Under the pieces are notes generated by a model. That model worked only from the letters and a program-made list of their open reading frames with translations, did no database searches and was not told the DNA's origin. A stretch of DNA of 64,000 nt from Phycisphaerales bacterium Planc_01 (GTDB lineage: Bacteria > Planctomycetota > Phycisphaerae > Sedimentisphaerales > Anaerobacaceae). The first letter of the stretch is position 1. Each line of letters starts with the position of its first letter. The position numbers were made by a program, and so were the translations under genes. Shown here piece by piece: positions 1-64,000 of this stretch. Location of the stretch: contig LVBB01000016.1 of assembly GCA_001603075.1 (NCBI GenBank), positions 1 through 64,000 of the forward strand. The letters are read 5' to 3'.

Positions 1-2156
1 AGACCGTCTCGATCAACAGCCCCGCCGCCGGCACGTGGTTTATCATGCTTCGCGGATACAGCGCGTATTCCGGCGTAACGCTGGTTGCCACCTATGGGGA
101 AGTCTTCATCCTCGAAGACGGCGTTCCGGTCACCGGCGTTTCCGGCGCCCTCGGCAGCGAGAGAGTCTATAAGATCGACGTTCCCTCGGGGCAGTCGGTC
201 CTGGAGATCACAATCGCCGGCGGCACCGGCAACTGCGATCTCTACGTTCGATGGGGCGCCAAGCCCACGACGTCAAGCTGGGATTACCGACCGTACCTGA
301 CGGGCAACAACGAGACGGTGACCATCAACAATCCGCAGAGCGGAACATGGTACATCATGCTACGAGGTCGAACGGCCTACAGCGGCGTAACGGTCAAGGC
401 CGACTACTGGTTCATTGGGACAGTGACCCTCCTGGACAACGGTGTGCCCGTCACCGGGATCTCCGGCGCCCAGGGTAGCGAGCGGTTCTATCGCATCATC
501 GTGCCCAGCGGCCAGGCAACCCTGCAGTTCTCGATCTCGGGCGGCACGGGCGACGCCGACCTGTACGTCAAGAGAGACTCGGTACCGACGACGACCGAGT
601 ACGACTACCGTCCCTTCCTGATCGGCAACAATGAAACCGTTGCGATCAACAACCCGACCGGCGGCAACTGGCTGATCATGATCCGAGGCTACCAGGCCTA
701 TGCAAATGTCACTCTCGTGGCCACCTTCAGCGGCGGCACGATTCCCGACCCTGATCCGGTGACCGCGCTGAGCAACGGCGTTCCGGTAACGGGCTTGGCC
801 GGTGCAACCGGCAGCCAGGTCTACTACAAGATCGACGTTCCGGCCGGACAGGCCAGTCTGGTGATCGCGACTTCCGGCGGCACCGGCGACTTGGACCTGT
901 ACGTTCGCAGGGCCAGCAAGCCCACCACAACGGAGTGGGACTACCGTCCGTACCTGATCGGCAACAACGAGACCGTAACGATCAACAGCCCGACAGCCGG
1001 CACCTACTTCATCATGCTTCGAGGCTATCAGGCCTACACAGGCGTGACTCTCGTCGCAACGTATCTGCCTGTGGAAGATCCGGTGGTGACGCTCACCAAC
1101 GACGTCCCGGTCTCCGGTCTGTCGGGTGCGGCGGGCAACGAGAAGTTCTACAAGATCATCGTTCCGGCCGGACAGGACTTCCTGAACATCTCGATCTCCG
1201 GCGGCACCGGCGACTGTGACCTGTACGTCAAAAGAGGCGCCAAGCCCACGACGACGAGCTGGGACTACCGGCCATATCTGATCGGCAACAACGAAAGTGT
1301 CGAGATCGCCAGCCCGGCCGCCGCCACCTGGTACATCATGCTCCGGGCATACCAAGCCTATTCGGGCATGACCCTGCTGGCCTCTTACGGAACGACAAAG
1401 CTCGGGAATGATTTCACCGCCGATCCGGATTGCGTGGCCCTGTGGCGTTTTGAGTCGGATCAGTTGTTCGCCGATTCGATCGGATCGAACACGCTGAGCC
1501 CCGCCACACTGGCGCCCACCGGCGAACCGAGCGCGAACATCACGGATTACCGGGAGGGCGAGGCATCGGGCGACACTCAGTACGGCTACTTCCGTATCGA
1601 TGACGCGAGTCTGGATCCGGGCTTCCCGCTCAAGAGCGGCGTCGCCACCCCGCAGTTCTCCGTGGCGTTCTGGCTGAAGGCCCGCACCGGCTCCAGCCAG
1701 ACCACCGGGGCCGGCTTGTTCGCCAAGGGCGCGGAGGCGGGTGCCTATGCCTACTCCTTCGCCATCGGCCTGTGGGAGTCGGCCGGCGCGGGAACGGGCA
1801 TGTTTCGCGTCAACGTCGGAACCACCGACGGCGCGAGCCTGCACATACACGACGTCAACCTGTCCAAGGCCATTCAGCGGAACCGGTGGTATCACGTGAC
1901 CGCGACCTATCAGGAAGTGACTTCGACGTCGGGCACGCTTACCTTGTACATCTACGATTCCAGCGATGACACGGTCGTGACGTGGACCAAGACCTCACCG
2001 AAGGTCCCGGTCCTCAGTGGCCCTCTGGCCCTGGGCATGTTCCGCTGGAACGACTCGCGCTTCAACGGAATGCTCGACGAGGTCGTCGTTTTCAAGGACG
2101 TGCTGACGCCGGCGGAGGCCAATCAGATTCGCCAGGGAACCTATGGGAAGCCATAG
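1..2156 (+). CDS. Secreted PPC-repeat protein with C-terminal LamG-like domain (5' end outside window)
   Basis: The reading frame is open from base 3, and the residues before the first ATG (base 45) continue a repeat, so the gene starts to the left of the window. It carries one partial and four full copies of a repeat of about 108 residues with the landmarks NGVPVTGLSG, YKIDVPAGQ, GGTGDxDLYV, WDYRPYLIGNNETV and MLRGYxAYSGVTLVA. This is the bacterial pre-peptidase C-terminal (PPC) beta-sandwich. From about base 1390 the protein switches to a LamG/concanavalin-like domain (VALWRFESDQ near its start, MLDEVVVFKDVLTPAEANQIRQG near its end). PPC and LamG domains usually act as carbohydrate- or protein-binding modules on secreted proteins. 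No catalytic domain is visible in the part seen, so one may lie upstream. A strong hairpin follows the stop codon. Confidence 0.85.
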   Translation, partial: TVSINSPAAGTWFIMLRGYSAYSGVTLVATYGEVFILEDGVPVTGVSGALGSERVYKIDVPSGQSVLEITIAGGTGNCDLYVRWGAKPTTSSWDYRPYLTGNNETVTINNPQSGTWYIMLRGRTAYSGVTVKADYWFIGTVTLLDNGVPVTGISGAQGSERFYRIIVPSGQATLQFSISGGTGDADLYVKRDSVPTTTEYDYRPFLIGNNETVAINNPTGGNWLIMIRGYQAYANVTLVATFSGGTIPDPDPVTALSNGVPVTGLAGATGSQVYYKIDVPAGQASLVIATSGGTGDLDLYVRRASKPTTTEWDYRPYLIGNNETVTINSPTAGTYFIMLRGYQAYTGVTLVATYLPVEDPVVTLTNDVPVSGLSGAAGNEKFYKIIVPAGQDFLNISISGGTGDCDLYVKRGAKPTTTSWDYRPYLIGNNESVEIASPAAATWYIMLRAYQAYSGMTLLASYGTTKLGNDFTADPDCVALWRFESDQLFADSIGSNTLSPATLAPTGEPSANITDYREGEASGDTQYGYFRIDDASLDPGFPLKSGVATPQFSVAFWLKARTGSSQTTGAGLFAKGAEAGAYAYSFAIGLWESAGAGTGMFRVNVGTTDGASLHIHDVNLSKAIQRNRWYHVTATYQEVTSTSGTLTLYIYDSSDDTVVTWTKTSPKVPVLSGPLALGMFRWNDSRFNGMLDEVVVFKDVLTPAEANQIRQGTYGKP

Positions 2157-2209
2157 GATGCCTCAGACCAGGCATCGGCAAGGACTTCGTTGATCTGTTG
2201 TGACATTTC

Positions 2210-2242
2210 GATCGGCCCGCCTTTCCTTCAGGCGGGCCGATC
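2210..2242 (+). terminator. GC-rich hairpin after the PPC/LamG gene
   Basis: A perfect 13-bp inverted repeat (2210-2222 with 2230-2242) encloses a 7-nt loop, 54 bases after the stop codon. No T-run follows, so it may be a factor-assisted or transcript-stabilising terminator rather than a classical intrinsic one. Confidence 0.6.
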
Positions 2243-2265
2243 CGGCTTAGACTTGGGGAGTTGAC

Positions 2266-3651
2266 ATGACGCGTCGAAGGAACACCTCGGCAGTCGACAC
2301 AGGCAAGCAGGCAAAGATCAGGAGCTTCGTCAAATCGGAGTGGCCGCTGTTCTTTTATCCGGCCCTCGTGGTGGCCGCCATCGTCCTGCTGCAAAGGGTC
2401 GATCGATCCATCCAGGAAGACCTGACTACCGTGCACGAGCAGCAGTCGCCACATGTGGTGGAAACGACCACCACCGTCGAGCAGAACCATCGACAGGTGT
2501 CCGAGACAGCGACTGCGAACAACGAGTCGGCGGGGCCCGGCGAGGCCATCTCGCCGGTATCCGGCGAGGCGGCGGCACAGGACGGCGATCCGGAGGCGGA
2601 CCGGCTCCGGATGATCGAGGCCCTCCGCCAGCGAGCCGCATCGGCAACGGGCGACAGCCTCGCCTTTGGCGGCGGCGAGGCCCAGGAACTGCAAGGAGTC
2701 AACGGCATCCTGGCGGGCCTGCGTGAAGCGGTCCGAACCCAGGACCACTCCCGAATCAAGCAGGCAATGAACGATCTGGTCGCGCTCGGGGACGAGGCGG
2801 TTGGACCACTCATCGATCTGGTCGCCAGCGGGACCGACGAAACCGCTCTGTGGGCCGCCGAGGCATTGGCCCGAATCGGCACACCGACGGCCACTGCGGC
2901 CCTTCTCGACACCCTCGCGCAGATCAAGGACGGCCCCTACAAAGAGCAGATCGCCAAGACCGCGTCCAACATCACCAACCACGACAGTTGGCCTTTGCTG
3001 CTCGATACTCTCCAAGACACGAAGGACGCGTCGGTTCAGCGCGCCGCCGCGGCCTCCCTGTCGAAGATGGCCGATACCCCCGTCCTGGACGAGATCATCG
3101 CGCGTTACGATGCCGCCCTGACCGAAGAAGATGCGGCCCGTCTGGCGCAGTTGGTCGGCAATATCAGTTCGCCCAGCGCCAACGCTTCGTTGCGCGCTCT
3201 GGCCGAAAGCGTTTCCTCCGCTGCGTCGGACAGCCTGCAGCAGGCGGCGATTGACGCGCTGGCCAACGTGGCCGACGCCCAATCCGTCAGCTTCCTCCTG
3301 AACAAGCTCGAAGCCGCATCGCCCGGCGAAGGCGGTGATCTCTTCAACACCATCACGAGCATCAGCTCGCCACAAGCCCATTCCGCACTGATGTATGCGG
3401 CGGCTGGAAGCAAAGATGTCTCCGCCGAACAGGGTAGAACGGCGGCCATCTACGCCCTGGAGAACTACCCCAGCGTCGAGACATGCGTCTTGCTCGAGCA
3501 GATCATCGCCAGGGAGGACAACACCGCCGTCATCACGGCGGCCTTGAGAACGCTGGAGAACATCCAGAAGGCCGTGCCATCGGCCGTTGAGAAGGCCACC
3601 TCGAAGGCGGACTCGGGCACGCTGCTGTCCGTGGACCCGCTCCAGAAGTAG
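2266..3651 (+). CDS. Membrane-anchored HEAT-repeat protein
   Basis: The protein has 461 residues and starts at an ATG preceded by GGGGAG. Residues 1-25 are basic. One hydrophobic segment (about 26-43, WPLFFYPALVVAAIVLL) anchors it. A low-complexity linker with many Thr, Glu and Ala residues follows to about 140. The C-terminal 300 residues are alpha-helical repeats of the HEAT/PBS-lyase type (ALGDEAVGPLIDLVASG, ALWAAEALARIG, VQRAAAASLSKMAD, QAAIDALANVAD), a scaffold fold for protein-protein contacts. The topology suggests that the HEAT domain is extracytoplasmic. No enzyme motif is seen and the partner is unknown. It lies between two cell-surface protein genes and may help to organise them, but that is inference. 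Confidence 0.8.
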   Translation: MTRRRNTSAVDTGKQAKIRSFVKSEWPLFFYPALVVAAIVLLQRVDRSIQEDLTTVHEQQSPHVVETTTTVEQNHRQVSETATANNESAGPGEAISPVSGEAAAQDGDPEADRLRMIEALRQRAASATGDSLAFGGGEAQELQGVNGILAGLREAVRTQDHSRIKQAMNDLVALGDEAVGPLIDLVASGTDETALWAAEALARIGTPTATAALLDTLAQIKDGPYKEQIAKTASNITNHDSWPLLLDTLQDTKDASVQRAAAASLSKMADTPVLDEIIARYDAALTEEDAARLAQLVGNISSPSANASLRALAESVSSAASDSLQQAAIDALANVADAQSVSFLLNKLEAASPGEGGDLFNTITSISSPQAHSALMYAAAGSKDVSAEQGRTAAIYALENYPSVETCVLLEQIIAREDNTAVITAALRTLENIQKAVPSAVEKATSKADSGTLLSVDPLQK

Positions 3652-3731
3652 ACACTCTATCGGCCAGTAGCAGAACCGTTGGACTCACTGCCGGTGCGAG
3701 GCGGCAGCGCGCGGCGATCGGCCTGTGCCAT

Positions 3732-3760
3732 TTGCCTTCTCGACTCCGATATGCTATAAT
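3732..3760 (+). promoter_or_regulatory. Sigma70-type promoter for the first CotH/LTD gene
   Basis: TTGCCT (3732-3737), a 17-bp spacer and a perfect TATAAT (3755-3760) lie 90 bases upstream of the chosen start codon at 3851. Confidence 0.65.
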
Positions 3761-3850
3761 ACGGCCGCTGAATGGGCCTTTCGGGCCGGCGAGATGCGGC
3801 GGATCGGCCTGCGATGCATCTTGTCCAGAGTCGATAGGAGAGCAGGGCAT

Positions 3851-6800
3851 ATGGCGGTTTCCTCACGAACACCGTTGGCATTTCTCGCTTCTGTGGTTGT
3901 TCTCTGCAGTCTCGCACCGGCCTGGGGCGGCTCCGGCGATCCGGCAGAAGCGACGCTGGTCATCAGCGAGTTCGTCGCGTCCAACAGCCGAAGTCTTCGC
4001 GATCAGACCGGTCAGTATCCGGATTGGATCGAAATCCAGAACACGTCCGCCCGGACCGTGAACCTCGACGGCTGGTGCCTCACCGACAACCTGGACAATC
4101 CGACGAAGTGGCGATTCCCGGCCATGGACCTCGCTCCCGGCGGGTTCCTCATCGTCTTTGCATCAGGTCGGAACGAACGGGACCCGGACGGCGAACTGCA
4201 CACGAACTTCGCCCTTCAGGCCTCCGGCGAATCGCTGGCCCTGGTAACGCCGGACGGGACCATCGCTCATGCGTATATCGATTATCCACCTCAGTTCGGC
4301 GACATCTCCTATGGACTGGGCACCGAAGGCCAGAGCAATCAGGATGAGACGATTCTCATCGCAGAAGGCGCCCCGGCGAGGGCTTTGATCCCAACCGATG
4401 GATCGCTCGGATCGGACTGGATGCAGGCCTCGTTCGATGACAGACAGTGGCTCAGCGGCACGACGGGCGTCGGGTACGACTACCCTGGCTATGTCGGTCT
4501 CGACGTCGCACCAATGCGAGGCGTCAACACCACGGTGTACGTTCGCATCCCCTTCTACGTCGAGGACGCAACCGGCGCCGACAGACTGATCCTGCGTATG
4601 AAATATGAGGATGGCTTCATCGCCTACCTGAACGGGCACGAGGTCGCCCGGGCCAACGCCCCTGAGGGAACCGAGCTGCCCTGGAACGCCTCGGCCACCG
4701 CCATCCGCGAGGACAGCGACGCCGTAGTCTTCGAGGAGTTCGACATCTCGGCGTGCAGGGATTGGCTGATTGCCGGCGACAATCTTCTGGCCCTCCACGC
4801 ACTGAATGCGGATCTGATCAGTTCCGATCTTCTGGCGCTGCCCGAATTGAGGGCGATTCGTGTCGATCGAATCGATCTGTCGGACGTGGCTGAGGGATAT
4901 CTCGTCGAGCCGACGCCGGGCGCGCCCAACCGCGCGGCGTTGCGGCAGGTCGGTCCGGCCATTCGGGACCTCACAGAGAACCCGCCGCCGCCCGCCGACG
5001 ACGAAGGCCTGGTGATCACCGCCCGGGTCAGCCCAACGCTGGAGCCGGTGCTTGGCGTCCAATTGACGTGGGTGGTGGGTTTCGACGCGGACAGACGATT
5101 CATGGCCAGCGACATCGTGGACATGGTGGATGATGGGACAGGGGCCGACGCGGTCGCCGGCGACGGGATCTACACGGCGGTGATCCCCCCGCAATTCTAC
5201 GTGGCGGGCGACGTGGTTCGCTGGTTCGTCAGTGCAATTGACACCACCGGCCAGATTTCCCGAGCCCCGCTCTTTCCATATCCCGACAACTCACCCGAGT
5301 ACCATGGAACGGTCGTGCAGGATCCCGCCATCGACGGCGCGTTGCCCGTTTTGCACTGGTTCGTGGAGAATGTCGCCGCTTCGGAGACGCGCAGCGGCAC
5401 GCGCTGCTCGGTCTTCTACCGCAATCAGTTCTATGACAACGTGAGGGTTCACATTCGCGGCGGAAGCACGGCCGGCGCACCAAAGAAGCACTTCAAGTTC
5501 AACTTCAATCGCGGCCACAAGTTCGAGTATCGCGACGGGTCGCCGCGAGTCGATGAGTTCAACCTCAACAGCACGTACAGCGACAAGGCCTATCTCAGAC
5601 AGAATCTGGCTTTTGAGGCCTATGACTGGTGCGGCTGTCCGGGCAGCGAGTCGTTTCCCGTCCGCGCCCGGCGCAACGGCCAGTTCTACGGCGTGCAAAT
5701 CTTCATTGAGGAACCCGAAGAGGAGCTTCTCGAACGCGAGGGACTCGACCCTGACGGGGCCCTCTACAAGATGTACGACACGTTTAACGCCTCCGGCAGC
5801 GCCGAGAAGAAGACGCGGCGCTGGGAAGGCCAGCAGGACCTCAACGAGTTTCGCCGGGCCATCAACAATGCGTCGGGAATCACGAGGCATAACAACATCT
5901 TCGACTACGTCAATCTCCCATTGACGCTGAACTACCTCGTCGCGACGGTTCTCGTCCATCAGAACGATCATCCGCACAAGAACCACTATCTGTACCGCGA
6001 TTCCAATGGGTCGGGCCAGTGGTGTTTTCTGCCCTGGGACCACGACCTGACCTGGGGCTCCAACTGGACGGGCAGCTCGTATCACGACTACATCTACGCC
6101 GACGACGATCAGGTCCCCGGCAAGCCGAGCGACGTCAAGCCTTCACATCCGTTTGTAGGCAAAGAGGACTGCAAGGAGTGGAACTTCCATTGGAACCGCT
6201 TGATCGATGCGCTGCTGAACGACGCGGTTGTGCGAGAGATGTACCTGCGCCGTCTGCGAACGGTCATGGACGAGTTCCTCAAGCCGCCCGGAACGCCCTA
6301 CGACGAACTGTTCATCGAGAACCGAATCGATGAACTGGTGGCGATGATGTCGCCGGACGTCGGACGCGACTACGCCAAGTGGGCCAACCCCTGGTCCTGG
6401 GGCGGCGAAGGCGGCTATCCACGAAACCAGTCGTTCCTCCAGGCGATCAACATCCTCAAGAACGACTACCTGGCGGTGCGGCGCACCCACCTGTTTGTCA
6501 CGCACAACGTCGACGGCATCGCCTACTATCCCATTGCGGGCTCCTACTCTGCGGCCATTCCCAACGCCCAGCCCCACGACGCGACAATCCTACTGGCCGA
6601 GTGCGATTTCAATCCGAACGCCTACGCTGTGGACATCTCCGGTTGGCAGATCACCGGCGGCGTCGAGCATACCTTCGTACCCGGCACCGTTCTCGTCTCG
6701 GGCGGGGCGATCTACGTCTCGCCGAACGCCCGCGCGTTTCTCAACCGTGCCGTCAGTCCGCGTGGCGGACAAGGGTTGTTTGTGCAGGGCAACTACAAGG

Positions 6801-7387
6801 GCCATCTGTCCAGTTGGGGTGAAACGCTGAATCTGCTGGACCGACATGGACGCCTCGTCGATACCCTGACTTGTGAGGGCGACCCGAGCGACCAGCAGCG
6901 GTATCTGCGCGTCACCGAGATCATGTACCATCCGGCCGCCGGCGGTCCGTTCGACAAGGACGAATACGAATTCATCGAGCTGAAGAATGTCGGCCCGGCC
7001 CCGCTGCCTCTGGCGGGGGTCAAGCTGACCGACGGCATCTACTACGCCTTCGCCGACGACTCCCCCTTACGGCTGGAACCGGACGCCTGCATCGTGATCG
7101 TCAAGAATCGCGAGGCCTTCGCCAGCCGCTACGACGATGCCCTTCCGCTCGCCCCCGGCGTCTCCACCGGCAGCCTGAGCAACAGCGGCGAGACGATCAA
7201 GCTCGAAGACCGCACCAACAGTACAATCCTCGAATTCGAGTACGACGACCGCTGGTTCAAAGAAACCGACGGCGACGGCTACTCCCTGACGATCCACGAC
7301 GCCGCCAATCCCGACCGCGGTAGCTGGAGCACTCCCACCGCCTGGCAACCGAGCGACGAGCCAGGCGGCTCACCAGGAACCGATTAG
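3851..7387 (+). CDS. Secreted CotH-kinase-like protein with lamin-tail (LTD) domains, copy 1
   Basis: The start at 3851 was chosen because AGGAG lies about 10 bases upstream and a clean signal peptide follows (AFLASVVVLCSLAPAWG). An in-frame ATG 126 bases earlier lies upstream of the -10 element and is unlikely. The 1178-residue protein has an N-terminal LTD domain (about 30-150), a jelly-roll segment with the motif DGFIAYLNGHEVARANAP, an Ig-like segment, a CotH domain (LYKMYDTFNASGSAEKKTR, later FLPWDHDLTWG) and two C-terminal LTD-like segments. CotH was first described as a spore-coat protein kinase. In planctomycetes the same domain combination occurs on large exported proteins of unknown role. 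The penultimate LTD lacks 15 residues that are present in the neighbouring paralogue. The next gene starts 13 bases later, so the two are probably co-transcribed. Confidence 0.85.
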   Translation: MAVSSRTPLAFLASVVVLCSLAPAWGGSGDPAEATLVISEFVASNSRSLRDQTGQYPDWIEIQNTSARTVNLDGWCLTDNLDNPTKWRFPAMDLAPGGFLIVFASGRNERDPDGELHTNFALQASGESLALVTPDGTIAHAYIDYPPQFGDISYGLGTEGQSNQDETILIAEGAPARALIPTDGSLGSDWMQASFDDRQWLSGTTGVGYDYPGYVGLDVAPMRGVNTTVYVRIPFYVEDATGADRLILRMKYEDGFIAYLNGHEVARANAPEGTELPWNASATAIREDSDAVVFEEFDISACRDWLIAGDNLLALHALNADLISSDLLALPELRAIRVDRIDLSDVAEGYLVEPTPGAPNRAALRQVGPAIRDLTENPPPPADDEGLVITARVSPTLEPVLGVQLTWVVGFDADRRFMASDIVDMVDDGTGADAVAGDGIYTAVIPPQFYVAGDVVRWFVSAIDTTGQISRAPLFPYPDNSPEYHGTVVQDPAIDGALPVLHWFVENVAASETRSGTRCSVFYRNQFYDNVRVHIRGGSTAGAPKKHFKFNFNRGHKFEYRDGSPRVDEFNLNSTYSDKAYLRQNLAFEAYDWCGCPGSESFPVRARRNGQFYGVQIFIEEPEEELLEREGLDPDGALYKMYDTFNASGSAEKKTRRWEGQQDLNEFRRAINNASGITRHNNIFDYVNLPLTLNYLVATVLVHQNDHPHKNHYLYRDSNGSGQWCFLPWDHDLTWGSNWTGSSYHDYIYADDDQVPGKPSDVKPSHPFVGKEDCKEWNFHWNRLIDALLNDAVVREMYLRRLRTVMDEFLKPPGTPYDELFIENRIDELVAMMSPDVGRDYAKWANPWSWGGEGGYPRNQSFLQAINILKNDYLAVRRTHLFVTHNVDGIAYYPIAGSYSAAIPNAQPHDATILLAECDFNPNAYAVDISGWQITGGVEHTFVPGTVLVSGGAIYVSPNARAFLNRAVSPRGGQGLFVQGNYKGHLSSWGETLNLLDRHGRLVDTLTCEGDPSDQQRYLRVTEIMYHPAAGGPFDKDEYEFIELKNVGPAPLPLAGVKLTDGIYYAFADDSPLRLEPDACIVIVKNREAFASRYDDALPLAPGVSTGSLSNSGETIKLEDRTNSTILEFEYDDRWFKETDGDGYSLTIHDAANPDRGSWSTPTAWQPSDEPGGSPGTD
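6830..7371 (+). repeat. Near-identical tract shared with 10284-10825 (copy A)
   Basis: This is a 542-bp coding segment at the 3' end of CotH copy 1. By eye it differs from 10284-10825 at about 12 positions, at a constant offset of 3454 bases and without gaps. The upstream parts of the two genes are much more diverged, so this tract looks homogenised by recombination. Confidence 0.85.
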
Positions 7388-7400
7388 GAGGAGGCGACTC

Positions 7401-10400
7401 ATGCGATTCTCCGTGTTGTCCATCATGACGATGACGCTGTTCTCGGGGCTCGCTGCGGCTCAGGGAACTCCGATCATCAGCGAATTCATGGCGGCCAACA
7501 CGAGCCGGGCGCCGCTTTCCCAAGGTGAACTCCTCGACAAGGATGGCGAGTCGTCGGACTGGATCGAGATATGGAATCCATCGCCTGCCTCGGTTAGCCT
7601 TGAAGGTTGGTTCCTCACGGATAACTTGGCCAATCCGACGAAATGGAGATTTCCAGCCGTGGAACTGGCTCCGGGCGGCTTCCTCATCGTCTTCGCATCC
7701 GGCAAGAACGAACGCGATCCGGCGGAAGAACTGCACACGAACTTCGCCCTGGCCGCCGGCGGGGAATCGGTGGCGCTGGTCGGGCCGGATGAGACGATTG
7801 TCCACGCCTATGCCGACTATCCGCCGCAGTTCGCAGACATCTCGTATGGCATGAGTTCCCCGGAAGCCAACCTTCAAACTCAGACGACCCTTGTGCCTGA
7901 GGGCGCTGAGGCCAGGGCGCTGATCCCAGCCAATGGATCGCTGGGTTCGGCCTGGACGCTTGTTGGATTCGATGACACTTCGTGGCTTCGCGGGACAACC
8001 GGCGTGGGATTTGACTACCCCGGCTTCGTGGGCCTTGACGTGACCGCAATGCGAGGGGTCAACACCAGCGTGTATGTTCGCATTCCATTCTACGTCGAGG
8101 ACGACGCGCCCGTGACTCGGCTGACCCTGCGCATGAAGTACGAGGACGGATTTGTCGCCTATCTGAACGGGCACGAAGTCGCCCGGGCCAACGCCCCCGC
8201 GGGGACGGAGCCGGCCTGGAACGCCTCCGCTACGGCGAACCGTCCCGACAGCGAGGCCGTCGAGTTTGCGGATTTCGACATCTCACCGCAGGCACACCGG
8301 CTCGTTGCAGGCGACAATGTCCTGGCCCTCCAGGTCCTCAACATCGACCTCATCAGTTCCGATCTCCTGGCCCTGCCCGAACTGGTTGCCGTTCGCGTTC
8401 ACGCCGTGGATCTGTCCGACGTCTTCGAGGGCTATCTCCTCCAACCGACGCCGGGGGCGCCCAACCACGGAGCGCTGGCCCAGATCGGCCCGGGCATTCA
8501 AAACGTCACGGAGAATCCCCCGCCTCCCAATCCGGGTGAAGACCTGGTGATCACCGCCCAAATCAGTCAGACCCGCGCGTCGGTGCTCGGGGTCCAGTTG
8601 GAATGGGTGATCGGTTTCGACCCGGACAGACGATTCATGGCCAGCGACATCGTGGACATGGTGGACGACGGAACCGGCGCCGACGCCGTCGCCGGGGACG
8701 GCGTCTACACAGCGGTGATCCCCTCGCAATTCTACGTGGCGGGCGATGTGGTTCGCTGGTCCGTCAGTGCGATTGACGCCGAGGGCCAGATCTCACGAGC
8801 CCCGCTGTTCCTGCGACCCAACGATTCCCCCCAGTACTTCGGGACCGTCGTGCGCAATCCCGGGATCGAGACATCGCTGCCCGTGCTCTACTGGTTCTCG
8901 GAGCAGCCCGCTCGAGCCCGCACGCGAGCCGGAGGTCGAGCGTCCGTGTTCTTCGATGGACAGTTCTATGACAACGTGTTTGTTCGCGAACGCGGTGCCT
9001 ACACAACGGGTGGCTCGCAGAAATTCGTTTTCAATCGCGGACACCGGTTCCGTTTCTCGCCCGATCACGAGCGCGTCCGGGAGTTCAACCTGAACAGCAA
9101 TGGCTCGGACTCCAGTTATCTGCGCCAGCCGCTGGCCTTCGAGACGATGCGCAACGCCGGCAGCCCGGCTTCCATTTCGTTCCTGATGCTGTCGGTGCTC
9201 AATGGCAGCGTCGATCGCGTGGGCATCTTCATCGAGCAGGTAGACGAGGAATTTCTCGAACGCAACGGATTGGACCCGGCCGGAGCGCTGTATAAGTTCG
9301 TGCAGCGATCGTCATCGGCCCCGGTGTTCAACGACATCAGTTCGGGCATCGAGAAGAAGACACGAGAGAACGAAGGGTTGGATGACGTCGCCGCCATCGT
9401 GGCAGGCCTGAACGCCTCGTCCGAACAGAGGCGAAGAGCGTTCGTTTTCGACCACTTCAACCTGCCGCAGATGATGTGCTATCTGGCCGCTCGATGCCTG
9501 CTCCAGGACACCGACGACATTCGCAAGAACTTCTACTTCTATCGCGACACCAACGGAACCGGTGAATGGTCGATCTTCCCGTGGGACAAGGACTGGACCT
9601 TCGGCGTGGTGGGAGACGGCGGGGTCTATACCACGCATCCGTTCCTCGGCGCCGATTCGCACCCGAAGGCCGGCGGCTCGCAGTGGAGCGTGTATCTCAG
9701 CGTGATGTATCACCTTCCCGAGACGCAGGAGATGTTCCTGCGGAGGCTACGGACCGTCATGGACGAACAGCTTCAACCCCCCGGCACGCCTGCCGATCAA
9801 CTGCTCTTCGAGACGCGGATCGACGAGATGATCGTCCAGGGGCGAGGACACCTTTCCGGGTCGGTCACTTCATTGCGGAACTACTTTCCTCCCCGCCGCA
9901 GCCAGTTGTATGTCGATCACAGCATCCACAACACCACGAACCCGCCCCCGGGAGGCGTGGCGGGAATCCCGGATTCTCAGCCCGAGGATGCGTTTGTCAC
10001 CTTCGGCGATTATGACTACAACCCAGTCTCCGGCAATCAGGATGAGGAGTACATTGAACTGGTGAACCCGAACGCCTACGCCGTGGACATCTCCGGCTGG
10101 AGGCTGGCCGGTGGGGTCGAGCACGAGTTCGCACCCGGCACGGTCGTCATTGCCGGCGGCCGGCTGTACGTCTCGCCCAACGCGCGGGCCTTCCGACAGC
10201 GACTCGCCCCCCCGAGCGGCGGCCAGGGTCTGTTCGTGCAGGGCAACTATAAGGGCCATTTGTCCAGTTGGGGCGAGACCTTGAATCTGCTGGACCGACA
10301 TGGACGCCTCGTCGATACCCTGACTTATGAGGGCGACCCGAGCGACCAGCAGCGGTATCTGCGCGTTACAGAAATCATGTACCACCCGGCCGCCGGCGGT

Positions 10401-10838
10401 CCGTTCGACAAGGACGAATACGAATTCATCGAGCTGAAGAATGTCGGCCCGGCCCCGCTGCCTCTGGCGGGGGTCAAGCTGACCGACGGCATCTACTACG
10501 CCTTCGCCGACAATTCCCCCTTACGGCTGGAACCGGACGCCTGCATCGTGATCGTCAAAAATCGCGAGGCCTTCGCCAGCCGCTACGGCGACGCCATTCC
10601 GCTCGCCCCCGGCGTCTCCACCGGCAGCCTGAGCAACAGCGGCGAGACGATCAAGCTCGAAGACCGCACCAACAGTACAATCCTCGAATTCGAGTACGAC
10701 GACCGCTGGTTCAAGGAAACCGACGGCGACGGCTACTCCCTGACGATCCACGACGCCGCCAATCCCGACCGCGGTAGCTGGAGCACTCCCACCGCCTGGC
10801 AACCGAGCGACGAGCCAGGCGGCTCGCCGGGTCGATGA
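7401..10838 (+). CDS. Secreted CotH-kinase-like protein with lamin-tail (LTD) domains, copy 2
   Basis: The protein has 1145 residues and starts at an ATG after AGGAGG. It has a signal peptide (MRFSVLSIMTMTLFSGLAAAQG). Domain order matches copy 1: an LTD (ISEFMAANTS, DWIEIWNPS), a jelly-roll with FVAYLNGHEVARANAPAG, an Ig-like segment (DDGTGADAVAGDGVYTAVI), CotH (LYKFVQRSSSAP, IFPWDKDWTFG) and two C-terminal LTDs. The first C-terminal LTD is complete here (DEEYIELVNPNAYAVDISGW). The last 180 residues are nearly identical to copy 1. The role is presumed to be at the cell surface or outside the cell. It is the second gene of a two-gene transcript with copy 1, and it converges with the DUF2007 gene 12 bases downstream. 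Confidence 0.87.
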   Translation: MRFSVLSIMTMTLFSGLAAAQGTPIISEFMAANTSRAPLSQGELLDKDGESSDWIEIWNPSPASVSLEGWFLTDNLANPTKWRFPAVELAPGGFLIVFASGKNERDPAEELHTNFALAAGGESVALVGPDETIVHAYADYPPQFADISYGMSSPEANLQTQTTLVPEGAEARALIPANGSLGSAWTLVGFDDTSWLRGTTGVGFDYPGFVGLDVTAMRGVNTSVYVRIPFYVEDDAPVTRLTLRMKYEDGFVAYLNGHEVARANAPAGTEPAWNASATANRPDSEAVEFADFDISPQAHRLVAGDNVLALQVLNIDLISSDLLALPELVAVRVHAVDLSDVFEGYLLQPTPGAPNHGALAQIGPGIQNVTENPPPPNPGEDLVITAQISQTRASVLGVQLEWVIGFDPDRRFMASDIVDMVDDGTGADAVAGDGVYTAVIPSQFYVAGDVVRWSVSAIDAEGQISRAPLFLRPNDSPQYFGTVVRNPGIETSLPVLYWFSEQPARARTRAGGRASVFFDGQFYDNVFVRERGAYTTGGSQKFVFNRGHRFRFSPDHERVREFNLNSNGSDSSYLRQPLAFETMRNAGSPASISFLMLSVLNGSVDRVGIFIEQVDEEFLERNGLDPAGALYKFVQRSSSAPVFNDISSGIEKKTRENEGLDDVAAIVAGLNASSEQRRRAFVFDHFNLPQMMCYLAARCLLQDTDDIRKNFYFYRDTNGTGEWSIFPWDKDWTFGVVGDGGVYTTHPFLGADSHPKAGGSQWSVYLSVMYHLPETQEMFLRRLRTVMDEQLQPPGTPADQLLFETRIDEMIVQGRGHLSGSVTSLRNYFPPRRSQLYVDHSIHNTTNPPPGGVAGIPDSQPEDAFVTFGDYDYNPVSGNQDEEYIELVNPNAYAVDISGWRLAGGVEHEFAPGTVVIAGGRLYVSPNARAFRQRLAPPSGGQGLFVQGNYKGHLSSWGETLNLLDRHGRLVDTLTYEGDPSDQQRYLRVTEIMYHPAAGGPFDKDEYEFIELKNVGPAPLPLAGVKLTDGIYYAFADNSPLRLEPDACIVIVKNREAFASRYGDAIPLAPGVSTGSLSNSGETIKLEDRTNSTILEFEYDDRWFKETDGDGYSLTIHDAANPDRGSWSTPTAWQPSDEPGGSPGR
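10284..10825 (+). repeat. Near-identical tract shared with 6830-7371 (copy B)
   Basis: Partner of the homogenised tract described at 6830-7371. It covers the last LTD domain and the C-terminus of CotH copy 2. Confidence 0.85.
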
Positions 10839-10850
10839 GGCCGTGCCGAA

Positions 10851-11123
10851 TCAGAGCTCGGGATCGTCGAGTCCGGCCATGTCGTCAAAGTCGTCGTTGT
10901 CGTCGGTTCGGGAGGACGATTGAATCTCGGCGATGATCTCGCGGGCTTCTTCGGCACGGCCGGCAGGGACGAGAACGCGGGGGGCCATGCCATCGATGCT
11001 ATAGGCCGCTGAGACGTTCTCGTTGGCGATGCACACCGGGATGCCGGCGTCCTCCAGATGCGCCTTGATCAGATAGGCCAGCGTGATATCGCTGGCGGCG
11101 TAGACTTCTACCAACTTGTCCAT
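10851..11123 (-). CDS. DUF2007-type putative signal-transducing protein
   Basis: This small protein of 90 residues starts MDKLVEVYAASDITLAYLIK. The start was chosen for the GGGAGGTGG ribosome binding site just upstream. The fold signature (short beta-alpha-beta with AYLIKAHLEDAGIPVCIANEN, then RVLVPAGRAEEAREII) matches DUF2007, a ferredoxin-like domain resembling the ACT/PII group and named as putative signal transducing. The tail is acidic (DDNDDFDDMAGLDDPEL). The exact role is unknown. It is transcribed divergently from the metallophosphoesterase gene. Confidence 0.75.
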   Translation of the reverse strand: MDKLVEVYAASDITLAYLIKAHLEDAGIPVCIANENVSAAYSIDGMAPRVLVPAGRAEEAREIIAEIQSSSRTDDNDDFDDMAGLDDPEL

Positions 11124-11189
11124 GCGTCCACCTCCCAATGGTCCTGCGGCCAACCTGTTCTGACACCATGGTACCGGTGCAGGCAAGCC

Positions 11190-11218
11190 GTGACAATCCC
11201 CGAGGATGATGGTATCAT
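11190..11218 (+). promoter_or_regulatory. Sigma70-type promoter for the metallophosphoesterase gene
   Basis: GTGACA (11190-11195), a 17-bp spacer and TATCAT (11213-11218) each match consensus at five of six positions and lie 50 bases upstream of the start at 11269. Confidence 0.6.
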
Positions 11219-11268
11219 GCGGGCTGCAATTCGAAATCGCGGCGTAGAATAAGCAGGAGCCCATAAGA

Positions 11269-12456
11269 ATGCACGCAAGAGCAGTGAAATCGATGGCAGT
11301 TCTCCTCGGATTGCTGGTTCTGTCGGCTCCGGCCCGCGCGGCCCGGATCGTCGTGGGACCCTATCTCCAGAGCCCGTCCGAAACGTCGATGACCGTCATG
11401 TGGATCACCGACGTCAACGCCGTCAGTTGGGTCGAATATGGCCAGGATGAATCGCTCGACCAGAGGGCCCATCGCAGCCGGCATGGACTGATCGACGCCA
11501 ACGGGACGATTCACGCGGTGACCATCGAAGGGCTCTCGCCGGGTCGAGAATACCGCTATCGGGTCTGCTCCAAAGAGATCGTCACATTCAAGCCCTATGA
11601 AGTCACATACGGCCAGACCGTCGCAAGCGACACGTACACCTTCACCACGCTCGACAGCAGGAAGGACAGCATCTCGTTCATCGTCCTGAACGACATCCAC
11701 GAGCGAAATGAAGTCCTCATCTCGCTGACGAGGCTCGCACAATCGCAGCCCTTCGAACTCGTCTTCCTCAACGGCGACATCCTCGGGCATATCGAGAACG
11801 AGCCGCAGATCATCGACCACGTGCTGGCGCCGTGCACGGAGCTGTTCGCCAGGCAAATCCCGTTCGTCTACGTCCGGGGCAATCACGAGACCCGTGGCAA
11901 GTTCGCCCGCCGGCTCCCGGACTACATCGCCCTGCCCGACGGTCGCTACTACCACTCGTTCGACCACGGCCCGGTACGCTTCGTCGTCATGGATGGCGGC
12001 GAGGACAAGCGCGATACCGACAAGGAATATAGCGGACTGGTCGATTTCGACCGCTATCGGGCTGTGCAGCGGAAGTGGCTGGAAGCTGAGATTCGGTCGG
12101 AGGCGTTCCGCAAGGCGCCGTTTCGCGTGGTCGTGGTCCACATGCCGCCGCAGCCGTCGGAGCGATGGCACGGCCCCGACGACATGTACCAGACGTGGCG
12201 ACCTCTGTACAACGAAGGCCAGATCGACTTGGTGATCTCCGGCCACACGCACCACTATGAGATTCGGCCGCCGGTCGAAGGCCAGTACGACTATCCAACG
12301 ATCATCGGGGGCGCTCCGCAAGACGGCGCGGCGACCGTCATCCGCGTGGACGCGACGGCCAACCACCTCCGCGTCACGATGACGCGGGACGATGGCCAGA
12401 TCGTCGGCACCTACGCCATCGACAAGGTCAAGGCGAATTCGGCTACCGCCCCTTGA
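11269..12456 (+). CDS. Secreted purple-acid-phosphatase-like metallophosphoesterase
   Basis: The protein has 395 residues and a signal peptide (MAVLLGLLVLSAPARA). A short fibronectin-like N-terminal domain (about 25-125) precedes a calcineurin-type phosphoesterase domain. The metal-binding motifs are all present in order: NDIHERNE, LNGDILGH, VRGNHETRG, VVVVHMPP and SGHTHHYEI. Members hydrolyse phosphate mono- or diesters outside the cytoplasm with a two-metal centre, and the substrate cannot be told from sequence. AGGAG precedes the start at good spacing. The 3' end overlaps the convergent lipoprotein gene by 14 bases. Confidence 0.88.
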   Translation: MHARAVKSMAVLLGLLVLSAPARAARIVVGPYLQSPSETSMTVMWITDVNAVSWVEYGQDESLDQRAHRSRHGLIDANGTIHAVTIEGLSPGREYRYRVCSKEIVTFKPYEVTYGQTVASDTYTFTTLDSRKDSISFIVLNDIHERNEVLISLTRLAQSQPFELVFLNGDILGHIENEPQIIDHVLAPCTELFARQIPFVYVRGNHETRGKFARRLPDYIALPDGRYYHSFDHGPVRFVVMDGGEDKRDTDKEYSGLVDFDRYRAVQRKWLEAEIRSEAFRKAPFRVVVVHMPPQPSERWHGPDDMYQTWRPLYNEGQIDLVISGHTHHYEIRPPVEGQYDYPTIIGGAPQDGAATVIRVDATANHLRVTMTRDDGQIVGTYAIDKVKANSATAP

Positions 12457-12829
12457 TCGCCTCGATCTCGGCGCGAAGCGTTTCGATCTCCCGGCGCAAC
12501 CGGGCGTTCTCGTCCATCACGGCGGCCATGACGCTGCCGACCTGTCGGGCGATGCCGTCCTGGAGGTCCCGTTCGAGGGCCTCGATCCGCTTCTGACAGG
12601 CCGCCAGTTGCCCTTCTCGACGCTCGATTTCCTCGGCGTGCCGGGCCCTGAGCCTCTGCATCTCCCCTTCGCAGTCGGCCAGTTGCCGGCGGATCTGCAC
12701 GCTCTCGGCGGCGATAAGCCGGGCCTGCTTCGCCTCCGGGGTCGTCTCCTGCCGGCAGCTCGATCCCAGTCCCAGCAGCAGTCCAACAACGACAGCGACA
12801 ACCAACATGTTGTGTTCTATCGGTCTCAC
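12443..12829 (-). CDS. Small coiled-coil lipoprotein
   Basis: The protein has 128 residues. I prefer the GTG start at 12829, which has GAGGA eight bases upstream. An ATG at 12808 is the alternative. The N-terminus is a type II signal peptide: a hydrophobic run VVAVVVGLLLGLGSSC with a lipobox cysteine. The rest is almost entirely charged heptad-like helix (QIRRQLADCEGEMQRLRA, RREIETLRAEIEAIKG), a likely coiled coil in the periplasm. The family is unknown. It lies just downstream of mtnP on the same strand and could share its transcript. Confidence 0.65.
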   Translation of the reverse strand: MRPIEHNMLVVAVVVGLLLGLGSSCRQETTPEAKQARLIAAESVQIRRQLADCEGEMQRLRARHAEEIERREGQLAACQKRIEALERDLQDGIARQVGSVMAAVMDENARLRREIETLRAEIEAIKGR

Positions 12830-12864
12830 GGCAAAGGTCCTCGTTCTCGCGCCTGTTCCCAGAT

Positions 12865-13740
12865 CTATTCGAACAGCGGAGCCAACTGCTCCCTGCGTGC
12901 GATATCGATCTGCTTGGGATCGGTCCAGACCGCCATCTCCAGTGCCTCGCGGCACGCACAATCCTCACAGACCAGCGGCGTCTGGACGGTCAGCAGCGCC
13001 TCGATCAGCCGCAGGCAGTTGTCGGTAGCCATGCGCAGATTTGAGAGGATCTCCTCGATTAACGTCTGCTTGCCTTTGGTTGGATCGTGCGGCCGCCAGC
13101 AGTCGTAATCGCTGGCCAGGGCGACCAGGGCATAACACATCTGCGCCTCGCGGGCGAGCTTCGCCTCGGGCATGGCGGTCATGCCGATCAGGTCGCCGCC
13201 CCAGGCGCGGTGCATCTTCGATTCGGCGCGGGTCGAGAACTGCGGCCCCTCCATGCACACGTACGTCCCCTGGGGGTGAATCCGGACGCCGGTCGGGCCC
13301 GCGACATCCAACAGGGCCGCACGAAGCCGGCCGCACGTCGGGTCGGCCATCTCGCAGTGCACGGCCCCGAAGCCTCCGAAGAATGTGCCCGTTCGCCGAA
13401 ACGTCTTGTCGATGAACTGGTCGACCACGATCAGGTCGCCCGGCGCGATCTCTTCGCGAAGCGAGCCGACCGCCCCGCTGGCGATCACGGCGCGGACCCC
13501 CAGTTGTTTGAGGGCGAAGATGTTGGCCGCAAAGGGCACGTCGCTGGGCCCGAACCGATGTCCCGGCCCATGCCGATTGAGGAACGCGACCCGCCTGTGG
13601 CCCAGCGTCCCGACGACGATGGGCCCGCTGGGCGCGCCAAACGGCGTCTGCACCTCGTATCGTTCCACTTGTGCGAGCTTCGCGGCCAAGGCGTCCCCCA
13701 ATCCCGTGCCTCCGATCACACCGACCAATTCCTCTGGCAT
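12865..13740 (-). CDS. mtnP: S-methyl-5'-thioadenosine phosphorylase
   Basis: The protein has 291 residues. The start MPEELVGVIGGTGLGD was chosen because AAGGAGA lies upstream; longer in-frame starts lack a site. It belongs to the PNP/MTAP family: VGVIGGTGL at the N-terminus, the phosphate-binding segment FLNRHGPGHRF, the purine/ribose-site motif GTYVCMEGPQFSTRAE, and SDYDCW in the C-terminal base-specificity region. The enzyme splits methylthioadenosine, a by-product of polyamine synthesis, into adenine and methylthioribose-1-phosphate for methionine salvage. Closely related enzymes use methylthioinosine, which cannot be excluded. A good promoter lies upstream at 13769-13797. Confidence 0.92.
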   Translation of the reverse strand: MPEELVGVIGGTGLGDALAAKLAQVERYEVQTPFGAPSGPIVVGTLGHRRVAFLNRHGPGHRFGPSDVPFAANIFALKQLGVRAVIASGAVGSLREEIAPGDLIVVDQFIDKTFRRTGTFFGGFGAVHCEMADPTCGRLRAALLDVAGPTGVRIHPQGTYVCMEGPQFSTRAESKMHRAWGGDLIGMTAMPEAKLAREAQMCYALVALASDYDCWRPHDPTKGKQTLIEEILSNLRMATDNCLRLIEALLTVQTPLVCEDCACREALEMAVWTDPKQIDIARREQLAPLFE

Positions 13741-13768
13741 ATCCTTGTTCTCCTTTCCAAGCCCGGCT

Positions 13769-13797
13769 ATCATAGCCGGCGTTCGAACCGCTGTCAT
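13769..13797 (-). promoter_or_regulatory. Sigma70-type promoter for mtnP
   Basis: Read on the minus strand: ATGACA (-35), a 17-bp spacer and TATGAT (-10), each five of six to consensus, 29 bases from the mtnP start codon. The -10 sits inside a small palindrome (GGCTATGATAGCC), which could also bind a regulator. Confidence 0.6.
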
Positions 13798-13895
13798 CCT
13801 CGAAGAACGGCATAGAACCTGTGGGATCGATACGACCTGTGCGTGTCCCGGGCAAGACGCCTGTGGCACGACATTGTCCAAAGGAGCTTGAAGCT

Positions 13896-14183
13896 ATGGA
13901 TTTGCTGGTGACCGTCAAGGAAGTCAAAGGACATTGTCCTGTGCACAAAGTGGGCAATTCCTTCACGCTGAAAGCCTGTTATCAACTGGTCAGTGAGATT
14001 CCCGTCTGCATGCACGGGCTGGCGTCGCTGATGCCGTGGTACAACGCCCTGCGCGTTTCCGAGCCGGCCGACTGGGGCCTCGACGGCAAAGAGGACAAGA
14101 CCAAGGCCTACGTCCAATGCCCCGACGTCTGCCAGTACACCGGCGGCGGCACCGTCGTCTACGAGATCAGCAAGGTCCGCTGA
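13896..14183 (+). CDS. TIGR04076 family protein
   Basis: This 95-residue protein starts at MDLLVTVKEVKGHCPVHKVG, with AAAGGAG at good spacing. The spaced cysteines (GHCPVHKVG, LKACYQL, PVCMHGLASLMPWYNALR, VQCPDVCQYTGGG) are typical of TIGR04076, a small family common in anaerobes. The function is unknown. The cysteines suggest metal or Fe-S binding, which is inference. Confidence 0.75.
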   Translation: MDLLVTVKEVKGHCPVHKVGNSFTLKACYQLVSEIPVCMHGLASLMPWYNALRVSEPADWGLDGKEDKTKAYVQCPDVCQYTGGGTVVYEISKVR

Positions 14184-14198
14184 CCCCCACAGGGCAGC

Positions 14199-14230
14199 GC
14201 CCGTCGCAGAGACGACGAAGCGGGGCTTTT
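14199..14230 (+). terminator. Terminator-like hairpin after the TIGR04076 gene
   Basis: CGTCG (14202-14206) can pair with CGACG (14213-14217), extended by a GCC/GGC lower stem, and is followed by TTTT (14227-14230). The lower stem has a bulge, so the call is moderate. Confidence 0.4.
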
Positions 14231-14292
14231 CGGCACCCTCCCTGCCGGAAAATACGTAGTTTCCACAATACGACCGCGTCGGGCGAAATGGG

Positions 14293-14298
14293 TATAAT
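14293..14298 (+). promoter_or_regulatory. TATAAT -10 element upstream of the first GLUG gene
   Basis: A perfect TATAAT lies about 170 bases upstream of the GLUG start. I could not find a convincing -35 at normal spacing, so this is a tentative promoter with a long leader. Confidence 0.35.
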
Positions 14299-14470
14299 GG
14301 AGTGATAGCCGACGGTTCAGGGGCGGTCCGTCTGCTTCTATGTATTCGTCGGCTGTTTTCACGCCGAGCCGCTGCTCCTGCCAGGCTCGCCTACCAGGAG
14401 GGCAGAAGATGCACGCCGCACCCACATTCGGGGGGTTCTCGCTGTTGCTCTGTTCCATCGGAGGCACGTC

Positions 14471-17215
14471 ATGGCTACTCCAAGCACATTCCGAGCCTGT
14501 GCCGCAATCGCCCTGTTCCTCGCCCTCGTCCCAGCCGCCCCGGCCCAATACTCCGGCGGGAGGGGTGTGCCCGACGACCCATACCAGATCGCCACGGCCG
14601 CCGATCTGATCGCTCTCGGCGAGACGCCCGAAGACTACGACAAGCACTTCATCCTTACCGCCGACATAGACCTGGACCCCAACCTCCCCGGCCGAAAGGT
14701 CTTTGACAAGGCGGTAATCGGTCCGGGTTGGGAGACGCCTTTCACCGGCGTCTTTGACGGAAGTGGTCACACAATCTCGCATCTGACTATCACGGGCGGC
14801 TCCAGCCTCGGCCTTTTCGGGCAATTGAGTTCCACAGCGAGCGTCTCGAGTATAGGCATGGAAGACGTAGAAATCAGCGGCATAGAGAGTGTGGGCGGCC
14901 TTGCGGGCAACAACTCTGGTAGCATTACCAACTGCTACAACGCCGGCTGCGTCAGCGGCACTGGCTGGTCTGTCGGCGGCCTCGTGGGCTCCAACAGCGG
15001 CAGCATCGGTTATAGCTACAGCACCACCACAGTCAGCGGCAGTTCCCGCGTCGGCGGCCTCGTGGGCTCCAACTCCGGCAGCATCGCCTCGAACTACAGC
15101 ACCGGATTGGTCAGTGGCAGTTACGAAGTCGGCGGCTTGGTGGGCTGCAACTTCCGCGGGGGCACCGTTCGTGCGAGCTACAGTAGCGGCTCGGTCAGCG
15201 GCAGCAACGAAGTCGGCGGCCTCGTGGGGAGTGGATACGGCGGCGTTCTGTGTGGGGTCTGGGACGTGGAGACCTCCGGCCTATCCGCGAGTGCCGGCGG
15301 AGTCGGCTTAGCCACAGACGAGATGATGGATCCCCATATGCTGGGCCTGAACGGGTTTGGCAACGATCCAAACTGGGTCCTCGATGCCGGCCGTGATTAT
15401 CCGCATCTGGCTTGGGAGGGGACGCCGGGAGACACCATTCCCGCGCCCGACATTGACTGGCTGGAAGGAAAGGGTACGGCGGACAGCCCCTATCGAATTG
15501 ACATACCCGACCAACTGATGCTGCTGCACAAGGCGAGTATCTTCTGGGACAAACATCTTACTCTCGCTGCAGACATTGATCTCGACCCGGGTCTTCCCGG
15601 CGGGAAGGTGTTTGCACACGCAGTCATTCCACTATTCACGGGAGTCTTTGACGGCGGGGGCTACGTTATCTCCAACCTGGTGATTGAGGGCGACTCTTAC
15701 CTGGGGCTGTTTGGCTTGCTGGCTTTCCCTGCCGAGGTCAGAAACGTCGGAGTCGTCGACGTCAACATTGCCGCCTCTGGTTCCTACGTCGGTGGATTGG
15801 TGGGTGCCAACGGCATCTGGCGCTACTTTGACGAAGCCACCCAAGGTGGCATGGTGGCCAATTGCCACAGCAGTGGCTCGATCAGCGGGAAAGACGATGT
15901 CGGCGGCCTCGTTGGGCTCAACTCCACATGGGGCACCGTTACTGCGAGCTACAGTAGCGGCTCGGTCACAGGGAATGACGATGTCGGCGGCTTGGTGGGC
16001 GACAATTTTACAGGCGGCGTTACCACAAGCTACAGCGACGCCTCGGTACACGGCAGCTTAGGTGTTGGTGGCTTGGTGGGTTCCAACATCGCGTGGGATG
16101 GCGGTGGGCGGATCACCGGTTGTTATAGCACGGGTTCGGTCAGCGGTATTTCGGTTGGCGGCCTCGTGGGCTATGACGCGGGCAGCGTCAGTTCAAGCTT
16201 CTGGGACAGCGAGAGCTCGGGCCAGGCAACCAGCGACGGCGGCACAGGTCTAACCACGGCCAAGATGCAGACGGCCAGTACGTTCCTCATTGCCGGCTGG
16301 GACTTCCTCTATGACTGGGCCGACGGGATGGAGGACATCTGGTGGATCGATGAAGGCAAGGGCTATCCGCGTCTGTCGTGGGAGGCCCCGGTGAAGTACA
16401 GCGTAGGCAGCGGCACGGCAGGAGCCCCTTATCGCATCGACACGCCGGAGAAGTTGGTCTTCCTGGGCACGGCGAGTATCCTGTGGGACAAGCACTTTAT
16501 TCTCGCTGCGGACATCGATCTGGCCCCGAGTCTGCCCGGAGGACAAGTCTTCGCCCAAGCCGTCATTCCAACCTTCACAGGGGTATTCGACGGCAATGGA
16601 CAGAAAATCTCTCATCTCACTATCCGTGGCGGCCATTACCTCGGCCTCTTTGGCGAATTGGCATCCGGAGCTGTCGTGAAGAATCTGCGGGTGCTGGACG
16701 TGAGCATCAGTGGTTCAGGTGAATCTGTTGGAGTAGTAGCGGGGGAGAATGACGGGAGCGTGATGCAGTGCCACAGCACCGGTACGGTCGGCGGGAACTC
16801 CACGGTCGGCGGGCTGGTGGGAATGAACCACGGGGACCTGACCCAGTGCTACTGCGACGGTGCGGTGAACGGCCGCTACATAGTTGGTGGAATGGCGGGC
16901 GGCAACAGTGGCAGCATCAGCACGAGCTACAGTAGCGCCGCAGTCACCGGCGATTGGTACGTCGGCGGCCTCGTAGGCTACTGCGAAGGGGGGCTCGCCA
17001 ATTGCAGCTTCTGGGACATCCAGGCCTCCGGTCAAGATAGAAGTGACGGCGGCACGGGCAAGACCACGGCTGAGATGCAGACGGCCAGAACATTCCTCGA
17101 TGCCGGGTGGAATTTCGTGGGCGAGACGGATAACGGCACCGACGACATCTGGTGGATTCTCGAAGGGAAGGACTATCCCCGGTTATGGTGGGAAGCCGTG
17201 GGGACAGAGTATTGA
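14471..17215 (+). CDS. Secreted GLUG-repeat protein 1
   Basis: The protein has 914 residues with a signal peptide (ACAAIALFLALVPAAPAQ) and a CGGAGGC site before the ATG. It has three blocks. Each opens with a segment like GTADSPYRI...DKHFILAADIDLDPSLPGG...FTGVFDGNG and continues as strings of GLUG motifs of about 20-25 residues (VGGLVGSNSGSI, CYSTGSVSG), ending near FWDxExSGQxxSDGGTGxTTAxMQ. GLUG repeats are expected to form a beta-helix-like stalk and are found on secreted adhesins and some peptidases. No catalytic residues or cell-wall anchor are visible. The C-terminus (DIWWILEGKDYPRLWWE) recurs in the second GLUG protein at 33015-35933. Probably an extracellular binding or structural protein. 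Confidence 0.85.
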   Translation: MATPSTFRACAAIALFLALVPAAPAQYSGGRGVPDDPYQIATAADLIALGETPEDYDKHFILTADIDLDPNLPGRKVFDKAVIGPGWETPFTGVFDGSGHTISHLTITGGSSLGLFGQLSSTASVSSIGMEDVEISGIESVGGLAGNNSGSITNCYNAGCVSGTGWSVGGLVGSNSGSIGYSYSTTTVSGSSRVGGLVGSNSGSIASNYSTGLVSGSYEVGGLVGCNFRGGTVRASYSSGSVSGSNEVGGLVGSGYGGVLCGVWDVETSGLSASAGGVGLATDEMMDPHMLGLNGFGNDPNWVLDAGRDYPHLAWEGTPGDTIPAPDIDWLEGKGTADSPYRIDIPDQLMLLHKASIFWDKHLTLAADIDLDPGLPGGKVFAHAVIPLFTGVFDGGGYVISNLVIEGDSYLGLFGLLAFPAEVRNVGVVDVNIAASGSYVGGLVGANGIWRYFDEATQGGMVANCHSSGSISGKDDVGGLVGLNSTWGTVTASYSSGSVTGNDDVGGLVGDNFTGGVTTSYSDASVHGSLGVGGLVGSNIAWDGGGRITGCYSTGSVSGISVGGLVGYDAGSVSSSFWDSESSGQATSDGGTGLTTAKMQTASTFLIAGWDFLYDWADGMEDIWWIDEGKGYPRLSWEAPVKYSVGSGTAGAPYRIDTPEKLVFLGTASILWDKHFILAADIDLAPSLPGGQVFAQAVIPTFTGVFDGNGQKISHLTIRGGHYLGLFGELASGAVVKNLRVLDVSISGSGESVGVVAGENDGSVMQCHSTGTVGGNSTVGGLVGMNHGDLTQCYCDGAVNGRYIVGGMAGGNSGSISTSYSSAAVTGDWYVGGLVGYCEGGLANCSFWDIQASGQDRSDGGTGKTTAEMQTARTFLDAGWNFVGETDNGTDDIWWILEGKDYPRLWWEAVGTEY

Positions 17216-17257
17216 GTGGATCGTGTTGAGTCTTGAGCTGGTGCTTGCCGCGTGACT

Positions 17258-18712
17258 CTACAGGTCGCGGGGCTCGTGGAAATCGTGGTCATGATCGGTC
17301 GCGAGCAGTTCGGCCTGAGTGCGAACCATGCGGATCGTCCGCCATTTGCCGCCTCGGAAGCGCCCGTAGAACACCATCGAGAACGATAGAAACGACAGCA
17401 CGACCCCCGTCCAGGCGGCCTCCGGCGAGAGCCTCAGCACGTAGAGCATGACGATCAGGATTCCCAGCATCAGCCAGTGGAGCACCACCGAGACGCACAT
17501 CGCCCAGACGGTGTCGCCGGCGCCGCGAAGGGTCCCGCTGAAGACCACGAGGGCCGCTTCGAGCATCACATAGATCGATGCGATCCGAATCATGCGGACC
17601 GCCATCGGGGCTGCGGCGTGAAAGATCGCATCGACCTGCTCCGGACGGAACACCGCGACCAGAGCCTGCGGGAAGAAGACAAATAGAATGAGGATGATGA
17701 GCGAGTAGAGCGATCCGCACTTGAGCCCGGACATGGCGGAGCGATACGCGATGTCGGGCTGGGCGGCCCCCATGTAGCGTCCGACGAGGCTCATCACGCC
17801 GATCTGGATGCCGATCAGCGGAACGAATGAGACCATGTCCCAGTTGAACATGACCGTTACAGCCGTGGCCGTAATCGGGTTGTGAGCGTGGAACGCAACA
17901 ATCATGGCATAGAACGCCAGGATGTTCAGGAACATCTCGACACCGGCCGGATAGCCGAAACGAAGCAACTTGCCCATCGCGTCCCGGTCGAACCGCAACG
18001 AACGCCACACGCCATAGGTCCGACGAGTTTCTCCGCTCAGATACGTCACCAGCAGGACGCCCAGCCCGACGACGCCCCCGACAATCGTCCCGTAGGCCGC
18101 CCCGCGAATGCCCAGGGCCGGGAAACCCAGCTTGCCGAAGATCAGGATGTAGTTCATCCCCACGTTGACCAGCATGGCCGCGAAGGCGCTGACCATGACG
18201 ATCCGCGTCCGCCCGATGCCGCTGAAGAAACTGCTCAGGCAGTTGCGCAGCAGGCCGATCACCGTGGCGTAGACCACGATGTCGAAGTACTCGATCTGTG
18301 GGGCCAGTTGGCCGGGCGAAATTCCCGTCCTGGCGAAGACCATGTGAACGAGCGGACGGACCAGGAGGATCAACGGGTAGGCCGTCAGGGCAATCAGCAC
18401 GGCCTGCGTGGTCGCGGTAGCGCAGCGGTCCTTGCGTCCGGCGCCGAGATACTGGGCCACCAGCGCCGTCGAGTAGCCCGTCAGACCGAGAAAGAACGTC
18501 ATCAGCACGAAGCAGGTCAGCCCCCCGGCCATCGAGGCGTTCATCTGCTCGGGGCCAAGCCGGGACAGGAAGAGCCGGTCGGTGAACATCATGACCGTAT
18601 CGCAGGCGTGCGAGATCACCATCGGCAGCGCAATGGCCAGCAGCTCGCGCAGCCCGCCGGCGCTCGCCGCATTGGAGGGGATCTTCAGATTGAGTTCATC
18701 GGTCCGCGTCAT
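17258..18712 (-). CDS. MATE-family multidrug/Na+ antiporter
   Basis: The protein has 484 residues, about twelve hydrophobic segments and the MATE layout. The N-terminal half begins ELLAIALPMVISHACDTVMM followed by FTDRLFLSRLGPEQMNA and GYSTALVAQYLGAGR. The C-terminal half mirrors it with VMFNWDMVSFVPLIGIQIG and VGRYMGAAQPD. MATE proteins export cationic drugs or metabolites using a Na+ or H+ gradient; the substrate is not predictable. The length is slightly above the usual 450. The Shine-Dalgarno match is weak, but a good promoter lies at 18748-18776. It converges with the GLUG gene. Confidence 0.88.
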   Translation of the reverse strand: MTRTDELNLKIPSNAASAGGLRELLAIALPMVISHACDTVMMFTDRLFLSRLGPEQMNASMAGGLTCFVLMTFFLGLTGYSTALVAQYLGAGRKDRCATATTQAVLIALTAYPLILLVRPLVHMVFARTGISPGQLAPQIEYFDIVVYATVIGLLRNCLSSFFSGIGRTRIVMVSAFAAMLVNVGMNYILIFGKLGFPALGIRGAAYGTIVGGVVGLGVLLVTYLSGETRRTYGVWRSLRFDRDAMGKLLRFGYPAGVEMFLNILAFYAMIVAFHAHNPITATAVTVMFNWDMVSFVPLIGIQIGVMSLVGRYMGAAQPDIAYRSAMSGLKCGSLYSLIILILFVFFPQALVAVFRPEQVDAIFHAAAPMAVRMIRIASIYVMLEAALVVFSGTLRGAGDTVWAMCVSVVLHWLMLGILIVMLYVLRLSPEAAWTGVVLSFLSFSMVFYGRFRGGKWRTIRMVRTQAELLATDHDHDFHEPRDL

Positions 18713-18747
18713 GCCGGGATATCGTGGTTCCGTGTCATAGCGGGCAT

Positions 18748-18776
18748 ACTGTATACGACCGACCGCGTCTGGTCAA
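18748..18776 (-). promoter_or_regulatory. Sigma70-type promoter for the MATE gene
   Basis: Read on the minus strand: TTGACC, a 17-bp spacer and TACAGT, 36 bases upstream of the start codon. Confidence 0.55.
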
Positions 18777-18854
18777 TGCCGCAGCGCAAATCGCCGGAGA
18801 TCGCATCGCGAAGCCGATTCGGCCACGACGCCGATTGCGCTCTCTGACGGATGC

Positions 18855-21563
18855 TCAGTCGCCCACCCGGACCTCCGAGGGGCCGGTCGTTGTGATGGTC
18901 AGTAGCCTCAGTTCCGCGCTGTAATGCGTCTGAGCTTCCACAGCGTCGCCGTCGGAGTCGCGAACTGTCACGGACGGTTCCGAAGAGACGCCGGAGATCA
19001 GGAGAGTGAAGCCGGCGTTGCCCCAGCCATCGACCAGGAAGCGTACCGAATCGCCGGATGTCTCCAACTGACCGATCTCGCACGGCGCGTGGATGAACCA
19101 GTCTCGTCCGTCCACTCTGCGAACATCGTAGAGCCGGCCTCTTCCGAACAGCTCGGGCAGATGCGCCTGGACCGTGCCCGGATTGATCGCCGGTCCGTCG
19201 CTGATTTGTGCCCTGAGGTGGAAGAAATCGGGCAGCAGGCCCTGCCGCTCTTGGTCGCTCCGAGGCCAGCTCATCTGAAGGCCGGTTGCGGTGATGGCCT
19301 TGGCGAGCATCCGCCAGGGTCCGGACGAATCGTATTGGGCGAGCTGATGGAGCGCCGAACCGTAAACCAGGCCGCACCACTGCACGGGCAGGCCGAACCA
19401 GATCGGGGCCTGCCAATTCGTCGCCCCCAGGACGGCGATGGTCGCATAGGGACCGACCTCACCGGCCGTCGGGTTCGCAAGATAGACGAACGGCACACCC
19501 GTCCAGGCCCAGTAACGGGCCTGTTCGAGGTAGTCGGGCCTGCCGGACAGGACGTAGCCAAGCGTATAGGCCTTGACCATGTGGGCCGAAGCGAGGATGT
19601 CCGGCGTGTGCAAAGGAACCTCCCAGGTCTGCGCTCCGCGTGGAACGGTGCCGGCATAGAGCGAGGTTTGCTTGTCCAACAGGGCCAGGCCCTGTTCAGT
19701 GAGCTGCGGATCGGCAGACAGCGTCGCCGCTTCGAGAATCCGTGTGACATCGGCCGCCGCCAGACCGTTGGCATGATATGTGAAGTGGCCCCTGGAGTAG
19801 TCCACCTTGCCCGGCTGATAGTGCTTGATTCCCTCCGCGTCGAAATTCTTCAGCAAACTGACGGCCTCGGAATGCCTGGACCGGACGTAGGCCTCCACAT
19901 TGCCCAGGACCAGCGCCGGCGCCGGGGTCCGCACGTGAGAGACCGTTCCCCAATAGGGTCTTCCGGCCGGCCACTTGCTCACGGCCAGGTCCCGGCCTTC
20001 CATCAGCCGACTGACAAGACTTCCGTCGGCGCTGTGGCGGGCAAGCCAATCCATGTACACAGGTGCATCCCAGGCGGGCTGGGCCCCGAAGCTGCTTCCC
20101 CAGACGGCATGGCGGAACAGGCCCCCCTCGTTGATCGCCGAGTCAAGCCAGCCAAGCGCCAACAAGGTCACGGCCGCATCGAATCCGCCCTCGAACGCAG
20201 GGACAGGAAGGAGCCCTCGAACCTGGACGTACTTCTCGACGGCGGGAACGATCGTCTTCCCTTGCCCAGCTACGATCACGGCGCGCGACCGGACCGCCCG
20301 ACCCGCGAGAAGCCGGAATGGCGTGTGAGCGGCCAAGTCATTCTCGAAGCGATGGTCCCCCACCGCCGGGGCAGTCAACGCCATTACGTGGGCGCCGCTG
20401 CCGTAAATCGTGTCAGGTGAATCGAAGATGGGCGCCACCAGGTCCGATGGCTCCCAGAGCAAACCGATATAGCGATCCTTATGGGCGATCGCCATCAGCG
20501 GAAACGTAATCTTGACCGAGTCGGGGACGCGGCGAATATGCTCGGGCGTGGTAATGTCGGCCTGGCTGCTGCTGGGCTCATCCGCGAGGTATTCCAGACC
20601 CGCCAGCAGTCCCTGGGTCTTGCGCGAGCCGTAAGTCTCCAGGCCCGGAAACAGTGTCAGCCAAGGCAAGAAGATCACCTCACGGTCTTGGTCAGCCGCA
20701 AACTCCGTATCCACCACGAGCATCTCAGGGGTCCGGCCCGGTGAGAATCGCCGCGTCAGCCGCCACTGCCCGCCATCGGGATCGGTCAGAGTCGCCACGC
20801 AGACGAGGGCGCCGCCGGTCTCGTCGCAGGCGAATCGAGCGGACGAGAGATCGATCCATCGGGCCTGCCCGTCCAGCACAACGCCGATAATGTCCGACGC
20901 GTGCCCTGCCGCCATCTGAACACCTGAAGACTCGATCAGAAAGTCGCCCCACTGATCTGGCGAGTGCGTCAGGAGCAACTCTCCCGCGCGAATCGAAACC
21001 AATCCGGCCTGGGCCACATCGAGTCGGCGCGGCCTGTTCAGCGGGGGCCGCGCCACGCCGGGCAGCGATTCGATACGGATGGAGCGCACAACGATCGAGC
21101 CCGGTCCCGTGGCCGGGTCGAGGCGAAACCGGGTGCCCGATCCGAGCGGCTGGCGGATCGTCAGTGCGTAGTCATGCCACTGCCCGTCGTTGCTGACCAT
21201 GAAGCGAACGGAGCGGCCGGCCTCGAAATGCCGCCCGTAGAAGAGTTCGGCCCCGGCATCGGCGTTGGACTTCATCGTCACGGTGACCCGCGTCATACCG
21301 TCTTGCGGCAGATCCACCGGCGGCCCTTCGATCCAGGGATCGATCCCGGTTGAGACAAAGGCCAATCCCTCGGGACCGGCGGCCAGGTTCCTGACGAAGT
21401 TGTTTCCCGTCCATCCGTGGGGCCCTTGCGTGAAGTCCCACGTGACGATCGTCTCCGCGCGCAGCGGTGACGAAAGGCAGACCAGGAACACACACGTCGG
21501 AACAGCGAACCACGCCACGTGTCTGAGCGACGGTGAGCCTGATATCCGATGGAGACTTCTCAT
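18855..21563 (-). CDS. Large secreted protein of unknown family
   Basis: The protein has 902 residues with a signal peptide (HVAWFAVPTCVFLVCLSSPLRA) and a GGAGGT site. The first 150 residues resemble a carbohydrate-binding jelly-roll (TWDFTQGPHGWTGNNF, FMVSNDGQWHDYALTI). A long beta-rich region follows (about 180-450). The region at about 480-800 is helical and rich in aromatic residues, with alternating helices of the kind seen in alpha/alpha-toroid glycosidases and lyases (PAWDAPVYMDWLARHSADG, GLAAADVTRILEAATL, HMVKAYTLGYVLSGRPDYLE). The architecture suggests a polysaccharide-active enzyme, but I cannot assign a family or catalytic residues. It is divergent from queG. Confidence 0.7.
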   Translation of the reverse strand: MRSLHRISGSPSLRHVAWFAVPTCVFLVCLSSPLRAETIVTWDFTQGPHGWTGNNFVRNLAAGPEGLAFVSTGIDPWIEGPPVDLPQDGMTRVTVTMKSNADAGAELFYGRHFEAGRSVRFMVSNDGQWHDYALTIRQPLGSGTRFRLDPATGPGSIVVRSIRIESLPGVARPPLNRPRRLDVAQAGLVSIRAGELLLTHSPDQWGDFLIESSGVQMAAGHASDIIGVVLDGQARWIDLSSARFACDETGGALVCVATLTDPDGGQWRLTRRFSPGRTPEMLVVDTEFAADQDREVIFLPWLTLFPGLETYGSRKTQGLLAGLEYLADEPSSSQADITTPEHIRRVPDSVKITFPLMAIAHKDRYIGLLWEPSDLVAPIFDSPDTIYGSGAHVMALTAPAVGDHRFENDLAAHTPFRLLAGRAVRSRAVIVAGQGKTIVPAVEKYVQVRGLLPVPAFEGGFDAAVTLLALGWLDSAINEGGLFRHAVWGSSFGAQPAWDAPVYMDWLARHSADGSLVSRLMEGRDLAVSKWPAGRPYWGTVSHVRTPAPALVLGNVEAYVRSRHSEAVSLLKNFDAEGIKHYQPGKVDYSRGHFTYHANGLAAADVTRILEAATLSADPQLTEQGLALLDKQTSLYAGTVPRGAQTWEVPLHTPDILASAHMVKAYTLGYVLSGRPDYLEQARYWAWTGVPFVYLANPTAGEVGPYATIAVLGATNWQAPIWFGLPVQWCGLVYGSALHQLAQYDSSGPWRMLAKAITATGLQMSWPRSDQERQGLLPDFFHLRAQISDGPAINPGTVQAHLPELFGRGRLYDVRRVDGRDWFIHAPCEIGQLETSGDSVRFLVDGWGNAGFTLLISGVSSEPSVTVRDSDGDAVEAQTHYSAELRLLTITTTGPSEVRVGD

Positions 21564-21613
21564 AGGCGACCTCCGATTCTCATCTGCGGTTTCGGACTAC
21601 GAACCGACCGTAG

Positions 21614-21619
21614 TATAAT
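21614..21619 (+). promoter_or_regulatory. TATAAT -10 directly before queG (leaderless start)
   Basis: A perfect TATAAT ends eight bases before the ATG at 21627, so initiation at normal distance would begin at or next to that ATG. No Shine-Dalgarno sequence is present. TTCGGA at 17-bp spacing is a weak -35. Confidence 0.5.
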
Positions 21620-21626
21620 GACCTCC

Positions 21627-22625
21627 ATGACTCTCGAACAGGAGATTAAAGACCGCGCGCTTGCACTGGGCTTCGATGCCGTGGGCATCACCGATGCCTC
21701 GCCGATTGCAGACGACGACATCGCCCGGCTGAACGCGTGGCTTCGGACCGGCCGCGCCGGTCAGATGGGCTACATGCATCGCAATGTCGAGAAGCGCATC
21801 GATCCGGCGGCTCTGCTGAAAGGGGCCCAATCGGTGATCGTTGTGGCCCTGAGCTACAAGCCGGATGGTTCAGCCGCAACCGAGCAGGATCCGCAAAAGA
21901 CAGCGGCGGTGGCCCAATACGCATGGTATGAAGACTATCACGATTTCATGAAGCCGCTGCTCTTTGAGCTGGCGGATTTCATAGGCGAGCGGACCGGTCG
22001 GAGAGATCGATTCAAGGTCTGTGTGGATTCCGTCCCCCTGGCCGAGAGAGCTTTGGCAGTCCGGGCGGGCCTTGGCGCCATCGGGACCAACCACATGCTG
22101 ATCCATCCAACGCTCGGGCCACAGGTCTTTCTCGGCGAACTGGTTACTACCGCTGCGCTGAAACCGGACGGACCCTGCCGGTGGACGGCGCAGTGCGCTA
22201 CTTGCGGCCGCTGTATACGGGCCTGCCCCACCGGAGCACTTCAGGCCGACGGCGAGTTCGACGCGCAGAGGTGTATCAGCTACCTGACCATCGAACACCA
22301 AGGCGACATCCCGGCCGAACTGGCGACGAAAATGAGCGAGCGGGTGTTCGGCTGCGACGCCTGCGTCCTGGCATGTCCCCATCAGCACGATGCGCCGGTC
22401 TGCCCCCCTGCACGGCTCAGGCCGTGTCCGAACAACATCCGACTGGACATGGAGGAAATCCTCGGCTTGACGGCTGAATCATTTGAGAGCCGATTTGCCG
22501 GTTCGCCGATTCGCCGGGCCGGCCTGGCCACACTCCAACGCAATGTGCGGATCTGCATGGCCAATGCTCGCGACCGTACCTATGGCGCAACGAATGCATC
22601 CTTCTCGGAACAGGGCCGCTCGTAG
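21627..22625 (+). CDS. queG: Epoxyqueuosine reductase
   Basis: The enzyme reduces epoxyqueuosine to queuosine at the tRNA wobble position, using cobalamin and two [4Fe-4S] clusters in the cytoplasm. The 332-residue protein has the QueG landmarks: VVALSYKPDG, a segment RAGLGAIGTNHMLIHPTLG, and two ferredoxin cluster motifs CATCGRCIRACPTGAL and CDACVLACPHQHDAP. The start at 21627 (MTLEQEIKDRALALGFDAVG) fits the family. An in-frame ATG at 21618 overlaps the -10 box and would not be on the transcript. The C-terminus is short, without the extra helical repeats of some homologues. The end overlaps the convergent anti-sigma gene by 46 bases. Confidence 0.92.
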   Translation: MTLEQEIKDRALALGFDAVGITDASPIADDDIARLNAWLRTGRAGQMGYMHRNVEKRIDPAALLKGAQSVIVVALSYKPDGSAATEQDPQKTAAVAQYAWYEDYHDFMKPLLFELADFIGERTGRRDRFKVCVDSVPLAERALAVRAGLGAIGTNHMLIHPTLGPQVFLGELVTTAALKPDGPCRWTAQCATCGRCIRACPTGALQADGEFDAQRCISYLTIEHQGDIPAELATKMSERVFGCDACVLACPHQHDAPVCPPARLRPCPNNIRLDMEEILGLTAESFESRFAGSPIRRAGLATLQRNVRICMANARDRTYGATNASFSEQGRS

Positions 22626-23626
22626 CCGCGAACCTCACAACCGTCCGACATCTCCGCCACCGTATAGATATCGTCGCCCGGTGAACTGACAAACCGCTTG
22701 CGGAAGAACTGGACGGACCCATCGCTGAACAAGACGTTCTGCCCCCGCCCATTGTGGTTTCGACTGTTTGACTTCAGCAGCTCCTCGTCGATGCGCAGCC
22801 TGAACTCGGCCGAATAGTCCGTGGGGAGCTTCTCTGCAATGGGATTCAGATCGGCCATGAGCACTTTTCGGGGCGTCAAACCGTTTTCTCGCGATTGGGG
22901 ACAACTGATGCGGATGCTGAACCCGATGAATTTCCGGTGGGGAAAATCGCTGTAGTCCTCGACCTTCAACCGATCGAACGAAACCTCGCCTTCGACCCGC
23001 CTTGCTGGACAGAGGAACTTATCCGGAGATACGTATCCTTGCCTGACGAAGAGCCAGCCTTGACGCGTGTTGGAGTGGTCCTCCGGCCCCTGATACCCGA
23101 CCTTCCACCAGGGCGATCCTGCATCCACGGCCAGGCGGGGAAGTCGCCCGTCATGCTCGGCAACGTAGTTGGCGAGTCCTTCGTGAACGCCCGCCTGATT
23201 CGCCTGGCATCGGGATTGCCAGTATTGCTGTCTGGCAAAACCCAATGTCGGCAGGCCCACCCCCACGAACAGCACCAGGACCGCCGCTACGGCTGCAATG
23301 TCGCCCCAGTTTCGCCAAAAAGGAATCCGGATCGTCGGACCGGTGACCTGCTCGGGGGGGAACAACTCCTTCGGCACGTCGGTCTGCGAGACCGCGCGCG
23401 ACGTGGCCTTCAGACGCAGGACCGTTCTCTCGGCCAACTCATCCGGACAGGGCTCCACCTCCAGCGCATCCAGCGGCGAAAGGACGCTTCGAAGGGCCTC
23501 ATAGAGACCTTCCGCTTCCTGAGATTCCGCCAGTAACCTCTCGACCTCGGCCGTCTCGCTCTCGGATGTCAGTCCCAAAGAGTAATCAAACAGCAGTTCT
23601 CGATGGCGATCAGTGAACGGCGTCAT
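22580..23626 (-). CDS. Anti-sigma factor fused to a pseudopilin-like outer domain
   Basis: The protein has 348 residues. The cytoplasmic N-terminus (about 1-110; HRELLFDYSLGLTSESETAEVERLL) looks like a planctomycete anti-sigma domain without the zinc-binding HxxxCxxC. A single membrane helix follows (DIAAVAAVLVLFVGVGLPTL). From there it reads like a DUF1559-type pseudopilin: SRCQANQAGVHEGLANYVAE, then HDGRLP, and near the end HNGRGQNVLFSDGSVQFF, similar to the H-X9-DG motif. It overlaps the sigma-factor gene by four bases (ATGA), a translational coupling typical of ECF sigma/anti-sigma pairs. The outer domain could sense a signal outside the membrane. That role is inference. Confidence 0.78.
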   Translation of the reverse strand: MTPFTDRHRELLFDYSLGLTSESETAEVERLLAESQEAEGLYEALRSVLSPLDALEVEPCPDELAERTVLRLKATSRAVSQTDVPKELFPPEQVTGPTIRIPFWRNWGDIAAVAAVLVLFVGVGLPTLGFARQQYWQSRCQANQAGVHEGLANYVAEHDGRLPRLAVDAGSPWWKVGYQGPEDHSNTRQGWLFVRQGYVSPDKFLCPARRVEGEVSFDRLKVEDYSDFPHRKFIGFSIRISCPQSRENGLTPRKVLMADLNPIAEKLPTDYSAEFRLRIDEELLKSNSRNHNGRGQNVLFSDGSVQFFRKRFVSSPGDDIYTVAEMSDGCEVRGYERPCSEKDAFVAP

Positions 23627-24234
23627 TTGACCTCTTGACTCCCTGTAAGTGCGTTCCAGTCTTTGGCAAACCTGCCGACGGCTGTGTGCAGACGACTTTT
23701 CACAGTCCCAATCGGTATACTGAGCGCATCGGCCATTTGTTTGTACGAAAGTTTCTGGAAATAGGCCAAGATCAGGATTTCCCGCAGGTTCTCCGGCATG
23801 TTCGCAATGACCTCGTCCACACGGGCGCAGGTTTCGCTCTTCTCCAGTTCATCGAGGGGAATACTATTATTGGACGACAGCGTATTGAGCATCTCGTCGA
23901 ACGACATGTCCTGCTCGTCGGAGATCGCGCCGATAGGTACCGCACTGGTCCGCTGCACCTTCCGCAGGGCATCCTTGGCCTTGTTGGCGGCGATGGTGAA
24001 CAGCCAAGGCCTCAGCGGCCGGTCCGGATCGAAACTCTCCCGGCTGGTGAAGAGCTGGAGAAACGTCTCCTGAAAGACATCTTCGACCAGGTCCATCCGG
24101 TTGAGGAACTGCCGCAGGAACGCGTAAAGGCTGTTCTTGTACCGGTAGACGATCTCGCGAAAGGCGGCCTCGTCGCCCTCCATGTAACGCTGGAGGAGCT
24201 CGGAATCCTTCAATTTGTCGAATGTGTGCTCCAT
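23623..24234 (-). CDS. ECF-type RNA polymerase sigma factor
   Basis: The protein has 203 residues. Region 2 is clear: FREIVYRYKNSLYAFLRQFL, then DVFQETFLQLF and PWLFTIAANKAKDALRK. A linker precedes region 4, with MPENLREILILAYFQKLSYKQ, then IPIGTVKSRLHTAVGRF, the DNA-binding helix-turn-helix for the -35 element. It directs RNA polymerase to a small regulon, probably including itself. The downstream overlapping gene is its likely anti-sigma factor. AAAAGGGG precedes the ATG, and a TATAAT (minus strand, 24260-24265) lies 25 bases upstream of the start. Confidence 0.9.
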   Translation of the reverse strand: MEHTFDKLKDSELLQRYMEGDEAAFREIVYRYKNSLYAFLRQFLNRMDLVEDVFQETFLQLFTSRESFDPDRPLRPWLFTIAANKAKDALRKVQRTSAVPIGAISDEQDMSFDEMLNTLSSNNSIPLDELEKSETCARVDEVIANMPENLREILILAYFQKLSYKQMADALSIPIGTVKSRLHTAVGRFAKDWNALTGSQEVK

Positions 24235-24259
24235 AACCCCTTTTCCAGAATAGCGATCT

Positions 24260-24265
24260 ATTATA
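24260..24265 (-). promoter_or_regulatory. TATAAT -10 element for the sigma-factor operon
   Basis: Minus-strand TATAAT 25 bases upstream of the sigma-factor start. The best -35 (TTTCTC, 17 bp) is weak, which would suit a regulated promoter. Confidence 0.45.
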
Positions 24266-24693
24266 AGGGACGCCGCAGAGGAGAGAAACCCTTATTGTCG
24301 CCGCCCCGACGATCCGGGCAGGGTGCGAACCGGCAATCAGGCCCTTCGGTCCACTGCAACAAGGACCGAACGACCGAAAACCTGTCGAAAATCATGCAAA
24401 TTATCAAACTTCCTTTCGCAGACGCCTGTAGTATAATATTCGCGCTGGGCGCTGAAGATCGCCGGATGAAAAAGGGGAAGAAAAATACTGTCTTTTCATA
24501 TCTCCATATCTGCTTGGAAGGTCTATACCCACCCGATTCGGACCGCGGAAGTGGCCTGCGCACGCACGGTGACGCAGACTCTCCGGGCGAACCCACTGCC
24601 GCTCCGAAAGCGTGGGGGGCCCATGGTCCTGCGCGGGCAACTCTTGCATGGATTGGCATGAAGGTTCATACTATGGCTCTGAAAGGATGGTCT
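24266..24693 (+). promoter_or_regulatory. Intergenic region with -10 element and long leader for the MscS gene
   Basis: A perfect TATAAT at 24432-24437 points to the MscS gene, giving a leader of about 250 nt. A poor TTCCTT lies 16 bp upstream of it. The leader frame is open from an ATG at 24466 into the MscS frame, but that stretch lacks a ribosome site and reads as low-quality coding sequence, so I treat it as untranslated. Bases 24300-24430 hold nothing recognisable. Confidence 0.4.
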
Positions 24694-25674
24694 ATGAGAG
24701 GTCAGAGGACAATGGCGACAGGGTTTGGGTGGATCGGGTTTGTGGTCGTCATGCTGGCAGCGGCCACGGCCTCCGGAGCGGCCTCGGGGGACCCGAACGC
24801 GACGGCAACAAGCCCGCTGGACATCAGCGATCTGAGCGTGAGCAAGGTGCAGGACATTCTCAGCCAGCTCTACGCCTATCTGGCCCAGTACGGTCTGAAG
24901 ATTCTGGGCGCCGTGATCATCTTCGTCGTCGGCCGATGGGTCGCGAGACTGATCTCCAACTTGGCCGCCAGCGCCATGACCAAGGCCAAGATGGAACTGA
25001 TGCTCGTGCAGTTCATCAAGGACCTTTCCTACGTCGCGATGCTTACGTTCGTGGTCATCGCAGCACTGGCGAATATGGGGGTCCAGACCGCCTCGTTCAT
25101 CGCGGTGCTTGGTGCCGCGGGCCTGGCCGTCGGCCTGGCACTTCAGGGCTCGCTGGCGAATTTCGCATCGGGTGTCCTGATGCTCATTTTCAAACCGATC
25201 CACGTCGGTGACTTCGTCGAGGCCGGCGGGGCCAAGGGCACGGTCAAAGAGACGGGCATCTTCACCACAGTCCTGAGTTCGCCCGACAACGTGCGGATCA
25301 TCATTCCGAACTCGCAGGTCATGGGCAGCACCATCAGCAACTACACGGTCAACGGGACGCGGCGTGTGGACATGGTCGTCAGCATCTCCTATGGTGACGA
25401 TTTGAAGAAGGCCAAGAAGGTCATTGAGGACGTTCTGGCCAAGGACGAGCGGATCCTGCCCGACCCGGCGCCGGTCGTGGCCGTCTCGGCGCTGGCCGAC
25501 AGCAGCGTGAACTTCGTCGTCCGGCCCTGGGTCAAGTCCGCCGACTACTGGGGAACCTATTTTGATTTCACGGCCAACATCAAGACGGCACTGGAGGAGA
25601 ACGGCCTGACCATACCGTTCCCGCAGCGCGATGTGTACGTCAGGGAAGGCAAGCTCGCAGGCGCGGCTAAGTGA
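24694..25674 (+). CDS. mscS: Small-conductance mechanosensitive channel (MscS family)
   Basis: The 326-residue inner-membrane channel opens when membrane tension rises and releases solutes during osmotic downshock. I chose 24694 because GAAAGGATGG lies upstream; ATGs at 24658, 24673 and 24712 are alternatives. An N-terminal hydrophobic segment (IGFVVVMLAAATASGAASG) may be a signal sequence. Helices near AVIIFVVGRWVARLI and LSYVAMLTFVVIAAL precede the pore helix TM3 (AAGLAVGLALQGSLANFASG). The beta domain follows (IFKPIHVGDFVEAGGAKGTV) with VRIIIPNSQVMGSTISNY, then the C-terminal alpha/beta domain. Size and order match E. coli MscS plus an extra N-terminus. The DUF481 gene follows after 83 bases. 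Confidence 0.9.
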   Translation: MRGQRTMATGFGWIGFVVVMLAAATASGAASGDPNATATSPLDISDLSVSKVQDILSQLYAYLAQYGLKILGAVIIFVVGRWVARLISNLAASAMTKAKMELMLVQFIKDLSYVAMLTFVVIAALANMGVQTASFIAVLGAAGLAVGLALQGSLANFASGVLMLIFKPIHVGDFVEAGGAKGTVKETGIFTTVLSSPDNVRIIIPNSQVMGSTISNYTVNGTRRVDMVVSISYGDDLKKAKKVIEDVLAKDERILPDPAPVVAVSALADSSVNFVVRPWVKSADYWGTYFDFTANIKTALEENGLTIPFPQRDVYVREGKLAGAAK

Positions 25675-25757
25675 TAGAATCGTGGGGAGAAACAACAGCC
25701 CGGGGGGCGAAGCGTTCGACCTCTGTCCGGGCGGACCGATTGAAAGGAGGCCCGAGA

Positions 25758-26786
25758 ATGAATCGTTTCCTTGTATCAGCCGCATTGTGTCTTTGCCTGT
25801 TCGCCACCCTGGCACAGGCCGACGAAGTCTACCTGCGGAACGGCGACCGGCTCACCGGCACGCTGGTCCGGCTTACCGACGGCAAGCTCGTCTTCAAGGC
25901 AGACGCCGCAGGTGAGGTGACCGTCGCCCTGGCAGACGTCCTGACCTTCGGCACGGTAGCGCCCGTGGAGGTCCGCCTCAAAGATGGCACGGTCCTGAAT
26001 CAGCCCGTCCTGGCCGCCGATGCAGGCACGTTCGCCATCGATACCGCCACGGCCCTGCGACCCCAGACCTTCCAACTGACGGACCTGGCCTCGATCAACC
26101 CCCCGGCCAAACCGCCGGTGAAGTGGACGGGAAGCGTCTCGGCCGGTTTCACCGCCACCAGCGGCAACACCTCGACCGAGGCCATCAACGCCAACATCAA
26201 TGTCGCGCGGCGCAGCGAGAAGGACCGCACGACGGCCAGCGCCAACTACGGCAGAGGAAAGCAGGAAGACCCCGCCACCGGAGAAGACAGGACCACGGAA
26301 GACTGGTGGCGGGCCAAGGCCCAGTACGACTACTTCTTCTCGAGGAAGTTCTTCGGGTTCATCAACGGCAGCTACGAAAAGGACGCGATCGCCGATCTGG
26401 ATCGACGCGTCGTGGTCGGTGGCGGTGCCGGTTACCAGTGGATCGAATCGGCGAGGACAAACTTCTCCACGACGGCCGGTCTCGCGTCGCTCTATGAGAA
26501 GTTCGACGGCGATACCGACAGCAACAGCGAGCTGTCCGCCCAGGCCGGCTACAACTTCGACCACCAACTGAATGACAGCGTCAAGTTCCTCCACGACCTG
26601 ACGTACTTCCCGGCCCTCGAGAAGTTCTCCGATTACTATCTGACCACCACAGCGGAGATTCGGGCCAGCCTGACCAAGAGCATGTTCGCCAGCTTCAAGA
26701 CGATCTTCAACTATGACGCCACACCGGCCACCGGCCGAAGCAGCACCGACGTCAAGTACATCTTCAGCGCCGGCATGACCTTTTAG
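25758..26786 (+). CDS. DUF481 outer-membrane beta-barrel protein
   Basis: The protein has 342 residues and an AAAGGAGG site. It has a signal peptide (LVSAALCLCLFATLAQA). An N-terminal beta domain has repeated short strands (VYLRNGDRLTGTLVRL, VEVRLKDGTVLNQPV), followed by the DUF481 barrel beginning WTGSVSAGFTATSGNTST and ending in a terminal phenylalanine (KYIFSAGMTF), the usual outer-membrane insertion signal. DUF481 proteins are salt-stress-associated outer-membrane barrels of unclear function. Position after an osmotic channel gene fits an envelope-stress theme. A terminator-like hairpin follows. Confidence 0.82.
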   Translation: MNRFLVSAALCLCLFATLAQADEVYLRNGDRLTGTLVRLTDGKLVFKADAAGEVTVALADVLTFGTVAPVEVRLKDGTVLNQPVLAADAGTFAIDTATALRPQTFQLTDLASINPPAKPPVKWTGSVSAGFTATSGNTSTEAINANINVARRSEKDRTTASANYGRGKQEDPATGEDRTTEDWWRAKAQYDYFFSRKFFGFINGSYEKDAIADLDRRVVVGGGAGYQWIESARTNFSTTAGLASLYEKFDGDTDSNSELSAQAGYNFDHQLNDSVKFLHDLTYFPALEKFSDYYLTTTAEIRASLTKSMFASFKTIFNYDATPATGRSSTDVKYIFSAGMTF

Positions 26787-26804
26787 AGGACCATGGAAGA
26801 CCAC

Positions 26805-26840
26805 GGGGCCGGTCGTACGCTGGAGATTCCGGCCGGCCCC
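26805..26840 (+). terminator. Hairpin after the DUF481 gene
   Basis: GGGGCCGG (26805-26812) pairs with CCGGCCCC (26833-26840) around a 20-nt loop. No T-run follows. Confidence 0.4.
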
Positions 26841-26918
26841 TGGCCCGACAGTATCTCCCATGGCCTTCCGGGCGACCTCGATGGTCCCCGAAGAATGGAC
26901 ATAGCGTCAAGTTGGCGG

Positions 26919-26947
26919 TTGACGGGACCGGTCCCGAACGCTATAGT
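26919..26947 (+). promoter_or_regulatory. Strong sigma70-type promoter for a structured leader RNA
   Basis: TTGACG (26919-26924), a 17-bp spacer and TATAGT (26942-26947), five of six at each box. The first open frame with a ribosome site begins about 36 bases after the expected start point. Confidence 0.7.
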
Positions 26948-26989
26948 GCATGCAGGTGAACAGACCGTCTTTGAAGCAATAAGGTGAAA

Positions 26990-27118
26990 ATGACAAGCGA
27001 TCCGCCCAGAACCGTCTTTCGGCCGACCCGGAAAACAGCATCCGGTTCGCATAGCGCATCGGCAGGCGTATGCCGGTGGGTGATTTGCGCCTGCCCATTT
27101 TACGGGCGGCTCCTCTGA
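26990..27118 (+). CDS. Possible 42-residue leader peptide
   Basis: An ATG after AAGGTGAAA opens 42 codons (begins MTSDPPRTVFRPTRKTAS, contains CRWVICACPFYG) and stops inside the closing stem of the candidate structured RNA. The layout promoter, short peptide, terminator is that of transcription attenuation. There are no runs of a single amino-acid codon such as biosynthetic leader peptides carry. Low confidence that it is translated. Confidence 0.25.
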   Translation: MTSDPPRTVFRPTRKTASGSHSASAGVCRWVICACPFYGRLL

Positions 27119-27143
27119 CGGTCGGCGATCCCTGTGCAGGTAC

Positions 27144-27173
27144 AAGCCGGCCGCTAACGCCGGCTTTTTTTTT
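27144..27173 (+). terminator. Intrinsic terminator with T9 tract
   Basis: AAGCCGGC (27144-27151) pairs with GCCGGCTT (27159-27166) around a 7-nt loop, and the downstream arm runs into nine Ts (27165-27173). It is the only classical intrinsic terminator I see in the window. Confidence 0.85.
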
Positions 27174-27207
27174 GGATCCCCCGCGTGAAATGAGAAAGGA
27201 GGCCTTG

Positions 27208-27324
27208 ATGTCAACGAAGACGTTACCGATCTCTGTCCGGCCCGCCACGGGGCGAAGCTCACCTGCCGTGATGGTCGCATCATGTCACAAGAAGGCTCGG
27301 ACGCTGGACTGGTCTTTCTTCTAA
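27208..27324 (+). CDS. Small 38-residue protein with strong ribosome binding site
   Basis: AGAAAGGAGG lies seven bases before the ATG, one of the best ribosome sites in the window. The product starts MSTKTLPISVRPATGRSS and ends ARTLDWSFF. It is basic (several Arg and Lys, one Cys), has no membrane segment and has no family I recognise. It sits between the intrinsic terminator and the Rnk-like gene, 39 bases from the latter, so it may be co-expressed or be a translational leader. Confidence 0.4.
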   Translation: MSTKTLPISVRPATGRSSPAVMVASCHKKARTLDWSFF

Positions 27325-27363
27325 GGTTCGCCGGATTGCTTCCGGCTTGTAAGGACGAGGATC

Positions 27364-28062
27364 ATGACTTCAGAAACATTGCATGAGATCATTACAGAGG
27401 CCATCGCCGATCGGCCCAGAGACGGCCGACATTACTACCATCTGTGCTGGTGGGGCGAGCGGCTCCGCTGTCTGCCGACGCAGCACACGCAGGAGAAGCA
27501 CGAGATCTTCTTCATGGCCCAGGACGACGTCCTCGAGGCCGGGCTCTCGCAGCGACAGATCGACCTGATCGCAGAGCGCGTGCAGGCGTTCTGCAGCCGG
27601 CGGGGCATTCGGTTGACGCGGGCGCGGCAGAAGCCGAAGGCGAAGACGCCGGCCGCCGCAGAAAGAGAACTTCAGATCACGGACTTTGACATGTCCCGCC
27701 TGCAAGCCTTCTTGAACCAACTGGACGGCCACGACGCCTCCCGGCAGGCGGAGGCCGCCCAACTCCAGACGGTGCTGGCCAAGGCCAATGTCGTCCCCTC
27801 TCGCGACATTCCGGACGACGTGGTCACGTTGAACTCGAAGGTCCGCTTGCTGGACGACCGGAGCAACGAATCCATGGTCCTGTCGCTCGTCTTTCCGGCC
27901 GACGGCACCTCGGACGGCGACATGGAGGAGGCAAACGTCTCGGTGTTGAGTCCAATGGGCGCCTCGCTGCTCGGCCGTCACGTGGGCGAGCGGATCGAAA
28001 AAAGCATCCGCGTGGACGCGCTGCTGTATCAGCCGGAAGCCGCAGGCGATTACCACCTGTAG
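27364..28062 (+). CDS. Rnk/GreA-GreB C-terminal domain protein with an extra N-terminal domain
   Basis: The protein has 232 residues. From about residue 100 it matches the Rnk / GreA-GreB C-terminal family: ITDFDMSRLQAFLNQLD, then DVVTLNSKVRLLDD, MVLSLVFPADG, VSVLSPMGASLLGRHVGE and the ending LLYQPEAAGDYHL. Such proteins bind RNA polymerase near the secondary channel. Rnk itself lacks the catalytic coiled-coil tip, and so does this protein. Residues 1-95 (HYYHLCWWGERLRCL, FFMAQDDVLEAGLSQRQID) are an additional domain I do not recognise, making it longer than Rnk (about 135). AAGGACGAGG precedes the ATG. Confidence 0.8.
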   Translation: MTSETLHEIITEAIADRPRDGRHYYHLCWWGERLRCLPTQHTQEKHEIFFMAQDDVLEAGLSQRQIDLIAERVQAFCSRRGIRLTRARQKPKAKTPAAAERELQITDFDMSRLQAFLNQLDGHDASRQAEAAQLQTVLAKANVVPSRDIPDDVVTLNSKVRLLDDRSNESMVLSLVFPADGTSDGDMEEANVSVLSPMGASLLGRHVGERIEKSIRVDALLYQPEAAGDYHL

Positions 28063-28096
28063 CCGTCGCGGCCGATCGAACCACACCCGCAACCGC

Positions 28097-28129
28097 CCGG
28101 TCCGGCGCAGAAACCCTGTGCCGGACCGG
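28097..28129. terminator. Bidirectional terminator hairpin between convergent genes
   Basis: A 14-bp stem (28097-28110 with 28116-28129, one G-T wobble) closes a 5-nt loop, between the convergent Rnk-like and permease genes. No long T-run on either side. Confidence 0.65.
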
Positions 28130-28177
28130 CGTCTGCCGGTCTCGGGCGGCCCTTGCCCCCGGTCCGCCCCAACACGG

Positions 28178-29521
28178 TCAATACGTGTGGCCGTGGACCT
28201 TCGACGTGCGGAAGCCGAAAACGGCGATGACCACGAAGCAGATCAGCGGCAACACGAAAGACGCCCGCGTGCTTGACAGGGTCATGAAGCCCAGGTTGAA
28301 GGCATCCATGTCCATGATCCTGGCCTGGAGCGGCGGCATGACCGACCCGCCGCCGATGGCCATGATGAGCCCGGCCGCACCGAGCTTGGCGTCGTCCCCC
28401 AGTCCCTTCAAGGCAATTCCGTAGATCGTCGGGAACATCAGCGACATGCACGCCGAGACACCGATCAGGCAGTACAGGCCAAGCATCCCCCGGATGAAAA
28501 TCGTGCCCGCGACCAGCGTGCCGCCGGCGATCGCCAGTGTCATGAGCAACCCGCCCGGACTGACGTATCGCAGCAGAAACGTGCAGATGAACCGGCTGCT
28601 GACGAAGATGACCATCGCCACCATGTTGTAGCCTTGGGCCTTCTCTGCGGTCAGGCCCAGTTCGTTAACGCCGTATTGAATGATGAACGTCCAGACCATG
28701 ATCTGAACGCCGACGTAGAAGGTCTGCGCCACGACGCCTTCGAGATACTTGCGATTGCGAAACAGACGTTTGAGGGTCGGACCCACGTTCAGCGACGTGT
28801 CGTCTTCGCCCTTGCTGCGGGGCAGGCGGGCGACGGCAAAAACCACCAGGGCCACCAGCACCACCAGTCCAAGGGCCATATATGGGCCGATGATGATATC
28901 AAGATCGTGCTGCCGGATCGCGGCGAACTGCTCCGGCGAGGTCTGCTGGAGCGCACGCCGGGCCTCTTCACCGGTCGTGTCGAGCCGGGCCAGAATCAGG
29001 TTCTTGGCGACCAGCATTCCCGTGAGCGATCCGATCGGATTGAAAGCCTGGGCGAAGTTCAGACGCTGCGTGGCCGTCTCCTCCGGGCCCATGGCCAGGA
29101 CATACGGATTGGCGCTGGTTTCGAGGAAGGACAGGCCGCAGGTCATCACGAAATACGAGACCAGAAAGGCCCAGAAGGCCATCATCCAGCCCGACGGGAT
29201 GAACAGCAGACAGCCGGTGGCATACAGCCCCAGGCCCACGAGGATGCCCGTCTTGTAGCTGAACCGCTTGATGAACAGGGCGGCCGGGATCGCCATCACG
29301 CAATAGCCGCCATAGAAGGCGAACTGAACCAATGCGCTTTCCGTGTAGCTCAGCAGCAGGATGTTCTTGAACGCCGCCACCATCGGATTGGTGATGTCGT
29401 TGGCGAAGCCCCACATGGCGAAGAGACTGGTCACCAGAACGAAGGCCCAGAGAATCTTCGGCGGAATCACCGGCGGTTTCTGCGTTGCGCCCTTGAGGTC
29501 GTCAGGTGAGGTCTCTGCCAT
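28178..29521 (-). CDS. fucP: FucP-type sugar:H+ symporter (MFS), copy 1
   Basis: The 447-residue inner-membrane permease has about twelve hydrophobic helices. Family marks of the L-fucose permease group are AMWGFANDITNPMVAAF in helix 1, YGGYCVMAIPAALFIKRFSYKTG, and SFLETSANPYVLAMGP followed by RLNFAQAFNPIGSLTG. Members import fucose, glucose/galactose or related sugars with protons. The start is the ATG of MAETSPDDLKG, because the paralogue upstream has the same context (CAGGGCGCAACyATGGCAGA). An in-frame start 78 bases upstream is rejected. It shares an upstream sequence element with that paralogue. Confidence 0.88.
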   Translation of the reverse strand: MAETSPDDLKGATQKPPVIPPKILWAFVLVTSLFAMWGFANDITNPMVAAFKNILLLSYTESALVQFAFYGGYCVMAIPAALFIKRFSYKTGILVGLGLYATGCLLFIPSGWMMAFWAFLVSYFVMTCGLSFLETSANPYVLAMGPEETATQRLNFAQAFNPIGSLTGMLVAKNLILARLDTTGEEARRALQQTSPEQFAAIRQHDLDIIIGPYMALGLVVLVALVVFAVARLPRSKGEDDTSLNVGPTLKRLFRNRKYLEGVVAQTFYVGVQIMVWTFIIQYGVNELGLTAEKAQGYNMVAMVIFVSSRFICTFLLRYVSPGGLLMTLAIAGGTLVAGTIFIRGMLGLYCLIGVSACMSLMFPTIYGIALKGLGDDAKLGAAGLIMAIGGGSVMPPLQARIMDMDAFNLGFMTLSSTRASFVLPLICFVVIAVFGFRTSKVHGHTY

Positions 29522-29594
29522 TGGTTGCGCCCTGTATTGAGATGAATCCTTCCGTTCTGTTCCGGCCCGGTCACGATACGAGCCCACAAAGATC

Positions 29595-29628
29595 GCCATA
29601 GAATGGCGGCCCGGGGCACGAACGTCAA
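29595..29628 (-). promoter_or_regulatory. Conserved upstream element of permease copy 1
   Basis: On the minus strand TTGACG and TATGGC are separated by 22 bp, exactly as at 31212-31245 upstream of the second permease (TTGACG-22-TATAGC). The sequence just downstream is also similar. This could be a long-spaced, activator-dependent promoter or an operator. Confidence 0.4.
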
Positions 29629-29640
29629 GGGGCGATCGGC

Positions 29641-31125
29641 TCAGCCGCGGGCTTCGGCCACAGGCTGGCGATGCTGGTGGATTCTACAAATGACGGCCCC
29701 GTAGAATCCCACGATGAGAAACGCGATGGCAGGAACCCAGTAGGCCACCTTGATGCTGCCAAACCCGTCCGAGACAGCGCCCTGAATCTGCGTCAGCACC
29801 GCCGCCCCGGCGATGGCCATCACCATGCCCGAGCCCCCCACCTTCGTGTCTTCCCCCAGCCCGGCGATGCCCAGGCCATAGATGGTCGGGAACATCAGCG
29901 ACATGCAGAAGGAAATCATCATCAGGGCATAGATGCCAACGAAACCGGTCGCATAGATCGTGATCAGACAGCAGGCTGCGGCGATGGCGGACAAGGCAGT
30001 CAGGAGGTTCCGAGGCTTGACGAAGTCCATGACGAGCGTACAGGTGAAGCGACCGATCACGAACAGAATCAGCGACATAATGTAATACGTTCCCCCGGCC
30101 TGCTCGGCCGTTCGTGGGAGCAGGGCATCGAGCCCGACCCATTCGCAGAGGTTGTAGAACCCGGCCGCAATCGGCTCCAAACTGCGCAACTTCGCGATGA
30201 TGACCTCGGGCGCAGCGCCGTCTCCCAGGCTCGCGACGACCGCATCGAGGTCCATCTGGATCAGGACATATCGGATGATGTAGGACCATACCGCAATCTG
30301 CGCGCCGACGTAGAAGAACTGGGCGATGACGCCCCAAACATAATTCTTGTTCCCGAAGAGCCGACCAAACGTGTTCTTCAGGTCCAGCCGCTTGTCATCC
30401 TCTTTGAGGTTGGGCATCTTCGTCAGGTAGATCGCCAGGAACAGACCCGCCATGACCAATCCCATGACGAAGTAGGTCATGGTGACGGCGTGCAACTCTC
30501 CCCTCTGAATCGCCGCCAGTTCTTCCTGAGGAAGCGCCTGCCTCTGCTCGGCCGTCAGGACGTTGAGTTGAGAGAGCACGAAGACCTGGCTCACGACCAC
30601 ACCGGTGATCGCACCGAACGGATTGAACGACTGAGCGAAGTTCAGACGTTGCGTGGCGGTCAGTTCCGAGCCGATCGCGCACACGTAGGAATTGGTGGCG
30701 GTCTCGAGAACCGAGAGTCCCGCGAAGAGGATCACCAGGGACACCAGAAACAGCATGAAACACAGATACATGCTCAGCCCGGCGGCCAGACCGGCCGGAT
30801 AGATCAACATCGCACCGCCGGCGAACAGCCCAAGCCCAAGAAGCACGCCGGACTTGTAGGTGTATCTCTTGATAAACATGGCCCCGGGCAGGGCGAAGCA
30901 GCCGTAACCAAAGAAGTAGCAGGCCACCTGTATCCACGCCGTCCTCGAATCCGACAGGCTCATGATTCGCTTGAACGCCGCCAGCATGGTGTCGGTCATG
31001 TTGTTGGGTATCGCCCACGCCAGGAACAGCGAGCTCAGCAGGATAAATGGCCATACAATTCCATGCGGAATCACGCGCGCTTTCCGCGTCGAACCGCCCA
31101 CGCTGGGAGAAGACGTTTCTGCCAT
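29641..31125 (-). CDS. FucP-type sugar:H+ symporter (MFS), copy 2
   Basis: The 494-residue paralogue of the downstream permease has about twelve helices and the same landmarks: FLAWAIPNNMTDTMLAAFKR, YFFGYGCFALPGAMFIKRYT, LSVLETATNSYVCAIGSE and RLNFAQSFNPFGAITGVV. The central loop between helices 6 and 7 is longer than in copy 1 (about residues 200-250), and another insertion with EVIIAKLRSLEPIAAG lies before helix 9. The start is ATG of MAETSSPSVGG. The two permeases are tandem and each has its own upstream element, so they are probably co-regulated rather than strictly one operon. The substrate is likely a deoxy- or aldose sugar. Confidence 0.87.
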   Translation of the reverse strand: MAETSSPSVGGSTRKARVIPHGIVWPFILLSSLFLAWAIPNNMTDTMLAAFKRIMSLSDSRTAWIQVACYFFGYGCFALPGAMFIKRYTYKSGVLLGLGLFAGGAMLIYPAGLAAGLSMYLCFMLFLVSLVILFAGLSVLETATNSYVCAIGSELTATQRLNFAQSFNPFGAITGVVVSQVFVLSQLNVLTAEQRQALPQEELAAIQRGELHAVTMTYFVMGLVMAGLFLAIYLTKMPNLKEDDKRLDLKNTFGRLFGNKNYVWGVIAQFFYVGAQIAVWSYIIRYVLIQMDLDAVVASLGDGAAPEVIIAKLRSLEPIAAGFYNLCEWVGLDALLPRTAEQAGGTYYIMSLILFVIGRFTCTLVMDFVKPRNLLTALSAIAAACCLITIYATGFVGIYALMMISFCMSLMFPTIYGLGIAGLGEDTKVGGSGMVMAIAGAAVLTQIQGAVSDGFGSIKVAYWVPAIAFLIVGFYGAVICRIHQHRQPVAEARG

Positions 31126-31211
31126 AGTTGCGCCCTGTGTGTAGAGGAACACTTCCCTTTCTGTCCGAGCGCTCCCGACTCGAACGGCATCGGGACCGGC
31201 TCACGATGAAC

Positions 31212-31245
31212 GCTATAGGATGACGTCGCGTGCCGCCAGCGTCAA
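31212..31245 (-). promoter_or_regulatory. Conserved upstream element of permease copy 2
   Basis: TTGACG-22-TATAGC on the minus strand, matching the element at 29595-29628 in boxes and spacing. Confidence 0.4.
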
Positions 31246-31296
31246 GGTTCTTTGGCTTCACGAACCATTATTCTGTCGCGACGGCGGGTGACAGAG

Positions 31297-31324
31297 TTGA
31301 CGGCCCGGCCGCAGGCGATACGAT
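31297..31324 (+). promoter_or_regulatory. Sigma70-type promoter for the TIM-barrel/DUF1080 gene
   Basis: TTGACG (31297-31302), a 16-bp spacer and TACGAT (31319-31324), about 70 bases before the start codon. Confidence 0.5.
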
Positions 31325-31394
31325 GGAAGCCCAAGACGCCGGGTCAGACAGAACCGGACAATATCGAGTTCACACACGATAAGGAGAGTCTGCC

Positions 31395-32852
31395 ATGCCG
31401 CGATCCGTTTCACGAAGAGAATTCCTGGGTGCCGGGGCCGTCGGCCTGTTGTCGGTCAAGGGTCTGCCCTCTTCGGCCGCCCTTGCCGCCTCCGCGCCGC
31501 AGAGCGAGTTGCCCTTCAAGATATCTCTGGCCCAGTGGTCGCTGAACCAGGGCCTGTTCGGCCGGGCCGAGCCGAAGATCGACAACCTCGATTTCGCCCG
31601 CATCGCGCGCGAGCTGGGCATCGATGGGCTCGAATACGTCAACCAGTTCTTCATGGACAAGGCCAGGGACCGCAGCTATCTGGCCGAGATGAAGAAACGC
31701 GCCGACGACTACGGCTGCGAATCGGTCCTGATCATGTGCGACAACGAGGGCAACCTCGGCGATCCCGACGAGGCGAAGCGCCTCCAGGCCGTCGAGAACC
31801 ATGTCAAATGGCTCGAAGCCGCCAAATTTCTCGGATGTCACTCCATCCGGGTCAACGCCTACTCGCAGGGCAGCTTCGAAGAGCAGCAGAAGCTCGTCGC
31901 CGACGGCTTGGGTCGGCTCTGCCGGCGCGGCGCCGAATACGGGCTCAACGTGGTCGTCGAGAATCACGGCGGCCTGTCCTCCAACGGCAAGTGGCTCGCC
32001 GGCGTGATGGAACTCGTGGACCTGCCCAACTGCGGGACGCTGCCGGACTTCGGCAACTTCGGCGACTACGATCGCTACCTCGGCGTCGAGGAACTCATGC
32101 CCTACGCCAAGGGCGTCAGCGCCAAGGCGACGCAGTTCGACGACCAGGGCAACGACCCGAACACCGATTTCTTCCGCATGATGCGCATCGTCCGCGACGC
32201 CGGCTATCGGGGCTACGTCGGCATCGAGTCCGGCGGCCGCCGGATGACCGAGATCGAGGCCGTCCAGGCGACCCGACGCTTGCTCCAGCGGGTCTTCGAC
32301 CAGCAGCGGCGTACGGAGCCCATCTTCAACGGCGTCGATCTCGACGGCTGGACGAAGATCGCCGGCGGGCAGTGGACCGTCGAGGATGGTGCGCTCGTCG
32401 GCCGCAACGGACAGGACTGGACCACCGATCCGGGGAAGACCGGCTCGTGGCTGCAATACAAATGGCCCGTCCGCGACTTCCGGCTGGAGCTGCAATACAA
32501 CATGAGCGAACGAGGCAACAGCGGCGTCTTCTTCCGCTCGGCAACGGAGAAGAACCCCGCCTTCACCGGCTATGAGATGCAGATCACCAATTACAGCGGC
32601 ACGCCGAACAAGGGCGGTTCGCCCGGCGCCCTGTACGACGTGATCGCGCCGAGCCGGCACGCTGCACGACCGGCCGGCCAGTGGAACGCCGTCACCATCA
32701 CCGCCCAGGGCCCGCGCATCGCCATCGACATGAATGGCCAGCGGATCGTGGATGCCGAGTTGGACCGGTCGATGCACGGCTACATCGGCCTGCAAAACCA
32801 CGACGACCGAACCACTATCCGATTCCGCAACATCCGCCTGGAGGTGCTGTAA
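31395..32852 (+). CDS. Tat-exported sugar isomerase/epimerase-like TIM barrel fused to DUF1080
   Basis: The protein has 485 residues and an AAGGAG site. A Tat signal ([16 protein letters not shown]) leads a xylose-isomerase-like TIM barrel (about 40-300). Visible positions are [51 protein letters not shown] and [16 protein letters not shown]. The Glu, His and Asp residues at strand ends fit metal-dependent sugar epimerases. Residues about 308-485 form a DUF1080 (LamG-like) domain ([58 protein letters not shown]). DUF1080 is linked to 3-keto-glycoside hydrolysis and carbohydrate binding. Together with the divergent permeases this suggests periplasmic sugar processing followed by uptake. Confidence 0.83.
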
Positions 32853-32854
32853 CA

Positions 32855-32881
32855 CGGGGGCGAATCTCCATTCGTCCGCGC
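32855..32881. repeat. Dispersed GGCGAAT-n4-ATTCGCC palindrome, copy A
   Basis: The core is GGGGGCGAATCTCCATTCG, two bases after the stop codon of the TIM-barrel/DUF1080 gene. It is the most diverged of four copies found between 32.8 and 38.1 kb. Confidence 0.6.
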
Positions 32882-32901
32882 ATCGGGCCTTGCTGTGACT
32901 C

Positions 32902-32930
32902 TTGAATTGCGGCCTTCTTCCTGCTATACT
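32902..32930 (+). promoter_or_regulatory. Sigma70-type promoter for the second GLUG gene
   Basis: TTGAAT (32902-32907), a 17-bp spacer and TATACT (32925-32930), 84 bases before the start at 33015. Confidence 0.65.
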
Positions 32931-33014
32931 GAGGTGTAGTGGCCGGAGGTGTATGGGCGAGCCGGCCGAATGTGGGCTTGGTCCGGGTTCGGGCCGAGAG
33001 GAGGACGACAACAC

Positions 33015-35933
33015 ATGGGAGCGAGTAAGAGACCCAAGCTTGCGTGGGCGCTTGTGCTGTTCGGCACATCGTTTCTCGTTGCGCCGGTCCAGGCCGATGA
33101 GGGCGTCATCCGGACAGGTTGTTATGTGTTTGCGTCCGAGCGGGGCACGATCGTGCAGACGGGCGGCTTTGCCGGCGTCCGCTGGACGTATGCCGTCGAG
33201 GGTCGGTTCTGCCTGATCGTCGATCCCGACGCGGCTACCGCCCGCTTCGAACGCATCGACGCCAACGCCATCGATGTGAGCGAGCCGGAGCGAACGCTCG
33301 ACCCGAACATGGTCTTCAACCTGACGGCCCTGGCCGGCGACGTCGCGGGCGAGACAATCGAGTTTGCCGGCCAGACCGACGACGGCAGCAGCGTCCATCT
33401 GACGCTCGCATTCGCAGACCACACCGTCCACCTGACCGGCCAAACCACCCCGCCGCCCAACAGCGCCGACTTCTTCCTCTTCAGTATCGACGCCCTCGCC
33501 ACCCGCAAATACGCCGGCGGCACCGGCGACCCCAACACCCCCTACCTCATCGCCACCGCCGAGCAAATGAACGCCATCGGCACCCACCCTGACGACTGGG
33601 ACAAGCACTTCCAACTCACCGCCGACATCGACCTGTCCGCCCTCGACGGCAAAGACGGCCGACCCGCATTCAACATCATCGCACCGGACGTCAACACGGA
33701 AGATTGGGACTTCCGAGACACCCCTTTCGCCGGAGTCTTTGATGGTGGCGGCCACACCATCGCCCATCTGAATTGGTCCAGTTCCGGCACCCACTACGTG
33801 GGCCTGTTTGGCTGTGTGTCCGGCGCCAATGCGGAAATCAGAAACCTCGGGTTGATCGATCCGAACATCAGCGGTGGCTCGAACGTCGGCGCACTGGTCG
33901 GATACGCCAGACAGGGGACTATTCGCAACTGCTTCGTGGAGGGCGGTCGCATATCCGGCGGTTCACACATTGGCGGCCTTGCTGGTGAGGCCAAGTTGAC
34001 CGCGATTACACATTGCCACACAGATACCGAGGTCAATGGTAGCTGGTATGTAGGCGGTCTGCTTGGCGACAATTCCGGTAGCGTCGAACACTCCTATTCC
34101 CTCAGTGACGTGAGCGGCTATTGTCACGTCGGCGGTCTGGTCGGATACAGCCAAATCGTGTACGCAAGGCGCAGCTCGACGGGACAGACCACATGGCACG
34201 GCGGGATCATCAGTGATTGCCACGCTGCAGGGCGTGTATCGGGAGATGAAGGTATCGGCGGCCTGGTAGGAGGTCTCTATGGGGGCACCGTGACGCACTC
34301 GTATGCGACGGCCTCTGTAGTCGGAGACTACCGGGTTGGTGGACTCGTCGGGATGAACAGCAGCGAGATCACAAGCTGCTACGCGGTGAGCGACGTGACG
34401 GGAAACGATACGACCGGCGGATTGGTCGGGGGGAACTGGCAAAAGATCGCCAACTCCTACGCCACGGGAGCCGTCATCGGCACCGAGCGCGTTGGAGGAC
34501 TGGTCGGGTACAGCATAGGAGGCATTCGGAACTGCTACTCCATTGGAGTCGTCTCCGGCGACCTTCAGACGGGCGGGCTCGTGGGCGCGGGCCGGTCGTA
34601 TTACTACGGCATCTTCGGCGCCTACTGGGACATCGAAACCAGCGGCCAAGTGACCAGTGCCCTGGGAATCGGCAAGACCACCGCCCAGATGCAGCTGGCG
34701 GAGACGTATGCCGGTTGGGGCGGATGCGGCGACGAGGGGATATGGACACTCGACGAGGGCAACGACTATCCAAGACTGTCCTGGGAACAGCAGACCGGAG
34801 AACCAATGGGACCGGCGAGCCTCTCTGATCACCTCGCGGGGGCAGGAACCGTGGACGATCCCTATCTGATCTACACGGCCGAGGAGTTGAACGCAGTCGG
34901 TGTATTTCCCTGTGAATGGGGTCGTCACTTCCGGTTGATGGCGGACGTCGACTTGTCTACAGGTGCACGCGACGGGTTCAACATGATCGGAGATTACGAC
35001 ACGCCATTTACGGGTGTCTTCGACGGCAACGGTCATACGATTTCCAGCTTCTCATACCGGACCTCCACGAGATACGACGTCGGATTGTTTGGTCTGGTAG
35101 ATGATCCCAACGCGATCATAACTGGTGTTGGAATGGTCGATCCGAACATCGATGCCGGAACTGGGTGGAGCGTGGGTTCGCTCGTCGGGATGTTGCAGGC
35201 AGGAACCGTCTCGCACTGCTATGTCAGGGGCGGCCGCGTCCTTGGCAGCTCCCACGTGGGTGGACTGGTGGGGCGAAATGGAGGCACGATTAGCCAATGC
35301 GATGCGGCTGCCGACGTCACAGGTGCAGACTCGGTTGGCGGCATCGCGGGCAGCAGCATCGGCACGCTGACCGAGTGCCGCTCCATGTGCAATGTCACCG
35401 GCGGGGATCACGTGGGCATCCTGGTGGGCTGCAACGGAAACGAGCACGACCGGAAGGATGGAATCATTACCAGTAGCAGTGCGAATGGCACCGTGGTCGG
35501 TGACACATGTGTCGGCGGCTTGGCGGGATTCAGCATCGGCACCGTCGTCAACTGCTACGCGCACGGCACAGTGACCGGAAATGAGCGCGTGGGCGGATTG
35601 GTGGGCTATCGGCAGAAGGGAACGATCTCCAACTGCTATTCAACGACCGCCGTTGCGGCAGACAAGCGTGCGGGCGGTCTCGTCGGGCTCAACACCGGCG
35701 GCATAATAGGCGCCTTCGCCTCCTTTTGGGACGTCGAGACCAGTGGATGGACAACCAGCCCGGTTGGGACGGGATTGACGACGGCGCAGATGCAGACGGC
35801 GGCGACGTATTTGGATGCGGGATGGGATTTCGTGGGGGAGACGGACAACGGGACCGACGACATCTGGTGGATTCTCGAAGGGCAGGACTACCCACGGCTG
35901 TGGTGGGAAAGGGACGACGAAGCGTCCCTGTAA
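33015..35933 (+). CDS. Secreted GLUG-repeat protein 2
   Basis: The protein has 972 residues. The start was chosen for the GAGGAGG upstream and the signal peptide that follows (AWALVLFGTSFLVAPVQA). Residues about 25-160 are a beta-rich domain (GCYVFASERGTIVQTGGFAG) seen in related planctomycete proteins. Two large blocks follow, each opening like GTGDPNTPYLIATAEQMNAI and HFQLTADIDLSALDG, and each carrying about ten GLUG motifs (VGGLVGYS, CYAxGxVTGxExV). The C-terminus (DIWWILEGQDYPRLWWERDD) matches that of the GLUG protein at 14471-17215. Probably an extracellular adhesive or structural protein. No enzyme motif or anchor is visible. Confidence 0.85.
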   Translation: MGASKRPKLAWALVLFGTSFLVAPVQADEGVIRTGCYVFASERGTIVQTGGFAGVRWTYAVEGRFCLIVDPDAATARFERIDANAIDVSEPERTLDPNMVFNLTALAGDVAGETIEFAGQTDDGSSVHLTLAFADHTVHLTGQTTPPPNSADFFLFSIDALATRKYAGGTGDPNTPYLIATAEQMNAIGTHPDDWDKHFQLTADIDLSALDGKDGRPAFNIIAPDVNTEDWDFRDTPFAGVFDGGGHTIAHLNWSSSGTHYVGLFGCVSGANAEIRNLGLIDPNISGGSNVGALVGYARQGTIRNCFVEGGRISGGSHIGGLAGEAKLTAITHCHTDTEVNGSWYVGGLLGDNSGSVEHSYSLSDVSGYCHVGGLVGYSQIVYARRSSTGQTTWHGGIISDCHAAGRVSGDEGIGGLVGGLYGGTVTHSYATASVVGDYRVGGLVGMNSSEITSCYAVSDVTGNDTTGGLVGGNWQKIANSYATGAVIGTERVGGLVGYSIGGIRNCYSIGVVSGDLQTGGLVGAGRSYYYGIFGAYWDIETSGQVTSALGIGKTTAQMQLAETYAGWGGCGDEGIWTLDEGNDYPRLSWEQQTGEPMGPASLSDHLAGAGTVDDPYLIYTAEELNAVGVFPCEWGRHFRLMADVDLSTGARDGFNMIGDYDTPFTGVFDGNGHTISSFSYRTSTRYDVGLFGLVDDPNAIITGVGMVDPNIDAGTGWSVGSLVGMLQAGTVSHCYVRGGRVLGSSHVGGLVGRNGGTISQCDAAADVTGADSVGGIAGSSIGTLTECRSMCNVTGGDHVGILVGCNGNEHDRKDGIITSSSANGTVVGDTCVGGLAGFSIGTVVNCYAHGTVTGNERVGGLVGYRQKGTISNCYSTTAVAADKRAGGLVGLNTGGIIGAFASFWDVETSGWTTSPVGTGLTTAQMQTAATYLDAGWDFVGETDNGTDDIWWILEGQDYPRLWWERDDEASL

Positions 35934-36241
35934 ATCAAACATCAAATATCGAAGAGCAAAATTGCAGAGAAAACACCAAAGAGGCTTGTACCACTCGCGC
36001 TTGACCTGCTGCCCCGGAGAGCATGTCCGGCAAGAGCGTCTCCTCATCGGTGAGGCGGAGCCCATTTTGGGTCTTGATGTGTCGTTTTGATCTTTGCGAT
36101 CTTATTTTTGATTTCTCCCTCAAGTGCAAAACCACAGGGACAGTCAAATGGCAAACAGCAAAGATCGAAATTGTGGAATCCGCCTTCGGCGGATGACTTC
36201 CTCCGTCTTGCATTTTGCACTTTGCCCTTTGATCTTCGCGC
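35934..36241. other. AT-rich, low-complexity intergenic region
   Basis: About 300 bases clearly richer in A and T than the neighbours, made of word-like repeats (ATCAAACATCAAATATCGAA, TTTTGATCTTTGCGATC, TTTTGCACTTTGCCCTTTG). A 7-bp perfect hairpin ATCCGCC-TTC-GGCGGAT lies at 36178-36194. No promoter or coding frame convinces me. It looks like remains of short dispersed repeats. Confidence 0.5.
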
Positions 36242-37201
36242 CTATGCGCACCAGGGGCGTTGGCGGGCCAGGGGGGCGGCGAGGATCTGGTTGGCGATGA
36301 TGACGTCTTCGCGGACCTGGAAGTCGAACATGCCGGCGCAGATGAAGTCGGCGCCGTTCTCATAGGCGTACTTGAAGGCCCGGCTCGGCTGGATCGCGCC
36401 GGCGGCCATCACCTTGTAGGCGATCCACGGCGTCTTGACGGTCCGCATGAACTCGATGGTCTTCTCGGGCGTCTTGGACCAGATGTTGTCGTTCTCCGGC
36501 CGGCCATCGGCGGACCAATAGGCGTGGCTGTGCAGGGTCTTCATATAGAAGTCCGGCTCGATGCCCGCCTCGACGCACGCCATCGGGACCTCGATCTTGT
36601 GGCCGCCGACGCCCGCGATGACGCCGCGCGCCTTGATCCGCTCGACGGCCTCGGCCAGCACGCCCACGCGCCCCTGCTCGACGCAGGCGTCGCTGATGCC
36701 GCCGTGGACGAACGCGCCGACGGCGCCGTGGTCGATTGCCTCGTCGATCTGGCCGAAGTCGTCCGGACCGACCTTGATCTGGGCAATCCACTGGATCGTG
36801 CCGCCCCGCTCGTCCCAGTAGCGACGCAGAATTCGCTTGCAGTGGTCGTCGAGCCGGAGGATGGCGGTGTTGATCCCCATCTCCTCACAGAGCGCCAGCG
36901 TTTCCATCACTTTGTCGTCGGTGAAGTAGCTCTTGAGCAGCGAGGAGACGTAGAGCAGGTCGCGGCTGTGGGCGAAGCCGCTGATCAGATTGCCGCCGGT
37001 GAACATCCGGCTGATCTTGAGCTTGCCGATCTGCCCGGTGGGCATGCCGTCGGCCCGCTTCGTGCCCGCCTGTGGAGGCGAATCATCATTCGCCGGTGCG
37101 GCCAGCAACGCCTGCTCTTCAAAGCTCAGCCCCAAGGCACCGACCGCGGTGCCGGCCAGGGATTGCTTCAGAAAGCTTCGACGATCCAGTTCGTTCGACA
37201 T
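36242..37201 (-). CDS. Tat-exported TIM-barrel-like protein of unknown function
   Basis: The protein has 319 residues. The start (MSNELDRRSFLKQSLAG) is preceded by GAGGTGG, and the RRSFLK twin-arginine motif marks Tat export. The body looks like a TIM barrel: KISRMFTGGNLISGFAHSRD resembles the opening of aldo/keto-reductase-like proteins, followed by EEMGINTAILRLDD, HGAVGAFVHGGISDAC, RGVIAGVGGHKIE and KTPWIAYKVMAAGAI. No cofactor motif is certain. A dispersed palindrome lies inside the gene (37074-37101) and encodes ANDDSP in the linker after the signal, apparently a tolerated insertion. Confidence 0.75.
   Translation of the reverse strand: MSNELDRRSFLKQSLAGTAVGALGLSFEEQALLAAPANDDSPPQAGTKRADGMPTGQIGKLKISRMFTGGNLISGFAHSRDLLYVSSLLKSYFTDDKVMETLALCEEMGINTAILRLDDHCKRILRRYWDERGGTIQWIAQIKVGPDDFGQIDEAIDHGAVGAFVHGGISDACVEQGRVGVLAEAVERIKARGVIAGVGGHKIEVPMACVEAGIEPDFYMKTLHSHAYWSADGRPENDNIWSKTPEKTIEFMRTVKTPWIAYKVMAAGAIQPSRAFKYAYENGADFICAGMFDFQVREDVIIANQILAAPLARQRPWCA
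37074..37101. repeat. Dispersed palindrome, copy B, inside a gene
   Basis: GGCGAATCATCATTCGCC with flanks GGA and GGTGCGG. Read in the host gene it encodes PANDDSPP, between the Tat signal and the folded domain. Confidence 0.7.
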
Positions 37202-37220
37202 GGTCCACCTCAGCTCACAG

Positions 37221-37276
37221 GTAGGATGGGCTTCAGCCCATGCTGTATCGGCCGCATGGGCCAAGGCCCATCCTAC
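37221..37276. repeat. 56-bp double-hairpin REP-like element
   Basis: GTAGGATGGGC at 37221-37231 is the exact inverse of GCCCATCCTAC at 37266-37276. Inside each arm GGGC-n4-GCCC can fold on its own. It lies in the leader of the Tat TIM-barrel gene and looks like a REP/MITE-type palindromic repeat. Confidence 0.65.
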
Positions 37277-37331
37277 GAACGCCGATGCCTGCGTACGATT
37301 GTAGAAGATCGACCTGGCTGTGTCCATGCGG

Positions 37332-37357
37332 TGGGGGCGAATCATGATTCGCCCGTG
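37332..37357. repeat. Dispersed palindrome, copy C
   Basis: GGGGGCGAATCATGATTCGC, the most perfect copy, six bases after the stop codon of the flavin reductase-like gene (minus strand). Confidence 0.7.
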
Positions 37358-37363
37358 CAATCT

Positions 37364-37906
37364 TCAGACTTCGACGCGGCGGGTCAGCAGGCCGTACTTC
37401 GTGCCGTGCATGTAGTGCAGCGTGTGGAACCTCTCCGGAATCCAAGCACCGTCGAAGAACTCGGACTCGGCCGAGGCACCGACGACCTCGCAGATCAGCA
37501 GGTCGTGGCTCTGAACGCCGTGGGTCTCAACGATCCGGCATTCGAGATGTCCGGCGCACTCGGCGACCAGGGGCGGCTGAACGACGCGGGCCGGCGTCGG
37601 CGTCAGGCCGCAATGCGCGAACTTGTCGATCCCCCGCCCCGTGATCGTGCCGGCCAGGTGCGTCTGCTTCAGCAGCGATTCACCGGGAACGTTGATCGTC
37701 AGCTCGTGGTTGTGGCGGATCAGCTCGTACGTGTACCGAACGCGGTTGACCACGAGCAGAACCAGGCACGGGTCGGCGGTGTGGATGGGCGTCTGCCAAC
37801 TGAACGTCATCAGGTTGGCACGCTCGGCCGTACCGCCGGCGACCAGCACGACGCAGCCGGGCTCGATGATCCATTTCGCCTGATTCAATGGCACCGATTT
37901 CTTCAT
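37364..37906 (-). CDS. Flavin reductase-like FMN-binding protein
   Basis: The protein has 180 residues with an AAGGAGT site. The split-barrel flavin reductase fold is indicated by GCVVLVAGGTAERANLMTFS, the strand CLVLLVVNRVRYTYELI, the segment HELTINVPGESLLKQ, and ECAGHLECRIVETHGVQSHD. These proteins bind FMN and reduce it with NAD(P)H, or serve as flavin-dependent electron carriers. The partner is unknown. It lies between the acyltransferase gene and the Tat TIM-barrel gene. Confidence 0.8.
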   Translation of the reverse strand: MKKSVPLNQAKWIIEPGCVVLVAGGTAERANLMTFSWQTPIHTADPCLVLLVVNRVRYTYELIRHNHELTINVPGESLLKQTHLAGTITGRGIDKFAHCGLTPTPARVVQPPLVAECAGHLECRIVETHGVQSHDLLICEVVGASAESEFFDGAWIPERFHTLHYMHGTKYGLLTRRVEV

Positions 37907-37956
37907 CGTCCAAGACTCCTTCGTCGGGCGAGTGAGTATACGCCCCTACGTCAAGG

Positions 37957-39036
37957 TCAGCAGACCGCTCGTTTCAGAAAAGGGATGTTCATCAACAGAG
38001 ACGTGACCAGGTAGCACACGACAAATGTCACCAGGGGCACGACGGTGACACCCAGCAGGAAGATCGCAGGCGAATCGTCATTCGCTCCTGCGCCGGCCCG
38101 TCTTCCAAGCGTCTCTCGCATAACGATGAGCACGAGCGGATGCAGCACATAGATGCCCATGACGGTCGACGCGACCCATTCCAACGCCGTCCGTCGGATG
38201 CCTTGAAGCGGTCCGCCTGCGGCGGACTCGGCGTCCCACAGATAGGCCGCCCAGAAGACCCCGATGGAGAAGAAGACCATCGGCAGGCTGAAGAAATCGA
38301 ACAGGTAGCGCACGCCCACCCCGCCGGCCCGCTCCAGGAAAACGCCCGAGAATACCGTGAAGTACAGCACCGAGAGAACCACCGCCAGAACGAGGTATCG
38401 CGTCGGGACCTTCTTCGGGTCGATCAAGCGAATTTCGTACCCGCACAGGTAGAACGGAATGAAGGGAATGAACATCGTGAAGATCGACCGCTGGTTGTCC
38501 CAGAGCAGCACATCGGTCTGGAAGTAGGCGTTGGCCAGCACGAGGCCCAGCACGATCACGAGCCACCGCTGCCCCCGGCCGGCGCAACGGACGAACGTTC
38601 GCAGAGCGGGTGTTATCAGATACAGTCCGAAGATCATGTACAGAAACCACAGATGGTAATAGGGATCGCCCGTGAGGATCAGTTGGCCGACGGAACCGGC
38701 CGAAAGCGATTCGCCATCGACGAAACGCCGGACCAGAAGATAGACGACGGTCCAGACCGCCAGCGGCACACCGACGCGCACCATCCGCCGCCGATAGAAC
38801 TGCCCTGCCGACTCGCGTCGCGCATCGTCCAGCAGCAGAGCGCCGCTGATCATCACGAAGACGGGAATCGAGAAATGCCCCAGGTAGAACAGCCAGCACC
38901 CCAGCCACCAGTGAACGACGAAGGGCCGGGTCGCCATCGTCAGCCAGATCGCCACGTGAGCCGTAACCACCGCATAGATGGCCAGAATCCGGAGAACACT
39001 GATGTATTGAATGCTTTGCGGTCGTTCCGACGGCAC
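37957..39036 (-). CDS. Acyltransferase-3 family membrane protein
   Basis: The protein has 359 residues, a GTG start with AGGAG six bases upstream, and about ten membrane helices. It begins QYISVLRILAIYAVVTAHVA, with the catalytic His of the OafA/WecH group in TAHVA. FVMISGALLLDD and RRMVRVGVPLAVWTVVYLL follow in the usual positions. Members acetylate or otherwise acylate sugars of envelope polysaccharides. Near the C-terminus (RRAGAGANDDSPAIF) it contains the dispersed palindrome, within the loop before the last helix. Confidence 0.85.
   Translation of the reverse strand: MPSERPQSIQYISVLRILAIYAVVTAHVAIWLTMATRPFVVHWWLGCWLFYLGHFSIPVFVMISGALLLDDARRESAGQFYRRRMVRVGVPLAVWTVVYLLVRRFVDGESLSAGSVGQLILTGDPYYHLWFLYMIFGLYLITPALRTFVRCAGRGQRWLVIVLGLVLANAYFQTDVLLWDNQRSIFTMFIPFIPFYLCGYEIRLIDPKKVPTRYLVLAVVLSVLYFTVFSGVFLERAGGVGVRYLFDFFSLPMVFFSIGVFWAAYLWDAESAAGGPLQGIRRTALEWVASTVMGIYVLHPLVLIVMRETLGRRAGAGANDDSPAIFLLGVTVVPLVTFVVCYLVTSLLMNIPFLKRAVC
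38066..38092. repeat. Dispersed palindrome, copy D, inside a gene
   Basis: GCAGGCGAATCGTCATTCGC followed by TCCTGCG. In the acyltransferase frame it encodes GANDDSPA, the same core peptide as copy B in another gene. Confidence 0.7.
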
Positions 39037-39091
39037 GCCGATCTCCTATCCACTCGAACAGGTCTCATATATCATATCGGACGTGAACGAT

Positions 39092-39961
39092 CTATTTTGC
39101 GTCACGGCTCCGCGGCTCCTCAGGCGCTTCTTCCGTTCTGACGTGACGCTTGCGGCCGGCCAGGAGCTGGCGCAGCCAACCGATGAAGGTCATCGAGCCG
39201 AATACGGCCGGAACGATCCAGGGCCGAGGCGACAGATCAGACACAACGTGAGCCCCCAGGCCCAACAGCAGCAGTTGAACACCGAGCAACGCCGCCGTGG
39301 CTCCGACGACGCTGTAGCACAGGGGAAGAACGACATTCTTGATGAACCAGATCAAAAGGAAGCCGCCGACGCCCCCGATGAGGATCGCCCCGAGCAGGTA
39401 CCATTTGTGCGGGCCCAGCGCCCTCCACAGATCGGCCAGCACCACCTTCAGCCGCCCCTGGAAGTCTTCTTTCGAACCCCCCAGGTCGTTGATATAGGCC
39501 TGCCTGGCGTCCAGGTCCATGCTGCTGAACGACTGATAGACGAATCGCGACTGTCCCTGCGCCGTCAGACTGTCGCCAGGCGCTGCCTTCTGCGCGGTCA
39601 ACTCCTCGGCCGGCTGAGCGTCCAGGACGACGCTGGTGTAGGCTGTCGCGGCGATGAGCGCGAAGATCACGGTGGCCAGCACGATGATCAGGCCGTTCCG
39701 CGCCGCGATGGAGAGGATGCTGAGAATCACCGCGCCGACGGCCATACAGAGAAATGGACCCAGCCCCAGCTTCTGACTGACGATCAGCCCGACCATCGCC
39801 CCGACGGCGGCGCCCAGCAGTCCGATTACGATGGTGCCGTAGCGGGCTCCACCCAGCCAGAGGAACAGCCCAACCACCGCCATACCCGCACCGGCCCCGA
39901 TGAGGATCGATGAATCGACCGCGGTGCACAGGGCCTCGATTCTCAAGAGCAACTCGTTCAT
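39092..39961 (-). CDS. Polytopic membrane protein of unknown function
   Basis: The protein has 289 residues. The start MNELLLRIEALCTAVDSS follows AAAGG. It has four or five helices in the N-terminal half (ILIGAGAGMAVVGLFLWLGG, GLLGAAVGAMVGLIV, GLIIVLATVIFALIAATAY), a soluble loop of about 75 residues (about 118-190), then two or three helices (GAILIGGVGGFLLIWFI, VVGATAALLGVQLLLLG) and a basic tail. The Gly-rich helices recall DUF4203/TMEM198-type proteins, but the match is only by general look. The role is unknown. Confidence 0.6.
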   Translation of the reverse strand: MNELLLRIEALCTAVDSSILIGAGAGMAVVGLFLWLGGARYGTIVIGLLGAAVGAMVGLIVSQKLGLGPFLCMAVGAVILSILSIAARNGLIIVLATVIFALIAATAYTSVVLDAQPAEELTAQKAAPGDSLTAQGQSRFVYQSFSSMDLDARQAYINDLGGSKEDFQGRLKVVLADLWRALGPHKWYLLGAILIGGVGGFLLIWFIKNVVLPLCYSVVGATAALLGVQLLLLGLGAHVVSDLSPRPWIVPAVFGSMTFIGWLRQLLAGRKRHVRTEEAPEEPRSRDAK

Positions 39962-40151
39962 ATGCCTTTCCCGTCCAACAGGTTTGCGGAGTCCTGCACA
40001 CAGCATACCGATGGGACCGGCCGCAATCCACGGCAAATCGCGGGCGACCTTCGCCTTTTTGGTTGTTCCGGTCCCCGCTGGTCCCTTACCTTAGAGGTCG
40101 ATCGGCCGTCTGCCGACAGTCCGAAAACCAGAGGAGAAACGAACGACGAAG

Positions 40152-41054
40152 ATGGACTTTGCCCAAGTCTTGAAAGACCACCAGCCCCGGCACGCATTCT
40201 TCGTCGGCATCGACTCGGACGGTTGTGCCTTCGATACGATGGCCGTCAAGCAGCAGGAGTGTTTCTGCCAACTGATGATCGTCTGTTTTGGCTTGCGGCC
40301 CGTTGCCCAGGCGGTCTGCGAGTGCATGGATTACGCGGCCCTCCTGTCCCGGACGCGCGGCGCCAATCGCCACAAGACCACCAAGCGGGTGATCGCCGAA
40401 TTGCTGCCGGGCCATCCAATGGTCCAGCGATGCGGGTTCCGAGTCCCGGATCTCTCCCACTACTTCCGCTGGGTGGACGATCCGAGCAGCATCCTGAGCA
40501 ACGGCGGGCTCCAACGGGCTATCGACCGGACCGCAGACCCTGCCGCCAGGAAGGAGCTTGAGCTGGCCCTGCGCTGGAGCGAACAGGCCGATGTGATGAT
40601 CTCGGACAGGATCAGAGGAATCCCCCCCTTCCCATGGGTGCGCGAGAGTTTGGAGAAGATGGCAGCCGTAGCTGACGTCGCCGTCATCTCGTCGGCCTCG
40701 ACCGATTCGCTCGGCCAGGAGTGGGCTGAACACGGCCTCGACAGGTACGTAGCGGTCATTGCGGGCCAGGAGATGGGCCCAAAGGTTCGGCAGCTTGCAT
40801 ACGCCACAGAAGGCAAGTACGATGACAACCATGTCCTGATGATCGGCGACAGCCCCGGCGACCTGGAAGCGGCCAAGGCCAACGGCGCGCTGTTCTACCC
40901 CATCGCGCCGGAACGCGAGGCCGCATCGTGGCGACGGTTCCACGATCGAATCTTCGACAGATTCGCCACAGGCGAGTACGCCGGGGTCCGCGAGGCCGAA
41001 CAGATCGCCGGCTTCGACCTATGTTTCTCTGAACCGCCCTCGTGGCAAGAATAG
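40152..41054 (+). CDS. HAD-superfamily phosphatase-like protein
   Basis: The protein has 300 residues with HAD motifs in order: FVGIDSDGCAFDTM (motif I, nucleophile Asp), VISSAS (motif II), a lysine in EMGPKVRQL and MIGDSPGDLEAA (motif IV). The helical cap between about 30 and 150 is large. HAD enzymes of this type usually dephosphorylate sugar phosphates or small metabolites. The gene ends eight bases before a LarA-like gene, so the two form a likely operon. The GGAG site is about 15 bases from the ATG, farther than usual. Confidence 0.8.
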   Translation: MDFAQVLKDHQPRHAFFVGIDSDGCAFDTMAVKQQECFCQLMIVCFGLRPVAQAVCECMDYAALLSRTRGANRHKTTKRVIAELLPGHPMVQRCGFRVPDLSHYFRWVDDPSSILSNGGLQRAIDRTADPAARKELELALRWSEQADVMISDRIRGIPPFPWVRESLEKMAAVADVAVISSASTDSLGQEWAEHGLDRYVAVIAGQEMGPKVRQLAYATEGKYDDNHVLMIGDSPGDLEAAKANGALFYPIAPEREAASWRRFHDRIFDRFATGEYAGVREAEQIAGFDLCFSEPPSWQE

Positions 41055-41062
41055 GAAACGCC

Positions 41063-42328
41063 ATGCTCTATTATCGTCGCGGCAGCGAAAATGACTGTCT
41101 CACCGCCGAGGACCTGAAAGACGGACTCTTCCAAGCGCTCGACAGGCTGGGCAAGAGACGCAAGGTCCTCGCCTTACCGCCGGACATCACGCGGTTCTAC
41201 TCGCGGGCCGGCGAATTGACTCGCTACGCATGGCAGTATTACGGCCAAACGCTGACGGACATTCTGCCGGCGGTGGGGACGCATTTCGCGATGACCGAGC
41301 CGGAGATCCGGCGCATGTTCGGCGACGTCCCGGTCGGGCTTTTCCGCGAACACGACTGGCGCGGGGGGCTCGCGACACTGGGCGAGGTGCCGGGCGAGTT
41401 CGTCAAAGAGGTCAGCGAGGGCAGACTCGATTTCTCATGGCCGGCCCAAGTGGACAAGCTGCTCGTCGAAGGCGGGTTCGATCTGATCCTGTCGATCGGG
41501 CAGGTCGTGCCGCACGAAGTGGTGGGCATGGCCAACTACAACAAGAACGTCTTCGTCGGCACCGGCGGGGTCGAGGGGATCAACAAGAGCCACTACCTCG
41601 GCGCCGTCTACGGGATGGAACGGATGATGGGCCGGGCCGACACGCCCGTCCGCCGGGTGCTGAACTATGCCTCCGATCACTTCGGACGCGACCTGCCGGT
41701 CGTGTACGTGCACACGGTGGTCGGCCCGAGCGAAAACGGCCTCGTCACACGGGGCCTGTTCGTCGGCGACGATATCGAGTGCTTCCACCTTGCGGCCGAT
41801 CTGTCGTTGAAGGTCAACTTCGAAATGCTCGACGAGCCGCTTAAGAAGGTGGTCGTCTATCTCGAACCGGAAGAGTTCAAGAGCACATGGCTGGGCAACA
41901 AGAGCATCTATCGCTCGCGGATGGCGATGGCCGACGGGGGCGAGTTGATCGTCCTGGCGCCGGGCCTGCGCGAGTTCGGCGAGGACAAAGAGATCGATCG
42001 GCTGATCCGCAAGTACGGCTACGTCGGCACCGACAAGGTGCTCCGACTGGTCGATGAGAACGAGGACCTGCGCGCCAACCTCAGCGCCGCGGCTCACCTG
42101 ATCCACGGCTCGACCGAGGGCCGTTTCCGCGTCACCTACTGCCCGGGCCACCTGACGAAACAGCAGATCGAGGGCGTCAACTTCCAATACGCCGACCTCG
42201 CAGAGATGATGACCCGGTACGACCCGAAGAAGCTCAAAGACGGCTTCAACACCGTTGCCGGTGAAGAGATCTTCCACATCTCAAACCCCGGCCTCGGCCT
42301 CTGGTCCACCCGCGCCCGCTTTCGGTGA
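41063..42328 (+). CDS. Lactate-racemase-like (LarA N-terminal / DUF2088) protein
   Basis: The protein has 421 residues. The ATG at 41063 (MLYYRRGSENDCLTAEDLKD) follows TAGGAA closely. The LarA-type N-terminal fold is suggested by RKVLALPPDITRFYSRAGEL, ILPAVGTHFAMTEPEIRRMFG and the conserved segment GQVVPHEVVGMANYNKNVFV with its histidine. Proteins of this group include the nickel-pincer lactate racemase and sugar-acid epimerases. This one resembles those often named D-mannonate epimerase, but the assignment is tentative. Coupling with a HAD phosphatase fits sugar-acid metabolism. Confidence 0.7.
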   Translation: MLYYRRGSENDCLTAEDLKDGLFQALDRLGKRRKVLALPPDITRFYSRAGELTRYAWQYYGQTLTDILPAVGTHFAMTEPEIRRMFGDVPVGLFREHDWRGGLATLGEVPGEFVKEVSEGRLDFSWPAQVDKLLVEGGFDLILSIGQVVPHEVVGMANYNKNVFVGTGGVEGINKSHYLGAVYGMERMMGRADTPVRRVLNYASDHFGRDLPVVYVHTVVGPSENGLVTRGLFVGDDIECFHLAADLSLKVNFEMLDEPLKKVVVYLEPEEFKSTWLGNKSIYRSRMAMADGGELIVLAPGLREFGEDKEIDRLIRKYGYVGTDKVLRLVDENEDLRANLSAAAHLIHGSTEGRFRVTYCPGHLTKQQIEGVNFQYADLAEMMTRYDPKKLKDGFNTVAGEEIFHISNPGLGLWSTRARFR

Positions 42329-42374
42329 AGCCGCCGATGGGACTCCGTGTCGGCAACCCGGCAGGCCCTTGATG

Positions 42375-43184
42375 TCACTCGATGAGGTAGGGTTGCTCGG
42401 GCAACTCGCGGATCCAGATGTTGCGGAAGCTGATCGGGTTGCCGTGGTCCTGCAGGCCGATCGGGCCGTCGCCGTGCGGGGTGTATCGGGCCTTGGTCTT
42501 GTGCGAGGTGGTCCCTTCGATCTCGATGTTGTTCTGCACGCAGACGCCGTTGTGGAAGACGGTGATGCGGGCCTTGCGCACCACGTTGCCGTTGTCGTCG
42601 AAGACCGGACGCATGAAAGCGATGTCGTAGCTCTGCCACTGGCCGGGCGCGCGAGCGGCGTTGACCATTGGCGGGTGCGACCCGTAGATCGCCGCCGCCT
42701 GGCCGTCGGCGTAGGTCTTGTTCGTCTCGTAGTCGTCGTCGGTGTACGAATCGAGAATCTGCACCTCGTAGCGGCCCATGAGGAACACCCCGCTGTTGCT
42801 GCGGTTCTGCCCGGTCACCTGCGGCGGCACGCCCTCCGGCGTCCTCCATTCCACATGCAACTGGCAACTACCGAACGATCTCTTCGTCTGGATGCTGCCT
42901 GCCTTCCGGGCGACCGTCATGGTGTCGTCGACGATCTCCCACGTCGCCGGGCTGCCGTCGCCCTTCTGCCACTGCGACAGATCGGTGCCGTCAAACAGGA
43001 CGATGGCGTCCGACGGCGGCTGTCCGATCTCGACATCAGGTTTCACCACGGGAGGCCTCGGGCGGTTCATGTCGTGAACGCTGTATTTGCGGACCTGAGC
43101 GGCGGCATAGGCCCCCGCTGCGACAGACAGCATCGCGGCGAAGAGGCAGCCGATCGATTTTGCCATGCCAGGTTTTCGCTTCAT
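42375..43184 (-). CDS. Secreted DUF1080 domain protein
   Basis: The protein has 269 residues. The start MKRKPGMAKSIGCL was chosen for the AAAGGAG upstream and the signal peptide (IGCLFAAMLSVAAGAYA). The DUF1080/LamG-like domain spans about 60-265: DAIVLFDGTDLSQWQKGDGS, FGSCQLHVEWRTPEGVP, SNSGVFLMGRYEVQILDSYT and GPIGLQDHGNPISFRNIWIR. DUF1080 proteins include 3-keto-disaccharide hydrolases and binding domains on glycoside-active enzymes. It is the last gene of the minus-strand run that contains the hydrogenase, though it is unlikely to be functionally part of it. Confidence 0.85.
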   Translation of the reverse strand: MKRKPGMAKSIGCLFAAMLSVAAGAYAAAQVRKYSVHDMNRPRPPVVKPDVEIGQPPSDAIVLFDGTDLSQWQKGDGSPATWEIVDDTMTVARKAGSIQTKRSFGSCQLHVEWRTPEGVPPQVTGQNRSNSGVFLMGRYEVQILDSYTDDDYETNKTYADGQAAAIYGSHPPMVNAARAPGQWQSYDIAFMRPVFDDNGNVVRKARITVFHNGVCVQNNIEIEGTTSHKTKARYTPHGDGPIGLQDHGNPISFRNIWIRELPEQPYLIE

Positions 43185-43212
43185 GGTGTTCTCCTTTGGT
43201 TCACATGGAACG

Positions 43213-43755
43213 TCAGTTGGTCGTGTCCCGCGCGCACACGACCTGCTCGATGGCACAGGCCACGATGTAGTCGGGCAGTTTCTGAAGGCTGGGCCCGGCG
43301 CTGTAGCCGGCGATGATGCTCCCATCGGGAAAGGCCCCCGCCCGGCCGATGAGTCGGTCAGCAAGCTCACAGAGCACCTCGTCCGCCATCTCGTTGCGAA
43401 CGTCGGCGACGAGGGCGCGGGCCGTCGCGACGAGGTCTTTGAATTCGCGACGGCTGTCATACCAGTTGATCTGGAATTCCAGGTCGGCCGCCAGCCGGCT
43501 CGTCGAGCGGTCGAACGTGTACTGGATGCCGATCGGATTGTACATCTCGATCCGCTCGTCGATGAACGCCAGACACGCCTCACGGTAGGCCTGCACTTTG
43601 TGCGAATCCATCGGTCCAAACCCCTGCCGGTCGATCTCCGCCGACAGCAGGGCGTCAATCCTCTCGCACAGGCGGTCCCGGTCGGCCGCCACTCGCTCGT
43701 GCAATCGCTCGTAGTACGCCTTCAACACGAGGCTTGCCGAATGCCTTTGGCTCAT
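43213..43755 (-). CDS. Conserved-looking helical protein of unknown function
   Basis: The protein has 180 residues. The start MSQRHSASLVLKAYYERLHE was chosen after AAGGAC; a start 27 bases upstream is possible. It is mostly alpha-helical and charged, without signal peptide or membrane segment (HERVAADRDRLCERIDALL, RIEMYNPIGIQYTFDRSTS, FQINWYDSRREFKDLVATAR). I recognise no family. It lies between the receiver gene of the hydrogenase cluster and a DUF1080 gene. Confidence 0.6.
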   Translation of the reverse strand: MSQRHSASLVLKAYYERLHERVAADRDRLCERIDALLSAEIDRQGFGPMDSHKVQAYREACLAFIDERIEMYNPIGIQYTFDRSTSRLAADLEFQINWYDSRREFKDLVATARALVADVRNEMADEVLCELADRLIGRAGAFPDGSIIAGYSAGPSLQKLPDYIVACAIEQVVCARDTTN

Positions 43756-43813
43756 GGCCAAGTCCTTGCCGGCAACCGGCACCCAGGAACTACCTTCCGT
43801 GAAGTCATGCGTT

Positions 43814-44209
43814 TCAGCGCTTGGCGAGGAGGGTCTGGACCTTCTCCAGAAGCACGTTCGGCTTGACCGGCTTGTCGAGAAACTCCTCGACCGGCAGCCA
43901 GGCCTGATCGCCGGCGTTGGCTTTGAAATCCAGCCCCGTCTTGTCCTTCACCGCCGTCAGCATGAGGATCGGGATGTCCTTGTATTCGCCGGCGCCCTTG
44001 AGTTCGCGTGCAAACTCAAAGCCTTCCTGGCGGGTCCGCATCATCACATCGAGGATGATCAGATCCGGCCGGCTTTCTTGGATCCGGTCCATGCCTTCGC
44101 TGCCGTCGGCGGCACTGCGAACCTCGTAGCCCTTGTTCTCCAGGACCACGGTCATCGCTTCGGTGATATCCGGATCGTCATCGATAATCAGAATCTTGCC
44201 CTGTCCCAT
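43814..44209 (-). CDS. Stand-alone response-regulator receiver protein
   Basis: The protein has 131 residues. MGQGKILIIDDDPDITEAM follows AAGGAGA. It is a single CheY-like receiver domain: acidic pair in IDDDPD, phosphoacceptor Asp in DLIILDVMM, switch Thr in LMLTAV and conserved Lys in LDKPVKP. An insertion (DKTGLDFKANAGDQAWLP) separates beta-4 from beta-5. There is no output domain, so it must act by protein contact. It follows the hydrogenase maturation protease by 24 bases and is probably co-transcribed. No histidine kinase gene is nearby. Confidence 0.88.
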   Translation of the reverse strand: MGQGKILIIDDDPDITEAMTVVLENKGYEVRSAADGSEGMDRIQESRPDLIILDVMMRTRQEGFEFARELKGAGEYKDIPILMLTAVKDKTGLDFKANAGDQAWLPVEEFLDKPVKPNVLLEKVQTLLAKR

Positions 44210-44233
44210 TTCGTCTCCTTCGTCCATTGCAGG

Positions 44234-44704
44234 TCAGCCTGCACTTCTCTCCAGTTCAGATCGGATCTCGGCAAGATAATACTCGACCCTGTCGAGCAGA
44301 ACACCGCTCAAACCCTGCCGGACCTCGACAACCTGTGGCTGAATGCCGAAAATGACAACCTGTCCCGGCGCCTGGCCCAGCTGCTCGGCCAGCATCAGGA
44401 CTCGCAAGAGGTCCGCGTCGTGAAGCGACTGATGGGCGAGGATCTTCGTGCTGTGAACCTCTTCCGGCGTAAAACGCCGGAGCGTTCCCGGTGCCTCGTC
44501 CATACATGCACTATCGATCAGGATCGCCTTACGGCGGCCTTCGATCATATGCAGCACCGACATGCCTCCGACGCCCGCGTCGATGAAATCGACCGCCGGA
44601 TAGCGATCAGCATCCTGCTCCAGCCGCTCGACCAGATCCACCCCGATCCCATCGTCCGCCATCAGCGGATTGCCGAGACCGAGCACCACTGTTGGCTTTC
44701 GCAT
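44234..44704 (-). CDS. Hydrogenase maturation protease (HyaD/HycI family)
   Basis: The 156-residue cytoplasmic endopeptidase removes the C-terminal tail of the [NiFe] large subunit after metal insertion. The family opening VVLGLGNPLMADDGIGV holds the first nickel-binding acidic residue, and VDFIDAGVGGMSVLH and AILIDSACM follow; a later His (ILAHQSLH) completes the usual set. The gene begins nine bases after the large-subunit stop, whose product ends in a matching eight-residue tail. Confidence 0.9.
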   Translation of the reverse strand: MRKPTVVLGLGNPLMADDGIGVDLVERLEQDADRYPAVDFIDAGVGGMSVLHMIEGRRKAILIDSACMDEAPGTLRRFTPEEVHSTKILAHQSLHDADLLRVLMLAEQLGQAPGQVVIFGIQPQVVEVRQGLSGVLLDRVEYYLAEIRSELERSAG

Positions 44705-44713
44705 CGCCTCGGG

Positions 44714-46021
44714 CTACCTGACGAACTGCACGTTCAGCATGTGCGTCGAGCACGAGATGCACGGATCATACGAACGCACCAGCATCTCGAGTTTCAGACG
44801 GACCGCGTCCTCGCCCTCGTCCAGGATCTCCGGCACGAACTTCTCGAAATCCTGCTGGATGGCGGCGTGGTTCTGGTTCGTCGGAATGCAGATGTCGGCG
44901 CCGACGCAGTTGCCCTTGCGGTCGAACTCATACTGGTGGAACAGAATACCGCGCGGGGCCTCGACGCATCCGCTGGCCTTGCCGGCCTTCGGCGAGGTCT
45001 TCACGTTCTCCGGCTTGATGCCCGCCGTCAACAGCTCGTCGATCATTCCGATGCTGGTCTCCACCACGTGCACGGCCTCGACGATCTGAGCGACGCTGTT
45101 CATGAATGGGTTGCAGCAGCCTTGCGTAAGCCCGAACATCTTGGCGACATCCTTGGCCATCGGCGACAGCAGAGGAGCGTTGTTGTTGAACCGCGCCAGC
45201 GCACCGACCGTGTAGGACTCGCGATGCCACTTGGTCCACTTGGCTGTCGATTGATCGTTCATGTACTCGTTGGCCACACTCTGCCAATCGTGGATCGAAA
45301 CGGCGCCGTCGTAGTCGGTGCTCGTGATATCGCCGTGGTAGAACGTGTACGTGGGCGGATCGTCCTGCTTGAGCGAGACGTATTCGGTCTCGCGCGTAAA
45401 GTTGGGGATGTTGCCCGCCGCAGAGAGCACCACTTCCGCGACCGCCTTCAAGTCGGCCACGCAGTTCTTGAGCCGCCCCAGCAGTTCGCGCAGTTCCTTC
45501 TCCGTCGGGAACTTCGTCAGGCCGCCCGGTTTGAGCGTCACCGGATGCGTGGTGCGACCGGCGATCAGGTCGGACCATTCGTTCGCCAGACGGTGCAGGC
45601 GAATCACCGCCATGACCGCGTCCGGGGCCTTGGCGGCCAGCGGCACCACCGACGGCAGCCCGAACAGATCGGGGGCAACCAGATAGCCGACGTGCAGAAC
45701 GTGGCTCTGCAACTGCTCGGAGTAGTGCATCAGGATGCGAACCTTGTCGGCCTGCTCGGAGACCTTGATGCCCAACGCATTCTCGACGGCCTTGGTGGAG
45801 GCCAGCGAGTGGGTGATCGAGCAGATCCCGCAGATCCGGCTGACAATCGTCTGGATATCTTCGTAACTGCGGCCTCGCACCATCGCCTCGAAGAAACGCG
45901 GCGCCTCGGGGACTTGCCATTCGACCTTCTCGACCTTGCCGTTGGTAGCATTGACCACGATGTTGCCGTGCCCTTCGACGCGGGTCACGTGGTGCACGTT
46001 TACGTTCACTGTCTTAGCCAT
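44714..46021 (-). CDS. hydA: [NiFe] hydrogenase large (alpha) subunit
   Basis: The 435-residue protein carries the NiFe active site. The N-terminal cysteine motif is RICGICSITHS and the C-terminal motif is DPCISCSTH, followed by the tail MLNVQFVR, which should be cleaved after His. VTRVEGHGNI near the N-terminus is the usual start of the family. Group 3-type features (short subunit, separate flavin subunit) fit the group 3b sulfhydrogenase type, which couples H2 to NAD(P)H. The start MAKTVNVNVHHVTRVEG follows AGGAGCC, and the gene overlaps the small-subunit gene by eight bases. Confidence 0.93.
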   Translation of the reverse strand: MAKTVNVNVHHVTRVEGHGNIVVNATNGKVEKVEWQVPEAPRFFEAMVRGRSYEDIQTIVSRICGICSITHSLASTKAVENALGIKVSEQADKVRILMHYSEQLQSHVLHVGYLVAPDLFGLPSVVPLAAKAPDAVMAVIRLHRLANEWSDLIAGRTTHPVTLKPGGLTKFPTEKELRELLGRLKNCVADLKAVAEVVLSAAGNIPNFTRETEYVSLKQDDPPTYTFYHGDITSTDYDGAVSIHDWQSVANEYMNDQSTAKWTKWHRESYTVGALARFNNNAPLLSPMAKDVAKMFGLTQGCCNPFMNSVAQIVEAVHVVETSIGMIDELLTAGIKPENVKTSPKAGKASGCVEAPRGILFHQYEFDRKGNCVGADICIPTNQNHAAIQQDFEKFVPEILDEGEDAVRLKLEMLVRSYDPCISCSTHMLNVQFVR

Positions 46022-46769
46022 ATATCGTCGGCTCCTGTCTGCTTCCAAAAAGAACCATCTTGGTCTTGAGGTGATCCACGGTCAGGCCGAACTTGTCGAT
46101 GACGTCCTTGGCGGCGTCGACGTTCGGGTTGCTGGTGTAGCCCCGGCAGCCGAAGCAGCGGAACCCGTTCGACGGGCACCGCGCGCCACAGCCGGCACGA
46201 ATGATCGGTCCGAGGCAGACCTGGCCATACTGCCACAGGCACGGGTTGCCCTTGGCCTTACACTCGACGCAGACGGGATAGTCCGGGATCTCCGGCGTCT
46301 TGCCCAGCAGCAGGCATCGCACGATGTACGTGAATTCCTTGCGGTCGATCGGGCAGCCGTGCACGTGGAAATCCACATCGACAACCTCGCCGACGGATTT
46401 CGTCGGCTGGGTCGCCAGGTGCGGCTTCTTCGAGTCCGTGCCGTATACGCACTTCTTGACCTCATCCAGGTCGTCGAAGTTGTTCTTGAGCTTGTTGACC
46501 CCGCCGATGGTGGCGCAGGCGCCTAGGGCAATCAGGATCTTTGCTCGGCTGCGGATCAGCTTGAGCCGCTCCTCATCTTCCAGGCGGGTAATCGATCCCT
46601 CGATGATGGCGATGTCGTATTCATCGCTCTTCTCACTCATCGCCTCTCGCCATTCCACCACGTCGGCCACGCCGATCAGGTCCAGCAGTTCCTCCTCGAG
46701 ATTGACGAACTGCAACTGGCAGCCTTCGCAACAGGCGAAATCGAATATCGCGATCTTGGGTTTGCTCAT
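46014..46769 (-). CDS. hydD: [NiFe] hydrogenase small (delta) subunit
   Basis: The 251-residue protein should bind the Fe-S clusters that pass electrons from the NiFe site. MSKPKIAIFDFACCEGCQLQ follows GGAGGCC. The proximal-cluster cysteines are in CCEGC, GACATIGGVNKL and HVHGCPIDRKEF; further cysteines at CVECKAKGNPCLWQYGQVC and RAGCGARCPSNGFRCFGCRG supply the other clusters. No Tat signal is present, as expected for a cytoplasmic enzyme. It starts two bases after the flavin-subunit stop. Confidence 0.92.
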   Translation of the reverse strand: MSKPKIAIFDFACCEGCQLQFVNLEEELLDLIGVADVVEWREAMSEKSDEYDIAIIEGSITRLEDEERLKLIRSRAKILIALGACATIGGVNKLKNNFDDLDEVKKCVYGTDSKKPHLATQPTKSVGEVVDVDFHVHGCPIDRKEFTYIVRCLLLGKTPEIPDYPVCVECKAKGNPCLWQYGQVCLGPIIRAGCGARCPSNGFRCFGCRGYTSNPNVDAAKDVIDKFGLTVDHLKTKMVLFGSRQEPTIYG

Positions 46770-46771
46770 AG

Positions 46772-47611
46772 TCAGATGGCCTCCGGCAGCGTTGCCAAAT
46801 CGGAATATCGGAATACGGGCCCGTCCATGCAGCAGTAGACGTTGTTGATCTGGCAGTGCCCGCACTTGCCAACGCCGCATTTCATCTTTCGTTCCAGGTT
46901 CAGGAAGATGTTCTCATGGGGCACCTCGTACTCTTCCAGTGACATGAGAACGAACTTGTACATGACAGGCGGGCCGCAGACCAGCACGACGGCGCCCTTC
47001 AAATCCGTCTTGATCTTGGGAATCAGCTTGGTCACGACGCCGACGCTGCCCTTCCAGGCGTTGTGCGGCTCGTCGATGGTCTCCAGCAGGTCCACATCGG
47101 CCCGTTCTTCCCAGGCGGCCACTTCCTTGACGAACAGGCGTTGTTCGTAGCACTTGGTCCCCTGGAGGATCGTCACCTCGCCGTAGTCGTCACGGTTGTC
47201 GAGCACGTAGTTGATAAAGGACCGCTGGGGAACCAGGCCGAGGCCGCCGCAGATAAAGACCAGGTTCTTGCCCTTGGCCTCTTCGATCGGATACATCCCG
47301 TCGCCGAGGGGTCCGCGAATCCCGATCTTGGCTCCCTCTCTGAGGTTGTGAACGGCGTTGGTCACATTGCCGATCTTGCGGATGACCAGTTCGAAGCCGT
47401 TCTTCTGCGTCGGCGACGAGGTGATCGTAATCGGCGCCTCGCCGATGCCCGCGACGGAGACCTCCACGAACTGGCCGGGGGTGTAGTCAAACTGGCCGTC
47501 ATCCATCGAAAGCCGCAGGTACCTCTCGGTCACGTTCATGGCTTCCGCCTTCACGACCGTCGCCAACTGCGGCAGATAGATATCTTTCTTCTCAGCACAA
47601 CACTGACACAT
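46772..47611 (-). CDS. hydG: Hydrogenase flavin (gamma) subunit, FAD/NAD(P)-binding
   Basis: The 279-residue protein is of the ferredoxin-NADP reductase / dihydroorotate-dehydrogenase electron-transfer type. The flavin domain includes YTPGQFVEVSVAGIGEAPIT and ITSSPTQKNGFELVIRKIG. The nucleotide-binding domain includes NLVFICGGLGLVPQRSFINY and VVLVCGPPVMYKFV. A C-terminal 2Fe-2S motif (MKCGVGKCGHCQINNVYCC) completes it. It passes electrons between NAD(P)H and the cluster subunit. A CQCC motif at the N-terminus may bind another cluster or zinc. Confidence 0.9.
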   Translation of the reverse strand: MCQCCAEKKDIYLPQLATVVKAEAMNVTERYLRLSMDDGQFDYTPGQFVEVSVAGIGEAPITITSSPTQKNGFELVIRKIGNVTNAVHNLREGAKIGIRGPLGDGMYPIEEAKGKNLVFICGGLGLVPQRSFINYVLDNRDDYGEVTILQGTKCYEQRLFVKEVAAWEERADVDLLETIDEPHNAWKGSVGVVTKLIPKIKTDLKGAVVLVCGPPVMYKFVLMSLEEYEVPHENIFLNLERKMKCGVGKCGHCQINNVYCCMDGPVFRYSDLATLPEAI

Positions 47612-47629
47612 TCGTCAAGCCCCTTCAAT

Positions 47630-47692
47630 TGATGATTGATTACTGATGATTGATTACCTGCGTGCCCAATAATCAACAATCCATAATCAATT
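47630..47692. repeat. AT-rich repeat between hydB and hydG
   Basis: TGATGATTGATTAC occurs twice in perfect tandem (47630-47643, 47644-47657). A partly complementary AT-rich arm follows at 47669-47692, so the transcript could form an imperfect hairpin of about 20 bp. It is strikingly AT-rich for this window and sits between two genes of the operon. Confidence 0.6.
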
Positions 47693-47693
47693 C

Positions 47694-48728
47694 TCAGCCG
47701 ATTCCCAGGTCATCGATCAGGCGATTGTATACGCTGACCGGATTGGCGATGTCCGGCAGGCACGCCGCAACGCAACGGCCACAGCCCACACAGGCGATCT
47801 GGCCGCCGATCTTGGGTGGAACATACTTGGCCTTTCGATACAGGCGATGACGGAACCGATCCGACCGCGGGTTCCGGAACTCATGCTCGCCGGCCACCTT
47901 CGTGAAACCGTCGAGCAGACACCCGTCCCAAGCCCGCTCCCGCTTGCCCGTCTGGAGGTCCCAGTTCACGTCGTCCTGGACGTTGAAGCAATAGCACGTC
48001 GGACAGACCTGATTGCACGACCCGCAGGCAAAGCACGTCTTGGCTCGCTCGGCCCAGACGGGGTGATCGTAGGCCTTCTCCAGCAACCTCGGCAGGTATG
48101 CCGCGTCGCACTTGAGTTCGTGGCGATTGAGTCCCTTCTCGTTCTTCGACCAGACCGCGTCGCGGCTCTTCAAGGCCGCCTCGTCGGCGACGGTGCCCTT
48201 CATCTCGGCCAACAGCTTCTCGCCCTTGGGTGTGCCCGACTCGACCACGTAGGCGCCGCCAACGTCGGTCAGCAGGATGTCGTAACCGCCCCGCACAACA
48301 GCCGTGCCCATCGAAGAGGCAAAGACGTTCTCCGACGGCTTGACCACGTCGCAGGCGATGATCGTCGCGTTGTCGCGCCGCTTCATGTAGTGCGTGTCGT
48401 AGTTGTCCTGTTGAAACAGTTCATCCATCTGATTGATCGCGACCATGTCGTAGGGATGGACGCCCAGCAGAACGAACGGCTGATCCTGATACTGCGAGTG
48501 GTACGCCCCGCCGATCTCGAACGTCATCAGCACCTCTGTCGGAGGCAGGAGGTACTTCTTGGGCGGTTGGAGCGTCACGTCGTAGTCCAGCCGCAGGTCC
48601 TTCGCCGACTCCAGCGGTGCGAAGTCAAAACGATCGCCTTTGGCCTGGACTCCAATAACGCTGGTCTTGCCGATCAGCGCATCCACAAATACGGCAAAAT
48701 CATCCTTCGAAATCTTCTTCACACTCAT
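47694..48728 (-). CDS. hydB: Hydrogenase iron-sulfur (beta) subunit
   Basis: The 344-residue protein is of the sulfhydrogenase beta / anaerobic sulfite reductase A type. The N-terminal 210 residues form the alpha/beta domain (LLGVHPYDMVAINQMDELFQ, RGGYDILLTDVGGAYVVESG). The C-terminal part has two [4Fe-4S] motifs, CFACGSCNQVCPTCYCF and CVGCGRCVAACLPDI. It is the electron-transfer subunit between the flavin and small subunits. Gene order B-G-D-A is that of group 3b hydrogenases. It starts 101 bases after the rex stop with a weak ribosome site. Confidence 0.9.
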   Translation of the reverse strand: MSVKKISKDDFAVFVDALIGKTSVIGVQAKGDRFDFAPLESAKDLRLDYDVTLQPPKKYLLPPTEVLMTFEIGGAYHSQYQDQPFVLLGVHPYDMVAINQMDELFQQDNYDTHYMKRRDNATIIACDVVKPSENVFASSMGTAVVRGGYDILLTDVGGAYVVESGTPKGEKLLAEMKGTVADEAALKSRDAVWSKNEKGLNRHELKCDAAYLPRLLEKAYDHPVWAERAKTCFACGSCNQVCPTCYCFNVQDDVNWDLQTGKRERAWDGCLLDGFTKVAGEHEFRNPRSDRFRHRLYRKAKYVPPKIGGQIACVGCGRCVAACLPDIANPVSVYNRLIDDLGIG

Positions 48729-48829
48729 CGCACAATCCCGGCTCCACGAGCCTCAAAAAATCCTTCTCAACAGTGTTCGACACAACGCCGTCTTTCATCC
48801 GACACGATCGGTGCTCCGGGCTGCTCCAC

Positions 48830-49453
48830 TCAGCTCACCGGCATGTAATACGGCAGCCGGGCAAGCTCCATGGCGATATCCAGAGTAATCACTTTGACTC
48901 GTTTGGGGGCCTCGACCCTGCATGGGGCGAAATTGAGGATTCCCTTGATCCCGACGCCGACAAGCCGATCCACGGTCTGCTGGGCAACCTGACGGGGGAC
49001 AGCCACGATCGCCAGGAAGATCTCCCGCTGCATCAGCGAATCGACACCGGCGAGATCTTCGATCTCGACGCCATTGATCGTGCGGCCGACCTTCTCCGGA
49101 TCGGCATCGAAGGCCGCAACGATATCCAACCCATAGGTACGAAACCCCGGATAGGCCAGCAAGGCCGAACCCAGATCACCTACCCCGATCAACGCCGCCC
49201 TCCGGATCACGTCCAGACGCAGGATCCTCTGTATTTCGCGCGCAAGCCTGCCGATGTTGTAGCCCACCCCGGGGGTCCCGAAATCCCCGAAATAGGAGAA
49301 ATCCTTGCGAATCTGATGCGAATGAACGCCCACGAAGGCGGCCAGAGACTGGCTGGAGATGTGCTCGTTGCCCTTCTCCGCCGAGAACATCAGTCCTCGC
49401 AGGTAGATGGGCAACCGGCGAACGGTCTCGTCAGGGATTCTATGATACCTCAT
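48830..49453 (-). CDS. rex: Redox-sensing transcriptional repressor Rex
   Basis: The protein has 207 residues. The N-terminal winged helix (IPDETVRRLPIYLRGL, ISSQSLAAFVGVHSHQIRKD, FSYFGDFGTPGVGYNI) binds DNA. The Rossmann domain (AALIGVGDLGSALLAY) binds NADH, and the C-terminal swapped helix follows (VKVITLDIAMELARLPYYM). Rex releases DNA when the NADH/NAD+ ratio is high. A near-consensus Rex operator lies just upstream of its own start, and the next genes on the same strand are the hydrogenase operon, so Rex probably represses itself and the hydrogenase. Confidence 0.95.
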   Translation of the reverse strand: MRYHRIPDETVRRLPIYLRGLMFSAEKGNEHISSQSLAAFVGVHSHQIRKDFSYFGDFGTPGVGYNIGRLAREIQRILRLDVIRRAALIGVGDLGSALLAYPGFRTYGLDIVAAFDADPEKVGRTINGVEIEDLAGVDSLMQREIFLAIVAVPRQVAQQTVDRLVGVGIKGILNFAPCRVEAPKRVKVITLDIAMELARLPYYMPVS

Positions 49454-49477
49454 GCGAGCGCCACGACCAGTTAGTGC

Positions 49478-49495
49478 TTGTGTTCACATTCACAA
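49478..49495 (-). promoter_or_regulatory. Rex operator
   Basis: TTGTGTTCACATTCACAA matches the Rex consensus TTGTGAA-n4-TTCACAA at 12 of 14 defined positions. It covers about +8 to +25 of the predicted rex transcript, where bound Rex would block initiation. Confidence 0.85.
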
Positions 49496-49508
49496 ACTGA
49501 AAAGCAAG

Positions 49509-49537
49509 ACTATATCCCCCCGTCGGCCATATGTCAA
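49509..49537 (-). promoter_or_regulatory. Promoter of the rex-hydrogenase cluster
   Basis: Read on the minus strand: perfect TTGACA (49537-49532), a 17-bp spacer and TATAGT (49514-49509). The start codon of rex is 55 bases downstream, with the Rex operator between. Confidence 0.8.
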
Positions 49538-49748
49538 GCACCGCCGGACGACTTTGTCGCACACCGTTCACATTTTCTGTCGCAAGTTCTTGCGGCAAAG
49601 GTGGTTACCCCGTCACAAGACCGCAGCGGAAAATCTTGTCGGCCAACATCACCAGCGCGCGTCATTGGTGGCCCCTTGCATCCCCTGCTGGCACAACAAT
49701 CCGGCGGCGGGGTATGAGGCCTGTCGCAACAGCCGATCACCCCAGCGA

Positions 49749-50123
49749 TCAATCCCCTACAAGCGGCCGGACATTATCGACCTTGAAGTGGACCAGGAAC
49801 TTGGGGGCATCGCCGCGATCATGGCCTTTGCGGGCGCCGCGGCGAACGGCCTCGATTCGGTCCGGGTCGGTCTCCTCATGGGTTCGGGTCAGATAGAGCC
49901 GCTTGCCCTTGTATCCCTTGCCGGCCTCGACGAACAGATACGCCGCATGGGGATTGGCCGCGATGTTGTCGTGGCTGGTCCGGTCGCTCATAATCAGGGC
50001 CACCAACTCATCGTCGACAACGTGCGGCCGGGCGTATATCGCCAGATCGACCCGGCCCTCGGCATCGGCTGTGCCCAATACGCCGATGCCCTCAGTGCTC
50101 TCGAAGTAATCACGCAGATTCAT
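49749..50123 (-). CDS. Pyridoxamine 5'-phosphate oxidase-like FMN-binding protein
   Basis: The protein has 124 residues with a split-barrel flavin-binding fold (GIGVLGTADAEGRVDLAIYA, LVALIMSDRTSHDNIAANPH, GYKGKRLYLTRTHEE). The start MNLRDYFESTEG follows GAGGAGA. Proteins of this family bind FMN, F420 or haem and often reduce small molecules. It overlaps the upstream epimerase gene by 14 bases, so translation is coupled. The substrate is unknown. Confidence 0.78.
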   Translation of the reverse strand: MNLRDYFESTEGIGVLGTADAEGRVDLAIYARPHVVDDELVALIMSDRTSHDNIAANPHAAYLFVEAGKGYKGKRLYLTRTHEETDPDRIEAVRRGARKGHDRGDAPKFLVHFKVDNVRPLVGD

Positions 50124-51042
50124 GTTTCTCTCCTCGAACAATCTCTGTCAACGCGATGCCGACATCACAATGCCTGAACTCAAACCCCATTTCACACAAC
50201 CGTTTGGGAAAGACCTTCTGGCCTCCCAGGAGCACTTCGTCGGCCATCCGTCCCAGGACCAGGCGCAGTATGAAGCCCGGGACGGCCGTCCAGGAGGACC
50301 GTCCCATCACCTCGCCCAGCGTTCGACAGAACGCCTTCATCGTCACCGGCTCGGGCGCCGTCAGATTGAAGACACCCCGCGTGCCGGGATTCTCAATGAG
50401 GAACCGAATCGCTCGGACCTGGTCCTCAAGACTGATCCAGGAGAACCACTGTCTGCCGGTGCCCACAGAACCACCCAGATGCAGGCGAAAGGGCCGCATC
50501 AGCTTGGGCAACGCCCCGCCCTCGGTGCCGAGCACCACCCCTGTGCGTATGGTCACCCACCGAACGCCGAACCGCTCGGCTCTCTCGACGATCATCTCGA
50601 CCCGTCGGCAGATCTCCGCCAGGAAGCCGGTGCCCGCAGGGGAGCCCTCATCCAGCATCTCGTCGGCACGCGAGCCGTAGAAACCAATAGCCGACGCCTG
50701 GACAAAGGTCTTCGGCTTGTCTTTGGCCATCTCGATCGCGTCGAGAATCGCCCGGGCGGCATGAGTCCTGCTCTGCAGGATGTCGGCCTTCCTGGTGCGA
50801 CTCCAGCGCCCAGCGGCGATATTCTCGCCCGCCAGATTCACCACCGCCTCGGCGCCGTTGACCTCACCGGCCCAAGGCCCGGTCGTTCTCCCGTCCCACT
50901 CGACGACCTTTGCGTACGGCCCCACGATTGCCGTGGCCTTCCTGGCATCGCGAGACAGGGCTACGAGCTCGTAGTCGCCGCATAGATCGCGACACAAGGC
51001 TCGCCCGATAAAACCCGTCGCCCCTGTGATGACGATACGCAT
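50110..51042 (-). CDS. TIGR01777 family NAD-dependent epimerase/reductase-like protein
   Basis: The protein has 310 residues. MRIVITGATGFIGRALCRDL follows AAGGAA and holds the NAD(P)-binding GxxGxxG. Family marks are VVNLAGENIAAGRWSRTRK, FVQASAIGFYGSRADE, GTGRQWFSWISLEDQVRAI and GVFNLTAPEPVT, followed by the C-terminal DUF1731-like part. The physiological substrate of this family is unknown. It lies between photolyase and the PNPOx-like gene. Confidence 0.88.
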   Translation of the reverse strand: MRIVITGATGFIGRALCRDLCGDYELVALSRDARKATAIVGPYAKVVEWDGRTTGPWAGEVNGAEAVVNLAGENIAAGRWSRTRKADILQSRTHAARAILDAIEMAKDKPKTFVQASAIGFYGSRADEMLDEGSPAGTGFLAEICRRVEMIVERAERFGVRWVTIRTGVVLGTEGGALPKLMRPFRLHLGGSVGTGRQWFSWISLEDQVRAIRFLIENPGTRGVFNLTAPEPVTMKAFCRTLGEVMGRSSWTAVPGFILRLVLGRMADEVLLGGQKVFPKRLCEMGFEFRHCDVGIALTEIVRGEKHESA

Positions 51043-51053
51043 ACTCGTTCCTT

Positions 51054-52412
51054 CTATCGGGCCGACCCAATGCGTTCGACCCGCTGGACATAGGCGTCGG
51101 CGTCGAACTTCCGCTTGAGCCCGGCGGCGTTCATATAACGAACCTTGCCAAAAACCGGGCGCTCGGCCCACGCCCTGTCGTGCTTGCCGAAGCACCACGC
51201 CACACCAGCAAATCCGTTCGGGTCCCGTCCATCGAGTTCGTATTTGTTGTTCAAGTGCAACGCGATGCGAAAGCCCTCTTCAGGACTCTTGCTCCATTCG
51301 AGGATCTTCTTGCCCCAGTACATGCGCATATAGCCGTGCATCTTGCCCGTGAGCATCATTTCCCTCTGTGCCGCGTTCCAGTACGGGTCATGGGTCTTGG
51401 CGGTTTCGAATTCTTCGAGCGAGTGAACATATTCGCGCCTGTCGCGACGGTGAAACTCAAGCGTCCGTCGGGTCCAGGGCGGCAAACACTCGTAGCTGTC
51501 GTATTGGTGGTTGTAGTAGACGAAGTTGAAGCTCAGCTCCCGCCGGACGATCAGTTCTTCGAGGAAGGCGTCTTTGGCGGAGCTCGACATCTCGCCCACC
51601 TGCAAGGCGATGTAGAGCGGCGAGATCTGGCCGAAATGCAGATAGGGACTGAGGTTGGACGTTCCGTCGAGATTCGGGTCGTTTCGCCGGGTGTCGTAGC
51701 CATCGAGCTTGCGGCTGATAAACTCCTCCAGACGCCGCTTCGCCTGCTCGGTCCCTCCCGTGTAATCCGGCGCCGGGGTGACAGAGCTGTCTACCTTGAG
51801 CCGCGCAGTCACCTTGTCGATGTCGCTCAGGTCGATGCCCTCAAATGGCGGTTCCAGCGACGGGACCCGGACCTTGCGATGCCTCAGTCGAACGAGATAG
51901 GCGTCGAGCTGCCGACGGATGCGAGGCCGGAACGTTCCAGCCGAGAAGTTCTCCTTCTCCGCGGCCGTCTCCACGGGGACGATCACATTCGTCTCGACCT
52001 CGATCAGCGGACGGGCAATTCGCTCGGCGACCTCGGCCCGCCACTGCCGCTGCACCCGCAGGTGCCCCTCATCGACGACGACCAGGCAGGCGTCCTTCGC
52101 CAGCTTCGCAATGCACTCGACCGGGTTCTGGGCCCGCACCACCAGCCGAATCCCTCGACGGGCCAGGTCCTTTTCGACCTGCCGGAGTCCTTCCAGCATG
52201 AAGCGATAGTGCCTCGCATTGGCCTGTGGGAAGTCCGCCGTCAACCCGAATGCCGCAACCACCGGCGTCTTCAACGCATTGGCCCGATCGATCGCATATT
52301 CCAGCGCATGATTCCACTCGGCCCGCTGCGCCGCCTGCATCCAATACAACACGTATCGGCCAGTGCAGACCTCGCGATGGTTGAGGGGCACGATCCTGTC
52401 CGGCTGAATCAT
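51054..52412 (-). CDS. phr: Class II CPD photolyase
   Basis: The 452-residue light-driven DNA repair enzyme splits cyclobutane pyrimidine dimers using FAD. The N-terminal alpha/beta antenna domain includes YVLYWMQAAQRAEWNHALEY and PVVAAFGLTADFPQANARH. The FAD domain shows the class II pattern: SNLSPYLHFGQISPLYIALQ, ELIVRRELSFNFVYYNHQYD, GKMHGYMRMYWGKKILEWSK and NGFAGVAWCFGKHDRAWAE. The start follows GGAGAG. It is the only clear DNA-repair gene in the window. Confidence 0.93.
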   Translation of the reverse strand: MIQPDRIVPLNHREVCTGRYVLYWMQAAQRAEWNHALEYAIDRANALKTPVVAAFGLTADFPQANARHYRFMLEGLRQVEKDLARRGIRLVVRAQNPVECIAKLAKDACLVVVDEGHLRVQRQWRAEVAERIARPLIEVETNVIVPVETAAEKENFSAGTFRPRIRRQLDAYLVRLRHRKVRVPSLEPPFEGIDLSDIDKVTARLKVDSSVTPAPDYTGGTEQAKRRLEEFISRKLDGYDTRRNDPNLDGTSNLSPYLHFGQISPLYIALQVGEMSSSAKDAFLEELIVRRELSFNFVYYNHQYDSYECLPPWTRRTLEFHRRDRREYVHSLEEFETAKTHDPYWNAAQREMMLTGKMHGYMRMYWGKKILEWSKSPEEGFRIALHLNNKYELDGRDPNGFAGVAWCFGKHDRAWAERPVFGKVRYMNAAGLKRKFDADAYVQRVERIGSAR

Positions 52413-52460
52413 AGAACTCTCCGCAGGATTCGACGCACACGGCCGATTCGGACCGATGCC

Positions 52461-53621
52461 TCAGTAGAAGCCGTGCTCGTACGCCGCGTCGAACATGGCG
52501 ACGATGTTCTCGGGGGGTACACCGGCCTGGATGTTGTGAACGCTGTTGAAGACGTAGCCGCCGCCGGGCTTGAGGGCCGCAACATTCTTACGGACATCCT
52601 TGCGAACGTCCTCGGGCGTGCCAAAGCCGAGGACGTGCTGCGTATCGATTCCCCCACCCCAAAACGTCAGGCGGTCGCCGTATCGCTGCTTGAGATCGCG
52701 GGGGTCCATGTTCGCGGCGCTGACTTGCACGGGGTTGAGGATGTCGATGCCGTTGTCGATCAGATCGCCGATCAGGGGCACGACAGAACCGCACGTGTGG
52801 TACCAGATTCTGGCGTTCGTCAATGACTTGATATGTTGGACGAGCGTCTTCTGCCTGGGCTTGACGACGCGGCGGTAGAAGTCCGGCGAGAACAGCGGGC
52901 CCATCTGCCCGCCGATGTCGTCACCAATCATCACCACATCCACAAGATCGCCAATCTCCTTCATGAACTCGGTGTAGTAGCCCATCCAAAACGCCAGGGT
53001 CCGATCGAGCAGCGTCGCGCAGAAATCCGGGTTCTCCACCGTGTCCATGTACCAGCGCTCCAGGCCCCGCATGTACCAGCAGATCTCGTAGACCACGCCG
53101 CCGATGCCGGTCGAGATCGCGTAACGGGTCTCATTCCGCAGTCTCAGGGCCTCGTCGCGCACCCCTGTGAACCGCGTCGGATCGTCACCCTTGGGAAAAG
53201 GATAGTCCGCGATGTCGTCGATCGTTGCACCGGCCAGTGGATGGTGCGAGATGTCCATGTAGAGCGGCTGGTCGTCGGGCATCGACCAGACAACGCCGAA
53301 CTCGTCGGCCAGATCGTGCCAGAGCCGACCGTCGCGGGTGTTTTGCTCGATGCCACCCGTGAAGCTGGCAGGCCCGTGCGCGAAGACGTATCGGATATCG
53401 ACATGGAACCGCCGGAGTATCTCTTCGCACGGCCTGGCCAGTTGCTGGACCGGGTCCATGATTGTCACGTCGTCTTCGATGCCCAAATGGTTCAGCAGGT
53501 CGATGTAGGCCTTCCTGTGGATACCGGTCTGGAAGCCTCCCAGATCGATCGGTATACGGTCAGGGACCTGGTGGTTCAACGCCATCAGAACTCGCTGCCG
53601 TGATGTCATAGCCGTCGTCAT
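52461..53621 (-). CDS. Uroporphyrinogen decarboxylase-family (MtaA/CmuA-like) protein
   Basis: The protein has 386 residues. The start MTTAMTSRQRVLMALNHQVP follows AGGAG. The UroD fold is clear (PDRIPIDLGGFQTGIHRKAY, GDLVDVVMIGDDIGGQMGPL). The motif IWYHTCGSVVPLIGDLIDNG, with His-Thr-Cys as in zinc-dependent methylcobamide methyltransferases, and NPVQVSAANMDPRDLKQRYG point to the methyltransferase branch rather than haem synthesis. It lies 11 bases after the rhaT stop, so a role in sugar use, perhaps O-demethylation, is possible but unproven. Confidence 0.82.
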   Translation of the reverse strand: MTTAMTSRQRVLMALNHQVPDRIPIDLGGFQTGIHRKAYIDLLNHLGIEDDVTIMDPVQQLARPCEEILRRFHVDIRYVFAHGPASFTGGIEQNTRDGRLWHDLADEFGVVWSMPDDQPLYMDISHHPLAGATIDDIADYPFPKGDDPTRFTGVRDEALRLRNETRYAISTGIGGVVYEICWYMRGLERWYMDTVENPDFCATLLDRTLAFWMGYYTEFMKEIGDLVDVVMIGDDIGGQMGPLFSPDFYRRVVKPRQKTLVQHIKSLTNARIWYHTCGSVVPLIGDLIDNGIDILNPVQVSAANMDPRDLKQRYGDRLTFWGGGIDTQHVLGFGTPEDVRKDVRKNVAALKPGGGYVFNSVHNIQAGVPPENIVAMFDAAYEHGFY

Positions 53622-53632
53622 AAACGAGACTC

Positions 53633-54679
53633 CTACCCTGCCTGCGTCGCCAGCCAGTTTCCGATTCCCACGACGATGGTGGACGCCAGAAGAACCATCA
53701 GTCCTGCGACGACGAGGCCGCGCGTCCGAGAGCGGGAGCCCTTCCACTCATGAAAGAAGAGGCCCCAGAGGTTGCTGAACGCGATGATGAAGGCCATGTG
53801 GATCGTCCAGCTCGAGAAATCGTATTGGCCCATCTTGGTTGTGCCCATGCTGTAGAAGAAGAACTGAAAATACCAGGTGACGCCGGCCAGGGCCGAGAAG
53901 ACATAGTTCGCAGCCAGCGAGGCACCGCGTGCATCAAGGTAGTCTCGGCCGGACCGGTTGCGAAGATTCAGCACGATACACCAGAGGCAATTCGTGGTGA
54001 ATCCCCCTGCCAGAACCACCACCAATACGGGGAAGTGTTTGAACAGGTCCGGTGTGCCGTGCTCAACGGCGGCGGCGGCGAGCGGCTTGCCCGCCGCCAG
54101 GCCGAAGGCCATGCAGGCGCTCATCACGCCGGCAAACAGCGCCACCCAGAGGCCTTTGAAGAAGTTGAACTCCCCGATGGTTTGCTTCTTCTGTTCGTCC
54201 GACTGTTCCTTCTCCTTGCGCATGCCGGCGGCGCCGCACAGCCCGACCCCGAGCAGACAGACCAGCACACCCGCCAGCGTGACCAGGCCGGACGTGCTGC
54301 CGAGCAACTCGCCGAACCGGCCCTCGAACGCCGGCGGAATGACCGTGCCGAATACCGCACAGGAGCCCAGCGCCAGCGCGTAACCGAGCGACATGCCGAG
54401 ATAGCGCATCGACAGCCCGAAGGTCAATCCGCCGACGCCCCACAGCACGCCGAAGAAGTAGCACCAGAACAGGCTCACCGGCGGGGCTGCACGGAACGCA
54501 TCGATGATGCGCGGACTCGTCAGCAGGACCGCCACCCACGGCGCAACGATCCAACTGAAGACCCCGCCCACGAGCCAGTAGCTCTCCCAGGCCCAGTTGC
54601 GCACCTTCTTGAAAGGGATGTAGAAGCTGCCGGCCGCGAAACCTCCGATAGCATGCAGCAGAACGCCGAGTGCAACCAT
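53633..54679 (-). CDS. rhaT: L-rhamnose:H+ symporter RhaT
   Basis: The 348-residue permease has about ten helices. Family marks are LGVLLHAIGGFAAGSFYIPF, KKVRNWAWESYWLVGGVFSW, LGMSLGYALALGSCAVFGT and AANYVFSALAGVTWYFQFFF. It imports L-rhamnose (or a related deoxysugar) with protons. The gene ends 11 bases before the UroD-family gene and begins 18 bases after the GH106-like gene, so the three are one transcription unit for rhamnoside use. Confidence 0.92.
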   Translation of the reverse strand: MVALGVLLHAIGGFAAGSFYIPFKKVRNWAWESYWLVGGVFSWIVAPWVAVLLTSPRIIDAFRAAPPVSLFWCYFFGVLWGVGGLTFGLSMRYLGMSLGYALALGSCAVFGTVIPPAFEGRFGELLGSTSGLVTLAGVLVCLLGVGLCGAAGMRKEKEQSDEQKKQTIGEFNFFKGLWVALFAGVMSACMAFGLAAGKPLAAAAVEHGTPDLFKHFPVLVVVLAGGFTTNCLWCIVLNLRNRSGRDYLDARGASLAANYVFSALAGVTWYFQFFFYSMGTTKMGQYDFSSWTIHMAFIIAFSNLWGLFFHEWKGSRSRTRGLVVAGLMVLLASTIVVGIGNWLATQAG

Positions 54680-54697
54680 CGCGTGCTCCCGCGATCA

Positions 54698-57600
54698 CTA
54701 TCTTTTCAATACCTGTTTCAGGACAAAGGGCTCGAACAACCCGTAGTCGACGGTGTGATACGCACTGCCGGCAGGCGGGCCGGTCTGGGGTCCCTGCTGG
54801 AACATGCCGGGCCAGGCGCTGCCCAAGCCTGCTCCGGCGTGATGCGGCCCGAGCGTGTTCTTGGGCGTGCCGACGACCACCACTTCGATCGCGTTCTGGC
54901 CCCGCTGGATTTGCGACGTGACGTCGCACTCCCAGGGCGGCGCGACGATGTGGCCGGCGGGCTTGCCGTTGACGTTGACCTGGGCCACGCTGCCATACCA
55001 GTTCGGCAGGGACACCGTATATGAGCCCTTCGGCCTATCCACGTTGAAGCGCTGCCGATAGGCGACGCCGGCACCGTAGAACGGATGACCCTGCCGCTTC
55101 CATCCCGGCCGAGCGCCGACCAGCCCGCTGCCGTCGACCAGCCGGTTCGCCGTACGGCCCATCGAGGCCAGTTCGCCGGAGACGCGATGAATCGTCACGC
55201 CCTCGAGATGCCGGTCCGAGCCGGCGAAGAACCGAACCTCCGCCAGCCCGACGAACCCATTGTCAGCAGGTTCGCCTCGGGCCGGATAGGTCACGCCCTG
55301 CTGATTGGACAGGACCTCGAATCGTACGAAACGCACCTGCCGTGCCCGAACGTCGAACCGCTCGGCTGGCGAGTTGACGCCGGCACGGGCGAGCCGGAAC
55401 GTACCCAGTTCCTTCTCAAAGGAGCCGGCTTCGCCGGTCGTCGAGCCGAGGACCCGCAGCTCGTGGGCCCCTCGCGATGAGAGGTCGCGGACATGCCCCT
55501 CGTTGTAGTTCCAGATCTCCAGCGCCGTCGGATCGACGGGCCCGCCGAGATCGAACTCGACAAACGGCGCCCGGTCCTCGACGCCCCGATCGTAACCGAC
55601 GCCTCCGCTGAGCCACATTGTGCCGTCGGGATTGACGTCGTGACAAAGGCTTCCCTCGGGCTCCAGAATCGTCAACGGCTGATCCGGTGCAATCACGAAC
55701 CCTCTATCAGCAGGCTTCAGCGTGAAATCGCCCAGAACGTATGCCGGCTCCAGTTCGTGATAGATCGTGAAGGGCCGGGCCTCGATGGTGACGATGTTCT
55801 CGCCGACCTTGGCCGCGCGCGCGATGTCGATCCTTCCGAACGCCTTGTCGAGCCACCAGTCGCCCGGCTTGGCCGACACAGGCTTGCCGTTGCAGGCAAT
55901 GGTGTAGAGATCGGTCCGCTCGATGACGATGGCGAGATTCGCGGGCACTGCCTCTTCGATCGTGAACTTATAGCTGGCCGCAAAGCCGCTGTCGGCCGGG
56001 AATGTCCTGGTGATAAGCTGGTCCCGCAACTGGACGGCGCTGTCCCACGGGTTGCGGTCCATGCCGTTCTTCACAAAGGCGAACTGGTTGGCGCGGTAGA
56101 AGTAGACGTCCCTGAGCGTCTCGCCTCCGGCGGAGATATCGACATAATCGAGCGTCAGCACATTCGGCTGAAGCCTTTGCACCTCCACCCTCGCCGGCAG
56201 CGTGGCCCAGAGGTTCAGTTCCGTACTCGGCTTCTTCGGGGGCTTGACGGTCGTCTCCGACAGGAATAGCAGGAGGCTTCCCGATGGAGGCAATTCGAAA
56301 TCGGCCGTGACACCCCTGGTGGTTTTCTCGAAGGGATAGGACTCGACGGCGCCGGTGCTGAGGTTCCACCGCCGAACGCCCTTCAGAGCGGACCGGATCG
56401 TTCCGGCCGACGGCGACTCGATGCTCGTGTTGACCAGCAACAGGAACTGCCCGTCCCGGACGTGCCGGCGGTGATGGAACAGGATGCCCTTGTCGCCCGG
56501 CCGCCGTTCGATGGCAAACCCATCGTCCGACCGGGCCAGCAGCAACTCGGGAACATCCTTCGCCTCGACGCGTTTCCAGCCGGCCCCCTTCACCAGCGCC
56601 CCTCCACGGTCCGACGGCGATCCGTTCCCAAACGTCGGGGCGTCACCGCAGCACAGGACCACACCGCCGGCCTGCGTGTACGCCTCCAGTAGAGCCATTG
56701 TGGGCGGATCGAGGTTCTCGGTCAGAGGGGGCAGAACCAGCGTATCGTACAGGCCCAAGCCCACCTTGAATTGCGGCCCCTCGGTCGAGCCGTGGCGGCC
56801 GATGATGTCTTCGCAGCCCACGTCGTATTCGACCTGGGCCCGTTCCAGGTCCATGAGCATCGCCTGAAAGCTGTCGCCGATCTGCCTGAGCCGACCCGGC
56901 GGTGTCGTGGCGCCTTGATACATCCACGTCGTCGTGGTCGGCTCGATCACCAGAATGCGATTGATCTGCCGGCCCTGCGACATGACCAGCGAGAGCCTCG
57001 TGAAGTATTCGGCCATTACGTGGTAGGCGTCCCACCAGGGCGCGTGATAGGAGAACGACTGCGGATGGTCACGCTTGCGCGCCCCGCGAATGGTGATGTA
57101 GGAGAGGTGCTCGTCGAGCGTATTGACGCCCAGCACGTAGAGCCAGTCACCGATGCGCTTCATGTCTTCGAAACGCAGGTCCCACCCGCCGGCACCGTAG
57201 GCTTCGCACAGCGTGCGCGTTCGCCCCATCTGGTTGGCGACACTCGAAAGCTCCTTGACGGCGCGAACGTTTCCGAACTGAGCGTTGACGCCTTCGTTGT
57301 ACTGGTTCATCAGGATGTCAATCGCCGGACGCTGATGCCAGGCGTACATCGCCATGTTGTCGCCGCCGTGTCCGGCATCGGGCCAGCCATGCTCCCAGTA
57401 GTGGCCCGTGAAATCCAGATTGTGCTCCTCGCAATACTCATAGCAGGGCTTGGCCCAGCGTTCGATGAACTGCTCCAGCAGAAGATTGTAGTAATTGTGG
57501 CGCACGCGTTTCCAGTCGCCGACGGGCCGAGCCAGTGACGGCAGGTGCTCGAGCAGATCGTATCCCCAGCGTTCCCGGAACAACTCGGGCAGACCATCGG

Positions 57601-58390
57601 ACCAGTGCAGTCCACCGGCCGGCGCCAGGTGGGGCTCGTCGGTGAACCAGCCGGGGATGCGCTTGCCGAACTGATCACCGATCTCGCGGCGATAGCGCTC
57701 CATCGTGATCTCGATGAACTTCTCGGTCACGCCCGGCTTGAGCAGATCGACGTACCACTTGCCGCCGAACCAGCCTCCGGGCTGGGCCAGTCGGATCGAT
57801 GCCACGAGGTAGCGACCCTCTGGAAACTCCTCACCGGAACGGACCCGCTGCGTGATGTTCTCGTACCCCACATCGGTCAGAAGAAAGACCGCCACCGCGC
57901 TGTCATCCACGTCGGCCGGCGTCTTGACCTCCTGCAACACCAAGCCCTTGCCGCGCGACTCGGGCATCGCCTCGGGAACAAGCCCGCCGGCAAACCCGGA
58001 CGGATAGGAGTTCTCATCGTAGATCCACACGTTCATATCAAGCTTCTCGGCCTCGCGCAGCGCGACCCTCCACAGCCGGAACCAGTCGTCGGACAAGTAC
58101 GGCGTCATCAGGCCGGGACGCGGATGTACGAAGACCTGCCGCACCTTCTGCCCCGCCAGATCCGCCATGGTCTCGGCGATCTGCTGCTCGGTGAGCAGGT
58201 CGTTCCAGACCCACAGCGGTGCCGAACTATACTCGCGCGCCGGCGCGGCGAACTGCTTGCGGACTTGCGCGGAGGTCACCGGCCTGGCCGCGGGGGTGAG
58301 TTTCTGAGCCAATGCGGCCGCAGGCAGAAGCGAGAGACTCAGACACAGAACAAGTGCGTTTGGCCTTTCCGAGACGACAGGTCGAACCAT
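54698..58390 (-). CDS. GH106-like alpha-L-rhamnosidase, secreted
   Basis: The protein has 1230 residues, a signal peptide (ALVLCLSLSLLPAAALAQ) and a CGGAG site. GH106-type N-terminal motifs are SAPLWVWNDLLTEQQIAETM, QVFVHPRPGLMTPYLSDDWF and MNVWIYDENSYPSGFAGGL; IPGWFTDEPHLAPAGGLHWS and DFTGHYWEHGWPDAGHGGDN are expected at the active-site side of the barrel. The C-terminal half has beta-sandwich domains (about 700-1000) and a sugar-binding-like module (SYTVSLPNWYGSVAQVNVNG). It removes terminal rhamnose from polysaccharides outside the cytoplasm. The adjacent rhaT supports rhamnose as product. Confidence 0.87.
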   Translation of the reverse strand: MVRPVVSERPNALVLCLSLSLLPAAALAQKLTPAARPVTSAQVRKQFAAPAREYSSAPLWVWNDLLTEQQIAETMADLAGQKVRQVFVHPRPGLMTPYLSDDWFRLWRVALREAEKLDMNVWIYDENSYPSGFAGGLVPEAMPESRGKGLVLQEVKTPADVDDSAVAVFLLTDVGYENITQRVRSGEEFPEGRYLVASIRLAQPGGWFGGKWYVDLLKPGVTEKFIEITMERYRREIGDQFGKRIPGWFTDEPHLAPAGGLHWSDGLPELFRERWGYDLLEHLPSLARPVGDWKRVRHNYYNLLLEQFIERWAKPCYEYCEEHNLDFTGHYWEHGWPDAGHGGDNMAMYAWHQRPAIDILMNQYNEGVNAQFGNVRAVKELSSVANQMGRTRTLCEAYGAGGWDLRFEDMKRIGDWLYVLGVNTLDEHLSYITIRGARKRDHPQSFSYHAPWWDAYHVMAEYFTRLSLVMSQGRQINRILVIEPTTTTWMYQGATTPPGRLRQIGDSFQAMLMDLERAQVEYDVGCEDIIGRHGSTEGPQFKVGLGLYDTLVLPPLTENLDPPTMALLEAYTQAGGVVLCCGDAPTFGNGSPSDRGGALVKGAGWKRVEAKDVPELLLARSDDGFAIERRPGDKGILFHHRRHVRDGQFLLLVNTSIESPSAGTIRSALKGVRRWNLSTGAVESYPFEKTTRGVTADFELPPSGSLLLFLSETTVKPPKKPSTELNLWATLPARVEVQRLQPNVLTLDYVDISAGGETLRDVYFYRANQFAFVKNGMDRNPWDSAVQLRDQLITRTFPADSGFAASYKFTIEEAVPANLAIVIERTDLYTIACNGKPVSAKPGDWWLDKAFGRIDIARAAKVGENIVTIEARPFTIYHELEPAYVLGDFTLKPADRGFVIAPDQPLTILEPEGSLCHDVNPDGTMWLSGGVGYDRGVEDRAPFVEFDLGGPVDPTALEIWNYNEGHVRDLSSRGAHELRVLGSTTGEAGSFEKELGTFRLARAGVNSPAERFDVRARQVRFVRFEVLSNQQGVTYPARGEPADNGFVGLAEVRFFAGSDRHLEGVTIHRVSGELASMGRTANRLVDGSGLVGARPGWKRQGHPFYGAGVAYRQRFNVDRPKGSYTVSLPNWYGSVAQVNVNGKPAGHIVAPPWECDVTSQIQRGQNAIEVVVVGTPKNTLGPHHAGAGLGSAWPGMFQQGPQTGPPAGSAYHTVDYGLFEPFVLKQVLKR

Positions 58391-58417
58391 GAGATAGACT
58401 CCGATCAGATGTTGGGA

Positions 58418-59530
58418 CTACACCCTGAAGAAGATCTTGTGGCGATACAGGAACCACAGCAGCAGCCAGCGGATCATCAGCGCACCGAACGGCAGGATCA
58501 ACGCCGCGTAGATGCCTGCATGAGCGGCGACGCCGCCGAGGAACCCTTCGGCGATGCCGGGAAAGTCGATGATGCCGTCCAGGAAGTAGATCGTGATGGG
58601 ATTCATGCCGATCACGACGAAGAAGAACGCCCACCTCTTGAGTCCCACCACGTCGATGACCCAGTAGAACAGGGCCAGCAGCAGCAGACTCCACCCGGCG
58701 GCAAACAGCACGTAGGAACTGGTCCAGAGGATCTTGATGATCGGGAAGGCGAACCCCCAGAGATAGCCGACCGCCAGCGACACCACGCCGGCCAGGGCCA
58801 GACCGGCCGCCTTGCGCGAGCCGGAGCGGTCCGAGCGCAGCCACTGCCCCGCCAGCGCGCCGAGCAGGGCCGTGCAGACGGCGGGAAACGTCGAGAGGAT
58901 GCCCTCGTTGTCGCCGTAGCCGTAGTACAGCTCGCCCGGAATCAGCCGCTGGTCGATGTACGATGACAGGCAGCCCTGCATCGTGAGGTCGCCGGCGCTG
59001 TAGCCGGGAGCAGCAACCAGCATCGTCACCGCCCAATACGCCAGCAGGACCACGGCGACGACAATGGCCTGGGCCCGCCAGCGCGTGTGCATCACGATCA
59101 GCGCGGCGAAGAAGTAGCACAGGCCAATCCGCTGCAGGACGCCGGGCCAGCGCATCGTGGCCCAGTCGAACTGGAGCAGCCCATTCAGGATCATGCCAAG
59201 CAGGATCAACACCACGGCCCGCTTGACCACATGCAGATGGAGGACGAAGGAACCCTGGCCCCGTTCCATTCGGCGCGAGAGCGAGAACGGCATCACCGCC
59301 CCCATCAGGAAGACGAAGAGGGGGAAGATCAGGTCCTCGAAGCGGAACCCCTCCCACACGACGTGCTCCAGTTGCTCGTGGATCGTCTCGGTGACCCGAT
59401 GCGGCCAGACCTTCACGAGACTCTCAAAGAGCGTGCCGCCGCCGATGATCCAGAACATATCGAAGCCCCGAAGGGCATCAATGGAAAGAACGCGGCCCCG
59501 GCCGCTCGAACCCTGCTGCTCATCGTCCAT
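58418..59530 (-). CDS. NagX/HGSNAT-like membrane acyltransferase (DUF5009 type)
   Basis: The protein has 370 residues and about ten helices. The start MDDEQQGSSGRGRVLSIDAL follows GGGGAG. The opening RVLSIDALRGFDMFWIIGG and FEDLIFPLFVFLMGAVMPFS match the heparan-alpha-glucosaminide N-acetyltransferase-like family, and MRWPGVLQRIGLCYFFAAL and FPAVCTALLGALAGQWLRS follow. Members acetylate or transport amino sugars or act in polysaccharide turnover. It heads the GH106-rhaT-UroD run. Confidence 0.85.
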   Translation of the reverse strand: MDDEQQGSSGRGRVLSIDALRGFDMFWIIGGGTLFESLVKVWPHRVTETIHEQLEHVVWEGFRFEDLIFPLFVFLMGAVMPFSLSRRMERGQGSFVLHLHVVKRAVVLILLGMILNGLLQFDWATMRWPGVLQRIGLCYFFAALIVMHTRWRAQAIVVAVVLLAYWAVTMLVAAPGYSAGDLTMQGCLSSYIDQRLIPGELYYGYGDNEGILSTFPAVCTALLGALAGQWLRSDRSGSRKAAGLALAGVVSLAVGYLWGFAFPIIKILWTSSYVLFAAGWSLLLLALFYWVIDVVGLKRWAFFFVVIGMNPITIYFLDGIIDFPGIAEGFLGGVAAHAGIYAALILPFGALMIRWLLLWFLYRHKIFFRV

Positions 59531-59599
59531 GACGTCTCCCCTCAAACGCGCGACACGTGGTTCGTTTACGATGGATGCCATCGATTTTCGATGTTACAG

Positions 59600-59629
59600 A
59601 GGATAACACAATTCCCGGCACGCATACAA
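59600..59629 (-). promoter_or_regulatory. Probable promoter for the NagX-GH106-rhaT unit
   Basis: On the minus strand TTGTAT, an 18-bp spacer and TATCCT, 70 bases before the NagX-like start. It nearly abuts the divergent NIPSNAP promoter. Confidence 0.4.
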
Positions 59630-59630
59630 C

Positions 59631-59659
59631 TTGTGGTATCCGACCGTCCATCGTATACT
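59631..59659 (+). promoter_or_regulatory. Sigma70-type promoter for the NIPSNAP gene
   Basis: TTGTGG (59631-59636), a 17-bp spacer and TATACT (59654-59659), 53 bases before the start codon. Confidence 0.55.
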
Positions 59660-59712
59660 TGCGTGCATGTCGTGGCAATCACATATCTCTGAGAAATGAG
59701 AGGAGACACACC

Positions 59713-60549
59713 ATGGAACGACGAGAATTCCTGCGGACATCGTGCGCAACGGGTCTGGCGGCGCTGACGGTGGGGGCGACCGCCTACGGCCAGGACACTC
59801 CAGCGCGGCTCCCCGGCGAATCGGAGGTGGCCTATCGCCAACGCGTGGCCCGCCTGCCATCGCGGGAGTACTTCGAACTGCGGCGGTATGAGATCGAGAC
59901 CGAGGCGCAGAAGGCCGGGTTCGACGCCTTCGCCAAACAGGCCGCGATCCCCGCTCTGAACCGGGCGGGCATCAAGCCGGTCGGCGTGTTCTACCCGTGG
60001 GAGGGGATCAGCCCGATCTATGTGCTGCTCCGCCACAGGTCGCCGTCTTCGTTCACGTCGCTCACGCAAATGCTCTCGCAAGATGAGGAATTCCTGCAAG
60101 CAGGCGCCGCCTTCCTGGACGCTCCGGCCAGCGCCCCGGCGTACAAGCGGATGGAGGTCCAGCTCATGGCCGCCTTCGAGGGCATGCCTCGTCTGGAGAC
60201 CCCGATCGACAGCCCGGGCCGGGTGTTCCAACTGCGCACCTACGAGAGCCCCAGCGAGAAGACGGGCCTCAAGAAGATCGAGATGTTCAACATCGGCGAG
60301 ATCGACATCTTCCGCAAGACGGGACTGAACCCGGTCTTCTTCGGCCAGACCCTGGCGGGCGAGAAGATGCCGAACCTGACCTACATGCTCGTCTTCAACG
60401 ACATGGACGAGCGCCAGGCCAACTGGAAGCGGTTCGGCAGCGACCCCGACTGGCAGGCCCTGCGGGCCAAACCGGAATACGCCGACAAGGAGATCCTCTG
60501 CGGGATCACCAACGTCTATCTCAAGCCCGCCGATTACTCGCAGATATGA
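59713..60549 (+). CDS. Tat-exported NIPSNAP-family protein
   Basis: The protein has 278 residues. The start MERREFLRTSCATGLAALTV follows GAGGAG and has a twin-arginine signal. Two NIPSNAP-type ferredoxin-like halves follow (EYFELRRYEIETEAQKAGFD, IKPVGVFYPWEGISPIYVLL; then VFQLRTYESPSEKTGLKKIE, TYMLVFNDMDERQANWKRFG). NIPSNAP domains are small dimeric alpha/beta folds of unclear activity. In planctomycetes they are commonly exported and found near sugar-degrading enzymes. It is divergent from the NagX-like gene. Confidence 0.87.
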   Translation: MERREFLRTSCATGLAALTVGATAYGQDTPARLPGESEVAYRQRVARLPSREYFELRRYEIETEAQKAGFDAFAKQAAIPALNRAGIKPVGVFYPWEGISPIYVLLRHRSPSSFTSLTQMLSQDEEFLQAGAAFLDAPASAPAYKRMEVQLMAAFEGMPRLETPIDSPGRVFQLRTYESPSEKTGLKKIEMFNIGEIDIFRKTGLNPVFFGQTLAGEKMPNLTYMLVFNDMDERQANWKRFGSDPDWQALRAKPEYADKEILCGITNVYLKPADYSQI

Positions 60550-60581
60550 ACGACTCGGCAGGCATCTTCGCAGGTTATGCC

Positions 60582-60706
60582 TTTGTCACCCCGAGCGGAA
60601 CGAAGTGCAGCCGAGGGGTCTGGCCATAGGCGATACGCGCTTCTGATCGTAACCAGATTCCCCCGCTGCGGTCAGCCTTTGGCCGGCCTTCGGTCGGAAT
60701 GACAAA
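60582..60706. repeat. 125-bp REP/MITE-like repeat with TTTGTCA/TGACAAA ends
   Basis: TTTGTCA (60582-60588) and TGACAAA (60700-60706) are perfect inverted ends. Inside is CACCCCGAGCGGAACGAAG, of the type CCTGAGCGnAGCGAAGG found as a dispersed repeat in many genomes. No coding frame convinces. Confidence 0.6.
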
Positions 60707-60761
60707 GCCGTGGTTCGTGCCTTTCCCTGCGAGCGACAGCGAAAGACCTGCCATCGACAAC

Positions 60762-62216
60762 TCAGTCGGCGCGGGGCAGGACCGTCATGGCTCCGATCCT
60801 GCAGCGGCGGTGCCCATCGTCACCATCATGAGGCAGCGCCATCGTCGGTGTGGCATCGCGCTGGCCGACTGAGACGTAGAGATCGTATGTACCTGGCTCG
60901 GTCGCCGGAGCGAAGCCGTAGGTCTTCTCGGCCACAGTCAGGCGGGAGGTGAGGGTGTGAGTCGGTGCTTCTCCGAGCGGGCCGACCTCCAGGTCGCGAA
61001 CGTTGAATGATTCGTCCGCAAACGCCGCGACAATGCCTCCCTTGTCGTCCTTGAACGTGAAGCCGATGAAACCGCCCGGATAGCACGGCGCCACCCCGGC
61101 GTTGGCCCAGGTCGTCTCGACCGCGAAGGGCTCGCCCAGCCGGACCTCTCGCGGAAAACTGGTCCCGCGCAGTTGCAGGCGGTAGCCCATACGGCGATTG
61201 ATCTTGTCGACGATCTCGCGATTCTCCTCCAGAAGAACGCGGGGCCACCAGTGGATCGACATGTAGCTGGCATGGTACTCCTCCACCGACTGCAGCAGCA
61301 GCGAGCCGTCTCCCCAGGCGCCGCGCGTCTTGGACGAGCCGTAATGCTCGTGCTCCAGGACCACCGGCAGCCTGGGCCAGAAGGCCTGCGCCAGCTCGGC
61401 GTGAAACCACGAATGGGGTGGAGGCTGCACACAGATGCTGTCGTCACGCAGCGTGACGCCCTTCGACAACGCATAGTCGGTGATCGGAAGATGCGCCCCA
61501 GGCTCCTGCGGGCCGGCGAAATCGTCGCTGATCGCCAGTAGCGTCCGCTTGAAATGCTTGCAGTGCAGATCGACATGGGCTTTCCGCGCTTCGAGATCGA
61601 ACGGCAGCTTCGAGCTGGCCCACGAATGCCCCTCGCCCCAGACGCCGAACGAACCGATGTCGATGAACGCGACGTTCGGGTTGCCGTCGTATCGCTCCGC
61701 CAGGGCCGCCAGAAAGCGATCCAGCTTGTCAAGGAAGATCGGGTCCTTGTAGTCGGGCTCCCAGTAGGGCCCGTTCGGATCGACGCCCTTGCCCACAGTG
61801 AAGTTGTAGCCCTTGGCACCGGCGTCGTGGACCCACTTGGGCGTCGCCCAGCGCATCCAGGATTCCGTGCTGCTGATCCGCAGCGCGATCTGCGCCCCCT
61901 TGTCGATCCATCGCTGCGCCGGCGTATCCAGCAGTGACCAGTTGAACCGCCCTTCTTCCGGCTCCAGAAACGACCACGGAACCCGCAGGTACACGCACGA
62001 CAAACCCGGGAAATCGTCGAGCGTATCGGACGGCGCCAGCTTCGAGCCGTAGTTCGTAATGATGTTCGAGTAGAAGTGCATCGTCCAGCCCATCTGGGGA
62101 TTGACCAGGGCCCGACCATGATCGACAGGCCGGACCACCTGCCGCTCCCCTGCTCGGACACATGGGTTCAGCAGGAACACCAGGACGAGAATCCGCCGTG
62201 CTACGCGCGTATTCAT
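60762..62216 (-). CDS. Secreted DUF4832-type TIM-barrel protein, glycosidase-like
   Basis: The protein has 484 residues with an AAAGGAAA site and a signal peptide (RRILVLVFLLNPCVRAG). The N-terminal TIM barrel includes ALVNPQMGWTMHFYSN, CVYLRVPWSFLEPEEGRFNW, PNVAFIDIGSFGVWGEGHSW (glutamates in the place of a GH acid/base) and LPVVLEHEHYGS. The C-terminal beta domain (about 350-480) is DUF4832-like (LGEPFAVETTWANAGVAPCY, GTYDLYVSVGQRDATPTMAL). The family is widespread in polysaccharide-degrading bacteria. The activity is not assigned. Confidence 0.8.
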   Translation of the reverse strand: MNTRVARRILVLVFLLNPCVRAGERQVVRPVDHGRALVNPQMGWTMHFYSNIITNYGSKLAPSDTLDDFPGLSCVYLRVPWSFLEPEEGRFNWSLLDTPAQRWIDKGAQIALRISSTESWMRWATPKWVHDAGAKGYNFTVGKGVDPNGPYWEPDYKDPIFLDKLDRFLAALAERYDGNPNVAFIDIGSFGVWGEGHSWASSKLPFDLEARKAHVDLHCKHFKRTLLAISDDFAGPQEPGAHLPITDYALSKGVTLRDDSICVQPPPHSWFHAELAQAFWPRLPVVLEHEHYGSSKTRGAWGDGSLLLQSVEEYHASYMSIHWWPRVLLEENREIVDKINRRMGYRLQLRGTSFPREVRLGEPFAVETTWANAGVAPCYPGGFIGFTFKDDKGGIVAAFADESFNVRDLEVGPLGEAPTHTLTSRLTVAEKTYGFAPATEPGTYDLYVSVGQRDATPTMALPHDGDDGHRRCRIGAMTVLPRAD

Positions 62217-62407
62217 GCTTTTCCTTTCGCCGGGTTGTGAAACTTGCCGTTCGTATCAACATCGTCGCCACGGTTCATGGGACGGTCAACAGGAAAACGT
62301 CTCGTGCGCGAAGAAGGACGGCCTGTCTCTTGACGTGTCAATCGGGTACACTGGCGGCGTAGCCACCCGTCAAGAAATCGCACCACTGGATACAAGGAGC
62401 AGGAACA

Positions 62408-63730
62408 ATGGACATCACACGCATCAGATCCTGGACTCTCGTGTCGATCGGCGCCATGATCCTCGCAGGACTATGCTCGTTCGGCGAAACCGCCTGCGCC
62501 CAGGAGACATCGTCATCAGCGGCGGATGATACCGTCAATGTCCGCCGGTTCGGGGCCGTCGGCGACGGCAAGACGGACGACACCGCCGCGTTTCAGAGGG
62601 CCCTCGACGCCGTCGGCCAGGCCGGCGGCGGGACCGTGTACGCACCGCGTGGCAACTACCTCTTCGCCGGCCATCTGAACGTGCCCAACGCCGTGACGCT
62701 GGCGGGACTGTGGCAATCGGTTCCCGCCCATAACGGCTTGCGCGATGCCGGGCTGCCCAAGCCCACCGACGACGGAACGACGTTTCTGGTCACCGAGGGG
62801 GCGGGCCGGGAAGATGGCCCGGCCTTCATCACGCTCAACACCAACAGCACGCTCAAGGGCGTCGTCCTGTACTATCCCAACCAGGAGACGGACGCCGAAC
62901 CGACGCCGTATCCCTGGGCCATTGCCATGCGGGGCAAGAACCCCGCGGTGCTGGCGGTCGAGATGCTCAACCCGTTCAACGGGATCGACGCGACGCGGAA
63001 CGAACGCCACCTGATTCGCGACGTGCACGGCCAGCCCATCCGACGCGGGATCCTCGTCGACTCCATCTATGACATCGGGCGCATCGAGAACGTCCACTTC
63101 AATCCGTGGTGGAGCATGAAGCCCAAGCTGTTCCAATGGCAGATGGCCAACGGCGAGGCCTTCATTTTCGGCCGCTCGGACTGGCAGTACGTCTACAACA
63201 CCTTCTGCTTCGGCTACAAGGTCGGCTACCGATTCATCAAGAGCGACAGCGGCGTCTGCAACGGCAACTTCCTCGGCATCGGCGCCGACGACTGCCACAC
63301 AGCCCTGGTCGTCGACCAGTGCGCTCCCTTTGGCCTGCTGATCACCAACGGCGAATTCGTCTCGTTCCACGGGCCCGACCCCACCATGATCGAAGTCGGA
63401 AAGGACAACACCGGCAGCGTGCGTTTCGTCAACTGCGCCTTCTGGGGGCCGTGCAACCAGATCGCCAGGATCGCGGGGACCGGCACGGTCGGCTTCGGTG
63501 ACTGCACCTTCACCCAGTGGGGAGGCAAGGACGGTACGCGGCCGGCCATCCAGGCGCAAAGCGGCACCGTCCTGGTTCGCGGGTGCGAGTTCCGGCAGGA
63601 CCGCCCGCACATTCAACTCGGCAAAGCCGTTCGCCGCGCCGTCATCACCGGCAACATCTTCACAGGCGCCCAGCGCATCGCCAACGAATCCGAAGGCAAC
63701 GTGCAGATCGGCCTCAACAGCAGTGAGTAA
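62408..63730 (+). CDS. Secreted right-handed beta-helix protein (pectate-lyase-3-like)
   Basis: The protein has 440 residues with an AAGGAGC site and a signal peptide (LVSIGAMILAGLCSFGETACA). The opening VNVRRFGAVGDGKTDDTAAF and AGGGTVYAPRGNYLFAGHL is the standard start of GH28/GH55/pectate-lyase-superfamily-3 beta-helices. The later repeats (GRIENVHFNPWWSM, GFGDCTFTQWGGKD, TVLVRGCEFRQDRPHIQLG) are helix rungs. It is probably a polysaccharide lyase or hydrolase acting outside the cell. Catalytic residues cannot be placed without an alignment. Confidence 0.82.
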   Translation: MDITRIRSWTLVSIGAMILAGLCSFGETACAQETSSSAADDTVNVRRFGAVGDGKTDDTAAFQRALDAVGQAGGGTVYAPRGNYLFAGHLNVPNAVTLAGLWQSVPAHNGLRDAGLPKPTDDGTTFLVTEGAGREDGPAFITLNTNSTLKGVVLYYPNQETDAEPTPYPWAIAMRGKNPAVLAVEMLNPFNGIDATRNERHLIRDVHGQPIRRGILVDSIYDIGRIENVHFNPWWSMKPKLFQWQMANGEAFIFGRSDWQYVYNTFCFGYKVGYRFIKSDSGVCNGNFLGIGADDCHTALVVDQCAPFGLLITNGEFVSFHGPDPTMIEVGKDNTGSVRFVNCAFWGPCNQIARIAGTGTVGFGDCTFTQWGGKDGTRPAIQAQSGTVLVRGCEFRQDRPHIQLGKAVRRAVITGNIFTGAQRIANESEGNVQIGLNSSE

Positions 63731-63744
63731 TCCAAACAAAGCCA

Positions 63745-63777
63745 ACCGGGCCCGTGCTGGAATGGCACAGGCCCGGT
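63745..63777. terminator. Hairpin between convergent genes
   Basis: ACCGGGCC (63745-63752) pairs with GGCCCGGT (63770-63777), with an inner GTGC/GCAC stem. It lies between the beta-helix and LamG genes and could serve both. Confidence 0.6.
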
Positions 63778-63811
63778 GGATCATGCGAGACTATCGTATC
63801 AAGCAGGGACG

Positions 63812-64000
63812 CTACCGGTCGCCGGCCAGGTAGCGGATCTCGCCGGGCGAGAGGGCCCGGCTGTAGATCACAAAATCATCCAGCGAGCCGCCGAAATAGG
63901 CATCGACGGCGTACTGCGAACGGCCCAGCCAGTTCTGCGTCGTGTTGCCCAGATCGGCCGGCAGCGTCTCGGTGGCACCGCTGGCCGCCATGGTCCCATC
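63812..64000 (-). CDS. C-terminus of a LamG-domain protein (cut by window edge)
   Basis: The last 62 codons of a minus-strand gene entering from the right edge and ending in TAG at 63812-63814. The residues (NWLGRSQYAVDAYFGGSLDD, FVIYSRALSPGEIRYLAGDR) are the typical final strands of a LamG/concanavalin-like domain. The rest of the protein lies outside the window, so its role is unknown; LamG modules usually bind carbohydrate. Confidence 0.8.
   Translation of the reverse strand, partial: DGTMAASGATETLPADLGNTTQNWLGRSQYAVDAYFGGSLDDFVIYSRALSPGEIRYLAGDR

Follow-up and report, generated by a model that had tools for sequence, protein, structure and literature searches.

The 64,000-nucleotide stretch of Phycisphaerales bacterium Planc_01 analysed here, called the window below, belongs to a genome of 5.65 Mb. 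On its plus strand it harbours a gene for an Rnk-like protein (27364..28062), in front of which lie a sigma-70-type promoter (26919..26947), an RNA leader of about 215 nt ending in an intrinsic terminator (27144..27173) and a micropeptide ORF of 38 residues (27208..27324). The locus was compared among three species of one uncultured Phycisphaerae genus: the genome of the window (G000) and its congeners G005 and G002.

A Rnk/GreA-C gene had been proposed downstream of the leader, and Rnk_N and GreA_GreB domains were indeed found by Pfam in 27364-28062. They follow an N-terminal domain of approximately 85 residues, an arrangement assigned from Pfam and the PDB entries 3bmb and 2pn0. The C-terminal half resembled Rnk PDB 3bmb (profile E 8.7e-23; Foldseek E 4.7e-11), and the model of the protein had a pLDDT of 78.8. 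The N-terminal 85 or so residues, in which H-x-C-W-W...C...HT...H is invariant, had no match in Pfam, and their model had no convincing PDB match by Foldseek. This domain (window 27364-27640) also occurs on its own as a tandem unit behind a full-length copy, and partial copies are located in G036 contig C34 near 113212-113834. Convergent with rnk, on the minus strand, are two adjacent transporter genes, one matching Pfam MFS_1 and kept as a neighbour in G005 (28178-29599), the other its apparent paralogue by eye (29641-31152).

The promoter was present as originally claimed, with the hexamers TTGACG (26919-26924) and TATAGT (26942-26947) separated by 17 nt, and we infer a transcription start near 26954. 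The same spacing was found in G005 (TTGACG-17-TATAGT) and in G002 (TTGACA-17-TATGCT). Since six sites with at least 10/12 matches occur in the window, the promoter match is by itself unremarkable, and its support comes from this conservation. Elsewhere in the window, a TTGACA-17-TATAGT sequence (11/12; 49537-49510, minus strand) that is stronger than the leader promoter precedes an ORF named by eye as a Rex-like redox repressor (48830-49453, minus strand).

The terminator consists of an 8-bp stem (AAGCCGGC/GCCGGCTT, 27144-27151/27159-27166), a 7-nt loop and a T9 tail (27165-27173). Across both strands of the 64-kb window, no other stretch reaches seven consecutive T, in agreement with the claim that this is its only classical T9 terminator. 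A DNA search of 61 relatives detected homologues of the leader only in G005 (72% identity) and G002 (73%), in both cases in front of the orthologous Rnk-like gene, whose protein identity was 96% and 63%, respectively. A covariance model of the leader with 208 positions, searched in 89 genomes of the family, recovered these three loci; its other matches were weak, at E 7e-4 to 0.09, and covered 58-130 nt. Scanning contigs with the Rnk-like protein yielded the G002 leader (L102) again and no new leader was recognised, and the distant Rnk-like paralogues (37-45% identity) were without this leader.

In the three-way alignment, 83% of the columns were invariant in a core of 64 nt (27112-27175), compared to 43% in 26954-27111 and 11% between the terminator and rnk. 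The core contained invariant runs of 18 nt (27112-27129), 11 nt (27142-27152) and 19 nt (27156-27174, in the terminator). The terminator and a putative antiterminator described below are the only strongly conserved part of the leader, and its 5′ three quarters diverge fast. Between G000 and G005 the leader identity was 59%, whereas the fourfold-degenerate sites of rnk differed at 18/114 (16% divergence); as judged from these alignments, the RNA body diverges faster than the fourfold-degenerate sites. This bears on the independent small RNA that had been proposed as one alternative, that is, a trans-acting RNA of about 215 nt with rnk expressed from elsewhere or by leak-through. Such a gene would be in keeping with the possession of its own promoter and a strong terminator, and the greA leader released in E. 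coli is likewise active in trans, as GraL (PMC6829880). However, with so fast-diverging a body, a trans-acting RNA working through that body is not expected; moreover, the leader always adjoins the orthologous gene and no convincing promoter follows the terminator. A purely independent small RNA is thus quite unlikely, although the terminated RNA of about 215 nt may have a second role, by analogy with GraL in E. coli.

The arrangement might also be due to chance, with an ordinary intergenic terminator serving the DUF481 gene upstream and a sequence that merely resembles a promoter; in favour of this, promoter matches of 10/12 are no rarity in the window. The promoter, however, separates the terminator from the DUF481 stop (26786), and promoter spacing, core and terminator were all kept although the rnk protein differs by up to 37%; we consider a chance origin very improbable.

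The 18-nt invariant block CCUCUGACGGUCGGCGAU (27112..27129) includes the heptamer GGUCGGC (27120-27126), which is invariant, is located 24-25 nt upstream of the terminator and is complementary to the 5′ arm of the terminator, GCCGGCC (27146-27152). The two would form an antiterminator hairpin (27120..27152) at the same place in the three species. This 7-bp helix was the only shared helix of that length reaching the terminator 5′ arm. After shuffling of the alignment columns, a helix of this kind arose anywhere in 1.4% of trials and, with its position limited to 40 nt from the arm, in 0.3%. A second ACCGUCUUU copy at 26964 was found only in G000 and was dismissed as not conserved. The local energies in the three species were −14.5/−11.5/−15.1 kcal/mol for the antiterminator and −13.4/−13.8/−13.4 kcal/mol for the terminator, so that the two structures are of comparable modelled stability. 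At the decision point, just before the 3′ arm of the terminator is made, the antiterminator was predicted at 0.84 in G000, 0.99 in G002 and 0.14 in G005, and in the full-length RNA the terminator dominated the predicted ensemble in all three (0.92-0.96). In G005 the antiterminator was predicted to be thermodynamically favoured only when upstream strands were masked.

Two such upstream strands are candidate anti-antiterminators. Strand a (ACCGUC, 27011..27016) may pair with GACGGU (27117-27122) in a shared 6-bp helix that is also in the RNAalifold consensus, and strand b (GCCGACC, 27022..27028) with GGUCGGC (27120-27126) in a shared 7-bp helix with G-U variants, which ViennaRNA did not predict to be populated. 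Both helices, ACCGUC/GACGGU and GCCGAYY/GGUCGGC, would mask the antiterminator block in the three species. In total, three shared helices of at least 6 bp were observed versus 0.56 expected, a result reached by 4.3% of the shuffles and therefore weak evidence. In the three species of this one genus, no covariation was found in the antiterminator and terminator arms because these arms are invariant. The alignment thus predicts a terminator, an antiterminator and possible anti-antiterminators, with pairs that hardly vary and offer no proof by covariation.

The RNA as a whole did not behave as a conserved structure. Its fold of −81.4 kcal/mol was no better than that of dinucleotide shuffles (−76.8 +/− 4.8; z −0.97), the minimum-energy folds of the two homologues differed, as did the folds of the 5′ part between species, and changes on both sides were present in only 4 of 53 pairs, with an RNAalifold covariation term of approximately zero (0.02) for the three sequences. 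A conserved whole-RNA structure was rejected on these grounds, and with it the four nested helices described from the window alone. The statement that no known RNA family could be recognised held in scans of 4227 Rfam families, which gave no hit; matches to Pseudomon-groES and Betaproteobacteria_toxic_sRNA were far below their cut-offs and were discarded as chance. A metabolite-binding riboswitch of a new class would fit the length of the leader and the presence of an expression platform made of terminator and antiterminator. It is nevertheless highly unlikely, as Rfam gave no match, nothing resembling a conserved aptamer precedes the core, and just three homologues in one genus are available; nothing was found in favour of the riboswitch-like alternative originally suggested.

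Between the terminator and rnk lie 190, 478 or 89 nt, depending on the species. Promoter-like matches in these gaps were scored out of 12 with a threshold of 8/12; none reached it in two species, including that of the window, and G005 had one match of 8/12. The absence of a second promoter before the small ORF and rnk, as first reported, was in this way upheld. In the paralogue loci in which a promoter of at least 10/12 was recognised, the spacer was 16 nt, and two of them had perfect consensus hexamers. At L078 and L080, in another genus of the family, TTGACA-16-TATAAT was located approximately 370-460 nt upstream of rnk, and these perfect promoters suggest high expression of Rnk-like operons.

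The leader is probably a transcription attenuator, a conditional terminator controlling the operon of micropeptide and Rnk-like gene. It lies upstream of a gene of the rnk/greA family on the same strand, with an intrinsic terminator between promoter and gene, and a conserved alternative antiterminator excluding the terminator is predicted in three species. The attenuator alternative of the original prediction is thereby favoured, as the conserved terminator and antiterminator always precede the orthologous Rnk-like gene with no convincing promoter between. Against it speak the small sample of three homologues from one genus, the lack of variation in the arms, the predicted disadvantage of the antiterminator in G005 and the differing 5′ folds; termination may also be constitutive, in which case rnk would be expressed through leakage or from a promoter that escaped recognition. 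Sequence comparison predicts that read-through would be regulated in the cell, and the switch may be depicted as follows: RNA polymerase would start near 26954 and the terminator would form by default, releasing an RNA of about 215 nt. If GGUCGGC (27120-27126) captured GCCGGCC (27146-27152), transcription would read through into the micropeptide ORF and rnk, and masking of GGUCGGC by 27011-27016 and/or 27022-27028 would favour termination.

One candidate for the trigger is translation of a possible leader ORF of 42 codons (26990..27118), which has an AAGGTG ribosome site (26981-26986) and ends with a UGA in the 18-nt invariant block. In none of the three species do stops or indels interrupt the ORF, which in G002 requires a GTG start. 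That its translation is the trigger, with the UGA and the ribosome footprint covering the antiterminator arm, is possible; it remains a candidate and not a finding because the evidence for coding is weak: the frame had a z of 2.2 and a reverse frame one of 2.8, synonymous changes among the three species were few, and third codon positions were not the most variable. A more specific version of the attenuator reading, in which the site of ribosome pausing in the ORF would pick antiterminator or terminator, gains from the folding predictions: masking strands a and b at the decision point raised the predicted antiterminator from 0.14 to 0.86 in G000 and from 0.01 to 0.97 in G005, and a ribosome at the stop codon abolished it in all three species. 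In G002, however, the same masking lowered it from 0.59 to 0.09, and besides the unclear coding selection and the GTG start, no run of a single regulatory codon was found in the product MTSDPPRTVFRPTRKTASGSHSASAGVCRWVICACPFYGRLL or its homologues. Ribosome-mediated attenuation is therefore somewhat unlikely. Attenuators of the trp type have a short ORF with its stop codon beside the antiterminator arm, for which upstream strands compete. The leader of the window is like them in its candidate ORF stop beside the antiterminator arm and its competing upstream strands, and unlike them in having neither a run of regulatory codons nor clear coding selection.

Leaders with terminators are known in front of related genes. 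The rnk-leader RF01771 is a predicted terminator/antiterminator upstream of rnk (Naville and Gautheret 2010, PMC2965389), and greA/rnk genes rank seventh among the gene families with predicted attenuators (PMC2965389). The leader described here is similarly a predicted terminator/antiterminator before a gene of the same protein family, but differs from RF01771 in sequence, structure and phylum and in the micropeptide ORF between terminator and gene. RF01771 had no match at E <= 10 in the genome of the window (gathering score 50 bits), and in one control genome the same search gave a match above the cut-off. In E. coli, about one third of the greA transcripts pass the GraL terminator, and GreA raises termination in its own leader, yielding GraL (PMC6829880). 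Here too the gene product is an RNA-polymerase-binding member of the GreA superfamily and an intrinsic terminator lies in the leader, and release of a short RNA with partial read-through, as for GraL, is predicted. GraL is 37-59 nt long with little before the terminator (PMC6829880), whereas the leader of the window runs to about 215 nt and includes a conserved arm for antitermination as well as a possible ORF. By this analogy, feedback of the Rnk-like protein is a plausible alternative trigger; that this protein or another RNA polymerase factor feeds back on termination is possible, if slightly less likely than translation of the leader ORF as the trigger, and another factor or ligand is as likely as that translation. 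The best reading of the sequence is that the leader works like the rnk and greA leaders of other phyla and matches no Rfam family. Switches of this kind were already known from other bacteria in front of genes of this family; the one described here differs in sequence, and an unusual, very small peptide gene comes after it.

The 38-residue ORF with a very strong ribosome site was present as described, at 27208-27324 behind GAGAAAGGAGGCCTTG, and it ends in LDWSFF-stop. Its C-terminus recurs upstream of Rnk-like genes, orthologous as well as paralogous, which places the ORF by sequence in a family of micropeptides associated with Rnk-like operons; the first reading had missed this. Searched as a degenerate DNA pattern, D-W-(S/C)-F-F-stop gave two matches in the genome of the window, upstream of both its Rnk-like genes, where by our own arithmetic about 0.003 would be expected per genome. 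A broader pattern, which allowed any T-N-Y codon behind the tryptophan, gave ten matches in 397 genomes of the class; all six within the genus were upstream of Rnk-like genes, and the four outside it were at the level of the control pattern. The ending (I/L/T)(D/E)W-x-(F/L)-(F/L)-stop was identified in nine loci upstream of Rnk-like genes, the rest of the peptide varying. The window-type locus of G002 is without a D-W-x-F-F ORF, so the ORF is not essential to the leader. Attenuation by aromatic codons at this ORF was rejected, as no T-run terminator was observed behind it in its loci.

A ribosome site and another micropeptide usually come immediately after this stop in the paralogous operons. 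The second micropeptide has the core (N/S/D)KHP(H/R)-(L/R)-(P/A)R(S/N)(D/E)(D/E) and was detected in 13 loci of the family, upstream of Rnk-like genes (among them L063 1632-1815, L078, L080, L082, L083, L085, L095 and L087). Many synonymous differences across these loci indicate that it is coding, and it had no match in Pfam or NCBIfam. The RNA of the window as a degenerate KHPHLPR peptide was rejected, its frame being interrupted. Paralogous operons also display a conserved protein of approximately 75-95 residues directly before rnk (L063 ~2000-2280; equivalents in L052, L094, L079 and L084) with the motif MATWKIE...VEA.NLVKAK..A.R.CRRHLP.G.IYLEAEGHY, for which Pfam and NCBIfam gave no match.

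To our knowledge, D/E-W-x-F/L-F is not a known arrest motif. Like regulatory arrest peptides, whose ORFs precede the genes under their control (such as those in PMC10987492), the micropeptide is an upstream ORF conserved just in its last residues with a ribosome site after its stop; unlike them it ends in D/E-W-x-F/L-F, and arrest is putative here. A switch in two steps, attenuation in the leader (possibly by feedback of the Rnk-like protein) followed by stalling of ribosomes at the stop codon of the micropeptide to gate translation of the next ORF, is unlikely. If true, the stalling step at D/E-W-x-F/L-F would be common to the paralogous operons across the family and represent a new class of arrest peptides.

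This additional, unrelated design from Planctomycetota suggests recurrent acquisition of attenuators by genes for such RNA-polymerase-binding factors, a pattern in keeping with control exerted by the polymerase. The linked micropeptides offer a concrete case in which to test upstream peptides in a phylum that has received little study.
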